Assembly (NCBI RefSeq): GCF_900105925.1
Contig: NZ_LT629791.1
Location: 4,434,001 to 4,498,000 of the forward strand
Source: Jiangella alkaliphila
GTDB taxonomy: Bacteria; Actinomycetota; Actinomycetes; Jiangellales; Jiangellaceae
Length of the DNA stretch: 64,000 nucleotides
Direction of reading: 5' to 3'
Shown here: positions 1 through 64,000 of the stretch, one piece after another
Numbering within the stretch: the first letter of the stretch is position 1
Layout: the number at the start of each line of letters is the position of its first letter
Made by a program: the position numbers and the translations under genes
Notes under the pieces: generated by a model
The model's input: only the letters and a program-made list of their open reading frames with translations
What the model was told of the DNA's origin: nothing
Databases searched by the model: none

Positions 1-760
1 GCGCGGTGAGGTCTTCGGCGGGCATCAGTGCTTCGAGGAAGGCCATGCCGTCCGATGCCGGGGTGATGGCGACGTAGCGGTTGTCGCGGGCGCGCTGGTT
101 GCGTTCTGCGGCCTCGACGGGTGCCAGTTCCTGCAGCAGCCGTTTGATCAGCTTGCGCAGCGCGACGGCGTCCATCGTGGGTGCCTTGGGCAGCACGGCC
201 GCCTCGACCCGCGCCCGGACGGCCGGTTCCTGGCCGCCGAGTTCGTCGGTGATGACCCGGGCGCGGCGTAGGTCGATCAGTCCCGCCGCCAGTGCGGCGT
301 GGGTGTCGGGGAAGTCCTCGACCAGCTGGAGCGAGTGCCCGACCTGGTGCTCGGCCTGCCGGGCGGTCACCTGGCACCGTCCGGCGACATCCAGGGCGGT
401 GTTGGTGACGGGGTTGGCCGACGGGTGCCCGGTCTCGTCGGGCTGCAACTCCGGCCGCGCGGTCAGCCGCGCGAGCACGAGGGCCTTGTTCGCCGCCACC
501 CAGGCCTCGAGCCGGCCCCAGGCCGCGGCCGCCTCGATGAGGTCCCAGCCGTCAGCGGTGTCGGGCTGGAACCTGTCCAGCATGGCGGCCAGCGCGGACC
601 CCGGCGGCACGCGCTCCAGGGCGGGCGGGAGGGCCCCGGCCGGACGGTCGGACGCCTCCAGCGGGACCCACTCGTTCCAGTCCGGATGCCACACCACATG
701 ATCCGCCGTCGCCGGGTCGGACCCGAGCGACAACGCAGTGTGAGTGGCTTCTTCGAACAT
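1..760 (-). CDS. DUF222/HNH endonuclease-type protein, C-terminus cut by the window edge
   Basis: About 253 N-terminal residues are visible, read on the minus strand from an ATG at 760. They carry the alpha-helical DUF222 pattern (a helix around residues 60-95 with WDLIEAAAAW and WVAANKALVLARL, then a long charged helical region). In actinomycetes this region usually precedes an HNH nuclease domain, which would lie beyond base 1 and cannot be seen. These genes are multicopy in actinomycetes and their function is poorly known; some are linked to mobile DNA. The ATG was chosen because a promoter with its -10 box 7 bases upstream fits leaderless translation. The gene is divergent from the tetracycline-resistance-like gene. 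The family call rests on sequence pattern, without a search. Confidence 0.75.
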   Translation of the reverse strand, partial: MFEEATHTALSLGSDPATADHVVWHPDWNEWVPLEASDRPAGALPPALERVPPGSALAAMLDRFQPDTADGWDLIEAAAAWGRLEAWVAANKALVLARLTARPELQPDETGHPSANPVTNTALDVAGRCQVTARQAEHQVGHSLQLVEDFPDTHAALAAGLIDLRRARVITDELGGQEPAVRARVEAAVLPKAPTMDAVALRKLIKRLLQELAPVEAAERNQRARDNRYVAITPASDGMAFLEALMPAEDLTA

Positions 761-767
761 AGAACTG

Positions 768-796
768 ATGCTAGCCGGACCCACCGACAAGATCAA
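768..796 (-). promoter_or_regulatory. Leaderless promoter of the DUF222/HNH gene
   Basis: On the minus strand TTGATC (796-791) is followed after exactly 17 bases by TAGCAT (773-768), then 7 bases and the ATG at 760. The spacing and the TAnnnT box so close to the start codon fit a sigma-70-type promoter with transcription starting at or next to the ATG, common in actinomycetes. It is inferred from sequence only. Confidence 0.5.
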
Positions 797-872
797 CTCG
801 GCGAAAATCGGTTGCCCTCCGCGGCCGGATCTGCTCGACTGAACCCACCTTCCAGCGAGAGAGGAGAGCGCC

Positions 873-983
873 ATGCGCCGAGCTTTCGGGTCCACCCCAG
901 CGACTCCATTCGTCCGAGCAGAGGACTCGAAGCTCATTGCGTACGCTCAACTTGGGAATCCTCGCGCATGTCGACGCCGGTAA
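873..983 (+). CDS. 36-codon leader ORF overlapping the start of the Tet/Otr(A)-like gene
   Basis: An ATG at 873 follows a strong ribosome binding site (GAGAGAGGAGAGC just upstream) and opens 36 codons ending at TAA 981-983. The ORF begins MRRAFGSTPATPFV and ends in a basic run (CRRR). It overlaps the first 47 bases of the resistance gene in another frame. The resistance gene itself starts with TTG and has only a weak, distant Shine-Dalgarno. Translation of this leader could therefore open or couple translation of the downstream gene, as leader peptides do upstream of tet(M) and other ribosome-protection genes. It may alternatively be a chance ORF. The strength of its binding site relative to that of the main gene is the main argument. 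Confidence 0.45.
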   Translation: MRRAFGSTPATPFVRAEDSKLIAYAQLGNPRACRRR

Positions 984-2937
984 GACGAGTCTGACCGAGC
1001 GGCTGCTGTACGCGGCCGGGGTCATCGACGAGATAGGCAGCGTCGACGCCGGGAGCACACAGACCGACTCGCTCGCGCTCGAACGTCAGCGCGGCATCAC
1101 CATCAAGTCCGCCGTCGTCGCCTTCACTGTCGGCGACACGGCCGTCAACCTCATCGACACCCCCGGCCACCCCGACTTCATCGCCGAGGTCGAGCGGGTG
1201 CTCAGCGTGCTCGACGGCGCCGTGCTGGTGGTGTCGGCGGTCGAGGGCGTGCAGGCGCAGACGCGGGTGCTGATGCGCACGCTGCGGCGCCTTCGCATCC
1301 CGACGCTGATCTTCGTCAACAAGCTGGACCGCGCCGGCGCCGACCTGGACGCCGTCGTCGGGCAGCTCCGGGTGCGGCTGACCCCGCGGATCGTCCCGCT
1401 GGGCGCGGCCGTGCGGCCGGGCGGCAAGGACGCCGCGTTCCGCCCGTTCACCGCCGCCGACGACGGGTTCGGCGCCCGGCTGGTGGACGTCCTGGCCGAC
1501 GGCGACGACGCGCTGCTCGCCGACTACGTGGACGACCCGGCGGGCGTGTCGCACCGGCGGTTGCTGCGGTCGCTGGCCCGGCAGTCGCGGCGGGCCGACG
1601 TGCACCCGGTCTTCGCGGGCTCGGCCATCACCGGCGCGGGTGTGGAGGAGCTGACGGCGGGCATCGTGTCGCTGCTGCCCTCGACAAGCGACGACGGCGA
1701 CGGCGGCGCGGAGGGGCCGCCGTCGGGCACCGTCTTCAAGGTCGAGCGCGGCCCGGCGGGGGAGAAGATCGCCTACGTCCGCATGGTTGCCGGCACGCTG
1801 CGGACGCGCGACCGGCTGGTGGCTGGGAAGGTCACCGCGCTCAGCGTCTTCGACGGCGGCGGCGCGCGGCCCGGGCCGGAGGTGACGGCTGGGCGGATCG
1901 CCAAGGTCTGGGGGCTGGGCGCGGTCCGCATCGGCGACACCATCGGAGCGACGGCCGGCACGAACGGCGACGCCGCGGCGCACCACTTCGCCCCGCCCAC
2001 TCTCGAGACAGTCGTCGTCCCGCGGCACGTTCGGGAGAGGGGCGCGCTGCACGCGGCACTGGCCCAGCTGGCCGAGCAGGATCCGCTGATCGACCTGCGT
2101 CAGGACGACCTGCGGCAGGAGGTGTCGGTGTCGCTCTACGGCGAGGTGCAGAAGGAGGTCGTCCAGGCGACGCTGGCCAGCGAGTACGGCATCGACGTCG
2201 ACTTCCGCGAGTCCACCACCATCTGCGTCGAGCGCCTCCTCGGCAGCGGCGAGGCGATCGAGCTGATCACGGACGACACCAACCCGTTCCTCGCCGGGGT
2301 CGGGCTCCGGGTCGAGCCGGCGCCGGTGAGGTCGGGCGTCACGTTCAGGCTGGCCATCGAGCTGGGGTCGCTGCCGCCGGCGTTCCTCCGGGCCATCGAG
2401 GAGACGGTGCGCGAGACCCTGCACCAGGGGCTGGCCGGGTGGGACGTGCCGGACTGCCGGGTGACGCTGACGTGGTCGCAGTACTACCCGCGGCAGAGCC
2501 ACGCGCACGGTACGTTCGACAAGAGCATGTCCAGCACGGCCGGCGACTTCCGGCTGCTGACGCCGCTCGTGCTGATGACGGCGCTGACCAGGGCGGGCAC
2601 CCGGGTGCACGAGCCGATCCACCGGTTCGAGCTGGAGCTGCCGGCCGACACGCTCGGGCAGGTGCTCCCGGCGCTGGCCCGGCTGCGGGCGGTACCTGGC
2701 ACGCCCTCGCCGTCGCCGGCCGCCGCCGGCGCGTACGTCCTCGAGGGTGACCTCCCGGCGGCGCACGCGCACGAGCTGCAGCAGCAGCTACCGGCGCTGA
2801 CCCGCGGCGAGGGCGTCCTGGAGACCCGGTTCGACCGGTACCAGCCGGTCGCGGGCCCGCCGCCGGACCGTCCGCGCACCGACCACGACCCGCTCCACCG
2901 CGACGAGTACCTGCTGCACGTCGTCCGCCGGGTATGA
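937..2937 (+). CDS. Tet/Otr(A)-like ribosomal protection GTPase
   Basis: This 666-residue EF-G-like translational GTPase begins MRTLNLGILAHVDAGKTS. The GTPase motifs are intact: P-loop AHVDAGKT (residues 10-17), DTPGH (74-78) and NKLD (128-131). Length and layout match tetracycline ribosomal protection proteins of the Otr(A)/Tet(M) class, which bind the ribosome and chase tetracycline from the A site. The domain IV tip reads DKSMSST, where Tet(M) as I recall has SPVST, so the drug-evicting loop differs from Tet(M) though it looks typical of actinomycete relatives. The start is a TTG with a poor Shine-Dalgarno, inside an upstream leader ORF, which suggests coupling. Actinomycetes often carry such a gene as intrinsic resistance; substrate range cannot be judged here. 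Confidence 0.8.
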   Translation: MRTLNLGILAHVDAGKTSLTERLLYAAGVIDEIGSVDAGSTQTDSLALERQRGITIKSAVVAFTVGDTAVNLIDTPGHPDFIAEVERVLSVLDGAVLVVSAVEGVQAQTRVLMRTLRRLRIPTLIFVNKLDRAGADLDAVVGQLRVRLTPRIVPLGAAVRPGGKDAAFRPFTAADDGFGARLVDVLADGDDALLADYVDDPAGVSHRRLLRSLARQSRRADVHPVFAGSAITGAGVEELTAGIVSLLPSTSDDGDGGAEGPPSGTVFKVERGPAGEKIAYVRMVAGTLRTRDRLVAGKVTALSVFDGGGARPGPEVTAGRIAKVWGLGAVRIGDTIGATAGTNGDAAAHHFAPPTLETVVVPRHVRERGALHAALAQLAEQDPLIDLRQDDLRQEVSVSLYGEVQKEVVQATLASEYGIDVDFRESTTICVERLLGSGEAIELITDDTNPFLAGVGLRVEPAPVRSGVTFRLAIELGSLPPAFLRAIEETVRETLHQGLAGWDVPDCRVTLTWSQYYPRQSHAHGTFDKSMSSTAGDFRLLTPLVLMTALTRAGTRVHEPIHRFELELPADTLGQVLPALARLRAVPGTPSPSPAAAGAYVLEGDLPAAHAHELQQQLPALTRGEGVLETRFDRYQPVAGPPPDRPRTDHDPLHRDEYLLHVVRRV

Positions 2938-3067
2938 GCCGCTCACCCGGCGGACGGGATCGTCTCCAGGCCAGCGCGTGGTCGATGGTGTGGAGGATCC
3001 CGCGCAGGCGCGTCACCCCGGCCAGCCGAGCCACCTGCCCGATGGACAGCCGCCGCGCGTCCTCCAC
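2938..3067 (-). pseudogene. Remnant of a MerR-family regulator
   Basis: Reading from a GTG at 3067, the peptide starts VEDARRLSIGQVARLAGVTR, a good match to the first helix-turn-helix of MerR regulators (family pattern xSIGEVARLAGVSxxTLRYY). It then jumps directly to LRGILHTIDHALAW, which resembles the later coiled-coil helix. Everything between, including the wing and the RxY(Y) segment, is missing. The frame then runs on antisense through the tet-like gene, so no intact product is made. This looks like a regulator reduced by an internal deletion to about 40 recognisable codons. A MerR-type promoter sequence lies just upstream. Confidence 0.4.
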
Positions 3068-3082
3068 GTCAGGAACGCTGGG

Positions 3083-3117
3083 CCCTGCCCCCAGGTCAAT
3101 GTCCAGGGCAAGGTCAA
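3083..3117 (-). promoter_or_regulatory. MerR-type promoter/operator remnant
   Basis: Upstream of the MerR remnant, the minus strand contains TTGACCTTGCCC followed by ATTGACCTGGGGGCAGGG. TGCCC and GGGCA form a short inverted repeat around the second TTGACC. MerR-family autoregulated promoters in actinomycetes have such dyads within long-spacer promoters headed by TTGACCTTG. The element supports the reading of 2938-3067 as a former MerR gene. No functional claim is made. Confidence 0.3.
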
Positions 3118-3121
3118 CGCA

Positions 3122-5401
3122 TCAGTCCAACGGCGTGATCAGGACATCGTCGTAGGCGTGCTCCATGTTGCCGACGTCCTCAGGGGCCAGGCCGGTCTCG
3201 GCGCGGAACCCGGTGAACTCCTCGACGTCGGCCAGCGCGAGCGACGTGGTGCCCATGACGGTCCCGTTGAGGCTCACCGTCGTCTCCGCGCCGGTGCTGT
3301 CGATGGTGACGGTCATCCAGGTCCTGTTCGCGGGCACCGGGCCGGCGGAGCCGACGTCGACCCACGAGTCGCCGTCCCACGCGCGGAGCTTCATCTTGTT
3401 CGCCGTCCAGTCCGGCGCGAAGTGCAGCCGGAACGCCGCGACCTCCTCGCCGTCGGCGTTCGTGCCCAGGACGTCCCAGAGCGCGCCGCTGCCGTACCCG
3501 TAGCCCTCGAACCCGAACGAGACGTGCTGGCTGGCCGCCGGGCGCGGCGCCGGGAACGTCGCACCCGCGCGGGCGCCCATGTCCGCGTCGACCAGCGCCA
3601 TATGGGTGGCGGAGTGGTCGTAGCTGTCGACGATCGTGTTGACGACGAACGCGTAGCGGGTGTCGGTCAGTGTCCGGGGTACCTCGCTGACGGCGTCGTT
3701 CTCGAAGGTCAGCAGGTCGGCGGCGTACAGCTCCAGCTCGGTGACGGCGGTGAGGGGCGCGCCGCCGGAGCCGCGGTTGATCCGGACATACCGCGCCCGC
3801 ACGGGCTCGAGGTCGGTGTAGGTCATGGCGTAGTCGGTGCGGGCGCCGGTGTCGAGGACGGGACGGCTCCAGCGCCGGCCGTCCTCGGAGACCTGGACGC
3901 GGGCGCTGTTCTCCTCGCCGCGGGCCAGCATCAGGCCGATGCGCTCCAGCGTGTAGACCCGGTCCAGCTCGACGGTCAGCGTCTGCGCGTCGGTCAGCCG
4001 GGCGGCCGAGCGGTACTCGGAGCTGCCGTCGACGGCGCCCTCGATGCGCTGCTCGGCGAACCGGGCGTCGGCGGGGACGACCGCACCCGTGAGCACCGCG
4101 GTGCCGGCCTCGACCTTGGTGGCCAGGTCGAGCTTGCCGACGCCCGGCGCGATGGCGTCGACCTTCCGGGTCCAGACCTTGTTGTCGTGGCCGTACTCGC
4201 GGCAGAACCAGATGTTGTGGCAGGTGTCGCCGAACGCCAGCGACGAGGCGTTGTTCAGCGCGACCAGATCCATGTTGCCGCTGCTGCCCTGCCAGCGGCG
4301 CAGCGGGTCGTCACCGGGGTGGCGGGAGTAGATCATCTCGCCCGCGTCCCAGGTCTGCCCGGTGCCGTCGCGCGAGACCACCACGTTGTTGTCCGGGCGG
4401 CCGTACGTCATGAGCAGCTGCCCGTTCGCCTGCAGCACCAGCTTCGGCATGATGCCGTTGTTCGGGAAGCCCTCCGGCGGCACGTACGGCTGCAGCGGCT
4501 CCCAGGTCAGGCCGTCGTCGTCGGAGAAGGTGACGGTGAGCGGCATGGCCGGCGGCCGGGGCACGGACTCGGCGCCGCGCATGACGGCGATGAGCCGGCC
4601 GTCGCTGGTGCGGCTAAGGCCCAGCTCGTTGGTGCCGTACTGCGATCCCGCGTTCACCGCCGAGCGTTGCCGGAACGTCTGCCCGCCGTCGCTGGACTCA
4701 AAAACGAGGCTGTACTCCTTGGTGACGCCGCCGATGTTCCCCTGGCCGTAGGCGCCCATGAGGATGGTGCCGTCGGCCAGCTCGATGAGGTCGCGGTGGA
4801 CGCGGTACCAGTTCAACCGCCACTTGTTCTCGACCAGCGGCGCGGTCCAGGTGGTCCACGAGCCGGCCAGGTCGGTCGAGCTGGCCATCATGATGCCGAA
4901 GCGGTTCGGCGTCGACGGCGTGAGCGACCTGGGCACGAAGTTGCTGGTCAGCACCGTCCCGTCGCGCAGTCGGGTCGTCGCTGCCATGGTGTACTCCTGC
5001 GGCAGCGCGTCGTACGGCACGAAGACCTGGCCGTTTTCCTCGCCGACCGCGCGGGTGTTCACCAGCGGGGCGTTCGGGCTGTCCTCGTTACGGTTCCACG
5101 AGGCGACGACCTTCTTGACCGTCCGGCCGTCCACGACGTGGTCGATCGAGAACGCCTGCGGGTTGGCCCCGAGCTCGCCGGGGCCCGGGGCCCACGGGTA
5201 CCACATGGCGCCGGCCGACAAGGACGGCTCGTCGCCCGGCGCCCCGTCGATCAGCGGCGGCGGCGCGGCCGACGCGGGCCCGGAGGAGCCGGGGGTGAGC
5301 GCCGATCCGATGACGATCCCGACGGCCAGCAGGGCCAGGGCGAGCGCCCCGAGGCCCCAGCGGCCGTTCGACGACCCGGGTGTGCGGCGGAACCAGCTCA
5401 T
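3122..5401 (-). CDS. Secreted sialidase-like (BNR propeller) protein with carbohydrate-binding-type domains
   Basis: This is a 759-residue exported protein. Residues about 14-37 form one hydrophobic signal/anchor segment after basic residues (MSWFRRT). Residues about 70-430 show propeller repeats with Asp-box-like motifs (SSDGGQTF, SDDDGLTW), as in exo-sialidases and related BNR proteins. A discoidin (F5/8 type C, CBM32-like) region follows (about 440-570, with DLEPVRARYVRI). The C-terminal ~190 residues resemble a LamG/concanavalin-like fold. It probably binds and hydrolyses or recognises glycans outside the cell; the substrate is unknown. The ATG at 5401 has an ideal GGAGG six bases upstream. 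It is divergent from an AraC regulator, and the shared region holds a striking inverted repeat. Confidence 0.7.
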   Translation of the reverse strand: MSWFRRTPGSSNGRWGLGALALALLAVGIVIGSALTPGSSGPASAAPPPLIDGAPGDEPSLSAGAMWYPWAPGPGELGANPQAFSIDHVVDGRTVKKVVASWNRNEDSPNAPLVNTRAVGEENGQVFVPYDALPQEYTMAATTRLRDGTVLTSNFVPRSLTPSTPNRFGIMMASSTDLAGSWTTWTAPLVENKWRLNWYRVHRDLIELADGTILMGAYGQGNIGGVTKEYSLVFESSDGGQTFRQRSAVNAGSQYGTNELGLSRTSDGRLIAVMRGAESVPRPPAMPLTVTFSDDDGLTWEPLQPYVPPEGFPNNGIMPKLVLQANGQLLMTYGRPDNNVVVSRDGTGQTWDAGEMIYSRHPGDDPLRRWQGSSGNMDLVALNNASSLAFGDTCHNIWFCREYGHDNKVWTRKVDAIAPGVGKLDLATKVEAGTAVLTGAVVPADARFAEQRIEGAVDGSSEYRSAARLTDAQTLTVELDRVYTLERIGLMLARGEENSARVQVSEDGRRWSRPVLDTGARTDYAMTYTDLEPVRARYVRINRGSGGAPLTAVTELELYAADLLTFENDAVSEVPRTLTDTRYAFVVNTIVDSYDHSATHMALVDADMGARAGATFPAPRPAASQHVSFGFEGYGYGSGALWDVLGTNADGEEVAAFRLHFAPDWTANKMKLRAWDGDSWVDVGSAGPVPANRTWMTVTIDSTGAETTVSLNGTVMGTTSLALADVEEFTGFRAETGLAPEDVGNMEHAYDDVLITPLD

Positions 5402-5425
5402 CTGCGCCTCCAGATGCGGTCACAG

Positions 5426-5510
5426 CATGGAACGATCTGCCATTTGACGTCGCGCGGCTCGTGAACGTCGAACGGTGCTGGCCGATGATGGCCTGGCAGA
5501 GCGTTCCATG
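5426..5510. promoter_or_regulatory. Widely spaced 17-bp inverted repeat between sialidase-like and AraC genes
   Basis: CATGGAACGATCTGCCA (5426-5442) recurs inverted at 5494-5510 with one mismatch (TGGCAGAGCGTTCCATG), 51 bases apart. Each arm also has a partial internal dyad (TGGnA...TnCCA). Two inverted copies of a site in a divergent promoter region fit a pair of regulator-binding sites, possibly with looping. The adjacent AraC regulator is the obvious candidate but nothing in the sequence proves it. Confidence 0.55.
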
Positions 5511-5568
5511 TCCATGCTCCGGCGCTTGAATCTTCCGGGACGGTGGCGGACCTGGCACACTCGCAGTC

Positions 5569-6456
5569 GTGGCCGGTCAGACGTACCGCGAGCGGCCCCC
5601 GGCGGCGCGGCTGGCCGCCCTCGTCGCCACGACGTGGGTGCAGCGCATCCCGGCGGGGGAGCCGGCCTATGCGCAGCGGCACCTGCCGACCGGCGGCGTC
5701 GAGCTGCGCTGCCGGGTAGGCGACGTCCCCAGGCTGGCGGGCACGCTCACCGGGCCGCACGTCGAACTGCTGCCGCCCGGCACCACCGTCGTCGGGCTGC
5801 GCCTGCGGCCCGGCGCGCTGGCCGCGATCCTGGCCCGGCCGGTCGCCGACCTCACCGGTCAAGTGATCGACGCCGGTGAGGTGTGGGGGACGACGATGTC
5901 GGTGGCGGCCGGCGAGCGGGTGGCCGCCGCGACGACGGACGAGGCCGCCGTCGGCGCGCTGGAGGCGCTGGTGGCGGCCGCCGCGGCACGGACCGGGGCG
6001 ACGGCGCCCGAGCCGCTGCTCGCCGAGGCGGCCCGCCGCCTGCTGCCGTGGCACGCGGCCGAGGTGCGCGCCGTCGGGGCCGACCTGTTCGTGTCCGAGC
6101 GCGGCTTCCGGCGGCACTGCCTGGCCGGCGTCGGCATCGGGCCGAAGGCGCTGCAGCGCGTCCTGCGCTTCCAGGGCTTCCTCGCGATGACGCAGGCGGT
6201 GGCGTCGGGCGCCGACCCGTCCGGCGACGGCCTGGCCCGGCTCGCCGTCGACGCGGGCTACGCCGACCAGGCGCACCTGACCCGCGAGTGCGTCCGGCTG
6301 ACCGGCGTGACGCCGCGGGTCTTCCTGCGCGGCGTCGAGGAGACGTGCGCGTGCGGACACGACCACTCCGCGTCGTTCCGGCCGCTGCTGCGCGAGGCGG
6401 AGCTGGCCGGTTCGTTCAAGAACGCCGCCCGCGGCGCTCCTAGCCTCGCCTCATGA
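5569..6456 (+). CDS. AraC-family transcriptional regulator
   Basis: This 295-residue protein starts at a GTG (VAGQTYRERPP). Residues about 5-110 match the DUF6597-type N-terminal domain found in many actinomycete AraC regulators (cupin-like, LPPGTTVVGLRLRPG). Residues about 190-275 form the double helix-turn-helix of AraC (ALQRVLRFQGFLAM, LAVDAGYADQAHLTRECVRLTGVTP). A short His/Cys tail (CACGHDHS) follows, which may bind metal. The gene overlaps the following PPOX gene by ATGA and forms a unit with it and a DHFR-like reductase. It is a likely transcription factor for those genes or for the divergent sialidase-like gene; the ligand is unknown. Confidence 0.85.
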   Translation: MAGQTYRERPPAARLAALVATTWVQRIPAGEPAYAQRHLPTGGVELRCRVGDVPRLAGTLTGPHVELLPPGTTVVGLRLRPGALAAILARPVADLTGQVIDAGEVWGTTMSVAAGERVAAATTDEAAVGALEALVAAAAARTGATAPEPLLAEAARRLLPWHAAEVRAVGADLFVSERGFRRHCLAGVGIGPKALQRVLRFQGFLAMTQAVASGADPSGDGLARLAVDAGYADQAHLTRECVRLTGVTPRVFLRGVEETCACGHDHSASFRPLLREAELAGSFKNAARGAPSLAS

Positions 6457-6845
6457 GCGAACTCACCGACGAGGCCCGCCGGCTCCTGAGCGGCGGCCAC
6501 CCCGCACACGTCGCGACCCTGCTGCCTGACGGCGCCCCGCACTCCGTGCCCATGTGGGTCGGGCTGGACGGCGACCGCGTCACGATCCTGACCTCGGAGA
6601 ACACCCGCAAGGCGCGCAACCTCGAGAACGACCCGCGGGTCGCGATCTCGGTGACCGACCGCGCCAACGAGCTCACGTCCGTGCTGGTCAGCGGCCGGAT
6701 GGTGGAGAAGATCGAGGGCGACCCGGCGTGGGAGATCATCGACCGGATGTCCGACGCGTACATCGGCATGCCGTACGCCCCGCGCGTCGACCGGGTCGTC
6801 TACGCCATCGAGCCCGAGCAGGTCCGGGTGGTGGTGATCGGATGA
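6453..6845 (+). CDS. PPOX-class (F420- or flavin-dependent) oxidoreductase
   Basis: This 130-residue protein has the split-barrel pattern of the PPOX superfamily: GGHPAHVATLLPDGAPHSVPMWVG at the start, then TENTRKARNLENDPRVAISV-like strands. Short actinomycete members of this type usually bind F420 or FMN and reduce small substrates. Nothing here fixes the substrate. It overlaps the AraC gene upstream and the reductase gene downstream by four bases each. A TAGCCT box seven bases before the ATG could also allow leaderless transcription from inside the AraC gene. Confidence 0.85.
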   Translation: MSELTDEARRLLSGGHPAHVATLLPDGAPHSVPMWVGLDGDRVTILTSENTRKARNLENDPRVAISVTDRANELTSVLVSGRMVEKIEGDPAWEIIDRMSDAYIGMPYAPRVDRVVYAIEPEQVRVVVIG

Positions 6846-7432
6846 GCGTCGTCAGCGGCCTGGCCGTGTCCGTCGACGGCTACGTCACCGGCCCGGACCC
6901 GAGCCCGGACCAGGCCCTCGGCCGCGGCGGGCAGCGGCTGTTCGACTGGTACTTCGACGGCGACGTGCCCAGCCAGGTCTTCGAGGGGTTCCGGCTGTCC
7001 GAGCCGAGCCAGCGGTTCTTCGACGCGCTCGCCGGGCGGCTCGGCGCGGTGATCTGCGGCCGCACGACCTACGACCACTCCAGCGGCTTCGGCGGCGGCA
7101 GCCCGCACCCGTCCGCTCCGCTGGTCGTGCTCACCCACCGCCCGGTGCCCGAGGCGTCCGAACACCAGACCGTCGCCCACGGGATCGAGGAGGCGATCGC
7201 CCGCGCAGCGGAGCTGGCGGGCGACCGCGACATCGGCCTCATGGGCACCGGCGTGACAGCGGCCGCGCTGGAGGCGGGGCTGCTCGACGAGATCACGCTG
7301 CACCAGGTGCCGGTCCTGCTCGGCGGCGGCACCCCGTACTTCCACGCGCTGCCGGCCGCACGGTCGCTGGAGCGGGTCGGCGTGGTCGAGGCACCCGGCG
7401 TCACCCACCTGACCTTCCGGGTGGTCAGCTGA
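6842..7432 (+). CDS. Dihydrofolate reductase-family (RibD C-terminal) protein
   Basis: This 196-residue protein opens VSGLAVSVDGYVTGPDPSPD, the usual start of the RibD-C/DHFR-like reductases common in actinomycetes. GAVICGRTTYDHSSG and IGLMGTGVTAAALEAGLLDE mark the nucleotide-binding region (residues ~65 and ~140). It presumably reduces a pterin-like or other small substrate with NADPH; the physiological reaction is unknown. The ATG overlaps the preceding stop (ATGA), so an upstream extension in the same frame was rejected. It overlaps the convergent secreted-protein gene by eight bases. Confidence 0.85.
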   Translation: MSVVSGLAVSVDGYVTGPDPSPDQALGRGGQRLFDWYFDGDVPSQVFEGFRLSEPSQRFFDALAGRLGAVICGRTTYDHSSGFGGGSPHPSAPLVVLTHRPVPEASEHQTVAHGIEEAIARAAELAGDRDIGLMGTGVTAAALEAGLLDEITLHQVPVLLGGGTPYFHALPAARSLERVGVVEAPGVTHLTFRVVS

Positions 7433-8669
7433 CGGTGATGCTGATAGGCCAGCGGACAAGATCGCGGTCCAGGCCCTCGCAGTACCGGATCGCCGTCGCG
7501 TAGACGTAGGCGGTCGAGCCCGTGCTGTTGAAGTTGATCGACGTGCTCTCCGGGTCCAGCAGCGACGGATACTGGTAGCGCTCCTGGCCCTCCAGTTCGG
7601 GTGTGCAGCTCTCGCCGAACTGGCCGTAGCGTGGCAGTTCCATGACCGTCTGCGGCGTCGTCCACGTGCGCAGGTCGGTCGAGGTCGAGGCGCGGACGAC
7701 CGGCTTCGTCACCCCGCCGACGATGGCCGTGCCGTGCGTGATCGCGAGGTAGAGATCCTGACCCTCCATCCTGATCAGGCTGCGGATCGGCCAGCCGAGC
7801 GAGGACGCGACCGGCGCGCAGTCGTTGTCGCCGGGCTGGGTACCGGCGGCGTACGGGCTCTTGAACTGGACACCGAACCCGGTGCCGTCCCAGGCCCGCC
7901 ACGACGCCGGGTTGCCGAGGTTCTGCGGCAGCGTCCGGATCAGGCAGTGGCCCTCGCTGCCGGGCCGGTCGTAGGACAGCGTCGCGTAGAGATACGGGTC
8001 GGCACCGGGCCCTTCGACGATGTTGGACGGCACGAAGGTTCCGACGCGGTCCGGGCTGTTCGCGTCGAACGGCACGTCGGGTCCGGCGACGAACCGCGGC
8101 GTGCCGGTCGCCGGCGACGTGAACGAGTAGCCGCCGTCGGTGGACGTGGCCTGGACGGTCGTGCCGTACCAGCACTGATCCTGGACCGAGCAGTCCAGAC
8201 CGGCGTAGTGATCCGGGTGGTAGTCCATCGCGACCAGCCCGTGGATCGTGTCGCCGTCCAGCGTGTAGAAGGACTCCAGCCAGCCGCGGTTGTCGAACGT
8301 CTCGGGCAGGGGGTTGGCGCCGGCCGCGTAGATCATGTTGGCGCAGTCGCGGCCGACGTTGTTCAGCGACGAGCCGATCGAGGCCCAGTGCTGGTAGTGG
8401 GTGGCGATGAGGTGCACCTCGCCGGACGAGTCGCGGAACGCCCGCGCCGCGGCGTCGGGCAGGTCGAGGGTGGCGCACGCATCGTCGCCGTAGTTGAAGA
8501 CGGTCTCCTTCGGGCCGGTGACGGCGAAGGTGACGGTGGCCAGCGGCGCCGTCTCGTCGGCGGTGGTGGCGGTGGCGGTGGTGGCGGCGGGGACGAGCGC
8601 CGGTGCCGCGGCGACGACGGCGATGGCGCCGACGGCCGTGAGGCGGCGCAGGACGTGCTGACGGGTCAT
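7425..8669 (-). CDS. Secreted beta-propeller-like protein of unknown function
   Basis: This 414-residue protein has a clear Sec/Tat-type signal: MTRQHVLRRL, then a hydrophobic run with alanines to about residue 35. The mature part shows repeated strand-rich segments (HLIATHYQHWASIGSS, TTVQATSTDGGYSF, VVRASTSTDLRTWTTPQ) like the five-bladed propellers of glycoside hydrolase-like exported proteins. Several cysteines (about residues 66, 109, 162, 169) suggest disulfides. I do not recognise a specific family. The ATG at 8669 was preferred over a possible start at 8717 because GGAGGAG lies seven bases before it and the signal peptide then starts cleanly. Confidence 0.7.
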   Translation of the reverse strand: MTRQHVLRRLTAVGAIAVVAAAPALVPAATTATATTADETAPLATVTFAVTGPKETVFNYGDDACATLDLPDAAARAFRDSSGEVHLIATHYQHWASIGSSLNNVGRDCANMIYAAGANPLPETFDNRGWLESFYTLDGDTIHGLVAMDYHPDHYAGLDCSVQDQCWYGTTVQATSTDGGYSFTSPATGTPRFVAGPDVPFDANSPDRVGTFVPSNIVEGPGADPYLYATLSYDRPGSEGHCLIRTLPQNLGNPASWRAWDGTGFGVQFKSPYAAGTQPGDNDCAPVASSLGWPIRSLIRMEGQDLYLAITHGTAIVGGVTKPVVRASTSTDLRTWTTPQTVMELPRYGQFGESCTPELEGQERYQYPSLLDPESTSINFNSTGSTAYVYATAIRYCEGLDRDLVRWPISITVS

Positions 8670-8736
8670 CTCGGCTCTCCTCCGTGCGGCATCGAACGGG
8701 TTCTCGATCGAGATCACAACTTGAACCGTTGCAATA

Positions 8737-8751
8737 TGGATGATTCATCCA
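8737..8751. promoter_or_regulatory. Perfect 15-bp palindrome, GntR-like operator
   Basis: TGGATGA-T-TCATCCA is a perfect 7-base inverted repeat with one central base, between the divergent secreted-protein gene and the dehydrogenase gene. Size and symmetry fit operators of GntR/FadR-type repressors. No such regulator gene is in the window, so the partner is unknown. Confidence 0.45.
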
Positions 8752-8770
8752 ATTGGAGGTGGTGTCAAGA

Positions 8771-8778
8771 AAGCGCTT
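8771..8778. promoter_or_regulatory. LacI-type operator core AAGCGCTT
   Basis: The 8-base palindrome AAGCGCTT (within GAAAGCGCTTACC) ends 11 bases before the dehydrogenase start. The central CG with GCGC flank is the hallmark of LacI/GalR-family operators. Together with the palindrome at 8737 it suggests carbohydrate-responsive repression of the dehydrogenase/isomerase pair. Confidence 0.4.
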
Positions 8779-8789
8779 ACCCTGTCCGC

Positions 8790-9803
8790 ATGACGTCCGA
8801 GCGGCCCAGCGCCATGCTGGTCATGTCCGACACCGCGTACCGCGATCTGTTCGACGACGAGCTGCGTGAGCGGCTCGAGGCGCTGGCCGATGTCGTCCTG
8901 CCCGACCCGGTCGCGTCGCTCGACGGCCCGGTGGTCCGGGCGGCGCTCGGCCGGGCAGATGTGCTGGTGACGTCGTGGGGCTGCCCGCCGCTCGACGCGG
9001 ACGTGCTGGCCGACGCGCCGCGGCTGCGGGCCGTCCTGCACGCCGCCGGCTCGGTCAAGCACCACGTCACCGACGCCTGCTGGGAGCGCGGACTGACGGT
9101 GGCGACGGCCGCCGCCGCGAACGCGGTCCCGGTGGCCGAGTACACGCTGGCCGCGATCCTGGCCGCCGGGAAACGCGTCGCCGAGTTCGCCGCCGGGTAC
9201 CGCGCGCACCCCGGCGACTGGAACTGGCGCGACACCGTCGGAGCCGCGTCGAACTACCGGCGGGTCGTCGGCGTCGTGGGCTTCTCCCGCATCGGCCGCC
9301 GGGTCGTCGAGCTGCTCCGGCCGTTCGACCTGACGGTGCTGGTGGCCGACCCGTACGCCGACCCAGTGGCGGTCGCGGCCGCCGGCGCGGAGCCGGTCGA
9401 GCTGAACGATCTGCTGGGCCGCAGCGACGTCGTCACGCTGCACGCGCCGTCGCTGCCGGAGACCCGCCACCTCATCGACGCGCGTCGATGTGCGCTGATG
9501 AGGGACGGTGCGACGCTGATCAACACGGCTCGCGGCGCGCTGGTCGACCACGCCGCGCTGACGGCCGAGTGCGAGCGGGGCCGGCTGAGCGCCGTCCTCG
9601 ACGTCACCGAGCCCGAGCCGCTGCGGCCGGACTCGCCGCTGTACCGGCTGCCCAACGTCGTGCTGACGCCGCATATCGCCGGCGCCATGGGCACCGAGTG
9701 CCGCCGGCTGGCGGCGCTGGCGCTGGACGAGCTGGCCCGGTTCGCGGCGGGGGAACCGCTGCGGCACGAGGTGCGGCGGGCCGACCTGGCGATGCAGGCA
9801 TGA
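8790..9803 (+). CDS. D-2-hydroxyacid dehydrogenase family protein
   Basis: This 337-residue protein has the D-isomer-specific 2-hydroxyacid dehydrogenase layout. The NAD-binding glycine motif reads VVGVVGFSRIGRRVVELL, with a serine where the second glycine of GxGxxG is usual. Catalytic residues are visible as the arginine in NTARGALVD, the glutamate in DVTEPEPL and the histidine in LTPHIAG. It probably interconverts a 2-keto acid and a D-2-hydroxy acid with NAD(P)H. Coupled by ATGA to a sugar isomerase-like gene, it most likely works in catabolism of a sugar or sugar acid. The ATG at 8790 starts the recognisable N-terminal domain; the long upstream extension of the frame is antisense to the neighbouring gene. 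Confidence 0.85.
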   Translation: MTSERPSAMLVMSDTAYRDLFDDELRERLEALADVVLPDPVASLDGPVVRAALGRADVLVTSWGCPPLDADVLADAPRLRAVLHAAGSVKHHVTDACWERGLTVATAAAANAVPVAEYTLAAILAAGKRVAEFAAGYRAHPGDWNWRDTVGAASNYRRVVGVVGFSRIGRRVVELLRPFDLTVLVADPYADPVAVAAAGAEPVELNDLLGRSDVVTLHAPSLPETRHLIDARRCALMRDGATLINTARGALVDHAALTAECERGRLSAVLDVTEPEPLRPDSPLYRLPNVVLTPHIAGAMGTECRRLAALALDELARFAAGEPLRHEVRRADLAMQA

Positions 9804-10564
9804 GCGTGCGGACCGGGCTGGTGTCGATCACCTTCCGGCAGCTGGGGGTCGACGAGGTGCTAGGCGTCATGCGCCGCGCGGAGCTGGGCGCGGTCGAGTG
9901 GGGCGGTGACGTCCACGTCCCGGCCGGCGACGTCGCGGCGGCGACGCGGACCGCGAAGGCGTCCGCCGACCAGGGCGTCAAGGTCGTCGCGTACGGCTCG
10001 TACTACCGGGCCGGCGACCACGACCCCGGCGACTTCGACGACGTGCTGCGGACGGCGGTCGCGCTGGGCGCGCCGCGGATCCGCGTCTGGGCCGGGTCGG
10101 CGGGCTCGGCCGACGCGACGCCGGAGCGGCGCGACCGCGTCACCGCCGATTTGCGCCGGATCAGCGAGCTGGCGGCCCGCGACGGCGTCGAGATCGCCGT
10201 CGAGCACCACCCGGGCACGCTCACCGACACGCTGGAGTCCGCGCTCGGCCTCAACGCCGCCGTGGACCACCCGGGGCTGCGCCCATACTGGCAGCCGCGG
10301 CTCGGCCTCGGCCCGGCGGAGGCGCTGGACGAGGCGACGGCGCTGCTGCCGGGGCTGGTCACGGTGCACGTGTTCACCTGGACCGCCGACGGCGCCCGGC
10401 TGCCGCTGGCCGAGGGCGCGCCTTTGTGGGCGCCGGTGCTCGGCGCCCTGCGCGAGCGCGACGACGCCGAGCGCTACGCGCTGCTGGAGTTCGTCCCCGA
10501 CGATGACCCTGAGGCGCTGGTCCGCGACGCCGTCACGCTGCGGGAGTGGCTAGGGAGTGGCTGA
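9800..10564 (+). CDS. Sugar phosphate isomerase/epimerase-like TIM barrel protein
   Basis: This 254-residue protein has the xylose isomerase-like TIM-barrel pattern of the sugar phosphate isomerase/epimerase family: GAVEWGGDVHVPAGD near residue 30, VEIAVEHHPGTLTDT around 130 (metal-ligand glutamate and histidines) and YALLEFVPDDD near 230. It probably isomerises or epimerises a sugar or sugar acid with a divalent metal. Its ATG overlaps the stop of the dehydrogenase gene, implying translational coupling. Its 3' end overlaps convergent treZ by 15 bases. Confidence 0.8.
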   Translation: MSVRTGLVSITFRQLGVDEVLGVMRRAELGAVEWGGDVHVPAGDVAAATRTAKASADQGVKVVAYGSYYRAGDHDPGDFDDVLRTAVALGAPRIRVWAGSAGSADATPERRDRVTADLRRISELAARDGVEIAVEHHPGTLTDTLESALGLNAAVDHPGLRPYWQPRLGLGPAEALDEATALLPGLVTVHVFTWTADGARLPLAEGAPLWAPVLGALRERDDAERYALLEFVPDDDPEALVRDAVTLREWLGSG

Positions 10565-12307
10565 GCGCGTCCTGAGGACGGCGGCCGACTCGGCGCCCAG
10601 CTCGACCGTGGCGCCGTCGGCAGCGGGCGTCAGCGGGCCGGTCGCCAGCAGCACGTCGCCGGCAGTGCCGGACAGCGGGACCCGGCGCGGCTCGGCGGCG
10701 AGGTTGACGACCACGCGCAGCGCGCCGCGGTGCAGCACGAACCAGCCGGCGTCCTCGTCGAACCCGGACGCGACGGCGGTGAGGTCGCCGTCGCGCAGCT
10801 CGGGCTCGGCCGCCCGCAGCGCGATCATCCGCCGGTAGAGGTCCAGCATCTCCGCATGCCCGGGGCGGGCCGGCTCGGTCCAGTCCAGCCGCGCCGTGCG
10901 GAACGCGGCCGGGTCCTGCGGGTCGATCATCGCCGAGGTGTCCCAGCCGTGCCGGCGGAACTCCTCCAGCCGGCCCGGCCCGATCGCGGCCGCCAGCACG
11001 GGGTCGGGGTGCGAGGTGAAGTACGGCCAGCGGGTCGCCGCCGCCCACTCCTCGCCCATCCAGAGCATCGGCGTGAACGGCAGCGACAGCAGCAGCACGA
11101 CACCGAGGCGCAGCCGCGCGGGGGAGGCCAGCTCGGTCAGCCGCTCGCCCGCGGCCCGGTTGCCGACCTGGTCGTGGTTCTGCAGGCAGACGACGAACCG
11201 GTGGCCGGACGTGCGGGCGCGGTCGACCGGATGTCCGTGCGGGCGGCCGCGGAACGAGGAGAACCGGCCGTCGTGCAGGAACGCGTCGCGCACGACCTTG
11301 GCCAGCACCGTCAGCGACCCGAAGTCGGCGTAGTAGCCCTGCCCCTCGCCGGTGAGCAGCGCGTGCAGCGCATGGTGGACGTCGTCGTCCCACTGCGCGT
11401 CGAGGCCGTAGCCGCCGGCCGTGCGCGGCTCGATCATGATCGGGTCGTTGAGGTCGGACTCCGCGATCAGCGGCAGCGGCCGGCCCAGCTCGCCGGCCAG
11501 CTTCTCCACCGCCGCGGACAGCTCGGCCAGCAGGTGCGGGTGTCCGTGCCCGGCCAGCGGGTCGGCCAGCGCGTGCACGGCGTCCAGCCGCAGCCCGTCG
11601 AGGTGGTAGTCGCGCAGCCACATCAGCGCGTTGTCGACGACGAACCGGCGCACGGCCGGCTCGCCAAGATTGACGACGTCGCCCCAGGCGGTGCCGGCGT
11701 CGGCCTTGAGGTACGGCCCGAACCGGGGCAGGTGGTTGCCGCTCGGGCCGACGTGGTTGTAGACGACGTCCAGCACGACCGCCAGCCCGCGCGCGTGGCA
11801 GGCGTCGACGAACCGCTTGAAACCGTCCGGCCCGCCCAGCGGCTCGTGCACGGCGTACCAGCCGACGCCGTCGTAGCCCCAGTTCCAGTCGCCGCCCAGC
11901 GCGTTGACCGGCAGCACCTCGACGTGCGTCACGCCCAGCGCGACCAGGTGGTCCAGCCGCCCGACGGCGCCGTCGAAGGTGCCCTCGGGGCTGAACGTGC
12001 CGATGTGCAGCTCGTAGAGGACGGCGCCGGCCAGCGGACGACCGGCCCAGCCGCGGTCGGTCCAGCGGAACGCCGCGTGGTCGTACACCCGGGCCCGGCC
12101 GTTGACGCCGAGCGGCAGCCAGGCCGCGCGCGGGTCGGGCAGCACCTCGGGGGAGTCGTCCAGCTGCCAGCCGTAGTCGGTGCCGGGCGCGGCCGGAGCG
12201 TGCGCCGTCCACCAGCCGCCCGGAGCCCGCACCGCCGTCGCCGTGCGCCGGCCGGCCCGCAGCTGCACGCGGCGGGCGGCCGGGGCCCAGACCAGGAAGG
12301 TCGTCAT
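10550..12307 (-). CDS. treZ: Malto-oligosyltrehalose trehalohydrolase
   Basis: This 585-residue GH13 enzyme cleaves trehalose from maltooligosyl-trehalose made by TreY. It has an N-terminal CBM48-like region (TFLVWAPAARRVQL), the nucleophile motif DGLRLDAVHAL, the acid/base segment PLIAESDLND and the third acidic site QNHDQVGNR. The order of genes on the minus strand is treX, treY, treZ, each overlapping the next by four bases, so all three are probably translated from one mRNA. The true ATG is at 12307, inside the treY stop (ATGA); a much longer upstream reading is a shadow of treY. Confidence 0.93.
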   Translation of the reverse strand: MTTFLVWAPAARRVQLRAGRRTATAVRAPGGWWTAHAPAAPGTDYGWQLDDSPEVLPDPRAAWLPLGVNGRARVYDHAAFRWTDRGWAGRPLAGAVLYELHIGTFSPEGTFDGAVGRLDHLVALGVTHVEVLPVNALGGDWNWGYDGVGWYAVHEPLGGPDGFKRFVDACHARGLAVVLDVVYNHVGPSGNHLPRFGPYLKADAGTAWGDVVNLGEPAVRRFVVDNALMWLRDYHLDGLRLDAVHALADPLAGHGHPHLLAELSAAVEKLAGELGRPLPLIAESDLNDPIMIEPRTAGGYGLDAQWDDDVHHALHALLTGEGQGYYADFGSLTVLAKVVRDAFLHDGRFSSFRGRPHGHPVDRARTSGHRFVVCLQNHDQVGNRAAGERLTELASPARLRLGVVLLLSLPFTPMLWMGEEWAAATRWPYFTSHPDPVLAAAIGPGRLEEFRRHGWDTSAMIDPQDPAAFRTARLDWTEPARPGHAEMLDLYRRMIALRAAEPELRDGDLTAVASGFDEDAGWFVLHRGALRVVVNLAAEPRRVPLSGTAGDVLLATGPLTPAADGATVELGAESAAVLRTRSATP

Positions 12308-14583
12308 GCCGGTGGGGCGAGCAGCGCGACGGGATAGTGGCCGAGTAGGTCGGCCAGCCGGACGGGGCCGCCGCCGACCGGCCGGCCGGTGAGCACGTCG
12401 ACGAGACCGTCCGGCAGTTCGGCGACGGTGTCCGCCCAGCCGCCGCGGGCGGCCAGCCCGACGGGCAGTCGCGTCGCGACGGTGACGGCGCCGCCGCGGT
12501 CGAACACGACGGCGTGGTCGGACGCCGGGCCGTGCACCGGGACCCGCCGGTACGCCGTGAACAGGTCCGGCCGGTCGCGCCGCAGCCGCAACGCCTGCGA
12601 GAGGACCCACACCTTGGCGGCGCCGGACGCGTCCACCGGCGGCCGCGCGTCGGCGGCGTCGGCCTGCGTCAGTAGCGCCCGCAGCCGCGCGAAGTCGACC
12701 GGGCGCCGGTTGTCGGGGTCGACCAGCGAGTCGTCCCAGCCCTCGGTGCCCTGATAGACGTCGGGCACGCCGGGCATGGTGAGCTGCACGAGCTTCTGGC
12801 CGAGCGCGTTGCTCCAGCCGTGCGGCCGGATGAGGTCGACGAACCCGTCGACGGCCGCCCGCAGCTCGGGCCGGTCGGCCAGCGCGTCGAGGGCGGCGTG
12901 GACGGCCGCCTCGACCTCCTCGTCGGGGTCGGCCCAGGTCGTGACCGTGCCGGCCTCGCGCAGCGCCTTTGTCGCGTACGTGTGCAGGCGGTCGCGCTGG
13001 TCCAGGCCGATGCCGGCGACCGTCTGCCAGAGCAGGTAGCCGGCGGCGGCGTCGGGCAGGGGCGCCTCGGCGGCCAGCAGCCGGACCAGCCGGCCCCACT
13101 CCTCCGGGACCTCGGCCAGCACCGCCAGCCGCGCGCGGACGTCCTCGCCGCGCTTGGTGTCGTGCGTGGACAGCGTGGTCATCGAGCGCGGCGCCCGCCG
13201 CACCCGTGCCTCCTGGGCGGCGTGGAAGTCGTCCAGGCCGAGGCCGAACCGGGCCGGGTCGCCGCCGACCTCGTTGAGTGCGACGAACCGGGCGTAGCGG
13301 TAGGCGGCGGTGTCCTCGACGCCCTTGGCCGTGACGGCGCCCGTGGTCTGCTGGAACCGGACGCACAGCTCGTCGGACGGATCGGTCAGCCGGGGCGCCA
13401 GCGCGTCGAACGCCGCCTCAAGCGCCGGCCGCCGGCGCCGCGCCGCCGCGAACGCCGCGTCGAGGTGTTCGGCGCCCGACGACGGCAGGTACGAGCGGTA
13501 GACCGGGAACGACACCGCCAGCTCGGTCAGCGCGGCGAACGCCTGCGGGACCGACGGCGCCAGCCGGGCCAGCCGGTGGAACTCCGAGCGCAGGATCGTG
13601 GTGGCGACCGCCCGCTTCCCGATCAGCGCATGCGTGGGCCAGTCGAGCTCGTCGCCGGTGACCGACCGGTAGAGCCGGTCCAGCGCCGGTTCCGCCGCCG
13701 GGTCGACGAACAGCGGGCCCACCTCGGCGAGCGCGTCGTACCCGGTGGTGCCGTCGACCGGCCAGTCGGGCAGCTCCTCGCCGGGCTCCAGGATCTTCTC
13801 GGCCAGGATCCAGGCGTCCGGCGCCTGCGACCGCAGCCGGCGCAGGTAGCCGACGGGGTCGGCCAGCCCGTCCGGGTGGTCGACCCGCAGGCCGTCGACG
13901 CCGTCGTCGTCGACCCAGCGGAGGATGCGCTCGTGCGTCGCCGCCGCGACCTCCGGGTCCTCGACCCGCACCCCGGCCAGCGACGACACGGCGAAGAATC
14001 GCCGGTACGCGAGGTCGGTCTCGCCCCGTCGCGCGTCGGCCAGCTCGTAGAACTGGCGGTCGTGCACGTCGGCGGCGGTGTCGCCCGGCCGCGGTTCGGT
14101 GTCCGGCGCCAGCGGGTACCGCAGACCGCCGGCGACCAGCGCGTCGCCGTCCAGCTCGATCGTGTCCGGCGGGCCCAGCACCGGCAGCAGCAGCCGCCCG
14201 GCCGGCCAGTCGACGTCGAACCAGCCGGCGTACTTCGACGCGGGGCCGTGCCGCAGCAGGTCCTGCCAGGCCGGGTTCTGCTCCGGGTCGGCGACGCCCT
14301 GGTGGTTCGGGACGAGGTCGACGACGATGCGCAGCCCGTGCGCCCGGGCCGCCTCGACCAGCGCCTGCCAGCCCGCCTCGCCGCCGCGCTCGTCGTCCAT
14401 CCGGGTCGGGTCGACGACGTCGTAGCCGTGGGTCGACCCGGCGGAGGCCCGCAGCACCGGCGACAGGTAGACGGCGCCGGCGCCGAGGTCGCGCAGGTAC
14501 GCCGTCAGCTCAGCGGCCGCCGCCAGCGGGAAGGCAGCGCTCAGCTGCAGCCGGTAGGTCGACGACGGCGCCGCGGGCGTCAC
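12304..14583 (-). CDS. treY: Malto-oligosyltrehalose synthase
   Basis: This 759-residue GH13 family enzyme isomerises the reducing-end glucose of maltodextrins to an alpha-1,1 linkage. The start (PSSTYRLQLSAAFPLAAAAEL), the VDGLRVDHPDGLADP nucleophile region, the AEKILEPGEELP acid/base region and the STHDTKRGEDVRARL motif are all characteristic of TreY. It begins with GTG, overlapping the treX stop as GTGA, and its TGA overlaps the treZ ATG. Length is typical for the family. Confidence 0.95.
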   Translation of the reverse strand: MTPAAPSSTYRLQLSAAFPLAAAAELTAYLRDLGAGAVYLSPVLRASAGSTHGYDVVDPTRMDDERGGEAGWQALVEAARAHGLRIVVDLVPNHQGVADPEQNPAWQDLLRHGPASKYAGWFDVDWPAGRLLLPVLGPPDTIELDGDALVAGGLRYPLAPDTEPRPGDTAADVHDRQFYELADARRGETDLAYRRFFAVSSLAGVRVEDPEVAAATHERILRWVDDDGVDGLRVDHPDGLADPVGYLRRLRSQAPDAWILAEKILEPGEELPDWPVDGTTGYDALAEVGPLFVDPAAEPALDRLYRSVTGDELDWPTHALIGKRAVATTILRSEFHRLARLAPSVPQAFAALTELAVSFPVYRSYLPSSGAEHLDAAFAAARRRRPALEAAFDALAPRLTDPSDELCVRFQQTTGAVTAKGVEDTAAYRYARFVALNEVGGDPARFGLGLDDFHAAQEARVRRAPRSMTTLSTHDTKRGEDVRARLAVLAEVPEEWGRLVRLLAAEAPLPDAAAGYLLWQTVAGIGLDQRDRLHTYATKALREAGTVTTWADPDEEVEAAVHAALDALADRPELRAAVDGFVDLIRPHGWSNALGQKLVQLTMPGVPDVYQGTEGWDDSLVDPDNRRPVDFARLRALLTQADAADARPPVDASGAAKVWVLSQALRLRRDRPDLFTAYRRVPVHGPASDHAVVFDRGGAVTVATRLPVGLAARGGWADTVAELPDGLVDVLTGRPVGGGPVRLADLLGHYPVALLAPPA

Positions 14584-16721
14584 GGCGTGCTGTCCCGCGG
14601 CGTCTGCAGGACCAGCAGCGACCGCGCCTGTACGGTGACGACCGCGCCCGCCGCCCGCGGGCCGCCACGGTCGCCGGCGTCGTCGTCGGCGGTGTCGATG
14701 ACGGTGTCCCAGGCGGCGCCGAACTCCGCACCCGGCAGGGTGAACTCCAGTGGCTCGTGGTGGGCGTTGAAGCAGAGCAGGAACGAGTCGTCGACGACCC
14801 GCCGCCCGCGGCCGTCGACCTCAGCGATGCCGTTGCCGTTGAGGAACACCGCGATGGCCCGGCCGAACCCGGAGTCCCAGTCGGCCTCCGTCATCGGGCT
14901 GCCGTCGGGACGCAGCCAGTCGATGTCGGGCAGCCCCTCGGCGCCCGGCCGCCGCACCGGCAGGCCGTTGAAGAACCGGCGCCGCCGGAACACCGGGTGC
15001 GCCGCACGCAGCGCCGTCACCCGCTTGGTGAACTCCTGCAGCGCGCGGTCGGCGTCCTCCCAGTCGACCCAGGCGAGGTCGTTGTCCTGGCAGAACGCGT
15101 TGTTGTTGCCGTCCTGGGTGCGGCCCAGCTCGTCGCCGTGGCTGATCATCGGCACGCCCTGCGACAGCAGCAGCGTCGCGAGGAAGTTGCGCTGCTGGCG
15201 GGCCCGGGTCGCGTTGACCTGCGGGTCATCCGTCAGGCCCTCGACGCCGCAGTTCCACGACCGGTTGTGGCTCTCGCCGTCCTTGTTGTCCTCGAGGTTG
15301 GCCTCGTTGTGCTTCTCGTTGTACGAGACGAGGTCGCGCAGGGTGAAGCCGTCGTGTGCGGTGACGAAGTTGATCGACGCGCCCGGGCGGCGGGTGGACT
15401 GCTCGTAGAGGTCGGCCGAGCCGGTGATGCGCGACGCGAACTCGCCCAGCGTGGCCGGCTCGCCGCGCCAGAGGTCGCGGACGGTGTCGCGGTACTTGCC
15501 GTTCCACTCCGACCACTGCGGCGGGAAGTTGCCCACCTGGTAGCCGCCGGGGCCGAGGTCCCACGGCTCGGCGATCAGCTTCACCTGGCTCACCGTCGGG
15601 TCCTGCTGCACGAGGTCGAAGAACGCCGACAGCCGGTCGACGTCGTAGAACTCGCGGGCCAGGGCCGAGGCGAGGTCGAAGCGGAAGCCGTCGACGTGCA
15701 TCTCGGTGATCCAGTACCGCAGCGAGTCCATGATCAGCTGCAGCGAGTGCGGATGGCCGACGTTCAGCGAGTTCCCGGTGCCGGTGTAGTCGAGGTAGTA
15801 GCGCTTGTCGTCGTCGACCAGCCGGTAGTAGGCGGCGTTGTCGATGCCGCGGAACGACAGCGTCGGGCCGAGGTGGTTGCCCTCGGCGGTGTGGTTGTAG
15901 ACGACGTCGAGGATCACCTCGATGCCGGCCTCGTGCAGTGCCCGCACCATGGCCTTGAACTCGCCGACCTGTGCGCCGGGTGTCGCGGCCGAGCTGTACT
16001 TGGGGTCGGGCGCGAAGAATCCGACGGAGTTGTAGCCCCAGTAGTTCGACAGGCCCTTGTCGATGAGCGTGGCGTCGTTGGCGAAGTGGTGTACCGGCAT
16101 CAGCTCGAGCGCGGTGACGCCCAGCGACGTCAGGTGCTGGAGGATGACGGGGTGCGCGATGGCCGCGTAGGTGCCGCGGATCTCCTCCGGGATGTCCGGG
16201 TGGGTCTTCGTCAGGCCCTTGACGTGCGCCTCGTAGATGACGGACTCGGCGTACTCGCGGCGCGGCGAGCGATCGTTGCCCCAGTCGAAGAACGGGTTGA
16301 TCACCACCGACTTCGGCATGTGCGGCGCGGAGTCGTCGTCGTTGCGGCTGTCGGGGTCGCCGAAGTCGTAGCCGAACAGCGCCTGGTGCCACCCGAAGGT
16401 GCCGTCCATGGCCTTCGCGTACGGGTCGAGCAGCAGTTTCGACGGGTTGCAGCGGTGGCCGGCCTTGGGGTCGTGCGGGCCGTAGACGCGGAACCCGTAC
16501 CGCTGGCCTGGCTCGACGCCGGGCAGGAAGGCGTGCCAGACGAAGCCGTCGACCTCGGTCAGGGGCAGCCGCGTTTCGACGCCGGCGGCGTCGAACAGGC
16601 ACAGCTCGACACCGTCGGCGACCTCGCTGAACAGCGCGAAGTTGGTGCCTGAGCCGTCATAGGTGGCGCCGAGCGGGTAGGCCGCCCCCGGCCACTGAGG
16701 CATCGGCTCGGCAGAGGTCAT
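14580..16721 (-). CDS. treX: Glycogen debranching enzyme
   Basis: This 713-residue GH13 isoamylase/GlgX-type enzyme removes side chains from glycogen to supply TreY. It begins with a CBM48-like domain (PLGATYDGSGTNFALFSEVADGVELCLFD). The catalytic nucleophile lies in DGFRFDLASAL, the acid/base in KLIAEPWDLGPGGY and the third aspartate in TAHDGFTLRDL. It is first in the treXYZ operon. The ATG at 16721 has AAAGG eight bases upstream; the longer frame beyond it is not supported. The 180 bases upstream contain one weak inverted repeat and no clear promoter. Confidence 0.93.
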   Translation of the reverse strand: MTSAEPMPQWPGAAYPLGATYDGSGTNFALFSEVADGVELCLFDAAGVETRLPLTEVDGFVWHAFLPGVEPGQRYGFRVYGPHDPKAGHRCNPSKLLLDPYAKAMDGTFGWHQALFGYDFGDPDSRNDDDSAPHMPKSVVINPFFDWGNDRSPRREYAESVIYEAHVKGLTKTHPDIPEEIRGTYAAIAHPVILQHLTSLGVTALELMPVHHFANDATLIDKGLSNYWGYNSVGFFAPDPKYSSAATPGAQVGEFKAMVRALHEAGIEVILDVVYNHTAEGNHLGPTLSFRGIDNAAYYRLVDDDKRYYLDYTGTGNSLNVGHPHSLQLIMDSLRYWITEMHVDGFRFDLASALAREFYDVDRLSAFFDLVQQDPTVSQVKLIAEPWDLGPGGYQVGNFPPQWSEWNGKYRDTVRDLWRGEPATLGEFASRITGSADLYEQSTRRPGASINFVTAHDGFTLRDLVSYNEKHNEANLEDNKDGESHNRSWNCGVEGLTDDPQVNATRARQQRNFLATLLLSQGVPMISHGDELGRTQDGNNNAFCQDNDLAWVDWEDADRALQEFTKRVTALRAAHPVFRRRRFFNGLPVRRPGAEGLPDIDWLRPDGSPMTEADWDSGFGRAIAVFLNGNGIAEVDGRGRRVVDDSFLLCFNAHHEPLEFTLPGAEFGAAWDTVIDTADDDAGDRGGPRAAGAVVTVQARSLLVLQTPRDSTP

Positions 16722-16902
16722 CGGGGGCCTTTCGTCGCGGTTCTGTGTGGAGCTCGCTACGCCGCGAGTCAGGTGCCATGTTCCCGGGTCGAGGCGTTCG
16801 AATCCACCCGGACGGCGCTGCCGGTTGTGGCGACGTCGGACACGCCCGCGTTGTTCAGCGGCCCGTCCCTCGGCCGTCACCCCGCGGTGGTGTGCTCGGG
16901 GC

Positions 16903-17403
16903 ATGACCCACGACGCGGGGCTCGGGCGCGTGCTCGTGCGCCACGACGAGCGCAACGGGTGGCGGCTGCTGCTCGGCGCGCTGGTGACCGGCGGCGGCGT
17001 GCTGTGCGCCGTCGAGGCGATGACGCTGGCCGAGGGCGAGATCGACCGGGCCGTCTACTGGGTGCTCGCCGCCGTGCTGGGGCTGTACGGTGGACGGCTG
17101 CTGGTCAAGGCGCTGCGAGCCGGGACCGCCGAGTACGTCGAGGTGCGCGAGCACGGTCTGGTGCACTCGTCGGCGGCGGCCGGGGTGCGGACGTGGCCCT
17201 GGGACCGGTTCGCGTCGGTGCGGGTCGGCCACCACACGGACACGTTCGTGCTGCGCTGCGTGATCCGGATCAAATTGGCCGGTGGCGAGCGGCTGGACCT
17301 CAGCCTCTGGGGCCGCCGCTCCCACGACGTCGGCCGGACGATCGCCGCCGCGTGCCGCCGGCACGGCCGCCCCGTCGTCGAGCGTGACGTGACGATGTCG
17401 TGA
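16903..17403 (+). CDS. Small membrane protein, two predicted helices and a PH-like tail
   Basis: This 166-residue protein has two hydrophobic segments at residues about 19-38 (LLLGALVTGGGVLCAVEAM) and 49-66 (WVLAAVLGLYGGRLLVKA). A soluble tail follows, with alternating strands and a WPWDRFASVRVG segment like bacterial PH-type domains of unknown function. No specific family is recognised. It overlaps a GNAT frame downstream. The ATG at 16903 was chosen because the upstream part of the frame is not protein-like. Confidence 0.65.
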   Translation: MTHDAGLGRVLVRHDERNGWRLLLGALVTGGGVLCAVEAMTLAEGEIDRAVYWVLAAVLGLYGGRLLVKALRAGTAEYVEVREHGLVHSSAAAGVRTWPWDRFASVRVGHHTDTFVLRCVIRIKLAGGERLDLSLWGRRSHDVGRTIAAACRRHGRPVVERDVTMS

Positions 17404-17429
17404 GAGCGGCGCCGACTTACGGTGGGGCG

Positions 17430-17975
17430 GTGACGATCCGCCCCCGCACGCCGGCCGACGTGCCGGCCCTGGCCGCCATCCTGGCCCGCGACCACGAGGC
17501 GACCGGCTACCCCTACGTCCTGCCCGACGACCCGGCCGCCTGGATCGCGACGCCGTCCGACCTGGTCGCCTTCGTCGCCGCGGATGCCGCCGACGAGGCC
17601 TACGACGGACGGCCGTCCGGGCACGTCAGCGTTGGGGCGGCGGCGACCACCGACCACGGCGCCGGGACCGTGCTGCAGGACGCCTGGAGCACAGCGCACG
17701 GGCGGCCGGTCGAGGACTGCGCCGTCGTGGGGCGACTGTTCGTCGCGGCGGACCGGCAGCGCCGGGGCCTCGGCGAGCGGCTGCTCGACACCGCGGTCGG
17801 CTGGATGCGCGACCGTGACCTCGCGCCGTGTCTCGACGTGCTCCCGATCGGCCCGGCCGCGTCTGTCGTGAGCTGGTACGAGGCGCGCGGCTGGGTGGTG
17901 GCCGGCGAGGCCAGCCCGGTCTGGCGGCGGCCCGGCTGGCCGCCGCTGCTCGCGCTCGTCCTGGAGGCCGAGTGA
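17430..17975 (+). CDS. GNAT-family N-acetyltransferase
   Basis: This 181-residue protein starts VTIRPRTPADVPALAAILARDHEATGY, the standard GNAT opening. The acetyl-CoA loop is at VGRLFVAADRQRRGLGERLLDTAV (residues ~95-120), and PCLDVLPIGPAASVVSWYEARGW marks the C-terminal strand and helix. It transfers an acetyl group from acetyl-CoA to an unknown amine. A GTG at 17400, overlapping the previous stop, is an alternative start adding ten unconserved residues. Confidence 0.8.
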   Translation: MTIRPRTPADVPALAAILARDHEATGYPYVLPDDPAAWIATPSDLVAFVAADAADEAYDGRPSGHVSVGAAATTDHGAGTVLQDAWSTAHGRPVEDCAVVGRLFVAADRQRRGLGERLLDTAVGWMRDRDLAPCLDVLPIGPAASVVSWYEARGWVVAGEASPVWRRPGWPPLLALVLEAE

Positions 17976-18070
17976 CCGAATTGTGGCAATTGGCTACCGA
18001 AGATCACCGTGGGTGGGCGATCATGGTGGGTCACACAACCCGGGGGCGGGGGACGTGGAGGATAGAACAG

Positions 18071-18724
18071 ATGGATCATGCTGCGCAGGAACGACCCGGA
18101 TCGGCCGGCGAGCACGCATTGCAGGAGGTCAGCGGCAGCCGCGAACGGGCCGACCGCTTCTACCGTGAGCAGGTCGGCGACCACCTGAACAGCCACATGC
18201 GCGAGTTCGTCGGCCGCATGGAGATGATGTTCGTCGGATCGGCCGACGGCGGCGGCGAGTGCGACGTCACGTTCCGCGCCGGCCCGCCGGGCTTCGTCCG
18301 CATCCTGGACCCGCGGACGCTGGCCTGGCCGGAGTACCGCGGCAACGGCGTCATTGCCAGCGCCGGCAACATCGTCGAGAACGGTCACGTCGGGCTGCTG
18401 TTCATGGACTTCGTGCGCGACCTCGTCGGCCTGCACGTCAACGGCGGCGCGGCGCTGCTGTCGCCGTCGGAGTTCGCCGAACGGCACCCCGAGGAGCCGG
18501 TCGACGCCGACGTGCCCGGCCGCCGGCCTGAGCGGTGGGTGACGGTGCACGTCGAGGAGGCCTACATCCACTGCTCCAAGCACGTCCCGCGGCTGATGCC
18601 GGTGCCGCGGAACCGCCAGTGGGGCACCGACGACCGCAAGGCGAAGGGCGGCGACGCGTTCGGCGTGGCGGCCTCGCGCGGGCTGGGCACGCACGCCAAG
18701 CGGACCCTCCAGCAGGGCTCTTGA
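18071..18724 (+). CDS. Pyridoxamine 5'-phosphate oxidase-family protein
   Basis: This 217-residue protein has the flavin split-barrel fold pattern: REFVGRMEMMFVGSADGGGECDVTFRAGPPGFVRILDPRTLAWPEY, then NIVENGHVGLLFMDF and a C-terminal VEEAYIHCSKHVPRL. Members of this clan bind FMN or a related flavin; the reaction of this subfamily is unknown. The ATG at 18071 has GGAGG nine bases upstream. The roughly 95 bases between the GNAT stop and this start leave room for a separate promoter. Confidence 0.8.
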   Translation: MDHAAQERPGSAGEHALQEVSGSRERADRFYREQVGDHLNSHMREFVGRMEMMFVGSADGGGECDVTFRAGPPGFVRILDPRTLAWPEYRGNGVIASAGNIVENGHVGLLFMDFVRDLVGLHVNGGAALLSPSEFAERHPEEPVDADVPGRRPERWVTVHVEEAYIHCSKHVPRLMPVPRNRQWGTDDRKAKGGDAFGVAASRGLGTHAKRTLQQGS

Positions 18725-18790
18725 GTGCCAACACGCCGGGCCGGGGTGGCTCCTGGGGATGCGGCAGGGGGAGCCGTACCATCAGCGCCT

Positions 18791-18815
18791 ACCATCCAGA
18801 TGGTCAGAACATCTG
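18791..18815. promoter_or_regulatory. Overlapping palindromes upstream of the clpX-like gene
   Basis: ACCATC-CA-GATGGT (18791-18804) is a perfect 6-base dyad. It overlaps a second one, CAGATG (18797-18802) with CATCTG (18810-18815). A further ACCATC copy lies just upstream near 18778. The cluster sits 20-60 bases before the start codon, where an operator would act. It does not resemble the ClgR-type sites known upstream of actinomycete clp genes, as I recall them. Confidence 0.35.
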
Positions 18816-18835
18816 AAATGTGGGGCTGAGCGTTG

Positions 18836-20065
18836 ATGACGTGCGCCTTCTGCGGCAAGAGCCAGAAGCAGGTGACGAAGTTGATCGCGGGTCCGGCCCG
18901 CGTCTGTATCTGCGACGAGTGCGTTGCGCTGTGCAACGAGCTGATGGCCGACGACCCCGCGATGGACGACGCAGCCGACCTGGTCGACCCGCCGAAGCCG
19001 CGCGAGATCCACGAGTTCCTCGACCGGTACGTCGTTGGGCAGGACGCGGCGAAGAAGGCCCTCGCGGTCGCGGTCTACAACCACTACAAGCGGGTGCGGG
19101 CGCCGTCGTCGGACGTGACGGTGGCCAAGTCGAACGTCCTGCTGATCGGCCCGACGGGGTGCGGTAAGACGTACCTCGCGCAGACGCTGGCGAAGATGCT
19201 GAACGTGCCGTTCGCCATCGCCGACGCCACCGCGTTGACGGAGGCTGGCTACGTCGGCGAGGACGTCGAGAACATCCTGCTCAAGCTGATCCAGGCTGCC
19301 GACTACGACGTCAAGAAGGCCGAGACGGGCATCGTCTACATCGACGAGGTCGACAAGATCGCCCGCAAGAGCGAGAGCGCCTCGATCACCCGCGACGTGT
19401 CCGGTGAGGGCGTGCAGCAGGCGCTGCTGAAGATCCTCGAGGGGACGACGGCCAGTGTGCCGCCGCAGGGCGGGCGCAAGCACCCGGGTCAGGAGTTCAT
19501 CCAGATCGACACCACGAACGTGCTGTTCATCGTGGGCGGGGCGTTCGCCGGGCTGGACGACGTGATCCACGCCCGCACCGGGCGGCGCGGCCTCGGCTTC
19601 GGGGCGGACCTCGCGACGCTTCCGGCGGCGGCGAACCCGCTGGCCGGGGTGATGCCGGACGACCTGCTCACGTTCGGGCTGATCCCGGAGTTCGTCGGCC
19701 GGCTGCCGCTCATCACGACGGTGGCGCCGCTGGACCGCGCGGCGCTCATCCGCATCCTGTCCGAGCCGCGCAACGCGCTGGTGAAGCAGTACCAGCGGCT
19801 GTTCGAGCTGGACCATGTGGAACTGGAGTTCACCGACGACGCCGTCGAGGCGGTGGCCGACCTCGCGCTGCTGCGCGGCACGGGCGCGCGTGGGCTGCGG
19901 GCGATCCTCGAAGAGGTCCTGCTGCACGTCATGTACGAGGTCCCGTCGCGTGACGACGTCGCCCGGGTCGTCATCACCCGCGACGTGGTCGATGCCAACG
20001 TGCTGCCGGCGCTGCTGCAGCGGGGCCGGGCCGCGCGCCGGCAGCGGCGGGAGCGGTCGGCCTGA
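18836..20065 (+). CDS. clpX: ClpX-like AAA+ unfoldase
   Basis: This 409-residue protein is a full ClpX by sequence. It has the N-terminal zinc-binding domain (C3, C6, C26, C29, with an extra C24), Walker A GPTGCGKT (105-112), pore loop GYVG (138-141), Walker B VYIDEVDK (167 on), [22 protein letters not shown], the RKH loop, and an LGF tripeptide ([10 protein letters not shown]) in the position of the ClpP-docking IGF loop. ClpX unfolds substrates for the ClpP protease. There is no clpP next to it, unlike the common clpP1-clpP2-clpX order. It may be a second copy or a displaced sole copy; the window cannot tell. The ATG at 18836 is chosen over a TTG one codon earlier. Confidence 0.88.
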
Positions 20066-20933
20066 ACCGCACCGCGTCGCCGGGCCGCAGCTGCGCGGCC
20101 GGCGGCAGGTCGGCGGCCGCCACGACGCCGATCACCGGGTAGCCGCCGGTCACCGGGTGGTCGGCCAGGAACAGCACCGGACGGCCGCTGGGCGGGACCT
20201 GCAGCGCGCCCGTCACCATGCCCTCCGGCGCCAGCTCGCCCTCGTCGCGGGTGCGCAGCGGCGCGCCAGCCAGCCGCAGGCCCACCCGGTCGCTGTCCGC
20301 CGTCACCTCGTACGCGGTGCCGAACAGGGTGTCCAGCGCCGAGTCCGTGAACCGGTCCGCCCGCGGCCCCGGCAGTACCCGCAGCGTCGTCTCACCGGCG
20401 GGTGACGGCACCGGCGGCGGCATCGGGGCGACGTCGACGCACGGCTCGCCGTCCACGTCGCCGGCCAGCGGCAGCAGGTCGCCGGGGCGCAGCGGCGGCG
20501 GCCCGATGCCGGCCAGCGTGTCCCACGACCGCGACCCCAGCACCGGCGTCACGCCCAGCCCGCCGCGCACCGCCAGGTACGACCGCAGCCCGCGGGCCGG
20601 CCGCCCGATCCGCAGCTCCTCGCCGGCCCGGACGGCGAACGGCGCGTTGAACGCCGCCGCCCGCCCACCCGCCCGCACGTCCGCCGGCGCCCCCGTCAGC
20701 GCCACCGTCGCCGTCCGCCGGAACCGGACCACCAGCCCGCCGAGAACGAACTCGACGGCGGCCGCCCGCTCGGCGTTGGCGACCAGCCGGTTCGCCAGCC
20801 GGAAGCTCTCCTCGTCCGCCGCACCCGCCCGCCCGACCCCCAGCGCGCCGAGCCCGGGCCGGCCCAGGTCCTCGACGATGGCGAGTACGCCCGGCTCGAC
20901 GACCTCGAGCACGGGTGCGTCGCCGATCGTCAT
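19974..20933 (-). CDS. pxpC: 5-oxoprolinase subunit C (biotin-dependent carboxyltransferase family)
   Basis: This 319-residue protein is the PxpC/KipA-type subunit: [36 protein letters not shown] at the start, then [27 protein letters not shown] and [13 protein letters not shown]. With PxpA and PxpB it makes the ATP-dependent 5-oxoprolinase that returns pyroglutamate to glutamate. It is last in pxpB-pxpA-pxpC and overlaps pxpA by ATGA. The last 30 or so codons are a low-complexity Ala/Arg/Pro tail that runs 92 bases antisense into the clpX-like gene, probably because no stop occurs earlier. Confidence 0.9.
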
Positions 20934-21691
20934 GCGAAGGCGGCGATCGGGATGCCGTGCTCCGTCAGCACCTCGCGGACCCGGCGCAGCAGGCCGACGG
21001 CGCCGGGGGTGTCGCCGTGCACGCACAGCGACCGCGCCCGGACGGCGACCGCCTCGCCCTCGATGCTGGTGACCTCGCCGGTGGTGACCAGTTGCAGGCA
21101 GCGGGCGGCCACCTCGTCGGGGTCGGTGACGAGCGCGCCCGGACGGCGGCGCGACACCAGCCGCCCGTCGGCGTGGTAGGCGCGGTCGCCGAACGCCTCG
21201 GCCGCGGTCGGCAGCCCGTGCACGGCGGCGATGCGCAGCACCTCCGAGCCGGGCAGCCCGAGGATCGTCAGCGCCGGGTCGTACGCGCGGGCGGCGTCGA
21301 CGACGGCGGCGGCCTGCTCGGCGTCGCCGACGATGGTGTTGTAGAGCGCGCCGTGCGGCTTGACGTAGCGGACCCGGGTGCCGGCGACCCGCGCGATGCC
21401 GTCGAGCGCGGCCAGCTGGTACAGCACGTCGTCGGCCAGCTGGGTGGCCGGCATGGCGATCTCGCGGCGGCCGAACCCGGCGAGGTCGCGGTAGCCGACG
21501 TGCGCGCCGACGGTGATGCCGCGGGCGGCGGCGATCTCGCAGATCCCGCGCATGATCGTCGGGTCGCCGCCGTGGAACCCGCAGGCGACGTTCGCGCTGC
21601 TGACGACCGCGAGCAGGCCGGCGTCGTCGCCCATCGACCAGGCGCCGAAGCCCTCGCCCAGATCGCAGTTGAGGTCGATCGGGTCGGTCAC
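20930..21691 (-). CDS. pxpA: 5-oxoprolinase subunit A (LamB/YcsF family)
   Basis: This 253-residue protein has the highly conserved LamB/YcsF pattern: IDLNCDLGEGFGAW, SSANVACGFHGGDP, GAHVGYRDLAGFGRR, VKPHGALYNTIV, EAFGDRAYHADGRLVSR and CVHGDTPGAV. It is the catalytic-type subunit of the PxpABC 5-oxoprolinase. It starts with GTG inside the pxpB stop (GTGA) and ends inside the pxpC start (ATGA), so the three are probably made in fixed ratio from one mRNA. Confidence 0.93.
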   Translation of the reverse strand: MTDPIDLNCDLGEGFGAWSMGDDAGLLAVVSSANVACGFHGGDPTIMRGICEIAAARGITVGAHVGYRDLAGFGRREIAMPATQLADDVLYQLAALDGIARVAGTRVRYVKPHGALYNTIVGDAEQAAAVVDAARAYDPALTILGLPGSEVLRIAAVHGLPTAAEAFGDRAYHADGRLVSRRRPGALVTDPDEVAARCLQLVTTGEVTSIEGEAVAVRARSLCVHGDTPGAVGLLRRVREVLTEHGIPIAAFA

Positions 21692-22317
21692 GGGCGGCCG
21701 TCCGTGAAGCGGACCCGGGTGCCCGGCAGCAGCGCCGCCGGCGGCGTCCGGTCCAGGTCCCACAGCACCGCGTCGGTGTGCCCGAGCAGGTGCCAGCCGC
21801 CCGGCCCGGACCGCGGGTAGACGCCGGAGTATCGGTCGGCGATGGCGACCGAGCCGGCCGGCACCCGGGTCCGCGGGTCGTCGCGGCGGGGGAGTACCAG
21901 CTGCGGGTCGAGCCCGGTGAGGTAGGCGAAGCCGGGCGCGAACCCGGTGAACGCGACTGTGTAGGTGGCGCCCGAGTGCCGGCGGACCACCTCGGCGGCG
22001 GAGAGCCCGGTGGCCGCCGCGACGGCGTCGAGGTCCGGGCCGTCGTAGCCGACCGGGATCTCGACCAGCGGCGGCTCGTCGGCGTCCGGCCGCTCGTCCG
22101 GGAGGTGGGCGAGGTCGGCGGTGAGCCGCTCGGCCGACGTCACCCCGGGGTCGAACATGATGAGCAGCGTCTCGGCCGCCGGCACGACGTCGACCAGCCC
22201 GGCCGGCTCGTGGTCGCGCAGCGCCGCGTTCAGGGCGAGGACGTCCTCGAGGCCGGCCAACTCGACCAGGATCGCGTGGTCTCCGCAGGGGAGTACGTGC
22301 AGCTCACTGGTGCGCAT
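21688..22317 (-). CDS. pxpB: 5-oxoprolinase subunit B (allophanate hydrolase subunit 1 family)
   Basis: This 209-residue protein has the KipI/PxpB pattern: LPCGDHAILVELAGLEDVLAL at the start, VEIPVGYDGPDLDAVA, FTGFAPGFAYLTGLDPQL and PAGSVAIADRYSGVYPRSGPGGWHLLG. It is the first gene of the pxpBAC operon. The ATG at 22317 has GGAGGGG nine bases upstream and gives the expected N-terminus; a longer start at 22359 is possible but not needed. Confidence 0.9.
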   Translation of the reverse strand: MRTSELHVLPCGDHAILVELAGLEDVLALNAALRDHEPAGLVDVVPAAETLLIMFDPGVTSAERLTADLAHLPDERPDADEPPLVEIPVGYDGPDLDAVAAATGLSAAEVVRRHSGATYTVAFTGFAPGFAYLTGLDPQLVLPRRDDPRTRVPAGSVAIADRYSGVYPRSGPGGWHLLGHTDAVLWDLDRTPPAALLPGTRVRFTDGRP

Positions 22318-22383
22318 GGTCTCGCCCCTCCACACGGCCGCCGAGCGTCCCACGGCCATTGAAGGGAGGGCGAACCGATCATG

Positions 22384-23253
22384 TCAAGGTGTGGACCGCT
22401 GGGGTGGGACGGCGCGGCCGGCCGCGCGCCGCTCCAATAGGATGCAGTCGTGCCAGGCGCCGTCGCGGCGGGCGAACTTCTCACGGACGCCGACGGTGCG
22501 GTAGCCGGCCTGGTGGTGCAGCGACAGCCCGGCCCGGTTGACGCTGAACACCGACGTCTGCAGCGTCCACAGCCCGGCGCGGTCGGCGGCGGTGACCTGG
22601 CGGAACAGCAGCGCCTTGCCGATGCCGCGGCCCCAGTAGGCCCGATCGACGTACACCGATGTCTCGCCGACGCCGCGCAGCGGGTCGCGCTCGGACGCGT
22701 GCGCGACCGTCGTCCAGCCGACGACGACGCCGTCGAGCTCGGCGACCCAGCGGTGCCCGGGCAGCCAGCGGGCGGCCAGCCGGGTGCTCGGCGGCACGGT
22801 CGTGTCGAACGACGCGATGCCGGTGTCGAGGCCCTCCTGGTAGATGCGGCGCACCGCCGGCCAGTCGTCCAGCCGCAGCTCGCGCACGGCGATGCCGGCG
22901 GGGACGTCCTCGGGGTGCCGCGGCCGCGTGGCCAGCGCGCCCATGACGACGTCGGCCATGTGCGGCAGCCCGATGATGCACGCCTCGTTGACCGTGACGC
23001 GGGTGAACGGGCCCTCGCGGTCGACGTGGACGAAGCCGATCTCGGCCAGCTTGCGGACGTGGTGGGAGCAGGTGGACTGGCTGATGCCGAGGCGCTCGGT
23101 CAGCTCGCCGACCGTCCGGCCGGCGGGCGCGGTGGCGACGGCGTGCAGCAGCCGGACCCGGGTCGGGTCGGCCAGGCAGGCGAAGGATTCGGCGAAGCGG
23201 GCGACGTCGTCGGTGGGCAGGAGATCGGGTTGCGCGAGCGCGCCGGCGGTCAT
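22384..23253 (-). CDS. ArsR-type DNA-binding domain fused to a GNAT acetyltransferase (ArsN-like)
   Basis: This 289-residue protein combines two domains. Residues about 20-105 are an ArsR-family winged helix (CLADPTRVRLLHAVATAPAG, LTERLGISQSTCSHHVRKL, then a wing and a cysteine-containing ACIIGLPHMAD). Residues about 120-275 are a GNAT domain of the phosphinothricin/arsinothricin acetyltransferase type (VRELRLDDWPAVRRIYQEGLDTG, YVDRAYWGRGIGKALLF, SVFSVNRAGLSLHHQAGYR). It could sense a toxic compound and acetylate it with one polypeptide. Cysteines in the DNA-recognition helix and after the wing are candidate arsenical ligands, but the inducer is not shown. It stands alone and has no ars genes beside it. 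Confidence 0.85.
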   Translation of the reverse strand: MTAGALAQPDLLPTDDVARFAESFACLADPTRVRLLHAVATAPAGRTVGELTERLGISQSTCSHHVRKLAEIGFVHVDREGPFTRVTVNEACIIGLPHMADVVMGALATRPRHPEDVPAGIAVRELRLDDWPAVRRIYQEGLDTGIASFDTTVPPSTRLAARWLPGHRWVAELDGVVVGWTTVAHASERDPLRGVGETSVYVDRAYWGRGIGKALLFRQVTAADRAGLWTLQTSVFSVNRAGLSLHHQAGYRTVGVREKFARRDGAWHDCILLERRAAGRAVPPQRSTP

Positions 23254-23330
23254 GTCTGCGAGCCTATTGACCCCGATCGATGCGCGCGTGATGTTCGCGT
23301 ATCGCTGAGGTTTCCTCGGCCGGAACAGGG

Positions 23331-24431
23331 TCAGAACGATGCGCCGTCGGGCCGCCACTCCGTCACCGCGACCTCGCCTCCGTCGACGATGTCGACGTAC
23401 GCGTGCGTGCCGCCGCCCTCGACGACGAGCGAGGTGAGCGGCAGCTCGGTGACCGGGCCACCCGGCGCCGCGGCGACCAGCACCTCGTAGGTGAGGTCCG
23501 GGTTGCCGGCCGTCGGCATCGCGTTCCAGTCCAGCATGGCGACGGCGCGCCCGCCCGCCGGGACGACCACCCGCGGCGCCTGCGCGGATGCGGCGACGGA
23601 CGGGACGACGGCGACGGCGAGCAGCTGCTCGGTCAGCGTCCGGAAGCCCGCCGACGGGTGGCCCTGGACGGCGCACGGCGCGGCGCCGGTGTTGGTCGCG
23701 CCGAGCAACAGGTACCGCGAGCCCAGCGCGGCGTCCGAGCCGGTCAGCTCCAGCCGCAGATCGGCCGGGTCGCAGGCCGGCGCCGCGGGGTCGGCGGGCC
23801 AGCCGCCGCCGTCGCCGCTCGGGAGGTACGGCGGCCGCGGAGCGACGTCGGCGACGGCCAGTTCCGCGGTGTCGTCGAGCGTGCGGACGACGTCGACCCC
23901 GGCGCCGTGGACGGCGGCGACGTCGGCGACCTTGGGCAGGTCGGCCTCGTCGGCCACCCGCACGTCGGCGGTCTCGCCGTCGAACACCGCGCGCACCACA
24001 CCGGGGGTGCCGGCGAACACGTACGCGTCGCTCACCGGGTCGCCGGTCGCGGGCAGCGGGTACGCGCGCACCGCGATCTCCGCCTCGGCCGGCGTGACCG
24101 GGTTCAGCCAGATCTCCAGCCGCGGCGCGGCCGGCTCCGGCCGGTCCGCCAGCAGCTCGTCGATCGCCTCGACCGCCCACCCGGCGCTCAGCGCGACGTC
24201 GTGGACTATGTCGAGGCGCAGCGTCCAGCCCGTGGGATCGTCCGGCAAGCCGTCGTGCTCCTCGCCGTCCGGATCGAGATAGTGGACGGTGACGTCGTCG
24301 ACGCCCGAGAGCGCGCGGGCGTCGGCGACGATCTCCTGCTCGTCGCCCGTCGACGTCACGGTCTGGCCGCAACCGGCCAGGACGAGGGTGAGAACGACGG
24401 CCAGCAGGGTATGAATCCGGGCAGACGGCAC
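23331..24431 (-). CDS. Lipoprotein with C-terminal DUF4232-like domain
   Basis: This 366-residue protein has a lipoprotein signal (basic start, hydrophobic run, lipobox LAGC at 18-21), so it should be lipid-anchored outside the membrane. Residues about 220-366 resemble DUF4232: CDPADLRLELTGSD, LLGATNTGAAPCAVQGHPSAGF and a glycine-rich VVPAGGRAVAMLDW. The middle (residues 25-200) has no family I recognise and is acidic. The start is GTG at 24431. It is divergent from the PhoD-like gene with about 30 bases between them. Confidence 0.8.
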   Translation of the reverse strand: MPSARIHTLLAVVLTLVLAGCGQTVTSTGDEQEIVADARALSGVDDVTVHYLDPDGEEHDGLPDDPTGWTLRLDIVHDVALSAGWAVEAIDELLADRPEPAAPRLEIWLNPVTPAEAEIAVRAYPLPATGDPVSDAYVFAGTPGVVRAVFDGETADVRVADEADLPKVADVAAVHGAGVDVVRTLDDTAELAVADVAPRPPYLPSGDGGGWPADPAAPACDPADLRLELTGSDAALGSRYLLLGATNTGAAPCAVQGHPSAGFRTLTEQLLAVAVVPSVAASAQAPRVVVPAGGRAVAMLDWNAMPTAGNPDLTYEVLVAAAPGGPVTELPLTSLVVEGGGTHAYVDIVDGGEVAVTEWRPDGASF

Positions 24432-24464
24432 GGATCAGACCCTAACTCCACGGAGGTGGCGCCG

Positions 24465-26090
24465 TTGCCGGCCACGCTCGTCCTCGGGCCGATGCTGCGC
24501 CACGTGGACCGGACGTCCGCCCTGATCTGGGTCGAGACCGACCGCCCGGCCACGGTCCGGGTCCTCGGCGCGACCGCACACACCTTCACCGTCCACGGCC
24601 ACCACTACGCGCTGGTCGCCGTCGACGACCTCGAGCCGGGCACGTCGACGCCCTATGCGGTCGAGGTCGACGGCGAGTCGGTGTGGCCGGAGCTGGGGTC
24701 GCCGTTCCCGCCGCCGGTGATCCGCACCCACGGGGACGGGCGGGTGCAGCTGACCTTCGGCTCCTGCCGAATGAGCGTCCCGCACGATGCGAAGCACCGG
24801 CGCCGCTTCGGCACCGACACGCTGCGTGCCCTGGCGCTGACGCTGGCCGGCGCGGACGAGGCGGAGCGGCCCGACGGTCTGGTGCTGCTCGGCGACCAGG
24901 TGTACGCCGACGAGACGTCCGAGGCGATGCGGGCGTTCATCCGGGAACGGCGCGACGTCGCCGAGCCGCCCGGCACCGAGGTGGCCGACTTCGAGGAGTA
25001 CGCCCACCTCTACCGGCTGGCCTGGACCGACCCGGCGGTGCGCTGGCTGCTGTCGACCGTGCCGGCCGCGATGATCTTCGACGACCACGACATCCGCGAC
25101 GACTGGAACACCTCGCAGGCCTGGCGGGAGAAGATGGCCGCCCAGCCGTGGTGGCGGCGCCGGATCACCGGCGGCATCGCCGCGTACTGGCTCTACCAGC
25201 ACGCCGGCAACCTGTCGCCGTCGGAGCGGGCGGCCGACCCGGTGCTGGCCGCCGTGACGTCGGTGTCCGGCGACGCCGGCGCCGTGCTGGACGAGTTCGC
25301 CTGGCGGGCCGACCAGGAGCCGGCGTCATACCGGTGGAGCTTCACCCGCGACATCGGCCCGGCCCGGCTGGTGATGATCGACTCGCGCTGCGGCCGGGTG
25401 CTCGACCCGGAGAAGCGGGCGATCGTCGACGACGCCGAGTGGGACTGGATCGCCGCCCGCGTCCGCGACACCGAGCACGTCGAGCACCTTTTCATCGGCA
25501 CGTCGCTGCCGTACCTGCTGCCGCGCGGGCTGCACGATCTGGAGGCGTGGAACGAGGCGACGGCGGCCGGCGCATGGGGCCCGCGGTTCGCGCGGGCGGC
25601 CGAGACGGTGCGCCAGGGGGTCGACCTCGAGCACTGGGCGGCGTTCGGCCGGTCCTTCACCGCGATGGCCGACCTGGTGACGGAGGTGGCGACCGGTCCG
25701 GAGGGACGGCGGCCGCGGACCGTCGGCTTCCTCTCCGGCGACGTGCACTACTCCTACGGCGCGCGGCTGGCCTACCCGGGCCGGACCTCGCAGACCAGCC
25801 GGGTGTACCAGCTGGTCTGCTCGCCGGTGCGCAACCCACTGAGCCGGACGCTGCGCTACCTCAACGGCGCCGCCGCGTTCGCCGTCGCCCGCCTCGTCGG
25901 GACGGTGCTGGCCCGGCTGGCCGGGGTGCCGAAGCCGCCCGTGCGCTGGTCCATCGAGGCCGGTCCGCGGTTCGACAACGCGCTGGCCACGCTGGAACTG
26001 ACCGACGGCTCGGCCCGGGTGCGCTGGGAGACCGGCAAGGTGGACGGCGACACCGCGACGATGTCCGAGGTGCTCACCGCCGACCTGTGA
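24465..26090 (+). CDS. PhoD-like alkaline phosphatase-family metallophosphatase
   Basis: This 541-residue protein matches the PhoD-like phosphatase core: LTFGSCRMS near residue 100, LVLLGDQVYADETSE, MIFDDHDIRDDWN, LVMIDSRCGRVLD and FLSGDVHYSYGARL. These are the metal-binding Asp/His motifs. Such enzymes hydrolyse phosphate mono- or diesters. No signal peptide is seen, so it is probably intracellular, unlike classical secreted PhoD. The TTG at 24465 is taken as start because GGAGG lies eight bases upstream; a GTG at 24456 overlaps that binding site. Confidence 0.85.
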   Translation: MPATLVLGPMLRHVDRTSALIWVETDRPATVRVLGATAHTFTVHGHHYALVAVDDLEPGTSTPYAVEVDGESVWPELGSPFPPPVIRTHGDGRVQLTFGSCRMSVPHDAKHRRRFGTDTLRALALTLAGADEAERPDGLVLLGDQVYADETSEAMRAFIRERRDVAEPPGTEVADFEEYAHLYRLAWTDPAVRWLLSTVPAAMIFDDHDIRDDWNTSQAWREKMAAQPWWRRRITGGIAAYWLYQHAGNLSPSERAADPVLAAVTSVSGDAGAVLDEFAWRADQEPASYRWSFTRDIGPARLVMIDSRCGRVLDPEKRAIVDDAEWDWIAARVRDTEHVEHLFIGTSLPYLLPRGLHDLEAWNEATAAGAWGPRFARAAETVRQGVDLEHWAAFGRSFTAMADLVTEVATGPEGRRPRTVGFLSGDVHYSYGARLAYPGRTSQTSRVYQLVCSPVRNPLSRTLRYLNGAAAFAVARLVGTVLARLAGVPKPPVRWSIEAGPRFDNALATLELTDGSARVRWETGKVDGDTATMSEVLTADL

Positions 26091-26091
26091 G

Positions 26092-26976
26092 TCAGACGGT
26101 CACCCGCAGCGCGTGCTGGCGCACCGTCCACGTCCGGGCGCCGGTCAGCTCGGACAGCTCGCCGTCGGCGTTGAGCGGCACCGGCCCGCCCTCGATCGTC
26201 ACCGCGTGGCCGCGCGCCTCGAGCACGTCGTGCCGCTCCGGGTGCCGGCCGCGGACCAGCGCGGCGGCGAACGCGAGCCGGGCCTGCAGACCGGTCGAGA
26301 AGGACACGACGACGTCGACCCGGCCGTCGTCGGGGCGGGCCGATGGCGTCACCCGCGCGCCGCCGCCGATGGTGGCGCCGTTGCCGAGCGCGACCATCAG
26401 CGAGCGCCGGTCGCCGCCGGCCAGCAGCTCGCCGTCGACGGTGACGTGCAGCGGCCAGCCGCGGGTCGACGCGCCGGCGACCGCGCTGCCCACCGGGTAG
26501 GCCAGCCGGCCCAGCCGGGGCTTCAGCGGGACGGCCCGCCGGCCGGCCTCGGCGCCCACGCCCAGGTGGACCGCGTTGACGACCACGCCGCCGGCATCGT
26601 CGGTCAGCACGTCGAGGTCGCGCGGCCGGCCGTCCAGCACCACCTCTGCGGCGCGGGCCGGGTCCAGCGGCAGCCCGAGCGTGCGGGCGAAGTCGTTGCC
26701 GGTCCCCAGCGGGACCAGCCCGAATGTGAACGGCGGCCGGTCCAGCAGGCCGAGGCTCAGGGCGGTCGCGACCAGCAGGTGCACCGAGCCGTCGCCGCCC
26801 ATGACGACCGGCCGGTGGTCCGGGTGCCGCTTCAGCGCGTCCGGCAGCTCGTCCGGGTCGAGATCGGCCAGTTCGACTTCGCCGGCGCCCGCGCGGAGCA
26901 CGCCCAGCGCCGTCTCGACCGCGTCGTCCCCAGCGCTGCCCGCGCGTGTGTTCGTGATGACCAGCAGATTCGGCAC
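26092..26976 (-). CDS. Diacylglycerol kinase-family lipid kinase
   Basis: This 294-residue protein has the DAGK catalytic pattern: LLVITNTRAGSAGDDAVETAL, VVMGGDGSVHLLVATAL (GGDGS for the usual GGDGT) and GLVPLGTGNDFARTLGLPLDP. The C-terminal part has VEGGPVPLNADGEL, the usual closing motif. It would phosphorylate diacylglycerol, sphingosine-like or other lipid alcohols. The GTG at 26976 gives the canonical N-terminus. It is convergent with the PhoD-like gene, one base apart. Confidence 0.85.
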   Translation of the reverse strand: MPNLLVITNTRAGSAGDDAVETALGVLRAGAGEVELADLDPDELPDALKRHPDHRPVVMGGDGSVHLLVATALSLGLLDRPPFTFGLVPLGTGNDFARTLGLPLDPARAAEVVLDGRPRDLDVLTDDAGGVVVNAVHLGVGAEAGRRAVPLKPRLGRLAYPVGSAVAGASTRGWPLHVTVDGELLAGGDRRSLMVALGNGATIGGGARVTPSARPDDGRVDVVVSFSTGLQARLAFAAALVRGRHPERHDVLEARGHAVTIEGGPVPLNADGELSELTGARTWTVRQHALRVTV

Positions 26977-27065
26977 GGTCCGATGGTGACAGGTCGAGAT
27001 GAGAGGACTCTGAGGCCGAGCCCGCGGCCTTGTGATGGAGGTCGTTACCCAGAGACAATTCATCG

Positions 27066-27992
27066 ATGAGGCACGGGGACGAAGCGCCGCTCGACCTCGG
27101 CGTGGTGGGTGCGGTGGACCAACTGGAGCCGGCTGAGGCTCCGTCCCGCGAGGGGTCCGGCCGGTGGCGGTGGGCGTTCCTCGCGTTGGCATTCGTCGCC
27201 GGCGGCGTGCTGGGACTAGTGGTCGCCGACAGCCGCGACGACGCAGCCGCGTACGCCGACGTCAGGCTGGTCAGCGGGATGGTCATGAGCAGCTACGGGC
27301 AGGCGGACGAGGTGCTGCCCAGCCAGATCGAGGTCACCGTGCTCAACCTCGGCGAGCACGAGGTCGAGATCCTGGGGCTGCAGCCTCACGGCACGACCGT
27401 CGAGCCCGGCGCCGAGGAGGAGGAGCCGCTCACGGCGCCGCCCGGCGAGTGGGTGACCGCCCGGCAGGACGGGCTGATCGTCGACTGCGACGCCGAGGTC
27501 GACGCCGAGGACGGCGTGCAGATCCGCGTCCGCGACGCAGGCGGCACCGAGCGAGTGGTCGAGGCCGACGGCATGCCCGAGTACGGCGGCGTCAGCGACG
27601 CGCTGCGGTACGGGTGCGAGTCGGCGGCGGAGATCTACCCCGACATCGGCGCCATGGTCACCGCCAGCGACGCCGAGAGCATCACCATCGACGTGCGCCT
27701 CTCGAACCCCGGCACCGAGCCGATGGAGGTGTCCGCGCTGGAGACTGACACGCCCGGGGTGGCCGCCGCCGCGGGCGCCGACCTGCCGTTCGAGTTGCCA
27801 CCGGGCGAGTCGGTAGGCGTGCCGCTGACCTGGACCGTCACCGACTGCCGGCTGGCCAGGACGTGGCCCGATCCGCAGGTGGTCTACAGGGTCGGTCGCT
27901 ACGACGCGTCGCTCGGCACCTACCCGCTGGACGCCCCCGCGCAGGCCGCGCTCGTCCTGCTGACCGACCGCGTCTGCGGGGACGCGCCGTGA
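27066..27992 (+). CDS. Tandem membrane-protein family, copy 1 (unknown function)
   Basis: This 308-residue protein has a short cytoplasmic N-terminus with an LDLGVVG motif (residues 9-15), one transmembrane helix at about 36-54 (WAFLALAFVAGGVLGLVVA) and an outside region with two similar strand-rich halves. Each half has a LxNxG...VEI/MEV signature (VLNLGEHEVEILGLQ, RLSNPGTEPMEVSALE) and two cysteines (VDCDAEV and YGCES; TDCRLA and RVCGD). This suggests two Ig-like domains, each closed by a disulfide. It is first of four paralogs whose starts overlap the preceding stops. I do not recognise the family. It has no strong Shine-Dalgarno and may be translated from a short leader. Confidence 0.8.
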   Translation: MRHGDEAPLDLGVVGAVDQLEPAEAPSREGSGRWRWAFLALAFVAGGVLGLVVADSRDDAAAYADVRLVSGMVMSSYGQADEVLPSQIEVTVLNLGEHEVEILGLQPHGTTVEPGAEEEEPLTAPPGEWVTARQDGLIVDCDAEVDAEDGVQIRVRDAGGTERVVEADGMPEYGGVSDALRYGCESAAEIYPDIGAMVTASDAESITIDVRLSNPGTEPMEVSALETDTPGVAAAAGADLPFELPPGESVGVPLTWTVTDCRLARTWPDPQVVYRVGRYDASLGTYPLDAPAQAALVLLTDRVCGDAP

Positions 27993-28909
27993 CGGCGTCA
28001 GGCGAGCCACTGGATCTGGGCGTGGTGGGCGGCCCGGAGTCGGCGGCGGAACCGCCGGAGCGGCCGCGGCAGTCGTCGAACCGGTGGCGGTGGGCGGGCG
28101 TCGCGCTGGCCTTCGTGGCCGGCGGCGTGCTCGGGCTGGTGGTCGCCGACACCCGCGACGACGCGGCCGGGTACGCCGACGTCCGGCTGGTCAGCGGGTC
28201 GGTCACCAACGTGACCGAGCGGGCGGACGAGGAGTCGCCCGGCCGGCTGCAGCTCAGCGTGCTCAACATCGGCGACCACGAGGTCGAGATCCTGGGGCTG
28301 GAGCCGTACGGCACGACCGTCGTGCCCGGCGAGGAGGCGGCCGAGCCGCTCGCGGCGCCGCCCGGGGAGTGGGTGACCGCGAGTCAGGGCGGCCTGGTCT
28401 TCGACTGCGAGGCCGAGGTCGGCGACGTCGACGGCCTGCGGATCCGGGTCCGCGACGCGGGCGGCACCGAGCGGGTGGTCGAGGCTGACGGCATGCCCGA
28501 GTACGGCGGCGTCAGCGACGCGTGGCGATACACCTGCCAGCCGGCCGAGCTGTTGTTCCCCGAGATCGCCGCCACGGTGACGGGCAGCGCCGCCGAGAGC
28601 GTCACCATCGAAGTGCGACTCTCGAACCCCGGTACCGTGCCGATGGAGGTGTCCGCGCTGGAGACCGATACCCCGGGCCTTGCCGCCGCGGGACCCGAGC
28701 TTCCGTTCGAGCTGCCGCCCGACGAGTCCGTCACCATGCCGCTGACCTGGACTGTCACCGACTGCCGGCTGGCGCGGCAGTGGCCCGACCCGGAGATCGT
28801 CTACGCGCACAGCGGTCAGCAGACGTCGCGCGACTACCACTCGATGGACGCCGCCGCGCAGGCCGCGCTGGTGTTGCTGACCGACCGCGTCTGCCCGAGC
28901 GCGCCATGA
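27989..28909 (+). CDS. Tandem membrane-protein family, copy 2
   Basis: This 306-residue protein begins VTASGEPLDLGVVGG from a GTG overlapping the copy 1 stop (GTGA). It has the same LDLGVVG motif, one transmembrane helix (WAGVALAFVAGGVLGLVVA) and the four conserved cysteines (FDCEAEV, YTCQPA, TDCRLA, RVCPS). It is by far closest to copy 1: the stretch with RVRDAGGTERVVEADGMPEY is identical in both, and neighbouring DNA is nearly identical, so the two arose by recent duplication. The function is unknown. Confidence 0.82.
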   Translation: MTASGEPLDLGVVGGPESAAEPPERPRQSSNRWRWAGVALAFVAGGVLGLVVADTRDDAAGYADVRLVSGSVTNVTERADEESPGRLQLSVLNIGDHEVEILGLEPYGTTVVPGEEAAEPLAAPPGEWVTASQGGLVFDCEAEVGDVDGLRIRVRDAGGTERVVEADGMPEYGGVSDAWRYTCQPAELLFPEIAATVTGSAAESVTIEVRLSNPGTVPMEVSALETDTPGLAAAGPELPFELPPDESVTMPLTWTVTDCRLARQWPDPEIVYAHSGQQTSRDYHSMDAAAQAALVLLTDRVCPSAP

Positions 28910-29844
28910 CGACGCCTGGCGAGCCACTGGATCTGGGCGTGGTGGGCGGCGGCGGCCAGCCACCGGAGCCGCCGCCGGAGTCGTCGCCGGACCGGCCGGG
29001 CCGGCGGGCCGGCCGGTGGCGCTGGGCCGCCGTCGCGCTGGCGTTCGTCGTCGGCGGGGTGGTGGGCCTGGTCGTGGCCGACGCGCGCGAGGACGCGACC
29101 GTCCACTCGCGGGTCGAGCTGTTCGGCGGGCAGGTGCAGCCGGTGATCCTGGGTGGCGAGCGGCCGGACGGCGAGCTGACCGTCACGGTGCTCAACGCCG
29201 GCGACCGCGCGGTCGAGATCGTCGGCATCGAGGTCGAGGGCATGACGCTCGCCGACGGCGCCGAGCCCGGCGAGCCGGTGGAGGCCGAGCCCGGCGCCTG
29301 GGTGACCTACGTCCAGCGCGGGATCGAGGTCGACTGCACCGGCGCGCTGCCCGACGGGTTGCGGGTGCGCGCCCGCGCCGAGTCGGGTGAGGAGCAGTTG
29401 ACCGAGATGGCGCCGCCGGACAACAACGACGGCCTGCGCGGCTTCTGGTACCTCCAGTGCCAGGCGCCCTATCAGTTCGGGCTGCAGGTGCGCGACAGCG
29501 CCGTGATCCGCACCGGCGACGCCGAGGTCGTCCTGGGGCTCGAGCTGGCCAACGACGGGCCCGACGACCTCAGCCTCGGCGCCATCGCCGCCCGGGCGCC
29601 GGGCTTCGCGCTGACCACCGACGCGACGGAGCTGGCCATCCCGGCCGGCGAGAGCGTCGCCGTCGAGACCACGTGGACGGTGAGCGACTGCGAGACGGCG
29701 CTCAGCGCGTCCGGCGGGTCGATGGCGGTGCGCATCCTCCACGACGGCGCCGAGACCGAACAGATCATCGTCCTCCCGGAGCAGGGGTTCGTCGCGCTGG
29801 CCCGGTTGTCCGGGCGGTCCTGTCCGGCGACAATCCTGGAATGA
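28906..29844 (+). CDS. Tandem membrane-protein family, copy 3
   Basis: This 312-residue protein starts MTTPGEPLDLGVVGGGGQ at an ATG overlapping the copy 2 stop. The N-terminal segment is longer and proline-rich (PPEPPPESSPDRPGRR) before the membrane helix (AAVALAFVVGGVVGLVVA). The outside part keeps VLNAGDRAVEIVGIE and ELANDGPDDLSLGAI, and the four cysteines (VDCTGAL, LQCQAP, SDCETA, RSCPAT), but is otherwise diverged from copies 1 and 2. The function is unknown. Confidence 0.82.
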   Translation: MTTPGEPLDLGVVGGGGQPPEPPPESSPDRPGRRAGRWRWAAVALAFVVGGVVGLVVADAREDATVHSRVELFGGQVQPVILGGERPDGELTVTVLNAGDRAVEIVGIEVEGMTLADGAEPGEPVEAEPGAWVTYVQRGIEVDCTGALPDGLRVRARAESGEEQLTEMAPPDNNDGLRGFWYLQCQAPYQFGLQVRDSAVIRTGDAEVVLGLELANDGPDDLSLGAIAARAPGFALTTDATELAIPAGESVAVETTWTVSDCETALSASGGSMAVRILHDGAETEQIIVLPEQGFVALARLSGRSCPATILE

Positions 29845-30761
29845 CGGCAGGGGACGGTCGAGACGACGACGTTCTCGACCTCGGCGTCGTCGGGCATGGG
29901 CCGGAGCCGCCCGACGAGCCGGGGGAGCGGCCGGCCCGCCACTGGCGACGCTGGGCGATACCCGTCGTGGCGCTGGTGGCCGGTGGGCTGCTCGGCGCGG
30001 TCATCGCCGACTCCCGGCACGACGCCGCCGAGCTGGCCCGCGTCGGCATCGTCAGCGGCGCGCAGAACTGGACGCCGGACGAGGGCGGCGAGGCCGGTAC
30101 CCGCATCGAGCTGCAGCTGATGAATATCGGCGCCCAGCCGGTCGAGATCGTCGGCATCGAGGCGGCGGGCTTCGCGGCGGCCGCGGACACCGAGCCGATG
30201 TCGCCGGTCGAGGCGCCGGTGGGGGACTGGGTCAGCGTCCGGCAGGACGGGCTGGTCGCCGACTGCGAGGCCGCGCCGCCGACGGAGCTGCTCGTCCGCA
30301 TCCGCGACGCCGGCGGCGAGGAGCGCACCGTCGCGGCCGACCAGCAGGCCGACTACGGCGGCATCGCGATGCTGTGGACCTCCGAGTGCGAGTTCGGCGC
30401 GGGCATGGCCCAGTTCGTCGCCCCGGTGTCCTTCACGCGGACCGATGCCTCGCTCACCGTGACGTTGCGGCTGCTCAACTACTCCGGCCGGTCGGTACAG
30501 GTGCTCCGCATGGTGCCGATGGCGCCCGGCATGACCGCCACGCCGCCGGAGCTGCCGATCTCGCTGTCCGGCCACGGCAGCACCCAGGTCGACCTGACCT
30601 GGACCGTCGACGACTGCGCCGCCGCCGCCACGATGACCGGCGACGACGGCCGGGTCGAGTACACCGTCTCGTCCGGCGTCACGCAGCTGCCCGACGGGTA
30701 CCCGCTCGACGGCGCGACCATGGTCGAGCTGGTCCGCCTGGTCACCCGCGTCTGCGGCTGA
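29841..30761 (+). CDS. Tandem membrane-protein family, copy 4
   Basis: This 306-residue protein starts MTAGDGRDDDVLDLGVVGHG at an ATG overlapping the copy 3 stop. It keeps the DLGVVG motif, the helix (WAIPVVALVAGGLLGAVIA), the two-part outside region (LMNIGAQPVEIVGIE; LLNYSGRSVQVLRM) and four cysteines (ADCEAA, SECEFG, DDCAAA, RVCG at the very end). It is the most diverged member together with copy 3. The array ends here, 16 bases before a convergent oxidoreductase gene. Confidence 0.82.
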   Translation: MTAGDGRDDDVLDLGVVGHGPEPPDEPGERPARHWRRWAIPVVALVAGGLLGAVIADSRHDAAELARVGIVSGAQNWTPDEGGEAGTRIELQLMNIGAQPVEIVGIEAAGFAAAADTEPMSPVEAPVGDWVSVRQDGLVADCEAAPPTELLVRIRDAGGEERTVAADQQADYGGIAMLWTSECEFGAGMAQFVAPVSFTRTDASLTVTLRLLNYSGRSVQVLRMVPMAPGMTATPPELPISLSGHGSTQVDLTWTVDDCAAAATMTGDDGRVEYTVSSGVTQLPDGYPLDGATMVELVRLVTRVCG

Positions 30762-30777
30762 CGCGGCCAGGGCGTTT

Positions 30778-31572
30778 CTAGGGCAGGATCGAGTCGACGT
30801 AGCCGCCGTCGACCCGCACAGCGGCGCCCGTCGTCGCCGACGCCTGCGCCGAGCTGAGGTAGACGACGAGGTTGGCGATCTCGTCGGGCTCGATCAGCCG
30901 CTGCAGCAGCGACTGCGGCCGGTGCAGGCGCATGAACTCGCGCTGCGCCTCGTCCCACGGCAGGTCGCGGTCGACCAGCTGGTAGACGAAGTCCTCGACG
31001 CCACCGGTGTGCGTGGGCCCGGCGATGACGCTGTTGACGGTGACGCCGCTGCCGGCCGCCTCCTTCGCGAAGCCGCGCGAGACCGCCAGCAGCGCCGTCT
31101 TCGTCATGCCGTAGTGGATCATCTCCGCCGGGATGACGACGGCGGAGTCGCTGGCGATGTACTGCACCCGGCCCCAGCCGCGGGCCCGCATGCCGGGCAG
31201 GTAGGCGCGGGTCAGGCGCACCGCCGCCAGCACGTTCACCTCGAAGTACCGCCGCCACTCCGCGTCGGTGATCTCCAGCGCCGGCGTCGCCTCGAAGATG
31301 CCGAGGTTGTTGACCAGGATGTCGGCGCCGGGCAGCGCCTGGACGACGGCGGCCGCGCCCTCCTCGGTCGCGACGTCGGCCGGGACCGCGACGACGTCCG
31401 CGCCGGGAACGTCGGCCCGCAGCCCTTCGACCGCGTCGTCGACGGTGCTCGCGCTGCGCCCGTTGACGCCGACCCGCGCGCCCGACCGGGCCAGCCCGGC
31501 CGCGATGGCCCGCCCGATACCCTGCGTCGACCCGGTGACCAGTGCTGTTCGCCCGCTGAGATCGAGGTGCAT
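30778..31572 (-). CDS. Short-chain dehydrogenase/reductase
   Basis: This 264-residue SDR has the NAD(P) motif TGSTQGIG (residues ~13-20), a NNLG variant of the NNAG motif, catalytic YGMTK, and a C-terminal TTGAAVRVDGGYVDSILP. It oxidises or reduces an unknown alcohol/ketone substrate. The ATG at 31572 is preceded by GAGAGG and a GAGG closer in; a longer upstream frame belongs to the transporter region. It is probably co-transcribed behind the EamA transporter gene. Confidence 0.88.
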   Translation of the reverse strand: MHLDLSGRTALVTGSTQGIGRAIAAGLARSGARVGVNGRSASTVDDAVEGLRADVPGADVVAVPADVATEEGAAAVVQALPGADILVNNLGIFEATPALEITDAEWRRYFEVNVLAAVRLTRAYLPGMRARGWGRVQYIASDSAVVIPAEMIHYGMTKTALLAVSRGFAKEAAGSGVTVNSVIAGPTHTGGVEDFVYQLVDRDLPWDEAQREFMRLHRPQSLLQRLIEPDEIANLVVYLSSAQASATTGAAVRVDGGYVDSILP

Positions 31573-31586
31573 GCCTCGATCCTCTC

Positions 31587-32552
31587 TCAGGCGCGGCGCC
31601 GGCGCCGGGAGATCGCGACGCCCACCAGGCTGATGGCGCCGCCGATGAGGCCGAACTCCGTCGGCACCTCGCTGAGCAGCGCCCACGACATCAGCACGGA
31701 CACCGTCGGGACGACGTACGTGGTGGCGCTGAGCCGGCCGGCGTCCATCCGCTTGAGCGCGTACGCCCAGGTCGTGAAGCCGATCGCGGTCGGGAACAGG
31801 CCCAGGTAGACCGCGGCCAGGATGGCCCTCAGCGAGGCGTCGGCCAGCTCCGACACCAGCTGCGGCGTCCACGGCAGCAGCACCGCGGTGCCGACGAGGC
31901 AGGCCAGCCAGGTCGTCGTCAGGCCGTCGGTGACCCGCAGCACGACCTTCTGGATCAGCGCGCCGGCCGAGAAGAGCACCGCCGCGAGCAGGCAGAGCGC
32001 GACGCCGAGCCAGTCGCGGTCGCCGCTGGAGCCGAGCGAGATGATCGCGACGCCGCTCAGCCCCACCAGCGAGCCGGCGATCAGTGCACGCGGGAACCCC
32101 TCGCCGAGGAACAGCCCGGCGCCGAACGCGATGAGCAGCGGCGCGACGTTCACCAGCAGTGCCGCGGTGCCGGCGTCGACGTGCTGCTCGCCGGCGTTGA
32201 GCGCGACGGTGTAGCCGGCCAGCCAGAGCACGCCGCAGGCCGTGATCAGCCCGAACGTCCGCCGCGACAGCGGCACCGGGATCACCCGTCGGCCACGGGT
32301 CGCGACCACGATCGCGGTCAGCGCCACCGACGCGACGGCCAGCCGGATCAGCGCTTGCGGCGCGGCCGACAGCGTGTGGCCGACGTCGCGGATGGCGACG
32401 AACGCCGAGGCCCAGAGCACGACGGTGACGGCGGCGGCGACGGCGGCCTTGCGGCTCTCGGTGAGGCGGGGCGCGGCCGGGGGGCCGGGAGGGTCTGCGT
32501 CACCCTGCCATGGTGCGGCGCGGGATTCGACAGCACAAGCACGTATTTCCAT
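31587..32552 (-). CDS. EamA/DMT-family transporter
   Basis: This is an integral membrane protein of about 321 residues with ten predicted helices and two EamA repeats (VTVVLWASAFVAIRDVGHTL at the start; LLAAVLFSAGALIQKVVLRV at the second half; GLFPTAIGFTTWAYALKRMDAG). This family exports or exchanges small metabolites such as amino acids or nucleosides. The start is uncertain: ATG 32552, or a TTG at 32567 inside the regulatory region. It is divergent from a LysR gene, which probably regulates it. Confidence 0.85.
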   Translation of the reverse strand: MEIRACAVESRAAPWQGDADPPGPPAAPRLTESRKAAVAAAVTVVLWASAFVAIRDVGHTLSAAPQALIRLAVASVALTAIVVATRGRRVIPVPLSRRTFGLITACGVLWLAGYTVALNAGEQHVDAGTAALLVNVAPLLIAFGAGLFLGEGFPRALIAGSLVGLSGVAIISLGSSGDRDWLGVALCLLAAVLFSAGALIQKVVLRVTDGLTTTWLACLVGTAVLLPWTPQLVSELADASLRAILAAVYLGLFPTAIGFTTWAYALKRMDAGRLSATTYVVPTVSVLMSWALLSEVPTEFGLIGGAISLVGVAISRRRRRA

Positions 32553-32557
32553 CTCAA

Positions 32558-32569
32558 CGTTAAGCAACG
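32558..32569. promoter_or_regulatory. Short dyad between EamA transporter and LysR regulator
   Basis: CGTT-AAGC-AACG is a perfect 4-base dyad in the 32-base region between the two divergent starts. A TACGAT box six bases before the LysR ATG could be a leaderless -10. LysR proteins usually bind such dyads near their own promoter; binding here is an inference. Confidence 0.3.
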
Positions 32570-32584
32570 CTGTACGATCGGGAG

Positions 32585-33475
32585 ATGCTGGACGTGCCCC
32601 GCCTCCGCCTGCTCCGCGCCGTCGTCGCCACCGGCTCCGTCCGGGCCGCCGCCGACGCGCTCGGCTACACCCCGTCCGCCGTCAGCCAGCAGCTGGCCGC
32701 GCTGCAGCGCGAGACCGGGCTGCGGCTGCTCGACCGCGCCGGCCGTGGCATCGAGCCGACCGCCGCCGGGCGCACGCTCGCGTCCGAGTCAGAGCCGCTG
32801 TTCGAGGCGCTCAGCCGGCTCGACGGGCTGGTCGGCGACCTGCGGGCCGGCCGGGTCGGCAGCCTGTCGATCGGCTACTTCGCGTCGGCGGGCGCGGCCT
32901 GGCTGCCGCCCGTCGTCGCCGCCCTGCACGCGCAGTTCCCGGAGCTGCGGCTGGACCTGCGGATGACGGAGGTGAAGCTGCCGGACAGCTACGAGCCCGA
33001 CGTCGACATCTTCGTCGAGCGGCCGGAGTGGACGCCGCCGCCGGGGGCCGACGTGCGGCACCTGGTCGACGACCCGTACCTCGCGGTCGTGCGCACCGAC
33101 GACCCGCTGGCCGGACGGGGCGAGGTGGCGCTCGCGGAGCTGGCCGCGCGGCGCTGGATCGACAACGACCTCAACGACGGCGCCTGCCGCCGAGTGTTGC
33201 TGCGCGCCTGCGCCGAGGCCGGCTTCTCGCCGGAGTTCGCGGTCGAAACGCACGACTACCGCACGGCCATCCCGTTCGTCGCGACCGGCATCGGGCTCAC
33301 CGTCGTGCCCGAGTTGGGCATCCGCGACCTCCCGCCCGGCGTGACGACGGTGCGCGTCGTCGCCCCCACCCCGGTGCGGCGCATCCACGTCGCCGTCCGC
33401 AAGTCCGCCGCCCAGCACCCGGCCGCGCTGCGCGCCGTCGACCTGCTGCAGGAGGCGGTGCTCAGTCAGTCCTGA
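32585..33475 (+). CDS. LysR-family transcriptional regulator
   Basis: This 296-residue protein has the classic N-terminal winged helix (LRLLRAVVATGSVRAAADALGYTPSAVSQQLAALQRETG, residues 5-45) followed by a periplasmic-binding-like effector domain (SLSIGYFASAGAAWLPPVV, YRTAIPFVATGIGLTVVPELGI). It probably controls the divergent EamA transporter. The effector is unknown. Its stop overlaps the convergent methyltransferase gene by ten bases. Confidence 0.92.
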   Translation: MLDVPRLRLLRAVVATGSVRAAADALGYTPSAVSQQLAALQRETGLRLLDRAGRGIEPTAAGRTLASESEPLFEALSRLDGLVGDLRAGRVGSLSIGYFASAGAAWLPPVVAALHAQFPELRLDLRMTEVKLPDSYEPDVDIFVERPEWTPPPGADVRHLVDDPYLAVVRTDDPLAGRGEVALAELAARRWIDNDLNDGACRRVLLRACAEAGFSPEFAVETHDYRTAIPFVATGIGLTVVPELGIRDLPPGVTTVRVVAPTPVRRIHVAVRKSAAQHPAALRAVDLLQEAVLSQS

Positions 33476-34128
33476 GGGCGCAGCCTGACCCAGGTGCCGG
33501 CGTCGTCGAGGACGCCGTCGAAGGCCAGGCCCGCGGCGGCGGCCTCGGCGGTGAGCTGGTCATCGCCGACGTCGGTCGCGGTGAACTCCTGCCGCCACGA
33601 CCGCGTCCCCAGCCGGTACGTCATGGCGGCCGAGCGGACGCCGCCGGCGTACTCGCCCGCCTCGAGGGTCAGGCGGACCGGGCCGGCCTCGTTCTCGGCG
33701 TCGCGGGCGTTCGCCGCCCAGTCGCGCGGGTAGCGCTCCAGCAGCACGACCCCGTCGCCGGCGACGTGCTGGCGGCAGACCCGCAGCAGGGCCGCTCGTG
33801 CGGCCGGGTCGGGCTGGTTGATCAGGTGGCTCGCGCCGAGCACCACGTCGAACGTCTCGCCGAGGTCGATCTCGTGCAGGTCGGCGCGGACCCGGCGGGC
33901 GCCGGTGACGTGGTCGAGCATCTCCTGGCTGTCGTCGACGGCGGTGACCGGGTGGCCGTAGGCGACCAGCACCCGGGTCAGCCGGCCCGGGCCGCTGCCC
34001 AGCTCCAGAATGGACGACCCCGCCGGGACCGCGTCGTGCACGATGGTCGGCGCGGTGCCGGCGGGGATGGCGAGGTAGAGGGCGAGCGGGCTGCCGTCGG
34101 TGCTGACGAAGTCCTGTGCGGTGTCCAC
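33466..34128 (-). CDS. Class I SAM-dependent methyltransferase
   Basis: This 220-residue protein has motif I ILELGSGPGRLTRVLVAYGH (residues ~38-57), motif II VTAVDDSQEML, and DVVLGASHLINQPDPAARAALL near motif IV. The substrate is unknown. The GTG at 34128 follows a TACCGT box six bases upstream, which fits leaderless transcription. It lies downstream of the epoxide hydrolase gene in the same direction. Confidence 0.8.
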   Translation of the reverse strand: MDTAQDFVSTDGSPLALYLAIPAGTAPTIVHDAVPAGSSILELGSGPGRLTRVLVAYGHPVTAVDDSQEMLDHVTGARRVRADLHEIDLGETFDVVLGASHLINQPDPAARAALLRVCRQHVAGDGVVLLERYPRDWAANARDAENEAGPVRLTLEAGEYAGGVRSAAMTYRLGTRSWRQEFTATDVGDDQLTAEAAAAGLAFDGVLDDAGTWVRLRPQD

Positions 34129-34151
34129 GGCCCGACGGTACCGTGCGACCG

Positions 34152-35282
34152 TCAGCGGGCGAAGAAGGCCCGCAGGTCCTCGACCAGCACGTCCGGCCGC
34201 TCCAGCGAGGCGTAGTGCCCGCCTTCGGGGAACTCGGTGTAGCGGACGATGTTGTCGTTGTCGCGGTCGGCGAACGCGCGGATCGTGCGGAAGTCGTCGG
34301 CGAAGACCGCGACCGCGGTCGGCGCGTGGTTGACGGCCGGCTCGGCGCCGGAGCGGGCCTCCTCGAAGTGGTACCGCCCGGCCGTCGCGGAGGTGTTGGT
34401 GAACCAGTACAGGCTGACCTCGGTGAGGATCTGGTCGACGGTCACCAGGCTGGTCCCGTTTCCGAACGAGTTGAACAGCTCGTTCCAAGCCAGCTGCCCG
34501 ACCGGAGAGTCGGAGACGCCGACGGCGACGGTCTGCGGCCGGCTGCCGTTGATCGCGTTGTAACCGCCGACGGACTGGAACCACTCCAGGTGCTGCAGGC
34601 CGGCGTGGTCGGCGGGGGACAGGTTCGCGAACTCGGCCGGGTCGCCGGACGGGAACGAGAACAGCTGCAGGACGTGCAGGCCCAGGAAGCCCTCCGGGTT
34701 CAGCAGGCCCAGTTCGCGCGACACCATGGCGCCGCCGTCGCTGCCGTGCGAGCCGTAGCTGTCGTAGCCGAGCCGGCGCATCAGCGTGTCGTAGGTGCGG
34801 GCGACCCGCGCCATCGTCCAGCCGCGGTCCTCGACCGGGGTGCTGAAGCCGAAGCCCGGCATCGACGGGACGACGACGGAGAACGCGTCCTCGGCCTTGC
34901 CGCCGTGCGCGACCGGGTCGGTCAGCGGGCCGATCATGTCGAGGAAGTCCACGAACGAGCCGGGGTAGGAGTGCGCGAGCAGCAGCGCCTTCGCGTCCGG
35001 CTCGGCCGACGGCACGTGGATGAAGTGGATGGTCTGGCCGTCGATCTCGGTGAGGTAGTGCGGGAAGGCGTTCATCCGCGCCTCCTGGGCCCGCCAGTCG
35101 AACCCGTCGCGCCAGTGGTCGACGGTCTCGCGCAGGTAGTGGTTCGGCGTGCCGTAGTCCCAGTCGTCGCCGGGCGCGGGCCGCGGCAGCCGGGTGCGGG
35201 CCAGACGGTCCTGGAGGTCGTCCAGGTCGGCCTGGCTGATCTCGACGCGGAAGGGGCGGATCGGTGCGGTGGTGTTCGTCAT
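34152..35282 (-). CDS. Epoxide hydrolase (EHN domain plus alpha/beta hydrolase)
   Basis: This 376-residue protein has the N-terminal epoxide hydrolase domain (IRPFRVEISQADLDDLQDRLARTRLP, WRAQEARMNAFPHY). The alpha/beta hydrolase core follows: oxyanion-hole region LLLAHSYPGSFVDFLDMI, nucleophile elbow SHGSDGGAMVSR with Asp, and C-terminal histidine in EGGHYASLERPD. It hydrolyses epoxides to diols; the natural substrate is unknown. A TAGTGT box seven bases before the ATG suggests leaderless transcription from the region shared with the divergent WYL regulator. Confidence 0.88.
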   Translation of the reverse strand: MTNTTAPIRPFRVEISQADLDDLQDRLARTRLPRPAPGDDWDYGTPNHYLRETVDHWRDGFDWRAQEARMNAFPHYLTEIDGQTIHFIHVPSAEPDAKALLLAHSYPGSFVDFLDMIGPLTDPVAHGGKAEDAFSVVVPSMPGFGFSTPVEDRGWTMARVARTYDTLMRRLGYDSYGSHGSDGGAMVSRELGLLNPEGFLGLHVLQLFSFPSGDPAEFANLSPADHAGLQHLEWFQSVGGYNAINGSRPQTVAVGVSDSPVGQLAWNELFNSFGNGTSLVTVDQILTEVSLYWFTNTSATAGRYHFEEARSGAEPAVNHAPTAVAVFADDFRTIRAFADRDNDNIVRYTEFPEGGHYASLERPDVLVEDLRAFFAR

Positions 35283-35325
35283 GACACTCACACTAGAGGC
35301 CCAATAGGCACGGTATCTTCCTAAT
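35283..35325. promoter_or_regulatory. Shared divergent promoter of epoxide hydrolase and WYL regulator
   Basis: Only 43 bases separate the two ATGs. On the plus strand TATCTT lies six bases before the WYL ATG; on the minus strand TAGTGT lies seven bases before the hydrolase ATG. Between them AATAGG and CCTAAT form an imperfect dyad, AATAGGCACGGTATCTTCCTAAT spanning about 35302-35324, a plausible operator. Both mRNAs would be leaderless. Confidence 0.4.
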
Positions 35326-36312
35326 ATGAAGGGGACTTCCGCACGAATGCTGGCACTGCTCTCGCTGATGCAGTCGCGGCCCGCCTGGACCGGCTCCGAG
35401 CTGGCCGAACGGCTCGGCGTCAGCGCGCGAACCATCCGCAACGACGTCGACCGGCTGCGCGAGCTGGGGTACCCGGTCGACGCTGCGCGGGGCGCCGGCG
35501 GGCACTACCGGCTCGGCGCCGGCGCCCGGCTCCCACCACTGCTGCTCGACGACGAGGAGGCGGTCGCCGTCGCGATCGGGCTGCGGGCCGGCAACGGCGT
35601 CGCCGGCATCGAGGAGAGCAGCGCACGGGCGCTGGCCAAGCTCGAGCAAGTGCTGCCGCACCGGCTGCGCCGTCAGGTCACGGCGATCGGCGACGCGATG
35701 TCGCGCGGGCCGGAGAACACCGGCAGCAACGTCGAGGACCCGGTGATCGACGCCGCCGTGCTCACGACGCTGGCGGCGGCGATCCGCGACCACGAGGCGG
35801 TGCGGTTCGACTACCGGGGCGCGCCTGCCGACGGGCCGCCGCTCTCCGTCGAGCCGTACCGGCTGGTCAGCTGGCAGCGGCACTGGTACCTCGTCGGCCG
35901 CGACCCGGCGGCTGGGACATGGCGCCCCTACCGCGTCGACTGGATCTCGCTACGCATGCGGACCGGGCTGCGGTTCGAGCCCGCGCCGCTGCCGGGCGAG
36001 GACTACACCGCCTTCGTCCTGCGCGAGGTCGCCTCGACCGGGTGGTCGGTGCACGCGCGCATCACGGTGTGCGCGCCGGCCGCTGACGTGCTGGCGCGGA
36101 TCAACCCGACCGTCGGCGTCGTCGAGTCGGTGGACGAGTCGACGTCGGTCCTGGTGACCGGGGCCGACAGCCTGGAGATCATCGCCGTCTACATCGGCAT
36201 GCTCGGGCTGGACTTCCGGGTGACCGATCCGCCGGAGCTGGTCGAACACGTCCGCGTGCTCGGCGAGCGGTACCGGCGGGCGATCCCGCCGGCTCCGGCG
36301 GCTGATGGGTGA
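35326..36312 (+). CDS. YafY-type regulator: helix-turn-helix plus WYL domain
   Basis: This 328-residue protein has an N-terminal HTH_11-type domain (ARMLALLSLMQSRPAWTGSELAERLGVSARTIRNDVDRL, residues 6-44) and a WYL domain (VRFDYRG..., VEPYRLVSWQRHWYLVGRDP, residues ~160-205). It ends with a WCX-type region (SLEIIAVYIGMLGLDFRV). WYL domains sense ligands such as nucleic acids or nucleotides. It is divergent from the epoxide hydrolase gene and is the likely regulator of it. Its stop codon lies within the stem of a strong hairpin. Confidence 0.92.
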   Translation: MKGTSARMLALLSLMQSRPAWTGSELAERLGVSARTIRNDVDRLRELGYPVDAARGAGGHYRLGAGARLPPLLLDDEEAVAVAIGLRAGNGVAGIEESSARALAKLEQVLPHRLRRQVTAIGDAMSRGPENTGSNVEDPVIDAAVLTTLAAAIRDHEAVRFDYRGAPADGPPLSVEPYRLVSWQRHWYLVGRDPAAGTWRPYRVDWISLRMRTGLRFEPAPLPGEDYTAFVLREVASTGWSVHARITVCAPAADVLARINPTVGVVESVDESTSVLVTGADSLEIIAVYIGMLGLDFRVTDPPELVEHVRVLGERYRRAIPPAPAADG

Positions 36313-36353
36313 GCGTTTGCTGTTGCCAGGGCGACAGCAAACGCTCACCCATC
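36304..36353. terminator. Perfect 20-bp-stem hairpin, probable bidirectional terminator
   Basis: GATGGGTGAGCGTTTGCTGT (36304-36323) and its exact reverse complement (36334-36353) flank a 10-base loop. The TGA of the WYL gene is inside the left arm. There is no T run on either side, as usual for actinomycete terminators. A perfect stem this long is stronger than needed for termination. Confidence 0.7.
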
Positions 36354-36400
36354 CGTGGGGGCGGACGCCCGAGCGCGATCTTGCTATACCCATGAGTGGG

Positions 36401-36465
36401 CTGGTCCCTCTGCGGTGGGACCAGAAGTGAGCCGAGGACCCCGGGGGCATACCCGGACCTCGGCT
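36401..36465. terminator. Two further stem-loops after the large hairpin
   Basis: CTGGTCCC (36401-36408) pairs perfectly with GGGACCAG (36417-36424). AGCCGAGG (36430-36437) pairs with CCTCGGCT (36458-36465), with an inner CCGGG/CCCGG pairing and a T-richer stretch (CTTTCT) after it on the plus strand. A smaller CCCA/TGGG dyad sits at 36389-36400. They lie just past the 3' end of the minus-strand pseudogene. Confidence 0.5.
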
Positions 36466-36481
36466 TCGCGCTTTCTACGGG

Positions 36482-37043
36482 TCAGTCCAGCCCGATCCGG
36501 TGCTCGGTCAGAGCGCCGCTGATCGACTCTCGGTAGGTCGAGTCCCGTCTCTCGGCCGCGCTGATCGCTCCGGCAACGATGTCGCCGCCCACAGCAACGG
36601 TTCTTCACCCGGCCGTGCGTGTCCGACGTGAAGGGTGGGCGGGAGCACGCCCCGGGATCGGTAGACGGTGATGACGTCGAGGTCGCGACGGTCGGCGACA
36701 GGGTTGCGGGACTCCAGCCGCACCTCGTCCACCCTGCCGCGGCCAGCTGGAACAGCAGTGTCTCCAGGCAGTGGCGCCGAGCTCGCTCCTGACGCCGCGC
36801 GTTGACTGGCGCGCCTACGACCACGATCGGGAGGATGGGCAGTCTGGCGAGCACTTCGACGGCATCGCGGCGCTCGAACGGTTCCTTGTCGCGCCAGTGG
36901 AACCGACGTCCAGGCCGCGGCTCCAACGAGCGCACGGCGTCGCGGACGCCGTCGGCGTCGGCAGCATGGAGCGCCACCGCGGCGAGGACGTATACGCCGT
37001 CGTCGGTGCGGATGGATTCGTCGACGTAGGCCAGCCAGCTCAC
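36482..37043 (-). pseudogene. DUF3800-like protein gene with two frameshifts
   Basis: The peptide reads in three successive frames. Frame 1 from a GTG at 37043 gives VSWLAYVDESIRTDDGVYVL, FHWRDKEPFERRDAVEVLARLP, then RHCLETLLFQLAAAG near 36750. Frame 2 continues VDEVRLESRNPVADRRDLDVI to PGEEPLLWAA near 36590. Frame 3 gives DIVAGAISAAERRDSTYRES and HRIGLD to TGA at 36482-36484. Each switch needs one extra base within GC runs. The YVDES opening and FHWRD segment resemble DUF3800 proteins. About 187 codons would result if repaired. It is either a fresh pseudogene or two assembly errors. Confidence 0.65.
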
Positions 37044-37133
37044 ACCTCCTGTGGGTGCGTTCCACGGGCGGTTCGTGACACCCCGTGAGAGGCTGTGCAC
37101 GGCCGAACGAGCGACCCCCGGGGGAGGACGTCA

Positions 37134-38579
37134 GTGCCCAGACGTGTGGTGCGGCTGCGTGACGAGGTGTTGTCCGCCGACGGCGAGACGCTGCGGGCGG
37201 GGATCGTGGCCATCCAGGCCGAACTGGAGGTCACGCCGGAGTTCCCGCCGGAGGTCGAGCAGGCGGCGCAGGCGGCCGCGAAGAACCCGCGCCTACCCGG
37301 CCTCGACCGCACCGAGCTGCCGTTCGTCACCATCGACCCGGCCACGGCGCAGGACCTCGACCAGGCCCTCCACCTCGAACGAAAGAACAACGGCTTCACC
37401 GTCTACTACGCCATCGCCGACGTCGGCGCGTTCGTCAGCCCTGGCGACCCGCTCGACCAGGAGGCGCACAAGCGCGGCGAGACGCTGTACGGCGCGGACT
37501 CGAAGGTGCCGCTCTACCCGAAGGCGCTGTCCGAGGACGCCGCCTCGCTGCTGGCCGACCAGGTGCGCCCGGCGCTGCTGTGGACGATCGAGCTGGACGG
37601 CGCCGGCGGCACCGTGGCGGCCCGCGTCGAGCGGGCGCTGGTGCGCAGCCGCGCCAAGCTGTCCTACGTCGAGGTGCAGGAACAGCTCGACGCGGGCACG
37701 GCCGACCCGGTGTTCGCCCTGCTCAAAGAGGTGGGTGAGCTGCGCCTCGCCCAGGAGGCCCAGCGGGGCGGCGTCTCGCTGCCGCTGCCCGAGCAGGAGG
37801 TCCGCATCGACGGCGAGCACTGGTCGCTGGCGTTCCGGCAGCAGCACCCGGTCGAGCAGTGGAACGCGCAGATCTCGCTGCTGACGGGCATGACGGCGGC
37901 CGCCATGATGGTCGAGGCCAGGACCGGCCTGCTCCGCACGCTCGCCCCCGCCGACCCGCGCGACGTCGAGCGGCTGCGGCGGACGGCCAAAGCGCTGCGC
38001 ATCGACTGGCCGCAGGACCAGAGCTACCCCGAGTTCGTCCGCTCCCTCGACCCCGCCACGCCCAGCCACGCCGCCATGCTGGTCGCGTGCACCCGGCTGC
38101 TGCGCGGCTCCGGCTACGTCGGCTTCTCCGGAGAGCTCCCGCAGCGCACCGGCCACTCGGCCATCGCCGCTGACTACGCGCACGTGACGGCGCCGCTGCG
38201 GCGGCTGGTCGACCGGTACGCGCTCGAGATCAGCGTCGCGCTCAGCGCGGGCGACGACGTCCCCGGCTGGGTCGTCGACCGCCTGGGGGAGCTGCCGAAG
38301 ACCATGCAGGGCTCCACCCGCCGGGCCAACCAGTACGAGCGTGCCGTCCTCGACCTCGTCGAGGCCGCCGTGCTGCAGGAGTACGTCGGCGAGCGGTTCG
38401 ACGGCGTCGTCGTCGAGGTGGACGACCGCGACGCGCGCAAGGGCGACGTCACCATCCGCGAGCCCGCGGTGGAGGCGCCGATCAGCCACCAGGGTGAGCT
38501 GCCGCTCGGGACGGACGTGCAGGCCCGGCTGGCCGCCGCCGACCCGCGGACCCGGACGATCCGCTTCGAACTGGGATAA
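37134..38579 (+). CDS. RNB-domain ribonuclease (RNase II/R family)
   Basis: This 481-residue protein has the RNB catalytic signature TIDPATAQDLDQALHLER (metal-binding aspartates, residues ~62-79), YAIADVGAFVSPGDPLDQEA, and the second-half motif DYAHVTAPLRRLVDRYAL. It is a processive 3'-5' exoribonuclease by family. It lacks the N-terminal cold-shock and C-terminal S1 domains of full RNase R and is shorter, typical of actinomycete RNB proteins. The GTG at 37134 is preceded by GGGGGAGG. Confidence 0.9.
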   Translation: MPRRVVRLRDEVLSADGETLRAGIVAIQAELEVTPEFPPEVEQAAQAAAKNPRLPGLDRTELPFVTIDPATAQDLDQALHLERKNNGFTVYYAIADVGAFVSPGDPLDQEAHKRGETLYGADSKVPLYPKALSEDAASLLADQVRPALLWTIELDGAGGTVAARVERALVRSRAKLSYVEVQEQLDAGTADPVFALLKEVGELRLAQEAQRGGVSLPLPEQEVRIDGEHWSLAFRQQHPVEQWNAQISLLTGMTAAAMMVEARTGLLRTLAPADPRDVERLRRTAKALRIDWPQDQSYPEFVRSLDPATPSHAAMLVACTRLLRGSGYVGFSGELPQRTGHSAIAADYAHVTAPLRRLVDRYALEISVALSAGDDVPGWVVDRLGELPKTMQGSTRRANQYERAVLDLVEAAVLQEYVGERFDGVVVEVDDRDARKGDVTIREPAVEAPISHQGELPLGTDVQARLAAADPRTRTIRFELG

Positions 38580-38650
38580 AACACGCATAAGGCACGACGC
38601 CGCCGGGTACGCGACGGGCACACCGTCGTCGCTCGGAAGGTGAAGACTCC

Positions 38651-39622
38651 ATGCCCGTCGTCGGCTGGCACGCGTCGCACGAGCAGATCCCGCCGAGCCG
38701 GCTGCTGGCCGACGTCCGGCACGCCGAGCAGGCCGGCTTCCAGGCGGTGTGGTCGTCGGACCACTTCGCGCCGTGGAGCGCCCGGCAGGGGGAGTCCGGC
38801 TTCTCCTTCGCCTGGCTGGGCGCCGCCATGGCGACGACGGCGCTGCCGTTCGGCGTCGTCTGCGCTCCCGGTCAGCGCTACCACCCGGCCGTCGCGGCGC
38901 AGGCGATCGCCACGCTCGAGGAGATGTTCCCGGGCCGGTTCGCCGTCGCGCTGGGCAGCGGCGAGAACATCAACGAGCACGTCACCGGCGAGCGCTGGCC
39001 GGACAAGCCGACCCGCAACGCCCGGCTGCGCGAGTGCGTGGACGTCATCCGGGCCCTGCTCGACGGCGACGAGGTCACCCATGACGGGCTGGTGACGGTG
39101 GACCGTGCCCGGCTGTGGACCCGGCCCGGCACCCCGCCGCCGCTCTACGCGACCGCCGTCAGCCCCCGGACCGCCGGCTGGGCAGGGGAGTGGGCCGACG
39201 GCCTGGTCACCGTCGGCCAGGCGCCTGACGTCCTCAGACGCGTCGTCGACGCCTTCAGGACCAACGGCGGCGACGGCAAGCCGCTCGCCGTCCAGATCCA
39301 CATCAGCTGGGCGCCGGACGAGGACGAGGCGCTCTCCATCGCGCACGACCAGTGGCGGACGAACGTGTACTCGCCGCCGCTGTGCTGGGACCTGACGACG
39401 GTCGAGGAGTTCGACGAGGCGGCGAAGTACGTCCGTCCCGAGGACCTGCGCGCGAACGTCCTCGTCAGCGCCGACCTCGGCCGCCACGCCCAGCACCTCC
39501 ACGACCTCGCCGGCCTCGGCTTCGACACCGTCTACGTCCACCACGTCGGCCAGGAGCAGGCGGGATTCATCGACGCGTTCGGCGAGCACGTGCTGCCGGC
39601 GCTGACGGCGGTGACGGCGTGA
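38651..39622 (+). CDS. LLM-class flavin-dependent oxidoreductase (TIGR03885-like)
   Basis: This 323-residue luciferase-like monooxygenase-fold protein contains GFQAVWSSDHFAPWSARQGESGFSFAWLGAAMATT, PGRFAVALGSGENINEHVTGERWP and WADGLVTVGQAPDVL. From memory it matches the TIGR03885 subfamily, thought to use FMN rather than F420. The substrate is unknown. Its stop overlaps the start of the GH13 gene, so the two are translationally coupled. The ATG at 38651 has GGAAGGTGAAG upstream. Confidence 0.85.
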   Translation: MPVVGWHASHEQIPPSRLLADVRHAEQAGFQAVWSSDHFAPWSARQGESGFSFAWLGAAMATTALPFGVVCAPGQRYHPAVAAQAIATLEEMFPGRFAVALGSGENINEHVTGERWPDKPTRNARLRECVDVIRALLDGDEVTHDGLVTVDRARLWTRPGTPPPLYATAVSPRTAGWAGEWADGLVTVGQAPDVLRRVVDAFRTNGGDGKPLAVQIHISWAPDEDEALSIAHDQWRTNVYSPPLCWDLTTVEEFDEAAKYVRPEDLRANVLVSADLGRHAQHLHDLAGLGFDTVYVHHVGQEQAGFIDAFGEHVLPALTAVTA

Positions 39623-41238
39623 GCCGGCGGCGCCGCGCGGCCGGCGACCTGTGGTGGAAGAACGCCGTCGTCTACTGCCTGGACGTGCAGACCTTCCTGG
39701 ACACCGACGGCGACGGCTGCGGCGACCTCGCGGGGCTGACGGAGCGGATCGACTACCTCGACGGACTCGGCGTGACCTGCCTGTGGCTGATGCCGTTCTA
39801 CCCGTCGCCCGAACGCGACGACGGCTACGACATCGTCGACTTCTACGGCATCGACGAGCGGCTCGGCACGCTCGGGGCGTTCGTCGAGATGGTGCGGACG
39901 GCGCAGGACCGCGGCATCCGGGTCATCGTCGACTTCGTGCTCAACCACACGTCGCACCGCCACCCGTGGTTCGTCTCCGCGCGCAAGGGCCGCGACGCCC
40001 CGTTCCACGACTTCTACGTGTGGAGCGACGAGAAGCCCGAGGACAAGCCGTCCGACCTCGTCTTCCCCGGCGAGGAGCGGTCGACCTGGGCCTGGGACGA
40101 CCAGGCGCAGCAGTGGTACTACCACCGCTTCTACACCGAGCAGCCCGACCTGAACACCGCCAACCCGGCGGTCCGCGACGAGATCGCGCAGGTCGCCGGG
40201 TTCTGGCTGGCACTGGGGCTGGCCGGGTTCCGCGTCGACGCCGTGCCGTTCATGATGGAGGAGTCCGACCGGGCGACCGCCGGCCGGCAGGAGCCGCACG
40301 AGCTGATCCGCGACCTGCGCGCCTACCTCGCCCGCCGCCGCGGCGACGCGGTGCTGCTGGGCGAGGTGAACCTGCCGCCGAAGCAGGCGCTGGAGTTCTT
40401 CGGCGAGACCGGCGACGAGCTGACCATGGCCTTCGACTTCACCGTCAACCAGGCGCTGTACCTGTCGCTGGTGCGTGAGGACGCGGCGCCGCTGGGCAAG
40501 GCGCTGAAGGCGCAGCCGGAGCTGCCCGACGACTGCCAGCGGGTGAACTTCGTCCGCAACCATGACGAGCTGTCCCTGGACCAGCTCACGAACAAGGAAC
40601 GCGCCGAGGTGTTCGCCGCGCTCGGCCCGGACCCGGACGTGCAGCTGTACGGACGGGGGATCCGGCGGCGGCTGCCGAGCATGCTCGACGGCGACGAGCG
40701 GCGGATCCGGCTGGTGTACTCCCTGATGTTCTCGCTGCCCGGCACGCCGGCGCTGTTCTACGGCGAGGAGATCGGCATGTCCGAGAACCTCGACATCGAG
40801 GGCCGGCTCAGCGTGCGCTCGCCGATGCAGTGGTCGGGCGAGCGGCACGCCGGCTTCTCGCCGGCCCCCGACGGCGCCCGGCTGGCGCGGCCGCTGCCGG
40901 CGGACGTCTCGGTGAACGTGGAGGCGCAGCGGCGCGATCCGGACTCGCTGCTGAACTGGATGGAGCGGCTGATCCGGCGGCGCAAGGAGTGCCCGGAGCT
41001 GGGCTGGGGCCGGCTGGCGCTGCTCGAGGCGTCCGGGCCCGTCCTGGCGCACCGCTGCGACTGGCAGGACCGCACGATCGTCGCCGCCCACAACCTCACC
41101 GGGTCGAAAGCGACGGTGCGGCTGCCCGGCGACGACGGCTGGGAACGGCTGGTCGACCAGTTCGGCACCGACGACGCCGCGCCCGGCGAGGAGCTCGAGC
41201 TGGAGCCGTACGGCCACCGCTGGTTCCGCCCGGGCTGA
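39619..41238 (+). CDS. TreS-like GH13 alpha-amylase-family enzyme
   Basis: This 539-residue GH13 protein has GDLAGLTERIDYLDGLGV, DFVLNHTSHRHPWFVSARKG, HRFYTEQPDLNTANPAVRDE, the nucleophile motif GFRVDAVPFM, the acid/base LLGEVNLPPK and VNFVRNHDELSL. These resemble trehalose synthase (TreS), which interconverts maltose and trehalose, or a close relative acting on alpha-glucosides. There is no maltokinase fused or adjacent. It starts with GTG overlapping the LLM gene stop (GTGA). It could be linked to the treXYZ trehalose route elsewhere in the window, but coupling to a flavoprotein suggests a separate role. Confidence 0.85.
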   Translation: MSRRRRAAGDLWWKNAVVYCLDVQTFLDTDGDGCGDLAGLTERIDYLDGLGVTCLWLMPFYPSPERDDGYDIVDFYGIDERLGTLGAFVEMVRTAQDRGIRVIVDFVLNHTSHRHPWFVSARKGRDAPFHDFYVWSDEKPEDKPSDLVFPGEERSTWAWDDQAQQWYYHRFYTEQPDLNTANPAVRDEIAQVAGFWLALGLAGFRVDAVPFMMEESDRATAGRQEPHELIRDLRAYLARRRGDAVLLGEVNLPPKQALEFFGETGDELTMAFDFTVNQALYLSLVREDAAPLGKALKAQPELPDDCQRVNFVRNHDELSLDQLTNKERAEVFAALGPDPDVQLYGRGIRRRLPSMLDGDERRIRLVYSLMFSLPGTPALFYGEEIGMSENLDIEGRLSVRSPMQWSGERHAGFSPAPDGARLARPLPADVSVNVEAQRRDPDSLLNWMERLIRRRKECPELGWGRLALLEASGPVLAHRCDWQDRTIVAAHNLTGSKATVRLPGDDGWERLVDQFGTDDAAPGEELELEPYGHRWFRPG

Positions 41239-41289
41239 GCGTCCACACTCTGTCGGGTGCACACCGGCCGTCATGCGACAACTGTCGGA

Positions 41290-41317
41290 TGACATTGCGC
41301 TGGGCCGGCTCTACTGT
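41290..41317 (+). promoter_or_regulatory. Possible promoter of the S15 peptidase gene
   Basis: TGACAT (41290-41295) and TACTGT (41312-41317) are 16 bases apart and about 90 bases before the ATG. The remaining 5' region holds an A-rich stretch and an AAAGGAAGGA ribosome binding site. Only the spacing and hexamers support this. Confidence 0.3.
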
Positions 41318-41409
41318 CATGCCGACCGCGAGTTCCAGACCGCAGTGAGTCGCACAAGGGAAAAGAAGAACAGCGTCCGAGCATCCCGCCTTCAAAGGAA
41401 GGACCGCTC

Positions 41410-43551
41410 ATGGCCCTGCGCGGACACCGGACCAGAGCCGGCGCGGCACTCGCCGCCGCCGGCATCTGTACCGCCGCCCTGCTCACCGCCCACGGCGCAG
41501 CGACCGCCGCCCCAGCGCCCGCACCGGCGCCCGCGCCCGCGGAGCCCGCGTTCGTCGACGGGCTCGCGCAGCCGGTCTTCACCGGACCGTTCATCCGGCA
41601 CGAGCTGTGGGTCGAGACCGAGTTCGACACCGACGGCGACGGCGAGCTGGACCGCATGCACGTCGACGTCACGCGCCCGGCCGAGACTGACGGCGCCGGC
41701 CTGGACGTGCCGGTCGTCTACGAGTCCAGCCCGTACTACTCCGGCACGGCGAGCACCGACCGGCGGTTCTTCTGGAATGTCAACGTCGAGCTGGGCGCCC
41801 AGCCGCCGTTGCGCACGTCGCCGGACAACCTGCCCGAGGCAGCGCGGGCGCCGGGCGGCACCAGCCCGGTCATCTCGTCGAGCATGATCAACACCTGGGT
41901 GCCGCGCGGGTTCGCCGTCGTCCACTCCGAGTCGCCCGGCAGCGGCCTGTCCGAGGGCTGCCCGACCGTCGGCGGGCCGAACGAGTCGCTGGCGCCGAAG
42001 GCGGTCGTCGACTGGCTCAACGGCCGCGCCCGCGGCTTCACCAGCGCCGACGGCGGCGAGGAGGTGACGGCGTATTGGTCGACCGGCCGCGTCGGCATGA
42101 CGGGGACGTCGTACAACGGGACGCTCCCGCTGGCCGCCGCGACCACCGGCGTCGAGGGCCTCGAGGTGATCATCCCGGTCGCGCCGAACACGTCGTACTA
42201 CCACTACTACCGGTCCAACGGCCTGGTGCGCAGCCCGGGCGGCTGGCTCGGCGAGGACGTCGACTACCTGTTCGACTACATCAACAGCGGCGACCTGGAG
42301 ACGCGGCAGTACTGCCGCGACACCGTCCGCGACGTCATGCAGGCCGAGCACGACCGCGTCACCGGCGACTACAACGACTTCTGGGCCGGCCGCGACTACC
42401 TGAACCAGCTCGACGACGTGCACGCGGCGGTGCTGATGGCGCACGCGTTCAACGACTGGAACGTCGTGCCCGAGCACAGCGTCCGCATCTCCGAGGCGCT
42501 CGAGGAGAAGGGCCTCACCGTCCACGAGTACTTTCACCAGGGCGGACACGGCGGCAACCCGCCCACCGACATGATGAACCGCTGGTTCTCGCAGTACCTC
42601 TACGGCCAGGACAACGGCATCGAGGACGACACGAACACCGCGTTCGTCCTGCGCAACGAGCTCGGCGGCAGCACGCTGACCCCGTACGCCGACTACCCGA
42701 ACCCGGCGGCCGCGACGGCGACGTTGAACCTGCAGGCCGGCGGCGCGGACGCGGGTGGCCTCACGTCGCTGGCGCTGGCCGACGACGCCACCGAGACGCT
42801 GGTCGACGCCGGCGCGAACGCCTGCAACGCGGGCCTGCTGGCGACGACGCCGTCGGCGAACCGGCTGCTGTACTCGACGCCGACGCTGACGGAGAACGTC
42901 CACCTGTCCGGTGTGACGGAGGTGACGGTGCGCCTGGCGGCCTCGAAGGCGCGGGCGAACCTGTCCGTCGCGCTGGTGCGGCTGCCGTGGACCGGCGACT
43001 CCGCCTGCGCGTCGACCACGCAGCGGCCGACGACCAGCGTCATCACCCGCGGCTGGGCCGACCCGCTGAACCGCGACTCCCTGACGGAGGAGCAGCCGCT
43101 CACGCCGGGCCGGTTCGTCGACGTGACGGTGCCGCTGCAGCCGGACGACCAGGTGATCCCGGCCGGTTCGCGGATCGGGCTGATGATCTGGTCGACGGAC
43201 GCGGAGTTCACGCTGCGCCCGCAGCCGGGCACCGAGCTGTCCGTCGACCTCGCCGGCACGACGGTCGCGCTGCCGGTCGTCGGCGGGCCGCTGGCGCTGC
43301 CGATCTGCGCCGCCGAGGACACCCGCGCCACCGTCGTCATCGACGGCGTCGACACCGGCGTCCCGAACATCGGCCTGGCCGGCACCTGCACCGTCAACGA
43401 CCACGTTCTCGACGAGGAGGACTGGCCGAACCACGGCGCGTTCGTCCGGCACACGACCCAGCTGGCCGACCAGCTGGTCGCCGCCGGGCTGATCGGCGGC
43501 CGGGACCGTGGCGTGCTGGTCCGCGCGGCCGCGCAGTCCGACGTCGGCTAG
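41410..43551 (+). CDS. Secreted X-Pro dipeptidyl-peptidase-like S15/CocE-NonD hydrolase
   Basis: This 713-residue protein has a Sec-type signal (RTRAGAALAAAGICTAALLTAHG, cleavage likely near residue 33), then an Ala-Pro repeat. The catalytic triad is visible: nucleophile S234 in GMTGTSYNG, D349 in HAFNDWNV and H380 in HQGGHGGNPP. The C-terminal part (about 430-640) is the jelly-roll PepX_C domain. It should cleave X-Pro dipeptides or act as an esterase outside the cell. About 60 extra residues follow the usual end (CTVNDHVLDEEDWPNHG). It has a strong AAAGGAAGGA binding site before the ATG. Confidence 0.9.
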   Translation: MALRGHRTRAGAALAAAGICTAALLTAHGAATAAPAPAPAPAPAEPAFVDGLAQPVFTGPFIRHELWVETEFDTDGDGELDRMHVDVTRPAETDGAGLDVPVVYESSPYYSGTASTDRRFFWNVNVELGAQPPLRTSPDNLPEAARAPGGTSPVISSSMINTWVPRGFAVVHSESPGSGLSEGCPTVGGPNESLAPKAVVDWLNGRARGFTSADGGEEVTAYWSTGRVGMTGTSYNGTLPLAAATTGVEGLEVIIPVAPNTSYYHYYRSNGLVRSPGGWLGEDVDYLFDYINSGDLETRQYCRDTVRDVMQAEHDRVTGDYNDFWAGRDYLNQLDDVHAAVLMAHAFNDWNVVPEHSVRISEALEEKGLTVHEYFHQGGHGGNPPTDMMNRWFSQYLYGQDNGIEDDTNTAFVLRNELGGSTLTPYADYPNPAAATATLNLQAGGADAGGLTSLALADDATETLVDAGANACNAGLLATTPSANRLLYSTPTLTENVHLSGVTEVTVRLAASKARANLSVALVRLPWTGDSACASTTQRPTTSVITRGWADPLNRDSLTEEQPLTPGRFVDVTVPLQPDDQVIPAGSRIGLMIWSTDAEFTLRPQPGTELSVDLAGTTVALPVVGGPLALPICAAEDTRATVVIDGVDTGVPNIGLAGTCTVNDHVLDEEDWPNHGAFVRHTTQLADQLVAAGLIGGRDRGVLVRAAAQSDVG

Positions 43552-43571
43552 GAGGAGCACACAACGCACGC

Positions 43572-43602
43572 GGCGGGCCGTCCCTCATCGGGGCGGCCCG
43601 CC
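43572..43602. terminator. Bidirectional terminator between convergent genes
   Basis: GGCGGGCCG (43572-43580) pairs exactly with CGGCCCGCC (43594-43602) around a 13-base loop. It lies between the peptidase stop and the convergent phosphatase stop, the expected place for a shared terminator. Confidence 0.8.
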
Positions 43603-43619
43603 TCTGTGCGCGGTGGAGG

Positions 43620-45293
43620 TCAGCGGTTGACCGTGATCTCCGGACTGGTGATCTGCTGGTTCACGCTCTCGAGGTACACGAGCTGCGTGCTCAGCGGGCG
43701 TGCGGAGCTGGGCAGGCGCACCGGCAGCTCCAGGATGCGGCCGAGCTCGTCCGCCGTCGCCTCGCCGACCAGGACGTCCTGGCCGCGCTCGACGTTGCGG
43801 ACGTAGACGTTGACCGTCTCGCCCGGGTCGTAGCCCCAGGCCGAGGCCTTGACCGTGCCGCGGAAGTCGACGGCGGTGATGTCGACCGCGACCTGCTCGC
43901 CGACGGTGTTCTCCGGCGTGCGGATCTCCTGGACGGTGCGCTCACCCGCGTCGTTCTTGCGGATGACGACGCCGTCGTGGTGCTCGCCGTTGGCGTAGCG
44001 GGCCTCGTAGGTGATGCTGTCGGCCGTGACGTCGATCATCTGGTAGAGCTGCATGTCCTGGCCGATGGACATCTGGTCGGCGCCGTTGTTCACCCAGTTC
44101 GAGTCGACGGCGTCGTACATCTTGCCGCCCGACACCGACGTCGCGTAGACGGTGCTGTCGTGGACGGTGACCGACTTGCGCGAGGCGGTGGTGCTGCCGC
44201 GGCCGTAGGTGTGGTCGTGGCCCTGCAGGACCAGGTCCACGCCGTACTCCTCGAACAGCGGACCCCACTGCGCGCGGACGATCGGGTTGTTGCGGCCGGA
44301 CGCGACCGAGTAGACCGGGTGGTGGAAGGTGACGACGGTCCACTTGTTCGGGTTCGAAGCGAGCTGCTCCTCCAGCCACGCGGTCTGCGCGGCCATGATC
44401 GGGGCGAGGCTCTGGACGTTGCTGTTCAGGCCGATGAAGCGGACGCCCTGGTAGTCCACCGAGTAGATGGTGTTGCGCAGGGCGGCGTTGGTGGCGTCGT
44501 CGCCGAAGTCCGGGCCGTTCGTGGGGAACGGGAACTGCGGCTGCCAGAACGTCGACAGCTGACCACCGCTGTACTCGTGGTTACCGGTGATCGAGACGTT
44601 GTTGATCTGGCTGTTGATGAAGCCGTCGGCCGCGTGCCACTGGCCCCACTGCTCCTCGCTGTTCGCCGAGTCGATGAGGTCACCGGCGTTGACGATGACC
44701 TTCGCCTCCGGGCGGTCGGCGAAGGCCTGGCGGAACACGCGCGGCCCGGCGGTGTCGATGTAGTTCTGCATGTCCCCGTAGTAGATGAACGAGAACGGCT
44801 CGAACCCCTCGGCGGCCGTGGTGAAGTCGATCCACTCGCTCCAGTTGACGCCGTCGCCGACCCGGTAGGTGTAGCGGGTGTTCGGCGCCAGGCCGGTGAA
44901 CTCCACCTGGTGGTAGACCGAGGCGTAGCCGAGCGTGGTGTTGACCGGGTTGGTCGAGCTGGCCATCACCGTCTGCAGGGTCTCGGACGGCGCGACCTGG
45001 CCGAGCGCGACCGGCGCCTCGACGATCTGGGCCTGCGCGTACTCGCCGCCGACCTCGGACCGCCACGACACCTTCTGCGACGTCGCCGGGGACGCCGTCG
45101 GGACCAGGATGATGCGGTCCGGCACCGCCGACGGCTCGTAGATCTCGGCCGGCGGGACCTTCACCGGCGGCTCGCTGTCGGCACCGACTGCGGCCGGTAC
45201 CGCGATCAAGCCGCCACCGAGCAGCACGGCGCCGACGGCGGCACCGGCCGCACGCCGGGAGCCGAACGGCCCGCGCTTCCTCACATCACTCAC
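43620..45293 (-). CDS. Secreted purple acid phosphatase-like metallophosphoesterase
   Basis: This 557-residue protein has a twin-arginine-like start (GSRRAAGAAVGAVLLGGGLI), a purple-acid-phosphatase N-terminal FN3-like domain (PTASPATSQKVSWRSEV..., GLAPNTRYTYRVGDG) and a calcineurin-type catalytic domain. The metal motifs are FIYYGDMQNY, VNAGDLID, ITGNHEYSGG, VTFHHPVYSV and LQGHDHTYGRG. A ~100-residue C-terminal strand-rich domain follows. It hydrolyses phosphate esters outside the cell. The GTG start is preceded by GGGAGGAG. Confidence 0.9.
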   Translation of the reverse strand: MSDVRKRGPFGSRRAAGAAVGAVLLGGGLIAVPAAVGADSEPPVKVPPAEIYEPSAVPDRIILVPTASPATSQKVSWRSEVGGEYAQAQIVEAPVALGQVAPSETLQTVMASSTNPVNTTLGYASVYHQVEFTGLAPNTRYTYRVGDGVNWSEWIDFTTAAEGFEPFSFIYYGDMQNYIDTAGPRVFRQAFADRPEAKVIVNAGDLIDSANSEEQWGQWHAADGFINSQINNVSITGNHEYSGGQLSTFWQPQFPFPTNGPDFGDDATNAALRNTIYSVDYQGVRFIGLNSNVQSLAPIMAAQTAWLEEQLASNPNKWTVVTFHHPVYSVASGRNNPIVRAQWGPLFEEYGVDLVLQGHDHTYGRGSTTASRKSVTVHDSTVYATSVSGGKMYDAVDSNWVNNGADQMSIGQDMQLYQMIDVTADSITYEARYANGEHHDGVVIRKNDAGERTVQEIRTPENTVGEQVAVDITAVDFRGTVKASAWGYDPGETVNVYVRNVERGQDVLVGEATADELGRILELPVRLPSSARPLSTQLVYLESVNQQITSPEITVNR

Positions 45294-45422
45294 GTTGAGT
45301 CTCCTCCCAGGACACTCGTGGACGCTGCCGGCAGATCGCGCGGCAGTATCCGATTCATCGCAGACCAGGAGGAAAGGGCGAGAACGGGCAGATCACGGCA
45401 CGTTGTCCCGGCGATGAACACC

Positions 45423-45437
45423 TGAAAACGATTCTCT
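45423..45437. promoter_or_regulatory. Zur/Fur-box-like sequence
   Basis: TGAAAACGATTCTCT resembles the actinomycete Zur consensus (TGAAAATGATTTTCA, from memory) at about 12 of 15 positions. It lies in the divergent region between the phosphatase and a lipoprotein gene. Metal-dependent control of a metallophosphatase would make sense, but single matches of this kind are weak evidence. Confidence 0.25.
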
Positions 45438-45544
45438 TGTTGCGACCGGGTCGCATTGCACGACGGCCAATGGCCACGTCCGGGCGGCCGCGCGGGCACC
45501 CGGACGTCAGGCGGCGTTCATCCGGGGATGCCTACGATCCGGCC

Positions 45545-46012
45545 GTGCCCGACCCGTCCGCCGCCCGCCGTCTGGCCGTCGCCGCGCTGCTCGTGCTCGG
45601 CCTGTCCGCCTGCGGCGGCGGTGAGACCCACAAGGACGACGCGTTCATCGACGCCGGCGTGACGGGGCTGCTGGACATCGAGCTGACGGAGTGCTTCTCC
45701 GACCCCGAGTACTCCGACTTCGCCGGCGAGGACGTCGTCGTCTACACCCCGTGCGTCGACGGCGCGGACAACCAGTCGTACATGTTCGTCCAGGCCCCCG
45801 AGGGCTCGTGGGACCGCGAGGCCGTCGCCGAGCTGGGCTGGGACGAGTGCGGCCAGGGGTTCGAGCAGCAGTGGCCCGGCCGGGACGGCCTGGACTACTA
45901 CCCGATCCTGCCCACCGCCGAGACCTGGGCCGACGGCGACCGCGCGATCATGTGCGCGGTGTACGACCCGGAAGGCCGGCTGGAGGACTCGGTGCTGCCG
46001 CTCGCCGAGTAG
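45545..46012 (+). CDS. Small lipoprotein with septum-formation-like (Septum_form) domain
   Basis: This 155-residue protein starts VPDPSAARRLAVAALLVLGL with lipobox LSAC. The mature part has ECFSDPEY...VYTPCVDGADNQSYMF..., DECGQGFEQQW, and WADGDRAIMCAVYDPEGR, a cysteine and spacing pattern like the Septum_form domain of actinomycete lipoproteins. Its role is unknown. The GTG at 45545 was preferred because the upstream part of the frame is basic, non-conserved sequence. Confidence 0.7.
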   Translation: MPDPSAARRLAVAALLVLGLSACGGGETHKDDAFIDAGVTGLLDIELTECFSDPEYSDFAGEDVVVYTPCVDGADNQSYMFVQAPEGSWDREAVAELGWDECGQGFEQQWPGRDGLDYYPILPTAETWADGDRAIMCAVYDPEGRLEDSVLPLAE

Positions 46013-46020
46013 CCGGTCGC

Positions 46021-46689
46021 TCAGGAGCCCGGGGATGCGGCGATCTCTGCCAGCAGGCTCTTCATCCGGGCGATCTCGATGCCCTGGTCGGAGTCGATGT
46101 GCTGGGCGAGCTGGAACAGCGCCGATTCCTGGCCGCCTTCACCGGCGGTGAGCAGCTCGCCGACCATGACCAATGCGCCCTCGTGGTGACGGATCATGTA
46201 CAGGAGGAACAGCTCGTCGAAGTCCCGGCCGGTCGCGGCCGCCAGCCTGGCCAGGTCGTCGTCGGTGAGCATGCCGGGCATCACCTGGCCGTCCTCGCCG
46301 TGCTCATGGTGCTCGCCGGACGCGTCGGGGACGTCCTCGCCCCGGGTTTCCAGCCACTCCTCCAGCAGGGCGATCTCGTCGCGCTGGGAGACGTCCATGC
46401 GCTCGGCCATCAGGGGGAGGTCGTCGCTACCGGCGCGTTCGACGACGAGGTCGGTCATGACCAGCGCCTGCGCGTGATGCTGGATCATGCCCTGCACGAA
46501 GGCGACGTCCGCATCGGTGTACTGGGGCTGGTCCAGCCCGGTGAGCTCGTCGTCGGTGAGTGGTGTGCCCGTCTCGCCCGGCGGGCCGAGCTGGACGACC
46601 GGAGGCCGGTCCGCCTCGTCGTCGGACGTACACCCCGCGACGGCGCCGACCGCCAGCACGGCGATGAGCGTTCGGCGAGCGATCAACAT
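46021..46689 (-). CDS. DUF305 lipoprotein
   Basis: This 222-residue lipoprotein (MLIARRTLIAVLAV, lipobox VAGC) has two ferritin-like helical repeats with DUF305 motifs: DVAFVQGMIQHHAQALVMTD and FLLYMIRHHEGALVMVGELL. A histidine/acid-rich linker (GEHHEHGEDGQ) lies between. DUF305 proteins are exported, often near copper or redox genes, and bind metal through HH...M residues; the reaction is unknown. It is divergent from the LVIVD-repeat gene. Confidence 0.88.
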   Translation of the reverse strand: MLIARRTLIAVLAVGAVAGCTSDDEADRPPVVQLGPPGETGTPLTDDELTGLDQPQYTDADVAFVQGMIQHHAQALVMTDLVVERAGSDDLPLMAERMDVSQRDEIALLEEWLETRGEDVPDASGEHHEHGEDGQVMPGMLTDDDLARLAAATGRDFDELFLLYMIRHHEGALVMVGELLTAGEGGQESALFQLAQHIDSDQGIEIARMKSLLAEIAASPGS

Positions 46690-46777
46690 CAGCGGTGATC
46701 TCCCCAAATGTCCGAAATGGGAGAATAGTACGTCTGAACAGGTTAGCCCGGATCGGTACCTCGGAGGTGGAGAGCCC

Positions 46778-48592
46778 GTGGCAATGAAGCCAGTAGGTTC
46801 CACGCGGAAACCGCGCACCAGGCGCCGCGGCGTCACGGTCCTCGGGGCCATGCTCCTGCTCGGCGGCCTGCTCCCCGCGGCGGCCTCCGCGCAGGACGAC
46901 GACCCTAGGGTCGGCCTCACGCCGGGGTATTTCCCCTGGTCAGAAGCCAGCAGCAATCTCGACCTGCTCGACAACGACCCGCGGGTGGCGCCGTTCGACG
47001 CCCCGCCGGGCAACTTCGGGTTCGTCAACTCCGACCTGGCATTCACCGGCGACAACGCGATCGTCGGCGGCTTCAACGGCTTCCAGATCTACGACATCTC
47101 CGACCGGACCGACCCGGTCCTTCGCAGCTCGTTCGTCTGCCCGGGCGGGCAGGGTGACCCTTCGGTGTTCGGAGACCTGCTCTTCTTCTCGGTCGAGGAG
47201 ACGCGTGGGCGCATCGACTGCGGCTCGCAGGGCGCACCCGGCGCGGTGAACCCGGAGCGGTTCCGCGGCGTGCGCATCTTCGACATCAGTGACCTCGACC
47301 ACCCGATCCAGCTGCCCGGCGTGCAGCTGTGCCGCGGCTCGCACACCCACACACTGGTCACCGACCCGGACGACCCGGACAACATCTACGTCTACAACTC
47401 CGGCACCGCAGGGGTGCGGTCGCCGCTGGAGCTGGCGGGGTGCGAGAACGCTGCTCTCACTCAGGACCCGGTGACCAGCGGGAACCCGACGCAATGGCGC
47501 ATCGACGTCATCAAGGTCCCGCTGGACGCTCCCGAGGACGCCGAGGTCGTCAGCCAGCCGCGGATCTTCACCGACCCCGGCACGGGCGCCTTCAACGGCC
47601 TGCAGAACACCCTTTCCGGCGCGCTGCACCCGTCCGGTACGGCCTACTCACCGCTGCCCAACACCAACACCTGCCATGACGTCACCGCGTTCCCGGAGAT
47701 CGGCCTGCTCGCCGGCGCCTGCCAGGGCAACGGCCTCCTGCTGGACATCTCCGACCCGGTGAACCCGGTGCGCATGGACGCGGTCTCCGACCCGAACTTC
47801 TCCTACTGGCACTCGGCCCAGTTCAGCAACGACGGCACCAAGGTCATGTTCACCGACGAATGGGGTGGCGGCACCTCAGCCCGCTGCCGCGTGACCGACC
47901 TGCCGGAGTGGGGTGCCGACGCACTGTTCGACATCGTCGACGGGGAGATGGAGTTCGCGAGCTATTACAAGATGCCCGCGGTGCAGACGTCGCAGGAGAA
48001 CTGCGTGGCGCACAACTCGTCGGTCATCCCGGTGCCCAACCGCGACATCTACGTCCAGGCCTGGTACCAGGGCGGCGTCTCGGTCGTCGACTTCACCGAC
48101 ACCGCGAACCCGGTCGAGATCGCGTTCTTCGACCGTGGCCCGATCAACTCCCCGAACCCTGCTGGGCTCAATCTCGGTGGCTTGTGGTCGGCCTACTGGT
48201 ACAACGGCTTCATCTACGGCACCGAGATCGCCCGTGGCTTCGACACGTACGAGCTGCTGGCGAGCGAGCTCCTGACGGCGAACGAGATCGAGGCGGCCTC
48301 CGAGGTACAGCTGGACCAGTTCAACTCCCAGCTGATGTCCGAGCTGGTCGCGGCGCCGAGCTTCGCCGTGGTGCTGGCCAACCTCGACCAGGTGGTCCGG
48401 GCCGCTGACATCGACGCCAACACCGCCGCCAGGGTCCGGCAGGCTGTCGACCAGGCCGAGAAGCAGGCCGACAAGGGAAACAACAGGTCGGCGGTGGCTC
48501 AGCTGAACCACGCCGTCAGGCAGGTCGACGACTCCGCCGGCCAGGCCACACTCGAGCAAGCGCTGCTGGAGCTGATCGACACGCTCAGCTGA
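46778..48592 (+). CDS. Secreted LVIVD-repeat propeller protein
   Basis: This 604-residue protein has an N-terminal signal (RTRRRGVTVLGAMLLLGGLL, cleavage near ASAQ). Repeats of the LVIVD type follow (GFQIYDISDRTDPVLRSSF, GVRIFDISDLDHPIQLPG, GLLLDISDPVNPVRMDAV, GVSVVDFTDTANPVEIAFF), forming a beta-propeller. A ~100-residue helical C-terminus (NEIEAASEVQLDQF..., VAQLNHAVRQVDD) resembles FIMAH-type tails. The function is unknown. The GTG at 46778 has GGAG five bases upstream; the ATG six bases later is an alternative. It is divergent from the DUF305 lipoprotein with ~90 bases shared. Confidence 0.8.
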   Translation: MAMKPVGSTRKPRTRRRGVTVLGAMLLLGGLLPAAASAQDDDPRVGLTPGYFPWSEASSNLDLLDNDPRVAPFDAPPGNFGFVNSDLAFTGDNAIVGGFNGFQIYDISDRTDPVLRSSFVCPGGQGDPSVFGDLLFFSVEETRGRIDCGSQGAPGAVNPERFRGVRIFDISDLDHPIQLPGVQLCRGSHTHTLVTDPDDPDNIYVYNSGTAGVRSPLELAGCENAALTQDPVTSGNPTQWRIDVIKVPLDAPEDAEVVSQPRIFTDPGTGAFNGLQNTLSGALHPSGTAYSPLPNTNTCHDVTAFPEIGLLAGACQGNGLLLDISDPVNPVRMDAVSDPNFSYWHSAQFSNDGTKVMFTDEWGGGTSARCRVTDLPEWGADALFDIVDGEMEFASYYKMPAVQTSQENCVAHNSSVIPVPNRDIYVQAWYQGGVSVVDFTDTANPVEIAFFDRGPINSPNPAGLNLGGLWSAYWYNGFIYGTEIARGFDTYELLASELLTANEIEAASEVQLDQFNSQLMSELVAAPSFAVVLANLDQVVRAADIDANTAARVRQAVDQAEKQADKGNNRSAVAQLNHAVRQVDDSAGQATLEQALLELIDTLS

Positions 48593-48640
48593 GTCACCGA
48601 GCCCGTCGACCTACGAGGCGACCACCGCGAAGATGGAGGC

Positions 48641-49699
48641 ATGACGGCCTGGGTGCTGCATGTCGACCTGGATCAGTTCCTGGCGGCGGTCGAGGTGCTG
48701 CGCCGTCCGGAGCTGGCCGGACGGCCGGTGATCGTCGGCGGGCGAGGTGATCCGGCCGAACGGGCCGTCGTGTCGACCGCGTCGTACGAGGCGCGCGAGT
48801 TCGGCGTCCGGTCGGGGATGCCGCTGAAGACGGCCGCGCGCCGGTGCCCGGACGCGGTGTTCCTGCCCGTCGACTTCCCCGTCTACGAGGCGGCGTCGGC
48901 ACAGGTCATGGACACGCTGCGGTCCTTCCCGGGAACGGTGGTCGAGCTGCTGGGCTGGGACGAGGCGTTCGTCGGCGTCGACGTCGACGACCCCGAGGCG
49001 ACGGCGCGCGCCGTACAGGCCGCGGTGCTCGAGGTGACCGGGCTGCACTGCTCGATCGGCATCGGCGACACCAAGGTGCGCGCCAAGATCGCCACCGGCT
49101 TCGGCAAGCCGCGCGGCGTGTACCGGCTGACCCGGCACAGGTGGATGGAGGTGATGGGCGACCGCCCGACGACGGCGTTGTGGGGTGTCGGCAACCGGAT
49201 CGCCGCCCGGCTGGCGGACCTGGGCATCGGGACCGTTCGTGAACTGGCTGAGGCCCCCGAGGCGCCGCTCGCCGAGGAGTTCGGGCCCACGATCGGCCCG
49301 CACATCGGGCGGCTTGGCCGCGGCGTCAGCAGCGCGATCGTCGACGACACCCCATGGGTTCCGCGCGCACACGGCCGCGAGACGACCTACCAGCGCGACC
49401 TCACCACGCCCGAGGAGATCGCGGCGGCCCTGCGTGCGCTGGCCGACCAGGTCGTCGAGGACATCGGCAAGGACGGCCGCGCCTGCTCAAGGGTGGCGCT
49501 GAAGGTGCGGTTCGCCCCGTTCTTCACCTACAACCGCATCCGCAAGCTGCCTGAGCCGACGTTCGATCCCGCGGTGATCACGCGGACCGCGCTGGACCTC
49601 CTGGAGGCTCTCGACGACGCACGGCCGATCCGGCTGCTCGGTGTCCGAGCCGAGATGGTCCCGCCCCAGGGCGGTTACCAGGACGTCCGGCGCGCGTGA
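48641..49699 (+). CDS. dinB2: DinB2-type Y-family DNA polymerase
   Basis: This 352-residue DNA polymerase IV homologue has catalytic residues D9 (HVDLDQF) and D107-E108 (GWDEAF), and the usual PAERAVVSTASYEAREFGVRSGM and SIGIGDTKVRAKIATGFGKP motifs. Position 14 is leucine (DLDQFLAAVE) where most Pol IV enzymes have an aromatic steric gate. Mycobacterial DinB2 has the same Leu14 and is known to accept ribonucleotides. No beta-clamp motif is obvious at the C-terminus (GGYQDVRRA). Ku is encoded two genes downstream. Confidence 0.92.
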   Translation: MTAWVLHVDLDQFLAAVEVLRRPELAGRPVIVGGRGDPAERAVVSTASYEAREFGVRSGMPLKTAARRCPDAVFLPVDFPVYEAASAQVMDTLRSFPGTVVELLGWDEAFVGVDVDDPEATARAVQAAVLEVTGLHCSIGIGDTKVRAKIATGFGKPRGVYRLTRHRWMEVMGDRPTTALWGVGNRIAARLADLGIGTVRELAEAPEAPLAEEFGPTIGPHIGRLGRGVSSAIVDDTPWVPRAHGRETTYQRDLTTPEEIAAALRALADQVVEDIGKDGRACSRVALKVRFAPFFTYNRIRKLPEPTFDPAVITRTALDLLEALDDARPIRLLGVRAEMVPPQGGYQDVRRA

Positions 49700-49725
49700 C
49701 CGTTGTCGGACCCGGCTCGTAAAGT
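49697..49725 (+). promoter_or_regulatory. Leaderless promoter of the second epoxide hydrolase
   Basis: TGACCG (49697-49702), exactly 17 bases, TAAAGT (49720-49725), then 7 bases to the ATG at 49733. The -35 overlaps the stop of the polymerase gene. There is no Shine-Dalgarno before the ATG, which agrees with leaderless translation. Confidence 0.5.
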
Positions 49726-49732
49726 GAGCCGC

Positions 49733-50893
49733 ATGAGCGACGACCAGCCCCGTCCCGAGCCGTTCGCCCCGCAGGCCACGCCCGCGGAGCTCGACGACCT
49801 GCGCGCCCGGCTGCGGGCCACCCGCTGGGTCGACGCGCCCGAGGACGCCGGCTGGTCGCTCGGCACCGACGTCGGCTACCTGCGCGAGCTGGTCGGCTAC
49901 TGGGCCGACGGGTTCGACTGGCCGGCGCAGGAGGCGGCGCTGGCCCGGCTGCCGCGGTTCCGGGTGCCGATCGACGGGCTGGGCATCCACTACGTGCACG
50001 CCCGTGCGGTCGCGCCGTCCGGGCCGGTGCTGCCGCTGGTGCTGACGCACGGCTGGCCCGACTCCTTCTGGCGCTACACGAAGGTCATCTCGCTGCTCAC
50101 CGACCCGGGCGCGCACGGCGCCGACCCGGCCGACGCGTTCGACGTGGTCGTGCCCGACCTCCCGGGGTACGGGTACTCCGACCGCCCGGGACGCGCGCTC
50201 GACTCCGTCGCCGTCGCCGGGTTGTGGGCGAAGCTGATGACGGCGGCCGGGTACGAGCGCTTCGGTGCCGCCGGCGGCGACCTCGGCAGCCATGTGAGCC
50301 GCTACCTGGCGCTCGACCACCCCGACCGCGTCGTCGCCGTGCACCGCACCGACGCCGGCCTGCCGATCTTCACCGGCGACCCGGCCGAGCTGGCGCCGGA
50401 GGAGCGCGAGTGGATGCAGCACGTCGCGGCCTGGGGCGCGACGGAGGGCGCGTACGCCGCCATGCAGCGCACGAAGCCGCAGACCGCGTCCGCCGGGCTG
50501 ACCGACTCGCCGGCCGGCCTGGCCGCCTGGATCGTAGAGAAGCTGTCCTCCTGGAGCGACAGCGACGGCGACGTGGAGCAGCGGTTCAGCAAGGACGAGA
50601 TCCTCACCAACGTGACGATCTACTGGCTCACCGCGACCATCGGCTCCGCGATGCGCATGTACCAGGCCAACTCCGCCATCCCGGTGGCGCAGCTGACCCG
50701 CCGGGTCGAGGTGCCGTCGGGCTTCTCCATCTTCCGGGGCGACGTCGTGCGGCCGCCGCGGGCCTGGCTCGAGCGCACCGCCAACGTCGTCCGCGTCACC
50801 GAGCCCGAGCGCGGCGGCCACTTCGCGGCGTTCGAGGAGCCTGAGCTGTACGCGCAGGAACTGCGCGACTTCTTCCGCCCGTTCCGGGTATAG
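49733..50893 (+). CDS. Epoxide hydrolase (EHN domain), second copy
   Basis: This 386-residue protein has the same architecture as the one at 34152-35282: EHN domain (PFAPQATPAELDDLRARLRATRW, WPAQEAALARLPRF), oxyanion HGWPDSFWRYTKVISLL, nucleophile Asp in GAAGGDLGSHVSRYLAL and C-terminal His in ERGGHFAAFEEPELY. The two differ widely, so they are separate paralogs. The ATG at 49733 is preferred over an upstream TTG because of the leaderless promoter. It lies between dinB2-type and ku genes; a shared role is not implied. Confidence 0.88.
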   Translation: MSDDQPRPEPFAPQATPAELDDLRARLRATRWVDAPEDAGWSLGTDVGYLRELVGYWADGFDWPAQEAALARLPRFRVPIDGLGIHYVHARAVAPSGPVLPLVLTHGWPDSFWRYTKVISLLTDPGAHGADPADAFDVVVPDLPGYGYSDRPGRALDSVAVAGLWAKLMTAAGYERFGAAGGDLGSHVSRYLALDHPDRVVAVHRTDAGLPIFTGDPAELAPEEREWMQHVAAWGATEGAYAAMQRTKPQTASAGLTDSPAGLAAWIVEKLSSWSDSDGDVEQRFSKDEILTNVTIYWLTATIGSAMRMYQANSAIPVAQLTRRVEVPSGFSIFRGDVVRPPRAWLERTANVVRVTEPERGGHFAAFEEPELYAQELRDFFRPFRV

Positions 50894-50900
50894 CCGAGGC

Positions 50901-51758
50901 ATGGCACGGTCGATCTGGAGCGGGTTCCTGAGCCTCGGGCTGGTCTCGATCCCGGTGCGGCTCTACTCCGCCACGCAGGAGCACGAGGTGGACTTCCACC
51001 AGTTCGAGCGGGGCACGGCGGACCGGATCCGGTACAAGCGGGTCAACGAGCGCACCGGCGACGAGGTCGAGTACGACGACGTCGTCAAGGGCCATGACGT
51101 CGGCGGCGGCGAGTACGTCATCGTCGAGCGGGACGAGCTGGACGAGGTCGCGCCGGGCCGGTCCCGGTCGCTGGACATCGAGCAGTTCGTCGAGCTGGCC
51201 GAGATCGACCCCATCCACTTCCAGAAGAGCTACTACCTGGGCCCCAGCGACGACGACACCGCCTCCTCGTACGCGCTGCTGCGCACGGCGCTGGAGAAGA
51301 CCGGCCGCGCGGCCGTCGCGACGTTCGTCATGCGCGGCAAGGAGTACCTGGCCTGCGTCCGCGCGTCCGGGCCGGTCCTGGTGCTGGAGACGATGTTCTT
51401 CGCCGATGAGATCCGCGACCCGGTGAAGGAGCTCGGCGACCTGCCCAAGGCGGCGTCACGCGGCAAGCAGCTGACGATGGCCGTCGACCTCGTCGAGGCG
51501 ATGACCGAGCCGTGGAAGCCGCAGCGCTACCACGACACCTACACCGAACGGGTCGAGGAGCTGGTCGAGGCCAAGCGCGACGGCAAGGAGGTCGTGGCCG
51601 AGAGCCCGCCCGCCGCCACCGGCGCGACCGACCTGCTCACCGCGCTGCAGGACAGCGTCGCGGCGGCGAAGAAGACGCGCGGGAAGACGGCGGCGAAGAA
51701 GAAGACGGCGAAGAAGACCGCGAAGAAGACGGCCGCCAAGAAGAAGTCGGCGGCATGA
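50901..51758 (+). CDS. ku: Bacterial Ku protein
   Basis: This 285-residue protein is a bacterial Ku: MARSIWSGFLSLGLVSIPVRLYSAT, FHQFERGTADRIRYKRVNE, FVELAEIDPIHFQKSYYLGP and LGDLPKAASRGKQLTMAVDLVEAM. It forms the ring-shaped homodimer that binds DNA ends and recruits LigD for non-homologous end joining. A ~45-residue lysine/alanine-rich tail (KKTAKKTAKKTAAKKKSAA) follows, as in other actinomycete Ku proteins, probably for DNA binding. No ligD is in the window. It follows the epoxide hydrolase by seven bases. Confidence 0.95.
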   Translation: MARSIWSGFLSLGLVSIPVRLYSATQEHEVDFHQFERGTADRIRYKRVNERTGDEVEYDDVVKGHDVGGGEYVIVERDELDEVAPGRSRSLDIEQFVELAEIDPIHFQKSYYLGPSDDDTASSYALLRTALEKTGRAAVATFVMRGKEYLACVRASGPVLVLETMFFADEIRDPVKELGDLPKAASRGKQLTMAVDLVEAMTEPWKPQRYHDTYTERVEELVEAKRDGKEVVAESPPAATGATDLLTALQDSVAAAKKTRGKTAAKKKTAKKTAKKTAAKKKSAA

Positions 51759-51787
51759 TGTAGAAGTCCCGCACCCGACACCGACCT

Positions 51788-52444
51788 ATGGACATGACGA
51801 CCACACAGAAGCTCCGCGTCCACATGTACTCCGTGTCCGTCGACGGCTACGGAGCCGGACCGGACCAGAGCCTCGAGAACCCTCTCGGCATCGGCGGCGA
51901 AGACCTGCACGACTGGGCCATCGCCACCCCGACCTTCGACGCCGCCGACCCCACCGCGGCCGCACCGGTCGGCGTCGACGACGAGTACGTCCAGCGCAAC
52001 TGGCGCAACATCGGCGGCACGATCATGGGCCGCAACATGTTCGGCCCGGTCCGCGGGTCGTGGCCGGACGAGAGCTGGACCGGCTGGTGGGGCCCGAACC
52101 CGCCGTACCACCACGACGTGTTCGTGCTGACCCACCACGCGCGCCCGTCCGTCCGTATGGAGGGCGGCACGACGTTCCACTTCGTCACCGACGGCATCGA
52201 GGCGGCCCGCGACCAGGCGTTCGCCGCGGCCGGCGGCCGGGACGTCCTCGTCGCCGGTGGCGCGGCGACGATCCGGCAGTACCTGCGGGCCGGGCTGATC
52301 GACGAGCTGGAGATCGCCATCTCGCCGGTGCTGCTCGGCGGCGGCGAGCGGCTGTTCGACGACGGTGTGGGCGTGCCGGGCTACCGGTGCACCGGGTTCA
52401 CCGCCGGTGAGAAGGCCGTGCATGTGGGGTTCGTGCCGGCCTGA
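51788..52444 (+). CDS. Dihydrofolate reductase-family (RibD C-terminal) protein
   Basis: This 218-residue protein has the RibD-C pattern: RVHMYSVSVDGYGAGPDQSLENPLG, GGTIMGRNMFGPVRGSW, VFVLTHHARPS and VLVAGGAATIRQYLRAGLIDELEIAI. It is a different subtype from the one at 6842-7432. It presumably reduces a small substrate with NADPH. The start could be ATG 51788 or 51794. Confidence 0.87.
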   Translation: MDMTTTQKLRVHMYSVSVDGYGAGPDQSLENPLGIGGEDLHDWAIATPTFDAADPTAAAPVGVDDEYVQRNWRNIGGTIMGRNMFGPVRGSWPDESWTGWWGPNPPYHHDVFVLTHHARPSVRMEGGTTFHFVTDGIEAARDQAFAAAGGRDVLVAGGAATIRQYLRAGLIDELEIAISPVLLGGGERLFDDGVGVPGYRCTGFTAGEKAVHVGFVPA

Positions 52445-52470
52445 CGCCGCCGCGCTCGTATGCTTCGGAG

Positions 52471-53250
52471 GTGCTCGAACTGCGCGCGGACTGCGCTCGC
52501 TGCGCGGGGCTGTGCTGCGTGGTGCCGGCGCTGACGCGCTCGGCCGACTTCGCCATCGACAAGCCGGCGGGGGAGCCGTGCCCGAACCTGCGCGACGACT
52601 TCCGCTGCGGCATCCACGCCACCCTGCGCGATCGCGGCTTCCCGGGCTGCACCGTGTACGACTGCTTCGGCGCAGGTCAGCAGGTCGTCCAGGTGACGTT
52701 CGGCGGGGCGGTGCCGATGCGGGCGGAGCTCACCGCCGCGTTCGAGGTGCTGCGGCCGCTGCACGAGGTCCTCTGGCACGTCGACGCGGCGCGCGGGTTC
52801 GCGGCGGCGGCGAAGGTGCGGCCGGCGCTGGACGCGCTGTTCGTGCGGCTGTCCGGTCTCGCGGGGGCGCCCGCGGCGGAGCTGGCGGCGATCGACGTCG
52901 GGGCGGCGCGGGCCGACGCGGACGTCCTGCTGCGCGAGGCGTCGCGGCTGGCCCGCGCCGGCACCCCGGCCCGCGACCTGCGCGGCGCCGACCTCATGGG
53001 CAAGAACCTGCGCGGCGCCGACCTCACCGGCGCCGACCTGCGCAGCGCCTACCTCATCGGCGCCGACCTGCGCGGCGCGACGCTGGACCGCGCCGACGTC
53101 ATCGGGGCCGACTTCCGGGCGGCCGACCTGCGTGGCACGGACCTCTCGGGCGCGCTGTTCCTCACCCAGCCGCAGGCCACCGCCGCCGTGGGCGACGCCG
53201 CGACCCGGCTGCCCGCCGGCCTGGATCGTCCGCCGCACTGGACGGGCTGA
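52471..53250 (+). CDS. Cysteine-cluster (YkgJ-like) plus pentapeptide-repeat protein
   Basis: This 259-residue protein combines two parts. Residues 1-65 carry a cysteine cluster (CARCAGLCCV, PCPNL, RCGIH, GCTVYDCFG) like the YkgJ/CxxCxxCC zinc- or iron-binding family. Residues about 170-230 are pentapeptide repeats (ARDLRGADLMGKNLRGADLT, ADLRSAYLIGADLRG, ADFRAADLRGTDLSGA) that form a right-handed quadrilateral beta-helix. The helical middle has no known match. Function unknown; DNA mimicry seen in some pentapeptide proteins is only a possibility. A TATGCT box six bases before the GTG could be a leaderless -10. Confidence 0.82.
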   Translation: MLELRADCARCAGLCCVVPALTRSADFAIDKPAGEPCPNLRDDFRCGIHATLRDRGFPGCTVYDCFGAGQQVVQVTFGGAVPMRAELTAAFEVLRPLHEVLWHVDAARGFAAAAKVRPALDALFVRLSGLAGAPAAELAAIDVGAARADADVLLREASRLARAGTPARDLRGADLMGKNLRGADLTGADLRSAYLIGADLRGATLDRADVIGADFRAADLRGTDLSGALFLTQPQATAAVGDAATRLPAGLDRPPHWTG

Positions 53251-53253
53251 CGG

Positions 53254-53282
53254 CCGCACACCCCGGCTCGGCCTGGGTGCGG
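53254..53282. terminator. Terminator-like hairpin between convergent genes
   Basis: CCGCAC (53254-53259) pairs with GTGCGG (53277-53282), extended by CCC/GGG across a two-base bulge. It lies between the stops of the pentapeptide and sigma-factor genes. Confidence 0.45.
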
Positions 53283-54530
53283 TCAGGGCGGCAGCGTACG
53301 GCTCAGGCGGTCCTGCAGGAACTCCTGTTCGGCGGCGTTGTCGCTCAGTGCCAGCGCCGCCCGGTAGGCCGCGGCCGCCTCGGCGTGCCGGCCGAGGCGC
53401 GAGAGCAGGTCGGCCTTGGTGGCGGGCAGGTAGCGGTAGCCGTCCAGCCGGCCGTCGCGCTCCAGCGCCTCGACCTCGGCCAGCGCGGCGGCCGGGCCGT
53501 CGACCATCGAGACGGCGACGGCGCGGTTGAGCGCCACCACCGGGGACGGCCAGCGGCGGAGCAGTTCGTCGTACAGGGTGAGGATCTGCGGCCAGTCGGT
53601 CTCGGCGTAGCCGGGCGCCTGGGCGTGCAACGCGGCGATCGCGGCCTGCAGCGTGAACCGTCCGGGCGGCCCGGCCCGCAGCGCACCCACCACCAGCTGG
53701 TCCGCCTCGGCGATCAGCGAGCGGTCCCACGCCGACCGGTCCTGCTCCTCCAGCCGCAGCAGCCGCCCGCCGGCGTCGGTGCGGGTGGCGCGGCGGGCCT
53801 GGTGGACGAGCAGCAGCGCCAGCAGCCCGGCGGTCTCCGGCTCGGACGGCAGCAGCGGGCGCAGCATGCGGGCGAGGTCGAGGGCGCGGCCGGTGAGCTC
53901 GTCGCGGACGAGGTTCTCACCGGAGTGGGCCGTGTGCCCGGTGGCGTAGAGCAGATGCACGACCATCAGCACGGCATCGACGCGGGCGGGCAGGTCGGCC
54001 GCGACGGGCACCGCGTACGGGATGCGCGCGGCGGCGATCTTCTTCTTCGCCCGGGTGATGCGGGCGGCCATCGTCGGCTCGGTGACGAGGAAGGCGTGCG
54101 CGATGTCGGGGGTGCTGACGCCGCAGACCAGGCGCAGCGTCAGCGCGACCTGCGCCTCCTGCGACAGCGCGGGGTGGCAGCAGGTGAAGATCAGCCGCAG
54201 CCGGTCGTCCGGGATCGGCGCGGCGTCGTCCAGCGCCACGGCCTCGACACCGGCGGAGTCGTCGACGTCCATCAGCAGCAGCGGCAGCTTCGCCTGCAAC
54301 GTCCGCTGCCGCCGCAGGTTGTTGAGCGCGGTCCGCCGGGCGACCGTCGTCAGCCAGGCGCCGGGCTTCGCCGGGACGCCGTCGCGGCCCCACCGGGTCA
54401 GCGCCTGGACGTACGCGTCCTGAACGGCCTCCTCGGCGGCGTCGAGGTCGCGCGTGACGCGCACCGTCGCGGCGAGCACGAAGGCCCACTCGCGACGGTG
54501 CGCGTCGGCGACAGCGGTCTCGACGGTCAG
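53283..54530 (-). CDS. ECF42-type RNA polymerase sigma factor with C-terminal extension
   Basis: This 415-residue protein has sigma region 2 (REWAFVLAATVRVTRDLDAAEEAVQDAYVQALTRW) and region 4 (LSQEAQVALTLRLVCGVSTPDIAHAFLVTEPTMAARITRAKKKI). A ~220-residue DUF6596/TPR-like C-terminus follows (LLLVHQARRATRTDAGGRLLRL, LYDELLRRWPSPVVALNRAVA, GYRYLPATKADLLSRLGRHAEA). That layout and the neighbouring DGPF gene define the ECF42 group. No ATG, GTG or TTG fits the start. A CTG at 54530 overlapping the DGPF stop (CTGA) gives the right N-terminus, so a rare CTG start is inferred. Confidence 0.85.
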   Translation of the reverse strand: MTVETAVADAHRREWAFVLAATVRVTRDLDAAEEAVQDAYVQALTRWGRDGVPAKPGAWLTTVARRTALNNLRRQRTLQAKLPLLLMDVDDSAGVEAVALDDAAPIPDDRLRLIFTCCHPALSQEAQVALTLRLVCGVSTPDIAHAFLVTEPTMAARITRAKKKIAAARIPYAVPVAADLPARVDAVLMVVHLLYATGHTAHSGENLVRDELTGRALDLARMLRPLLPSEPETAGLLALLLVHQARRATRTDAGGRLLRLEEQDRSAWDRSLIAEADQLVVGALRAGPPGRFTLQAAIAALHAQAPGYAETDWPQILTLYDELLRRWPSPVVALNRAVAVSMVDGPAAALAEVEALERDGRLDGYRYLPATKADLLSRLGRHAEAAAAYRAALALSDNAAEQEFLQDRLSRTLPP

Positions 54531-54883
54531 GACGTCAGCCCGGAGAGGTCGAGCCCGAGCAGCGGTCGCACCTCGACGCCGCCGCTGACGATCGGCGTCA
54601 TCTTGGCCAGCTCGATCGCGTGGTCGAGGTCGCGCGCCTCGATGACGAAGACGCCGGCCAGCGCCTCCTTGGTCTCGATGAACGGGCCGTCGGTGACGAG
54701 GTCGCCGCGGATCGACGTGGCGGTCGCGCTGGGTTCCAGCGCGATGCCGCCCAGCTCCTTGCCGCCCTTCTCGGTGATGCGGCCGGGCAGCGCGCCGTGC
54801 GCCTCGAGGATCTCCGGCGGCAGGTCCGGCGCCTGGCCGCCCTCCGCCTCGCGCTCGAAGATGAGGATCGCGTACTGAGCCAT
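54527..54883 (-). CDS. YCII/DGPF-domain protein
   Basis: This 118-residue protein (MAQYAILIFERE) has the DGPF motif in VTDGPFIETKEALAGVFVIEARDLDHAIELA. The family is a ferredoxin-like fold with possible enzymatic or binding role, regularly encoded next to ECF42 sigma factors and probably part of their regulation or regulon. Its ATG overlaps the preceding SRPBCC stop by one base and its stop overlaps the sigma start. Confidence 0.92.
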   Translation of the reverse strand: MAQYAILIFEREAEGGQAPDLPPEILEAHGALPGRITEKGGKELGGIALEPSATATSIRGDLVTDGPFIETKEALAGVFVIEARDLDHAIELAKMTPIVSGGVEVRPLLGLDLSGLTS

Positions 54884-55620
54884 CAGGACTCCTCGGTGGT
54901 GTCGGTGGGGTAGAGGTCATCGAGCCAGGCCTGCCACGCGCGGCCGGCGGCCACGCCGTCGGCGGCGGGGGCGAACAGGTGGTGCGCGACGCCGACCGGC
55001 CAGCCCCAGGCGTCGCGGCCGTAGAAACGGTACAGCGCGTCCTCGGTGCGGACGCCGAGGAACTCCGGTGCCACGTAGTCGACGACGCCGTCGATCGCGG
55101 GCAGGCCCGACGGGGTGAGCCGGACGCTGTCGCCGGCCACGACGTCGTCGGCGATGCCGAGGGCGCGGCGGAGCGTGGTGAAGCCGTTCTTCGCCGACGA
55201 CGGCGGCGCGTCGGCGGCGAGGTAGGCGGCCTCGCGGCCGGCGAAGTGCGCCACGTATTCGGCGAGCGAGTGGTAGTAGAACTTCGTGTGCTCGCGGCCG
55301 CCGGACACCTCGGCGTCGTCGTCCGCCACGCCGCGGTGCCGGTAGGCGACGTGTGTCGTGGCGCCGCCGTCGGCCGGCGTCAGGACGACGTCGAGCGCGT
55401 TGACGCCGCCGCGGTCCGGGCTCTCGGTGGCGAAATGCCGGGGCGGGTCCCAGGCTGTGACCGTTCCCTCCTCGCCCATGCCGGCAGCGCTACCGCCGAC
55501 CCCGGGCTCGTACTGGACGGGCCAGAGCCACCCGCCGGCGTGGACGGTGATGGCGTCCCAGACCTGCTCGGGCGTGCCGGGCAGGTCGCCGTCCCACGTG
55601 AACTGGAACTGCTGAGTCAT
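54883..55620 (-). CDS. SRPBCC (AHSA1-like) family protein
   Basis: This 245-residue protein starts MTQQFQFTWDGDLPGTPEQVWDAIT, the usual AHSA1/SRPBCC opening, with GGWLWPVQYEPGVGG and WDPPRHFATESPD. Such proteins bind hydrophobic ligands in a helix-grip pocket. It is first in the SRPBCC-DGPF-ECF42 operon. The ATG at 55620 has AAGGAGG nine bases upstream. Confidence 0.88.
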   Translation of the reverse strand: MTQQFQFTWDGDLPGTPEQVWDAITVHAGGWLWPVQYEPGVGGSAAGMGEEGTVTAWDPPRHFATESPDRGGVNALDVVLTPADGGATTHVAYRHRGVADDDAEVSGGREHTKFYYHSLAEYVAHFAGREAAYLAADAPPSSAKNGFTTLRRALGIADDVVAGDSVRLTPSGLPAIDGVVDYVAPEFLGVRTEDALYRFYGRDAWGWPVGVAHHLFAPAADGVAAGRAWQAWLDDLYPTDTTEES

Positions 55621-55703
55621 CGTTGTCGCCTCCTTCGTTGTCGGCTCGTACATACCCTCGTCACGCGGGCGACGGGCGAATCGACAACTCCCGAGAAGAA
55701 TTC

Positions 55704-56264
55704 TCAGACGTGTTCGGAGACGAGCACCGCGACGGTGCCGGGCTCGAGCGCGCGGAACACGTGCGGGAGGTCGCCGGGGTAGGCGACGTAGTCGCCGGGC
55801 GCCAGCTCGACCGGGTCGTCGGTGAGCCCGACCAGCGCCCGGCCGCTGCTCAGCACGACGTGCTCGACGACGCCGGGCATGTGCGGGTCGGACGCGCGCG
55901 GCTCGCCGGGCTGCGCGGCGATGAGGTAGATGTCGCGACGGGCGTTGGGCGGGCTGGCGGACAGGACCGTGGCGACGTAGTCGGCCCGCTCGGACGCGAC
56001 GGCCGGACCCTCGCCCCGGCGGATCACCTGCACGCGCGGCCGGGCCGGCTCGAACAGCTGGGCGAACGGCACGTCCAGCGTGACGCTCAGCGCCCAAAGG
56101 GTCTCGACGCTGGGATTGCCGGCGCCTGACTCCAGCTGCGACAGCGTCGACTTGGCGATGCCGGCGCGGCGGGCCACCTCGGCCAGCGACAGGCCGGTAC
56201 GGCGCCGCTCGCGCTGCAGGGACGCGGCGACGACGGCGAGCGGGGCGCCGGGTGGCTGGCTCAT
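55704..56264 (-). CDS. XRE-family regulator with C-terminal cupin
   Basis: This 186-residue protein has an N-terminal helix-turn-helix (LQRERRRTGLSLAEVARRAGIAKSTLSQLESGAGNPSVETLWAL, residues ~13-60) and a cupin domain (HMPGVVEHVVLSSGRALVGL, PGDYVAYPGDLPHVFRAL). This XRE-cupin type often regulates amino acid or polyamine genes. It is divergent from azlCD and is their likely regulator. ATG 56264 is preceded by GGAG; a longer start at 56336 would overlap the azlC start. Confidence 0.88.
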   Translation of the reverse strand: MSQPPGAPLAVVAASLQRERRRTGLSLAEVARRAGIAKSTLSQLESGAGNPSVETLWALSVTLDVPFAQLFEPARPRVQVIRRGEGPAVASERADYVATVLSASPPNARRDIYLIAAQPGEPRASDPHMPGVVEHVVLSSGRALVGLTDDPVELAPGDYVAYPGDLPHVFRALEPGTVAVLVSEHV

Positions 56265-56334
56265 CGGATCGTTCGCTCCATCGGTCGGTCGTTCGCCTTG
56301 ACGAGCGTGGCTGTCATCGTTCAGTGTAGTGGTC

Positions 56335-57024
56335 ATGCGTTCGATCTACCGAACACTACGCGCCGATCGGGCGCTCGCGCGGGACATCGCGCTCGTGTGT
56401 GTCGCCGACGCGGTGGTCGGCCTGTCGTTCGGCGCCATCGCGGTCGGCGAGGGGCTGCCGGTCTGGCTGCCGATGCTGCTGTCGGTCGTGGTGTTCGCGG
56501 GGGCGGCGCAGTTCATGTTCGTCGGGCTGGTCGCGTCGGGCGGCAACCCGGTGGCCGCGGTGCTGGCCGGGCTGCCGGTGAACCTGCGCCACGTCGTGTT
56601 CGGCTTCACCGTCGGCGACGTCGTCGGGCGCGGCTGGCAGCGGCTGGCCGGCAGCCACGTCATGGTCGACGAGTCGGTCGCGTTCGCGCTGGCCCAGCCC
56701 GCGGGGGAGCGGCGCCGCGCGGCCTACTGGGGCTGCGGCGTGGCGCTGTTCGTCTGCTGGAACGTCGGCGTGCTGGCCGGCGCGTCGATCGGGACGGTGG
56801 TCGGCGACCCGGGCGCGCTCGGGCTGGACGCCGCGTTCCCGGCCGTGCTGCTGGCGCTGGTGCTGCCGGCGCTGCGGGACCGGACGACGGCGTTGGCGGC
56901 CGGCGCCGGGGTGGCGGTCGCGCTGGCCACGGCGCCGTTCCTGCAGGCCGGGCTGCCGGTACTGCTGGCGCTGGCCGGCGTCGTGGTCGCGCTGGCCCGT
57001 CCGAGAGTGGAGGTCCCCGCATGA
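56335..57024 (+). CDS. azlC: AzlC-family branched-chain amino acid exporter large subunit
   Basis: This 229-residue membrane protein has about six helices and the AzlC pattern: IALVCVADAVVGLSFGAIAVGEGLPVWLPMLLSVVVFAGAAQFMFVG, LPVNLRHVVFGFTVGD. With AzlD it forms a two-component exporter of branched-chain amino acids. It overlaps azlD by ATGA-type coupling. A GTTCG/CGAAC dyad (56339-56354) at its 5' end could be an operator for the divergent XRE-cupin regulator. Confidence 0.88.
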   Translation: MRSIYRTLRADRALARDIALVCVADAVVGLSFGAIAVGEGLPVWLPMLLSVVVFAGAAQFMFVGLVASGGNPVAAVLAGLPVNLRHVVFGFTVGDVVGRGWQRLAGSHVMVDESVAFALAQPAGERRRAAYWGCGVALFVCWNVGVLAGASIGTVVGDPGALGLDAAFPAVLLALVLPALRDRTTALAAGAGVAVALATAPFLQAGLPVLLALAGVVVALARPRVEVPA

Positions 57025-57347
57025 CGATGTCGACGACGGCGCTGGTCGCGGCCGTGCTGGTGCTCGGCGTGGGGACGTTCGCGTTCCGCTACGCCGGCCC
57101 GGCGCTGCGCGACCGGATGACGCTGCCGCCGCGGGTGGAACAGCTGCTGGGGGTGTCGACGGTCGTGCTGCTGGCCGCGCTGGTCGCGACCGCCACGATG
57201 CTCGACGGCGGCGAGTTCGACAGCGCCGCACGGCCGGCCGGAGTCGTCGTCGGCGCGGTGCTGGCCTGGCGGCGGGCGCCGTTCGTCGTCGTGGTGCTGG
57301 CCGCTGCCGGGACGGCCGCCGTGCTACGCCTGCTCGGCGTCCCCTGA
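57021..57347 (+). CDS. azlD: AzlD-family branched-chain amino acid exporter small subunit
   Basis: This 108-residue membrane protein has three to four helices (LVAAVLVLGVGTFAFRYAGPAL, STVVLLAALVATATML, GVVVGAVLAWRRAPFVVVVLAAAGTAAVLRL), typical AzlD. It completes the AzlCD exporter. Its 3' end overlaps the convergent methyltransferase gene by 24 bases. Confidence 0.87.
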   Translation: MTMSTTALVAAVLVLGVGTFAFRYAGPALRDRMTLPPRVEQLLGVSTVVLLAALVATATMLDGGEFDSAARPAGVVVGAVLAWRRAPFVVVVLAAAGTAAVLRLLGVP

Positions 57348-57884
57348 GCCGGGGGCGCCGGCGTCGGCCCACGCCTGCCGCCGCACCTCGTAGCAGGCGA
57401 CGGCGGCCGCGGCGGCGACGTTGAGCGAGCCGACCCGGCCGGTCTGGGGCACGTAGCCGACCGCGTCGCACAGCGAGAGGCAGGTCGCCGACAGCCCGCG
57501 GTCCTCGTTGCCCAGGACGACGCAGACGTCGCGGCGCAGGTCCAGCGCGGCCAGCGGCTCGGCCTCGTCGGCCAGCTCCAGCCCGACCACCAGGTAGCCG
57601 TCGGCACGCGCTGTCTGGACCGCCGTCGTGACGTCCTCGTGGGTGCTCCACGACAGGTAGCGGCCGGTGCCCAGCGCGGTCTTCTGCACCTTGGGCGAGC
57701 TCGGCTCGGCAGTGCGGCCGACGACGTACAGCTCGCTGACGCTGAGCGCGGCCGCCGTCCGCATGATCGACCCCACGTTGAACGGCGACTGCACGTCCTC
57801 CAGCAGCAGCGAGAGCCGGAAGGAGTCCTTCCGCCGCCACGACCGGTGCAGTCGCTTCAGTTCCGTTCCGCCGAGCTGTCGCAC
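57324..57884 (-). CDS. TrmH/SpoU-family RNA methyltransferase
   Basis: This 186-residue protein has the SPOUT motifs: LLLEDVQSPFNVGSIMRTAAAL (motif 1), VCVVLGNEDRGLSATCLSLCD (motif 2) and GYVPQTGRVGSLNVAAAAAVACYEV (motif 3). It methylates a 2'-OH of tRNA or rRNA with SAM. The GTG at 57884 (VRQLGGTELKRLHR) gives the usual N-terminus. It lies eight bases downstream of another methyltransferase gene and is probably co-transcribed with it. Confidence 0.88.
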   Translation of the reverse strand: MRQLGGTELKRLHRSWRRKDSFRLSLLLEDVQSPFNVGSIMRTAAALSVSELYVVGRTAEPSSPKVQKTALGTGRYLSWSTHEDVTTAVQTARADGYLVVGLELADEAEPLAALDLRRDVCVVLGNEDRGLSATCLSLCDAVGYVPQTGRVGSLNVAAAAAVACYEVRRQAWADAGAPGSGDAEQA

Positions 57885-57892
57885 GCTACTCG

Positions 57893-58513
57893 CTACTCCG
57901 ATCGCCTGGGTTGGACCTCGAGCACCCGGTAGCCGACGCGGGAGAGCAGCCGTGCGGTCGGGAAGCCGGCCTCGTCGAGCCACCTGGCCAGCGAGTCGGC
58001 GCCGAGGTTGCGCTGCACGACCAGGTACGCCGCGCCGCCCGGCAGCAGCAGCGGCAGCCACTGCAGCAGCAGCTCGTGCAGCGCGGCCTTGCCGACCCGG
58101 ATCGGCGGGTTCGAGTACACGGCGGCGAAGCGCACGTCGGCCGGCACGTCGCCGGGCAGCGCCGCCCGCACGCCGCCGAGCCCGGCCGCGGCGGCGTTGT
58201 CGCGCACCAGCTCCAGCGCCCGCTCGTTGACGTCGACCGCCCAGACACGGCGGCGCTTGAGCCGGTGCGCCATCGCCAGCGCGATCGGTCCGTAGCCGCA
58301 GCCGAGGTCGAGCAGGTCGCCGCGGACCGCCGGCAGCGGCGCGTTCTCCAGCAGCACCCGGGTGCCGGGGTCGAGCTGGCGATGCGAGAACACCCCGGTG
58401 TCGGTCAGCAGCCGCAGCCGCAGCCGCAGGTCCGGCAGCTCGACCTCGATCGTCCGCCTCGAGCTGGCCACGCCGGGCGTGCTCGCGTAGTAGTGCTCGG
58501 GCGGGTCAGGCAT
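57893..58513 (-). CDS. RsmC-like class I methyltransferase
   Basis: This 206-residue protein matches the catalytic half of RsmC-type 16S rRNA guanine-N2 methyltransferases: YYASTPGVASSRRTIEVELPDL at the start, FSHRQLDPGTRVLLE, motif I DLLDLGCGYGPIALAMA and catalytic YSNPPIRVGKAALHELL. Short one-domain versions are common in actinomycetes. It likely modifies RNA; the exact base is not determined. Confidence 0.85.
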   Translation of the reverse strand: MPDPPEHYYASTPGVASSRRTIEVELPDLRLRLRLLTDTGVFSHRQLDPGTRVLLENAPLPAVRGDLLDLGCGYGPIALAMAHRLKRRRVWAVDVNERALELVRDNAAAAGLGGVRAALPGDVPADVRFAAVYSNPPIRVGKAALHELLLQWLPLLLPGGAAYLVVQRNLGADSLARWLDEAGFPTARLLSRVGYRVLEVQPRRSE

Positions 58514-58528
58514 GGCTCACAGGGTAGG

Positions 58529-59119
58529 TCACGGCAGGACGTACTGACGCGTCCACTCGCCGCCCGAGCGGTCGAAGCGGACCCGGGTGGCGACGCCGGC
58601 GCCGTCGGGCATCCACCAGGCCTCGACGCGGTCCGGGCGAAGCGCGAACGTCGTCCACGACGGCGGCGGCGCGGCCGGGTCGCGGTCGCGATGGCGGTCG
58701 AAGAGCGCTCGCACCTCGTCCGGGTCGACCACCGCCTGCCCGCCCAGCTCGTCGTACACCCAGGCCAGCGCCCGCAGGTTCGGCGACCGCTCCGCGTATG
58801 CCGCACGGGCCTCGTCCGGCGGCAGCTCGACGGCGGCGCCGTGCAGCGTGACCTGCCGCAGCAGCGCCGGCCAGTAGAAGACGCCGGCGGCCCGCGGGTT
58901 GGCGGCGAGGTCGGCGGTCTTCACCGACGGCCGCGACGTGGTGAACCGCACGGACGTGTCGTCGACGCCGGTCGCGAGCACGGTCCGCGCGTGCGGGGTG
59001 CCGTCGGCCGACGCCGTCGCCAGCGTGAAGGCCCGGGCGTCGGCGTCCGCCAGCCAGCGCGCGAGCAGGTCCAGCGGCCCGGAAACCCCGTTGAGGACGG
59101 CGTCGTCGTTTGCCATCAT
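58529..59119 (-). CDS. Pyridoxamine 5'-phosphate oxidase-like protein
   Basis: This 196-residue protein looks like a PdxH-type PNPOx: FTLATASADGTPHARTVLATGV, SRPSVKTADLAANPRAAGVFYWPALLRQVTLHG, PSWTTFALRPDRVEAWWMPDG and the C-terminal Arg in TRQYVLP. It would oxidise PNP/PMP to PLP with FMN. It is slightly shorter than E. coli PdxH. The second ATG (59116) is better spaced from GGAGGG than the first (59119). Confidence 0.85.
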   Translation of the reverse strand: MMANDDAVLNGVSGPLDLLARWLADADARAFTLATASADGTPHARTVLATGVDDTSVRFTTSRPSVKTADLAANPRAAGVFYWPALLRQVTLHGAAVELPPDEARAAYAERSPNLRALAWVYDELGGQAVVDPDEVRALFDRHRDRDPAAPPPSWTTFALRPDRVEAWWMPDGAGVATRVRFDRSGGEWTRQYVLP

Positions 59120-59226
59120 CCCTCCATGATCTCGACTCCCGGTTCCCGCCCGCTGCCCGCCTCCGCCCGCCCGGCGAAGACGCAGCAGCAGACGCGCCCG
59201 GGCTGGAGGCCGACCACCTCAGCGCC

Positions 59227-59868
59227 ATGACCGCGGCGATCGTCGCGGGGCTGCTGGCCGGGTACGGCATCGCGATCCCGGTCGGCGCCGTCGGCGCCTA
59301 TCTGGTGGCCCTGACGGCGCGCACCTCGCTGACGGTGGGCGCGGGCGCGGCCCTGGGCGTCGCGGCCGTCGACGGCGGCTACGCCATCGCAGCGGTGCTC
59401 GGCGGGGCCGCGCTGGCCAGCGCCATCGAGCCGTACGCCGAGCCGCTGCGCTGGGCGTCCGCCGCCGTCCTGGTGGTCATGGCCGCCGTCGGGGCGATCG
59501 CGGGCTACCGCCGGCACCGCGCCGGGCCCGACGCCGCCGGCCCGGACGACGGCCGCGCCGACCGCGTCACACCGGCCTCGGCGTTCGTCCGGTTCGCCGG
59601 CATCACCGTGATCAACCCGATGACCGTCGTCTACTTCGCCGCCCTGGTCATCGGCAGTGGTGGCGGGCTGGGCGGCGGCGCCGAGGCGGTCGCGTTCGTC
59701 GTCGCCGCGTTCGCCGCGTCGGCCAGCTGGCAACTGCTGCTGGCCGGCGGGGGAGCGCTGCTCGGCCGGTACGTCACCGGCCCGCGCGGCCGGCTGGTGA
59801 CGGCGCTCGTCTCCAGCGCCGTCATCCTGGTGCTGGCCGTTCGCATGATCGTCACCGGCGGCGGGTAA
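59227..59868 (+). CDS. LysE-family translocator
   Basis: This 213-residue membrane protein has about six helices and the LysE/RhtB pattern: GLLAGYGIAIPVGAVGAYLVALTARTSLTVGAGAALGVAAVDGGYAI, FAGITVINPMTVVYFAALVIG. It exports amino acids or similar compounds. The ATG at 59227 starts the first helix; the upstream frame is not membrane-like. It is divergent from the PNPOx-like gene. Confidence 0.85.
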   Translation: MTAAIVAGLLAGYGIAIPVGAVGAYLVALTARTSLTVGAGAALGVAAVDGGYAIAAVLGGAALASAIEPYAEPLRWASAAVLVVMAAVGAIAGYRRHRAGPDAAGPDDGRADRVTPASAFVRFAGITVINPMTVVYFAALVIGSGGGLGGGAEAVAFVVAAFAASASWQLLLAGGGALLGRYVTGPRGRLVTALVSSAVILVLAVRMIVTGGG

Positions 59869-59878
59869 CGTCGCGTCG

Positions 59879-60403
59879 GTGAGAGACGCCGGGCACACGA
59901 CGCTCGTCACGGACCGGCTGCTGCTGCGACGGCCGCAGCCCGACGACGTCGAGATCATCTACGACATCTACCGCGACCCCCGCGCCAGCGAGTACAACCC
60001 GTCCAACCTGTTGCGCGACCGCTACGGCGCGGAGAGCCTGTACGACAGCTGGGACTCGCACTGGCGCACCGAGGGGTTCGGCTACTGGACGGTGCTGCGG
60101 CACGAGTCCGACCGGCCGGTCGGGTTCTGCGGGCTCAAGTACATGTGGTTCCACAACGACCAGGTGACGAATCTGTTCTACGGCTTCGACCCCACCTGGT
60201 GGGGGCGCGGGCTGGCTGCCGAGGCCGCCCGCGCCGCCGTCGATTGGGCGGCGAAGCACCTGCCGGGCGTCGCCGTCGTCGCCCGGATCCGGCCGGACAA
60301 CACCGCCTCGCAGCGGGTCGCCGTCCGGGCCGGGCTGAACCGGGCCGAGCACCTCGACGGGCTCGGCTTCGACGGCCTCGAGTGGGTCTACGTCACCCCG
60401 TGA
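59879..60403 (+). CDS. GNAT-family N-acetyltransferase (RimJ/RimL type)
   Basis: This 174-residue protein has TDRLLLRRPQPDDVEIIYDIYRDPRASEY at the start, DSHWRTEGFGYWTVLRHES, and YGFDPTWWGRGLAAEAARAAVDWA as acetyl-CoA loop, then ARIRPDNTASQRVAVRAGLNR. This resembles RimJ/RimL-type acetyltransferases acting on protein N-termini or small molecules. A TAACGT box seven bases before the GTG suggests leaderless transcription. Confidence 0.85.
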   Translation: MRDAGHTTLVTDRLLLRRPQPDDVEIIYDIYRDPRASEYNPSNLLRDRYGAESLYDSWDSHWRTEGFGYWTVLRHESDRPVGFCGLKYMWFHNDQVTNLFYGFDPTWWGRGLAAEAARAAVDWAAKHLPGVAVVARIRPDNTASQRVAVRAGLNRAEHLDGLGFDGLEWVYVTP

Positions 60404-60404
60404 C

Positions 60405-61886
60405 TCAGCCGGTGCGCGACCGGCCGAGCGGCTCGCGCACCAGGATCTCGTCGACGTAGCAGTACTGCCAGTCCGCGCCCGGCTGCAGCGACTGGATGAT
60501 CGGGTGGTGCTCGTCCTCGTAGTGCGCCCGCGAGTGCCGGGCGGGGGAGTCGTCGCAGCAGGCCACCAGCCCGCACTTCATGCACAGCCGCAGCTGCACC
60601 CAGGTGCCGCCGTCGTCGATGCACTGCTGGCACACGGTGATGTCGGTCTCGGTGACCTCCATCTGGTCCTGGTGCATGCAGGCTGTGCTCATGGTCTCGG
60701 ACTGGACGAACCGCCAGCGCGACCGCAGCAGCCGGTCGGACACGAACCGGGCGAAGTGCTTGGACTGCGACGCCAGCAGCGGCGCCGCGATGGCCAGCAC
60801 CAGCACGTACAGCGCGACGAACGGCCCGATGCGCTCGTCCAGGCCGGCCGCGATGGCCAGCGTCGCCAGGATCAGCGAGAACTCGCCGCGGCCCAGCACC
60901 GTCAGCCCGATGTTCGTGGCCGCCCGCTGGTTGAACCCGAACAGGCGGGCGGTGACGATGCCGGCGGTCATGTTCGTGACCAGCGTGACGCAGACGGCGA
61001 TGACGACCGGTACCGCGACGCCGCCGAGGTCGCCGATGTCGATGGTCAGGCCGAACGAGATGAAGAAGACCGCCGCGAACACGTCGCGCAGCGGCAGCAC
61101 CAGCTGCTCGACCCGTTCCTTCAGCGTCGTCCGCGACACCACCAGGCCGATCATCAGCGCGCCGATCGCCTCGGACACACCGACCTCGAGCGCGACGCCG
61201 GCCACCAGCACGACCAGCCCGACCATGAGGATGGCCAGCAGCTCGTCCTCGCGGGTGTCCAGGAGCAGCGCGATGGCCCGCGCGCCCCACCGGGCCAGCG
61301 CGAACAGCGCGACCAGGAAGCCGAAACTGACCAGCAGGTCGACGATGAAGTCGGCGGTCGAGCCTGAGTCGTTGAGCACCGGCGCCAGCAGCGCCAGGTA
61401 GAACGCGAGGAACATGTCCTCGATGACGATGATGCCGAGGATGATCGGGGTCTCGGCGTTCGTCAGCCGGCGCAGCTCGATCAGCAGCTTCGTCGCGATG
61501 GCCGACGACGAGATGCCCAGCGCACCGGCGATGACCAGCGCCTCCGACGTCCCCCAGCCCAGCGCGAAACCGAGCGCCAGGCCGGCGCTGACGTTCAGCC
61601 CGATGTAGACGCCGGCCGCGATGAACAGCCGCTTCCCGCTGCCCAGCACCTGCTCGGCGGGGAACTCCACGCCCAGGTGGAACAGCAGCAGCACCAGGCC
61701 CAGCGACGCCAGCAGCGCGAGGTCCTCGGGGTGCTCGACGAACACCGGGCCGGGCGTGCCCGGGCCGAACACGATGCCGATGAGCATGTAGCAGGGCACG
61801 GTCGGGAAGCCGTACCGGCGGCCGAGCCGGGCCGCCAGCCCGGCGAGCAGGACGATCGCGCCCAGGCCGATGAGGTCTGCGTGCAC
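60405..61886 (-). CDS. CPA2-type cation:proton antiporter with C-terminal UBP-type zinc finger
   Basis: This 493-residue protein has about 12 helices of the KefB/CPA2 antiporter fold in residues 1-385 (GLVLLLFHLGVEFPAEQVLGS, GALGISSSAIATKLLIEL, VLGRGEFSLILATLAIAAGL). A cytoplasmic UBP-type zinc finger occupies about residues 405-480 (CMHQDQ, VCQQCIDDGG, RLCMKCGLVACCDDS, RHSRAHYEDEHHPI, WQYCYVDE). It should exchange K+ or Na+ for H+. The usual regulatory partners are TrkA-N/C domains; here a zinc finger takes that place. A 75-residue KhtT-like gene lies just upstream in the same direction. Confidence 0.88.
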   Translation of the reverse strand: MHADLIGLGAIVLLAGLAARLGRRYGFPTVPCYMLIGIVFGPGTPGPVFVEHPEDLALLASLGLVLLLFHLGVEFPAEQVLGSGKRLFIAAGVYIGLNVSAGLALGFALGWGTSEALVIAGALGISSSAIATKLLIELRRLTNAETPIILGIIVIEDMFLAFYLALLAPVLNDSGSTADFIVDLLVSFGFLVALFALARWGARAIALLLDTREDELLAILMVGLVVLVAGVALEVGVSEAIGALMIGLVVSRTTLKERVEQLVLPLRDVFAAVFFISFGLTIDIGDLGGVAVPVVIAVCVTLVTNMTAGIVTARLFGFNQRAATNIGLTVLGRGEFSLILATLAIAAGLDERIGPFVALYVLVLAIAAPLLASQSKHFARFVSDRLLRSRWRFVQSETMSTACMHQDQMEVTETDITVCQQCIDDGGTWVQLRLCMKCGLVACCDDSPARHSRAHYEDEHHPIIQSLQPGADWQYCYVDEILVREPLGRSRTG

Positions 61887-61951
61887 TGATTCCCCTTACG
61901 TCGCGGATCGCACTGCCGCCCGGACCTTCGCGGTCGGCGACCGGCGGAGGC

Positions 61952-62179
61952 CTAGCCCTCGAAGAACGTTCCGGTCAGCACGGCGCCGAGTTTCAGCGCC
62001 TGCTCGCGGGTCAGCTCGAGGACGGCGGTCGGCTCGTCGCCCTTGGTGGTGAAGACGTAGAGGTCGCGGATGTCGCCGTGCCGCACGACGACGGAGATCC
62101 GCTGCGTCGGGCTGCCCAGGTCGATGTCGTACCGCTTCCCGATGCCCGGCAGCTCCTGCATGTGCACGCCCTGGCCCAT
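61952..62179 (-). CDS. Small KhtT-like antiporter regulatory protein (N-domain only)
   Basis: This 75-residue protein (VHMQELPGIGKRYDIDLGS, RISVVVRHGDIRDLYVFTTKG, AVLELTREQALKLGAVLTGTFF) matches the N-terminal domain of KhtT, the regulator of KhtU-type K+/H+ antiporters. It lacks the C-terminal TrkA_C ligand-binding half (usually ~160 residues in total). It precedes the antiporter gene by 65 bases, so they form a likely operon. The domain probably contacts the antiporter. Confidence 0.8.
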   Translation of the reverse strand: MGQGVHMQELPGIGKRYDIDLGSPTQRISVVVRHGDIRDLYVFTTKGDEPTAVLELTREQALKLGAVLTGTFFEG

Positions 62180-62218
62180 GGTGTGTTGTCCTCTCTCCGC
62201 GGCGAACAGTGTCAGAGT

Positions 62219-63703
62219 CTAGGGTCGAGCGAGGCGCAGGAACGAGGGCTCGGGGCGCTCGACCCGTTCACCCTCAGCGAGTTGGGCTCGCAGCCGGGCC
62301 GCGCCGCCGGGCACGAACGGTGCCAGCTCGGCGGCCACCACCCGGCACGCGTACACCAACGCGCCGATGACGGCGCCGGCGTCGGCGCGCCCGCGGCGGT
62401 CGCGTTCCCAGGGCCGCTCCGCCTCGACGGTGCGGTTCCCGAGGTCGGCGACGGCGATAAGCGCGGCCGTCGCGGCCCGCAGGTCGAACCCGTCCAGCGC
62501 CCGGTCGACGGCGGCCGGCAGAGCGTCGGCGGCAGTGACCAGCTCGCCGCCCGGGTCCGGCGCGGCGACGGCGCCGCCGTGCAGCCGGTGCGCCAGCGTG
62601 AGCGTCCGCTGCACGAGGTTGCCCAGCCCGTTGGCCAGCTCGAGGTCGTGCCGGGCGACCAGCCGCTGTTCGGTGAAGTCGGTGTCGCCGGTGCGTGGCA
62701 CCTCGCGGACGAACCACCAGCGCAGCGCGTCGGTGCCGTACCGGTGGGCGATGGCGGCCGGATCGGCGGTGCCGCCGCGGCTCTTGGAGATCTTGGCGCC
62801 GTCGACGGTGAGGTAGTCGTGCACGAGGATCGCCGTCGGCAGCGGCAGCCCGGCCGCGAGCAGCTGGGCCAGCCAGTACACGGCGTGGAACCGCACGATC
62901 CCCTTGCCGATGACGTGCACGCGGTCGGCCGACCCCGCCCACCAGTCGCGCAGCGCCGCGTCGTCGTCGCCGCCGTAGCCGAGCGACGTCACGTAGTTCG
63001 CCACCGCGTCCCACCACACGTAGACGACCTGGGACGGATCGCCGGGCACCGGGATGCCCCAGCCGCCGGCCCGCTCGGCCGGACGGGACACGCTGATGTC
63101 GCGCAGGCCGGCGCGGACGAACGCGAGCACTTCGGCGCGCTTGGCGGCCGGCTCGATGCGCACGGCGCCGGACTCGAGGACGCGCAGCAACTCGTCCTGG
63201 TACCGGGACAGCCGGAAGAACCAGTTCTCCTCGCTGACCTTCTCAGGCGCGACGCCGTGCTCCGGGCAGACGCCGCCGGTCAGCTCGGCGTCGGTGTAGA
63301 ACTGCTCGCAGCCGGCGCAGTACAGCCCGGTGTAGCGGCGCCGGTAGAAGTCGCCGTTCGCGGCACAGCGCTCCCAGAGCTGGCTGACGCCCGGCAGGTG
63401 CCGCGGGTCGGCACTGGTCCGGATGACGTCGTCCACCGACAGCGCCAGGGACTGGCCTAGCGCGACGAACCTGGCGGCGTTGGCGTCGACGAACTCCCTG
63501 GTGGGCACGCCCGCGGCGCGAGCGGCGACGACGTTCTTCAGCGCGTTGTCGTCGGTGCCGGTGAGGAACCGGACCGGACATCCGCGCAGCCGCCGGTGCC
63601 GAGCCAGGACGTCGGCCTGGACCAGCTCGAGCGCGTGCCCGAGGTGCAGCGCGCCGTTGACGTACGGAATGGACGTGGTGACGTAGTAGCGGCCGGTGGT
63701 CAT
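62219..63703 (-). CDS. metG: Methionyl-tRNA synthetase
   Basis: This 494-residue class I synthetase has HLGH at residues 20-23 and KISKS (GAKISKSRGG) near residue 300. The knuckle region has two CxxC/CxxH-like pairs (YCAGCEQFYTD, VCPEHG), and WDAVANYVTSLGYGGDD and the anticodon-binding helices are present. It joins methionine to tRNA-Met. It lacks a C-terminal tRNA-binding extension. It may be the only copy or a second, drug-tolerant paralog; the window cannot show this. The ATG at 63703 has AAGGGAG. An attenuator-like leader lies upstream. Confidence 0.92.
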   Translation of the reverse strand: MTTGRYYVTTSIPYVNGALHLGHALELVQADVLARHRRLRGCPVRFLTGTDDNALKNVVAARAAGVPTREFVDANAARFVALGQSLALSVDDVIRTSADPRHLPGVSQLWERCAANGDFYRRRYTGLYCAGCEQFYTDAELTGGVCPEHGVAPEKVSEENWFFRLSRYQDELLRVLESGAVRIEPAAKRAEVLAFVRAGLRDISVSRPAERAGGWGIPVPGDPSQVVYVWWDAVANYVTSLGYGGDDDAALRDWWAGSADRVHVIGKGIVRFHAVYWLAQLLAAGLPLPTAILVHDYLTVDGAKISKSRGGTADPAAIAHRYGTDALRWWFVREVPRTGDTDFTEQRLVARHDLELANGLGNLVQRTLTLAHRLHGGAVAAPDPGGELVTAADALPAAVDRALDGFDLRAATAALIAVADLGNRTVEAERPWERDRRGRADAGAVIGALVYACRVVAAELAPFVPGGAARLRAQLAEGERVERPEPSFLRLARP

Positions 63704-63750
63704 GATGAGCTCCCTTCGCCCTTGCGTCGGCGGGGGAGTGCACACACCGA

Positions 63751-63775
63751 GAAGCCCCCGCTGAGCAGGGGCTTC
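63751..63775 (-). terminator. Attenuator terminator hairpin upstream of metG
   Basis: On the minus strand GAAGCCCC (63775-63768), a 9-base loop and GGGGCTTC (63758-63751) form a perfect 8-bp stem between the leader peptide stop and the metG start. There is no T run after it, as usual in actinomycetes. CCCCTG in its left arm can instead pair with CAGGGG (63821-63816) in the leader coding region, which would disrupt this hairpin. Confidence 0.7.
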
Positions 63776-63797
63776 GCTGGTCGGGTGGTGACTTGTG

Positions 63798-63857
63798 TCA
63801 GCGCACGCCGAGAGACCCCTGGACGGGGCGCATCATCGGCTGGGTGCACTGGGTCAT
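63798..63857 (-). CDS. 19-residue leader peptide with tandem methionines
   Basis: The ORF MTQCTQPMMRPVQGSLGVR ends at TGA 63800-63798. Two adjacent internal ATG codons (63836-63831) lie immediately before a CCCC/GGGG hairpin. A ribosome stalled there for lack of Met-tRNA would mask CCCC (63828-63825). This frees CAGGGG (63821-63816) to pair with the terminator's left arm and prevents termination. This is the classic logic of amino acid biosynthesis attenuators, here applied to metG. The ATG appears leaderless. The pairings were worked out by hand. Confidence 0.7.
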   Translation of the reverse strand: MTQCTQPMMRPVQGSLGVR

Positions 63858-63864
63858 GCCGTCG

Positions 63865-63870
63865 AGCATA
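63865..63870 (-). promoter_or_regulatory. -10 box of the metG leader transcript
   Basis: TATGCT (minus strand, 63870-63865) lies seven bases before the leader ATG, so transcription would start at or near that ATG. No good -35 is found 16-18 bases upstream. A TTGACA at 63931-63926 is too far to pair with it. Confidence 0.4.
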
Positions 63871-63953
63871 CCCGTGACCTGCGCCGGGCCGCCTCGACAG
63901 GTTGTGACAACCAGGTGATGTCGCGTGTCAAGACAGGTATGTCCGCCTTTGAA

Positions 63954-63970
63954 CGACATTCTGTATGTCG
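63954..63970. promoter_or_regulatory. Inverted repeat CGACAT-N5-ATGTCG at the window edge
   Basis: CGACAT (63954-63959) and ATGTCG (63965-63970) are a perfect 6-base dyad. A related GACA-GGTA-TGTC dyad lies at 63932-63943. Both are upstream of the metG leader and possibly of a gene beyond the window. They could be operators of an unknown regulator. Confidence 0.3.
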
Positions 63971-64000
63971 AGAATGCTTATTGGGACGACACGCGGGAAA

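Follow-up and report, generated by a model that had tools for sequence, protein, structure and literature searches.

The trp and his attenuators of E. coli follow the 1:2, 2:3 and 3:4 pairing logic that we propose here for a leader preceding a methionyl-tRNA synthetase (MetRS) gene, but they have a Shine-Dalgarno-led leader, a terminator with a U run and no initiator-tRNA complication. The closest system in logic is the attenuator of the auxiliary, antibiotic-resistant TrpRS gene of S. coelicolor, reportedly described by Vecchione and Sello in 2010 and cited in PMC4787780, in which a spare synthetase gene is under ribosome-mediated transcriptional attenuation; it differs from the present leader in its amino acid, Trp rather than Met. 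The available part of PMC8079986 describes leader-peptide attenuators of the Streptomyces aminoacyl-tRNA synthetase genes leuS, trpS, thrS and alaS, while that of PMC1262725 names leuS and trpS2 as attenuator candidates. As in the leader studied here, hairpins follow a short ORF carrying codons for the amino acid that the downstream synthetase charges; additionally, the leuS, trpS and thrS leaders are leaderless, as we read ours, and those of trpS and thrS have no U-rich stretch, like our 3:4 helix (PMC8079986, available part). In contrast, the codon here is Met and the gene encodes an auxiliary MetRS, and no MetRS leader is among those described in the available text of PMC8079986. The metL leader before metNIQ of S. 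lividans, from the same partial source (PMC8079986), is likewise a leaderless, Met-containing, proposed actinomycete attenuator; however, it precedes a methionine importer, has 29 codons with scattered Met, and is described without a typical Rho-independent terminator. Upstream of methionine operons, no conserved RNA structure is reported in the part of PMC1262725 at hand. The mycobacterial leaderless polycysteine ORFs (Canestrari 2020), called translation attenuation in the available text of PMC13236596, also sense their own amino acid, which is cysteine. Our literature search turned up no comparable leader ahead of a MetRS gene, and the present leader is best read as ribosome-mediated attenuation, a candidate Met case before MetRS newly added to a known kind.

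The leader is located on the minus strand of a 64,000-nucleotide stretch of Jiangella alkaliphila DNA (the window). It consists of a -10-like box, a leader ORF, a protector hairpin, a terminator and, as an alternative pairing, an antiterminator within 63710-63870 (-), followed by the MetRS gene with its start codon at 63703 (Table 1). An earlier note on this DNA had described a leaderless-looking 19-codon ORF with adjacent Met codons, and both are present. The CCCC/GGGG hairpin that it put directly after these codons is also present (63828-63825 with 63819-63816), but its role is better read as the core of a protector (1:2) pair than as a pause hairpin. The complementarity of CAGGGG (63821-63816) to CCCCTG (63771-63766), which connects arms 2 and 3, is as described. 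The terminator before metG exists as well, although GAAGCCCCTGC-TCA-GCGGGGGCTTC (63775-63751) forms an 11 bp stem with a 3-nt loop and not the 8 bp stem described. The 157-nt leader as a whole folds better than its shuffles (z -3.75; 0 of 200 shuffles as good).

Table 1 Features of the MetRS leader and gene in the window
Feature	Position	Strand	Remark
-10-like TATGCT	63865..63870	-	7 nt upstream of leader start codon
Leader ORF MTQCTQPMMRPVQGSLGVR, 19 codons plus stop, read as leaderless	63798..63857	-	ATG at 63857, TGA ends 63798
Tandem Met codons, proposed stall site	63831..63836	-	internal MM in 85/100 loci
Arm 1 core CGCCCC	63825..63830	-	core helix with arm 2, 97.1% of cells paired (alignment A6)
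Arm 2 core CAGGGG	63816..63821	-	complementary to arm 1 or arm 3
GUGCGCUG, outer stem of 1:2 hairpin	63799..63806	-	predicted pairing with CAGUGCAC at 63851-63844
Arm 3, terminator 5' half, also complementary to arm 2	63765..63775	-	
Arm 4, 3' half of terminator	63751..63761	-	compensatory changes
Arm 5 CTCCC, 5' arm of SD-covering hairpin	63734..63738	-	
Arm 6 GGGAG, Shine-Dalgarno of MetRS gene	63710..63714	-	predicted pairing with arm 5
Auxiliary methionyl-tRNA synthetase (metG-like), 494 aa	62219..63703	-	TIGR00398 379 bits (cut-off 336); PF09334

The gene that the earlier note called metG does encode a MetRS, as its TIGR00398 and PF09334 matches show, but it is not the only one. A second MetRS, 41% identical to the one downstream of the leader, is encoded elsewhere in the genome, and this housekeeping gene has no such leader. 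To judge from the gene content, the MetRS downstream of the leader is an auxiliary enzyme, not the sole metG. It is nearest to the PRK12267 model, which we take to be the type-1 MetRS group, yet scores below the cut-off of that model; we considered drug resistance of the auxiliary enzyme, for which this nearness is no argument. Matches to the auxiliary MetRS were found in 39 of 393 class genomes sampled (E 1e-100), 2 of the 39 being nearer the housekeeping type, and a spare MetRS is, by these matches, recurrent in a minority of actinomycetes. At least in some genomes of one family (f18), a leader of the same kind precedes the only MetRS found.

Orthologous upstream regions were chosen by protein similarity; 102 were collected, and removing two repeats (L015 and L037, of L065 and L135) left 100 loci, divided into group J (31), group S (54) and group B (15), which are related to each other, so that counts over them are not independent. 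All 100 carry a short ORF with at least one internal Met codon. The Met codons are in tandem in 85 leaders, while the other 15 contain either a single internal Met (12) or several non-adjacent ones (3). A short ORF with internal MM occurs in 86 of the 102 upstreams. In 20 dinucleotide shuffles, such an ORF turned up at no more than one of the 102 upstreams per shuffle; on the opposite strand it turned up at one of 102, and it was missing from all 11 upstreams of housekeeping MetRS genes. The leader is present in 80/80 loci of the named scan (64 by strict scan and 16 on inspection), in 15/15 Jiangellaceae orthologs and in 5 further orthologs, and is absent at two loci whose MetRS is closer to the housekeeping type. 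The earlier note had staked its proposal on conservation of the ORF and stems; the leader, its Met codons, spacing, terminator and promoter spacing do recur in relatives from many actinomycete genera. The peptide itself ranges from 9 to 28 codons and varies widely in sequence, whereas the Met codons and RNA arms persist. In 5 of the 85 loci measured, the leader stops before arm 2 is complete, with Met codons and arms still kept, so that the codons and the RNA are maintained rather than the end of the peptide.

The promoter spacing is equally regular. Among offsets of 0 to 27 nt before the leader start, TAnnnT lies only at 6 or 7 nt, in 80 of the 100 loci, and none of the 100 has an SD-like GGAG or GAGG before the leader start. 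Frames were first assigned with a score using the -10 box; for the spacing count, start codons were re-chosen without it, which left 94/100 unchanged. The -10 spacing and the absent SD match the leaderless transcripts of S. lividans, for which the available part of PMC8079986 gives a TAnnnT motif and a mean distance of 6.3 nt in measured transcripts. A leaderless transcript would begin at or beside the leader AUG.

When the best hairpin at +3 to +40 relative to the Met codon is taken, the first base of arm 1 falls before +15 and that of arm 2 at +14 or beyond; this holds for all 85 loci of groups J and S. Given a ribosome footprint of textbook size, stalling at the Met codon would cover arm 1 but leave arm 2 exposed in 85/85 loci. 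A footprint of 26 nt is quoted in the available text of PMC13236596. The leader ORF folds with a mean z of -2.10 in 31 loci. The 1:2 region alone is no better than shuffles (mean z -0.06), and short-segment support for the 1:2 hairpin was dropped on that ground; the fold of the whole leader ORF does better. The 1:2 hairpin is probably extended by outer stems, which could explain a conserved GVR-stop tail, and the outer stem shows no covariation in the register of the window. Alignment A6 excludes L020, L079 and L084, and alignment A7 excludes 16 of the 54 group-S loci.

The 3:4 helix is the most stable and best supported of the leader. In 97 of 100 loci, a hairpin of at least 6 bp separates the leader from the gene (mean z -2.60), although the script chose a different hairpin in some of them; no such core was found in L077, L081 and L124. 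The earlier note had looked to covariation in both alternative stems, and the terminator alone displays it, with 28 doubly changed cells versus 15.0 in shuffles (0/500 as high) and, in a separate count, 8 versus 2.8 (2/500 as high). The alignments cover 28 of 31 group-J loci (A2; without L079, L082 and L094) and 51 of 54 group-S loci (A3; without L117, L124 and L127), the excluded loci being those that did not align downstream. No U run comes after the terminator, whose stem is followed by TCGGTGTGTGCA; it is not an intrinsic terminator of the E. coli type. Complementarity of arms 2 and 3 exceeds that of shuffles (mean z -1.57 over 97 loci), and the 5-pair core is paired in 97.2% of cells in A3. 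The 2:3 pairing shows no covariation because its core hardly varies, so that its support comes from complementarity and geometry. The 2:3 z-scores of group B (15 loci) scatter from -1.9 to +2.4, and the hairpins that the script chose there were often different ones.

With high confidence, we propose that the leader of this soil actinomycete is a ribosome-mediated transcription attenuator that would sense charged tRNA-Met and switch the auxiliary MetRS on. The layout, its conservation, the spacing, the terminator covariation and the two MetRS genes of the genome are legible in the sequence, and from them we infer the transcription start, termination, stalling and the response to Met-tRNA. Specifically, when Met-tRNA is ample, the ribosome would reach the stop codon, arm 2 would be covered or held by arm 1, and arms 3 and 4 would form the terminator, leaving the MetRS gene off. 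If elongator Met-tRNA runs low, the ribosome would stall once a Met codon occupies its A site, covering arm 1; the freed arm 2 would then pair with arm 3, the terminator could not form, and the auxiliary MetRS would be made. On the other hand, a shortage of Met would also cut fMet-tRNA and with it initiation of the leader, favouring termination; the switch must therefore operate where the elongator tRNA becomes limiting first. Methionine is the sole amino acid whose shortage should also stop initiation of the leader ORF, and a Met-codon attenuator would sharply test how the elongator and initiator pools of Met-tRNA diverge under stress. A spare MetRS with such a leader may point to a hidden stress or inhibitor-response gene, in analogy to the auxiliary TrpRS of Streptomyces, and the leader would offer ready reporters for MetRS-directed compounds.

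Downstream of the terminator, a further predicted hairpin (5:6) covers the Shine-Dalgarno in front of the MetRS gene. Folds of the 50 nt that end with the MetRS start codon have a mean z of -1.69 in the 31 group-J loci versus -0.26 in 105 control starts (Mann-Whitney p 7e-8), the controls being long ORFs with ATG and an SD-like motif picked mechanically from named loci. Likewise, SD pairing is 0.76 in group J (27 measured) versus 0.53 in controls, and the 5:6 helix covaries in A3 (24 doubly changed cells versus 11.9; 0/500 as high). Group B lacks the hairpin (z +0.50), and its z is near zero in many Streptomyces loci, with the Met codons and 3:4 arms still present in both. These data suggest an added translational control, in which the hairpin would probably hold translation low and, more tentatively, may open in the read-through state. 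CCCCCGC overlapping arm 5 is complementary to GCGGGGG of arm 4, and the mean z of this hypothetical 4:5 pairing is -0.21 over 29 group-J loci and -1.38 over 53 group-S loci. We regard as doubtful a two-level switch of all six arms, in which Met-tRNA shortage would let 2:3 form, then 4:5, and the SD (arm 6) would open; a single stall would govern both transcription and translation, and the spare MetRS would be kept by many actinomycetes for failure of the resident enzyme, such as under natural MetRS inhibitors or methionine analogues. If true, a codon shared with translation initiation could still act as a starvation sensor.

The SD hairpin also raises the question of whether control is mainly translational, with leader stalling or passage opening that hairpin and 3:4 serving only as a switching arm. 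The group-J fold and SD pairing, the 5:6 covariation and the missing U run after 3:4 would all suit this explanation; but 3:4 is the best-supported helix, and it persists together with the Met codons where the SD hairpin is weak or absent, so we give it a small chance. Many hosts of the leader are antibiotic producers, and the ORF might encode an arrest peptide or act as a general uORF sensing a translation-blocking antibiotic instead of Met-tRNA. Such uORF control is cited for whiB7/wblC in the available part of PMC13236596. This explanation has a smaller chance still, since the peptide varies while the Met codons and arms stay, and the downstream MetRS fits the codon.

A structured 5' region ahead of an amino-acid gene could equally be a ligand- or tRNA-binding RNA with an incidental ORF, and T-boxes and SAM riboswitches govern such genes elsewhere (PMC1262725, in its available part). 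However, the leader of the window drew no Rfam match even at E up to 5, none of 20 loci reached a gathering score, and what stays most constant is the ORF with its Met codons; a T-box or SAM riboswitch was rejected, and the probability left to an RNA of this type is very slight. C/G runs and hairpins are frequent at high G+C; together with the non-covarying 2:3 core and the unremarkable 1:2 region, this would agree with a chance ORF and GC-rich hairpin of no regulatory meaning. The shuffle, opposite-strand and housekeeping-gene controls for the MM ORF, along with the fixed promoter spacing and geometry, stand against this; chance is already refuted by the counts and keeps the least probability of all. 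Attenuation sensing Met-tRNA is the reading we retain.

In a search of 296 genomes with R1, a covariance model for leaders of the Streptomyces type, 8 genomes matched. Four matches (G028, G074, G007 and G010) sit immediately before auxiliary MetRS genes, and for the other four (G055, G070, G175 and G252; E 0.0017-0.0088) no MetRS N-terminus was seen by eye in the next 600 nt. R1 says little about leaders at other genes, because it missed most Jiangella leaders, that of the window included. Neighbouring ORFs of 8 loci were scanned for a common partner and showed no shared pattern; 5 of the 8 loci had no domain match, and a cytidine deaminase, a BTAD regulator and a glycosyltransferase occurred at one locus each. 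Weak Rfam matches to mir-598 and snoZ206 fall inside the MetRS coding region.

The window comes from a Jiangella genome of 7.7 Mb, and the leader was read directly from the sequence. The earlier note had proposed an attenuator with a tandem-Met leader before the MetRS gene, and this observation was confirmed, as the layout was found and is conserved. The leader ORF of 19 codons with two adjacent Met codons is present, while the terminator, claimed to be 8 bp long, is a longer stem. The 157-nt leader has a predicted fold of -76.9 kcal/mol (z -3.75), and 0 of 200 shuffles were equally good. Taken as a sequence-based reading, attenuation by Met-tRNA is supported, with corrections.

Elements of the leader preceding the auxiliary MetRS gene
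Feature	Position	Strand	Remark
-10-like TATGCT	63870-63865	minus	7 nt ahead of the leader ATG
Leader ORF MTQCTQPMMRPVQGSLGVR*, 19 codons	ATG 63857, end 63798	minus	read from sequence
Tandem Met codons	63836-63831	minus	followed by CGCCCC, then CAGGGG
11-bp stem with UCA loop (arms 3:4)	63775-63751	minus	past the leader stop codon
CTCCC...GGGAG hairpin spanning the Shine-Dalgarno	between the 3:4 stem and the MetRS start	minus	sequence
MetRS start codon	63703	minus	sequence

The leader is found upstream of all 15 orthologs from Jiangellaceae; four of these (L011-L014) have one Met, not two, at the site. Sixteen orthologs outside the family have a Met-rich leader, 13 of which are of one different kind (GTG start, e.g. 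...RRMMLMPMPSGLLRAS*). We also scanned named genomes with 13 aligned proteins and took the best 80 loci of at least 594 pattern matches and at least 564 relatives, which include Jiangella, Actinoplanes, Micromonospora, Dactylosporangium, Streptomyces, Actinomadura, Saccharothrix, Kribbella, Oerskovia and others. Of these 80, 64 passed a strict scan for the leader, and the remaining 16 were all positive on inspection. Among the 102 pooled upstream regions, every one has at least one internal Met codon and 86 have MM; twenty shuffles of the same regions gave MM in 0 or 1 and any Met in 15-24, on the opposite strand the numbers were 1 and 34, and in the upstream regions of housekeeping MetRS genes 0/11 and 3/11. 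Because two of the 102 regions duplicate species already present, counts are given per 100. The conservation of the leader ORF and Met codons that the earlier note wanted checked is thus seen in relatives, with at least one internal Met in 100/100, MM in 85/100 and a single internal Met in 12/100, in loci that were picked by protein similarity, not by leader, and that are related, hence not independent counts. Eight further regions were read: the leader (9-10 codons) is present in 5/5 auxiliary orthologs, and two regions whose MetRS is nearer the housekeeping type have no leader. At one locus (L059, genome G065), the match to MetRS does not start until residue 119 and contains an in-frame TGA, and the leader MRRDDRMMRPSPGPFGVR* and the hairpin arms are kept.

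The leader very likely starts leaderless, because 80 of 100 loci have a TAnnnT 6 or 7 nt before its start, with none at any other distance between 0 and 27 nt, because none of the 100 leader starts has an SD-like motif (GGAG or GAGG), and because the spacing matches that of S. lividans, where, according to PMC8079986, TAnnnT is the -10 of mapped starts at a mean of 6.3 nt upstream. For these counts the start codons were chosen ignoring the -10, the reading frame having earlier been set by a score that included it. MetRS starts carry an SD-like motif in 77/100 loci.

We grouped the 100 loci by layout into J (31, window included; leaders mostly ending GVR*, from Jiangella, Actinoplanes and similar genera), S (54, Streptomyces/Actinomadura type) and B (15, many-Met type). 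The predicted terminator stem 3:4 reaches at least 6 bp in 97/100 loci (mean z -2.60). In the alignment of 28 J leaders, 85.4% of cells are paired and 28 are doubly changed, versus 78.8% and 15.0 in shuffles (0/500 shuffles reach 28 doubly changed cells), and shifting the partner by one column lowers the pairing to 50-58%; counted by pair, double changes occur in 6 versus 4.4, a value reached by 39/500 shuffles. In the alignment of 51 S leaders, 91.3% are paired with 8 doubly changed cells versus 2.8 (2/500 as high), and 3 pairs have a double change versus 2.2 (180/500 shuffles reach 3). The candidate antiterminator 2:3 is complementary (mean z -1.57, 97 loci), and its covariation is no better than in shuffles in either J or S. 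Covariation, which the earlier note had asked for in both alternative stems, was therefore found for the terminator and not for the antiterminator; its absence from 2:3 would be expected if arms 1/3 and 2/4 must stay alike, and chance predicts the same. Many-Met leaders with a GTG start (L038-L044, L046-L051) have a different arm pair, mostly CCGGATG/CATCCGG around the Met codons, and GGCCT(C/T) faces GAGGCC, seemingly an independent or much-altered layout.

The C4/G4 core of the protector hairpin 1:2 is nearly invariant across loci, and the 1:2 segment alone folds no better than shuffles (mean z -0.06). The fold of the whole leader ORF beats shuffles, with mean z of -2.10 in J (23/31 below -1), -0.89 in S (27/54) and -0.93 in B (6/15). 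This fold includes outer stems, CAGUGCAC/GUGCGCUG in the window and CUCAGCA/UGCUGAG in several Streptomyces; they could explain the GVR* ending of many J leaders, and the outer pairs in the window's own register show no covariation. The stall geometry was measured in the 85 J and S loci on the best hairpin lying +3 to +40 from the first regulatory Met codon. In all 85, arm 1 starts between +3 and +14 and arm 2 between +14 and +29 (+14 to +17 in 82). A ribosome stalled at the Met codon would thus mask arm 1 while arm 2 stays free, and one at the leader stop codon (3 nt past arm 2 at 37 loci, 14 nt past it at 23) would cover arm 2. The stop precedes the end of arm 2 in L093, L100, L124, L132 and L036, where the Met codons and arms are kept. 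PMC13236596 gives a ribosome footprint of 26 nt centred on the codon.

A hairpin (5:6) likely covers the MetRS Shine-Dalgarno in J and part of S, because fold, pairing, covariation and arm complementarity all point to it. Specifically, the 50 nt up to the MetRS start codon fold with mean z of -1.69 in J, -0.63 in S and +0.50 in B, versus -0.26 in 105 control starts, taken mechanically from long ORFs of the named loci that have an ATG and an SD-like motif (Mann-Whitney p 7e-8 for J and 0.006 for S), and the mean SD pairing probability is 0.76, 0.71 and 0.18, versus 0.53. In the S alignment, 5:6 has 24 doubly changed cells versus 11.9 in shuffles (0/500 as high); a 14-row Jiangellaceae alignment has a doubly changed row in 3/7 predicted pairs, with a weak consensus energy of -3.59 kcal/mol. 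In single-sequence folds the arms vary from species to species yet stay complementary (CTCCC/GGGAG in the window, GTGTCC/GGACAC in L068), and many Streptomyces loci have a hairpin score near zero. We hypothesize that arm 4 would pair with arm 5 and open this hairpin, the 4:5 pairing having mean z of -0.21 in J and -1.38 in S; a second level of control is possible.

The chief doubt about the switch is physiological. MetRS charges both initiator and elongator tRNA, so that when Met is severely short the leader would no longer be translated and, in the classical scheme, the terminator would be favoured; the switch is therefore expected to act under partial shortage, in which elongator tRNA-Met would drop first. 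The second doubt is that no U run follows the terminator; PMC8079986 reports attenuators in actinomycetes that lack one. The same paper lists leaders of leuS, trpS, thrS and alaS as well as a Met leader ahead of metNIQ, and PMC1262725 found candidates upstream of leuS and trpS2 and no candidate upstream of methionine operons. No leader-peptide attenuator of a MetRS gene appears in the open-licence literature searched, including PMC8079986, PMC1262725, PMC4833913, PMC8165550, PMC13236596 and PMC4787780; most subscription papers fall outside this scope, and only within it does the view hold that such a layout is undescribed in actinomycetes. The auxiliary TrpRS attenuator cited in PMC4787780 appears nearest in logic; the MetRS leader is unusual for its codon (Met), its spare-enzyme target, its spread and its possible second control level.

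The downstream gene, taken by the earlier note as metG, does encode a MetRS (494 aa; TIGR00398 metG 379 bits, cut-off 336; also PF09334 and PF19303), and it is not the sole one, as a second MetRS of 41% identity lies at 2211676-2213109 of the same genome. PRK12267 (cut-off 598) scores 664.8, above, for the second and 441.8, below, for the leader-bearing protein. The auxiliary gene occurs in 15 of the 22 genomes of the family search (the order-level search sampled the same 22), all 15 having the other type as well; G015, G017, G018 and G019 have the other type only, and G003, G004 and G021 neither at the similarity used. In G011, a genome of the same genus as the window, the auxiliary MetRS gives two overlapping matches in two frames (L021 1501-2256, L029 1501-2229), as if its frame were broken, and the leader is intact. 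Across a class-wide sample, the auxiliary protein has matches at E 1e-100 in 39/393 genomes; those in two genomes (G041, G151) are closer to the housekeeping protein. All seven named genomes tested have two MetRS matches above cut-off, and two have a third below it; the partner is nearest PRK00133 (below its cut-off) in Dactylosporangium fulvum, Streptomyces canus and G282, and of PRK12267 type in a Kribbella genome. A single MetRS at E 1e-40, of the leader-bearing type, was found in f18 family genomes G058, G136, G212, G267 and G291 plus G188, two of the six having a completeness of only 85-88%; in these genomes the switch would control the sole MetRS found. In G105, the sixth genome of f18, a second match that stays below the cut-off lies inside a 1167-aa frame.

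Streptomyces sp. Act143 (L114, G395) has three MetRS-like matches, one of which falls short of the family cut-off and lies roughly 9 kb from another. By eye, TACCAT or TACGAT lies 7 nt before the ATG in 11 housekeeping MetRS upstream regions, including L003 (upstream of 1492), and the housekeeping gene itself looks leaderless from its sequence. Directly 3' of the MetRS gene (60405-62179, minus strand) are a 75-aa ORF, which has no NCBIfam match, and a CPA2-type cation:proton antiporter, which matches TIGR00932 below its cut-off; together they presumably resemble a KhtT/KhtU pair.
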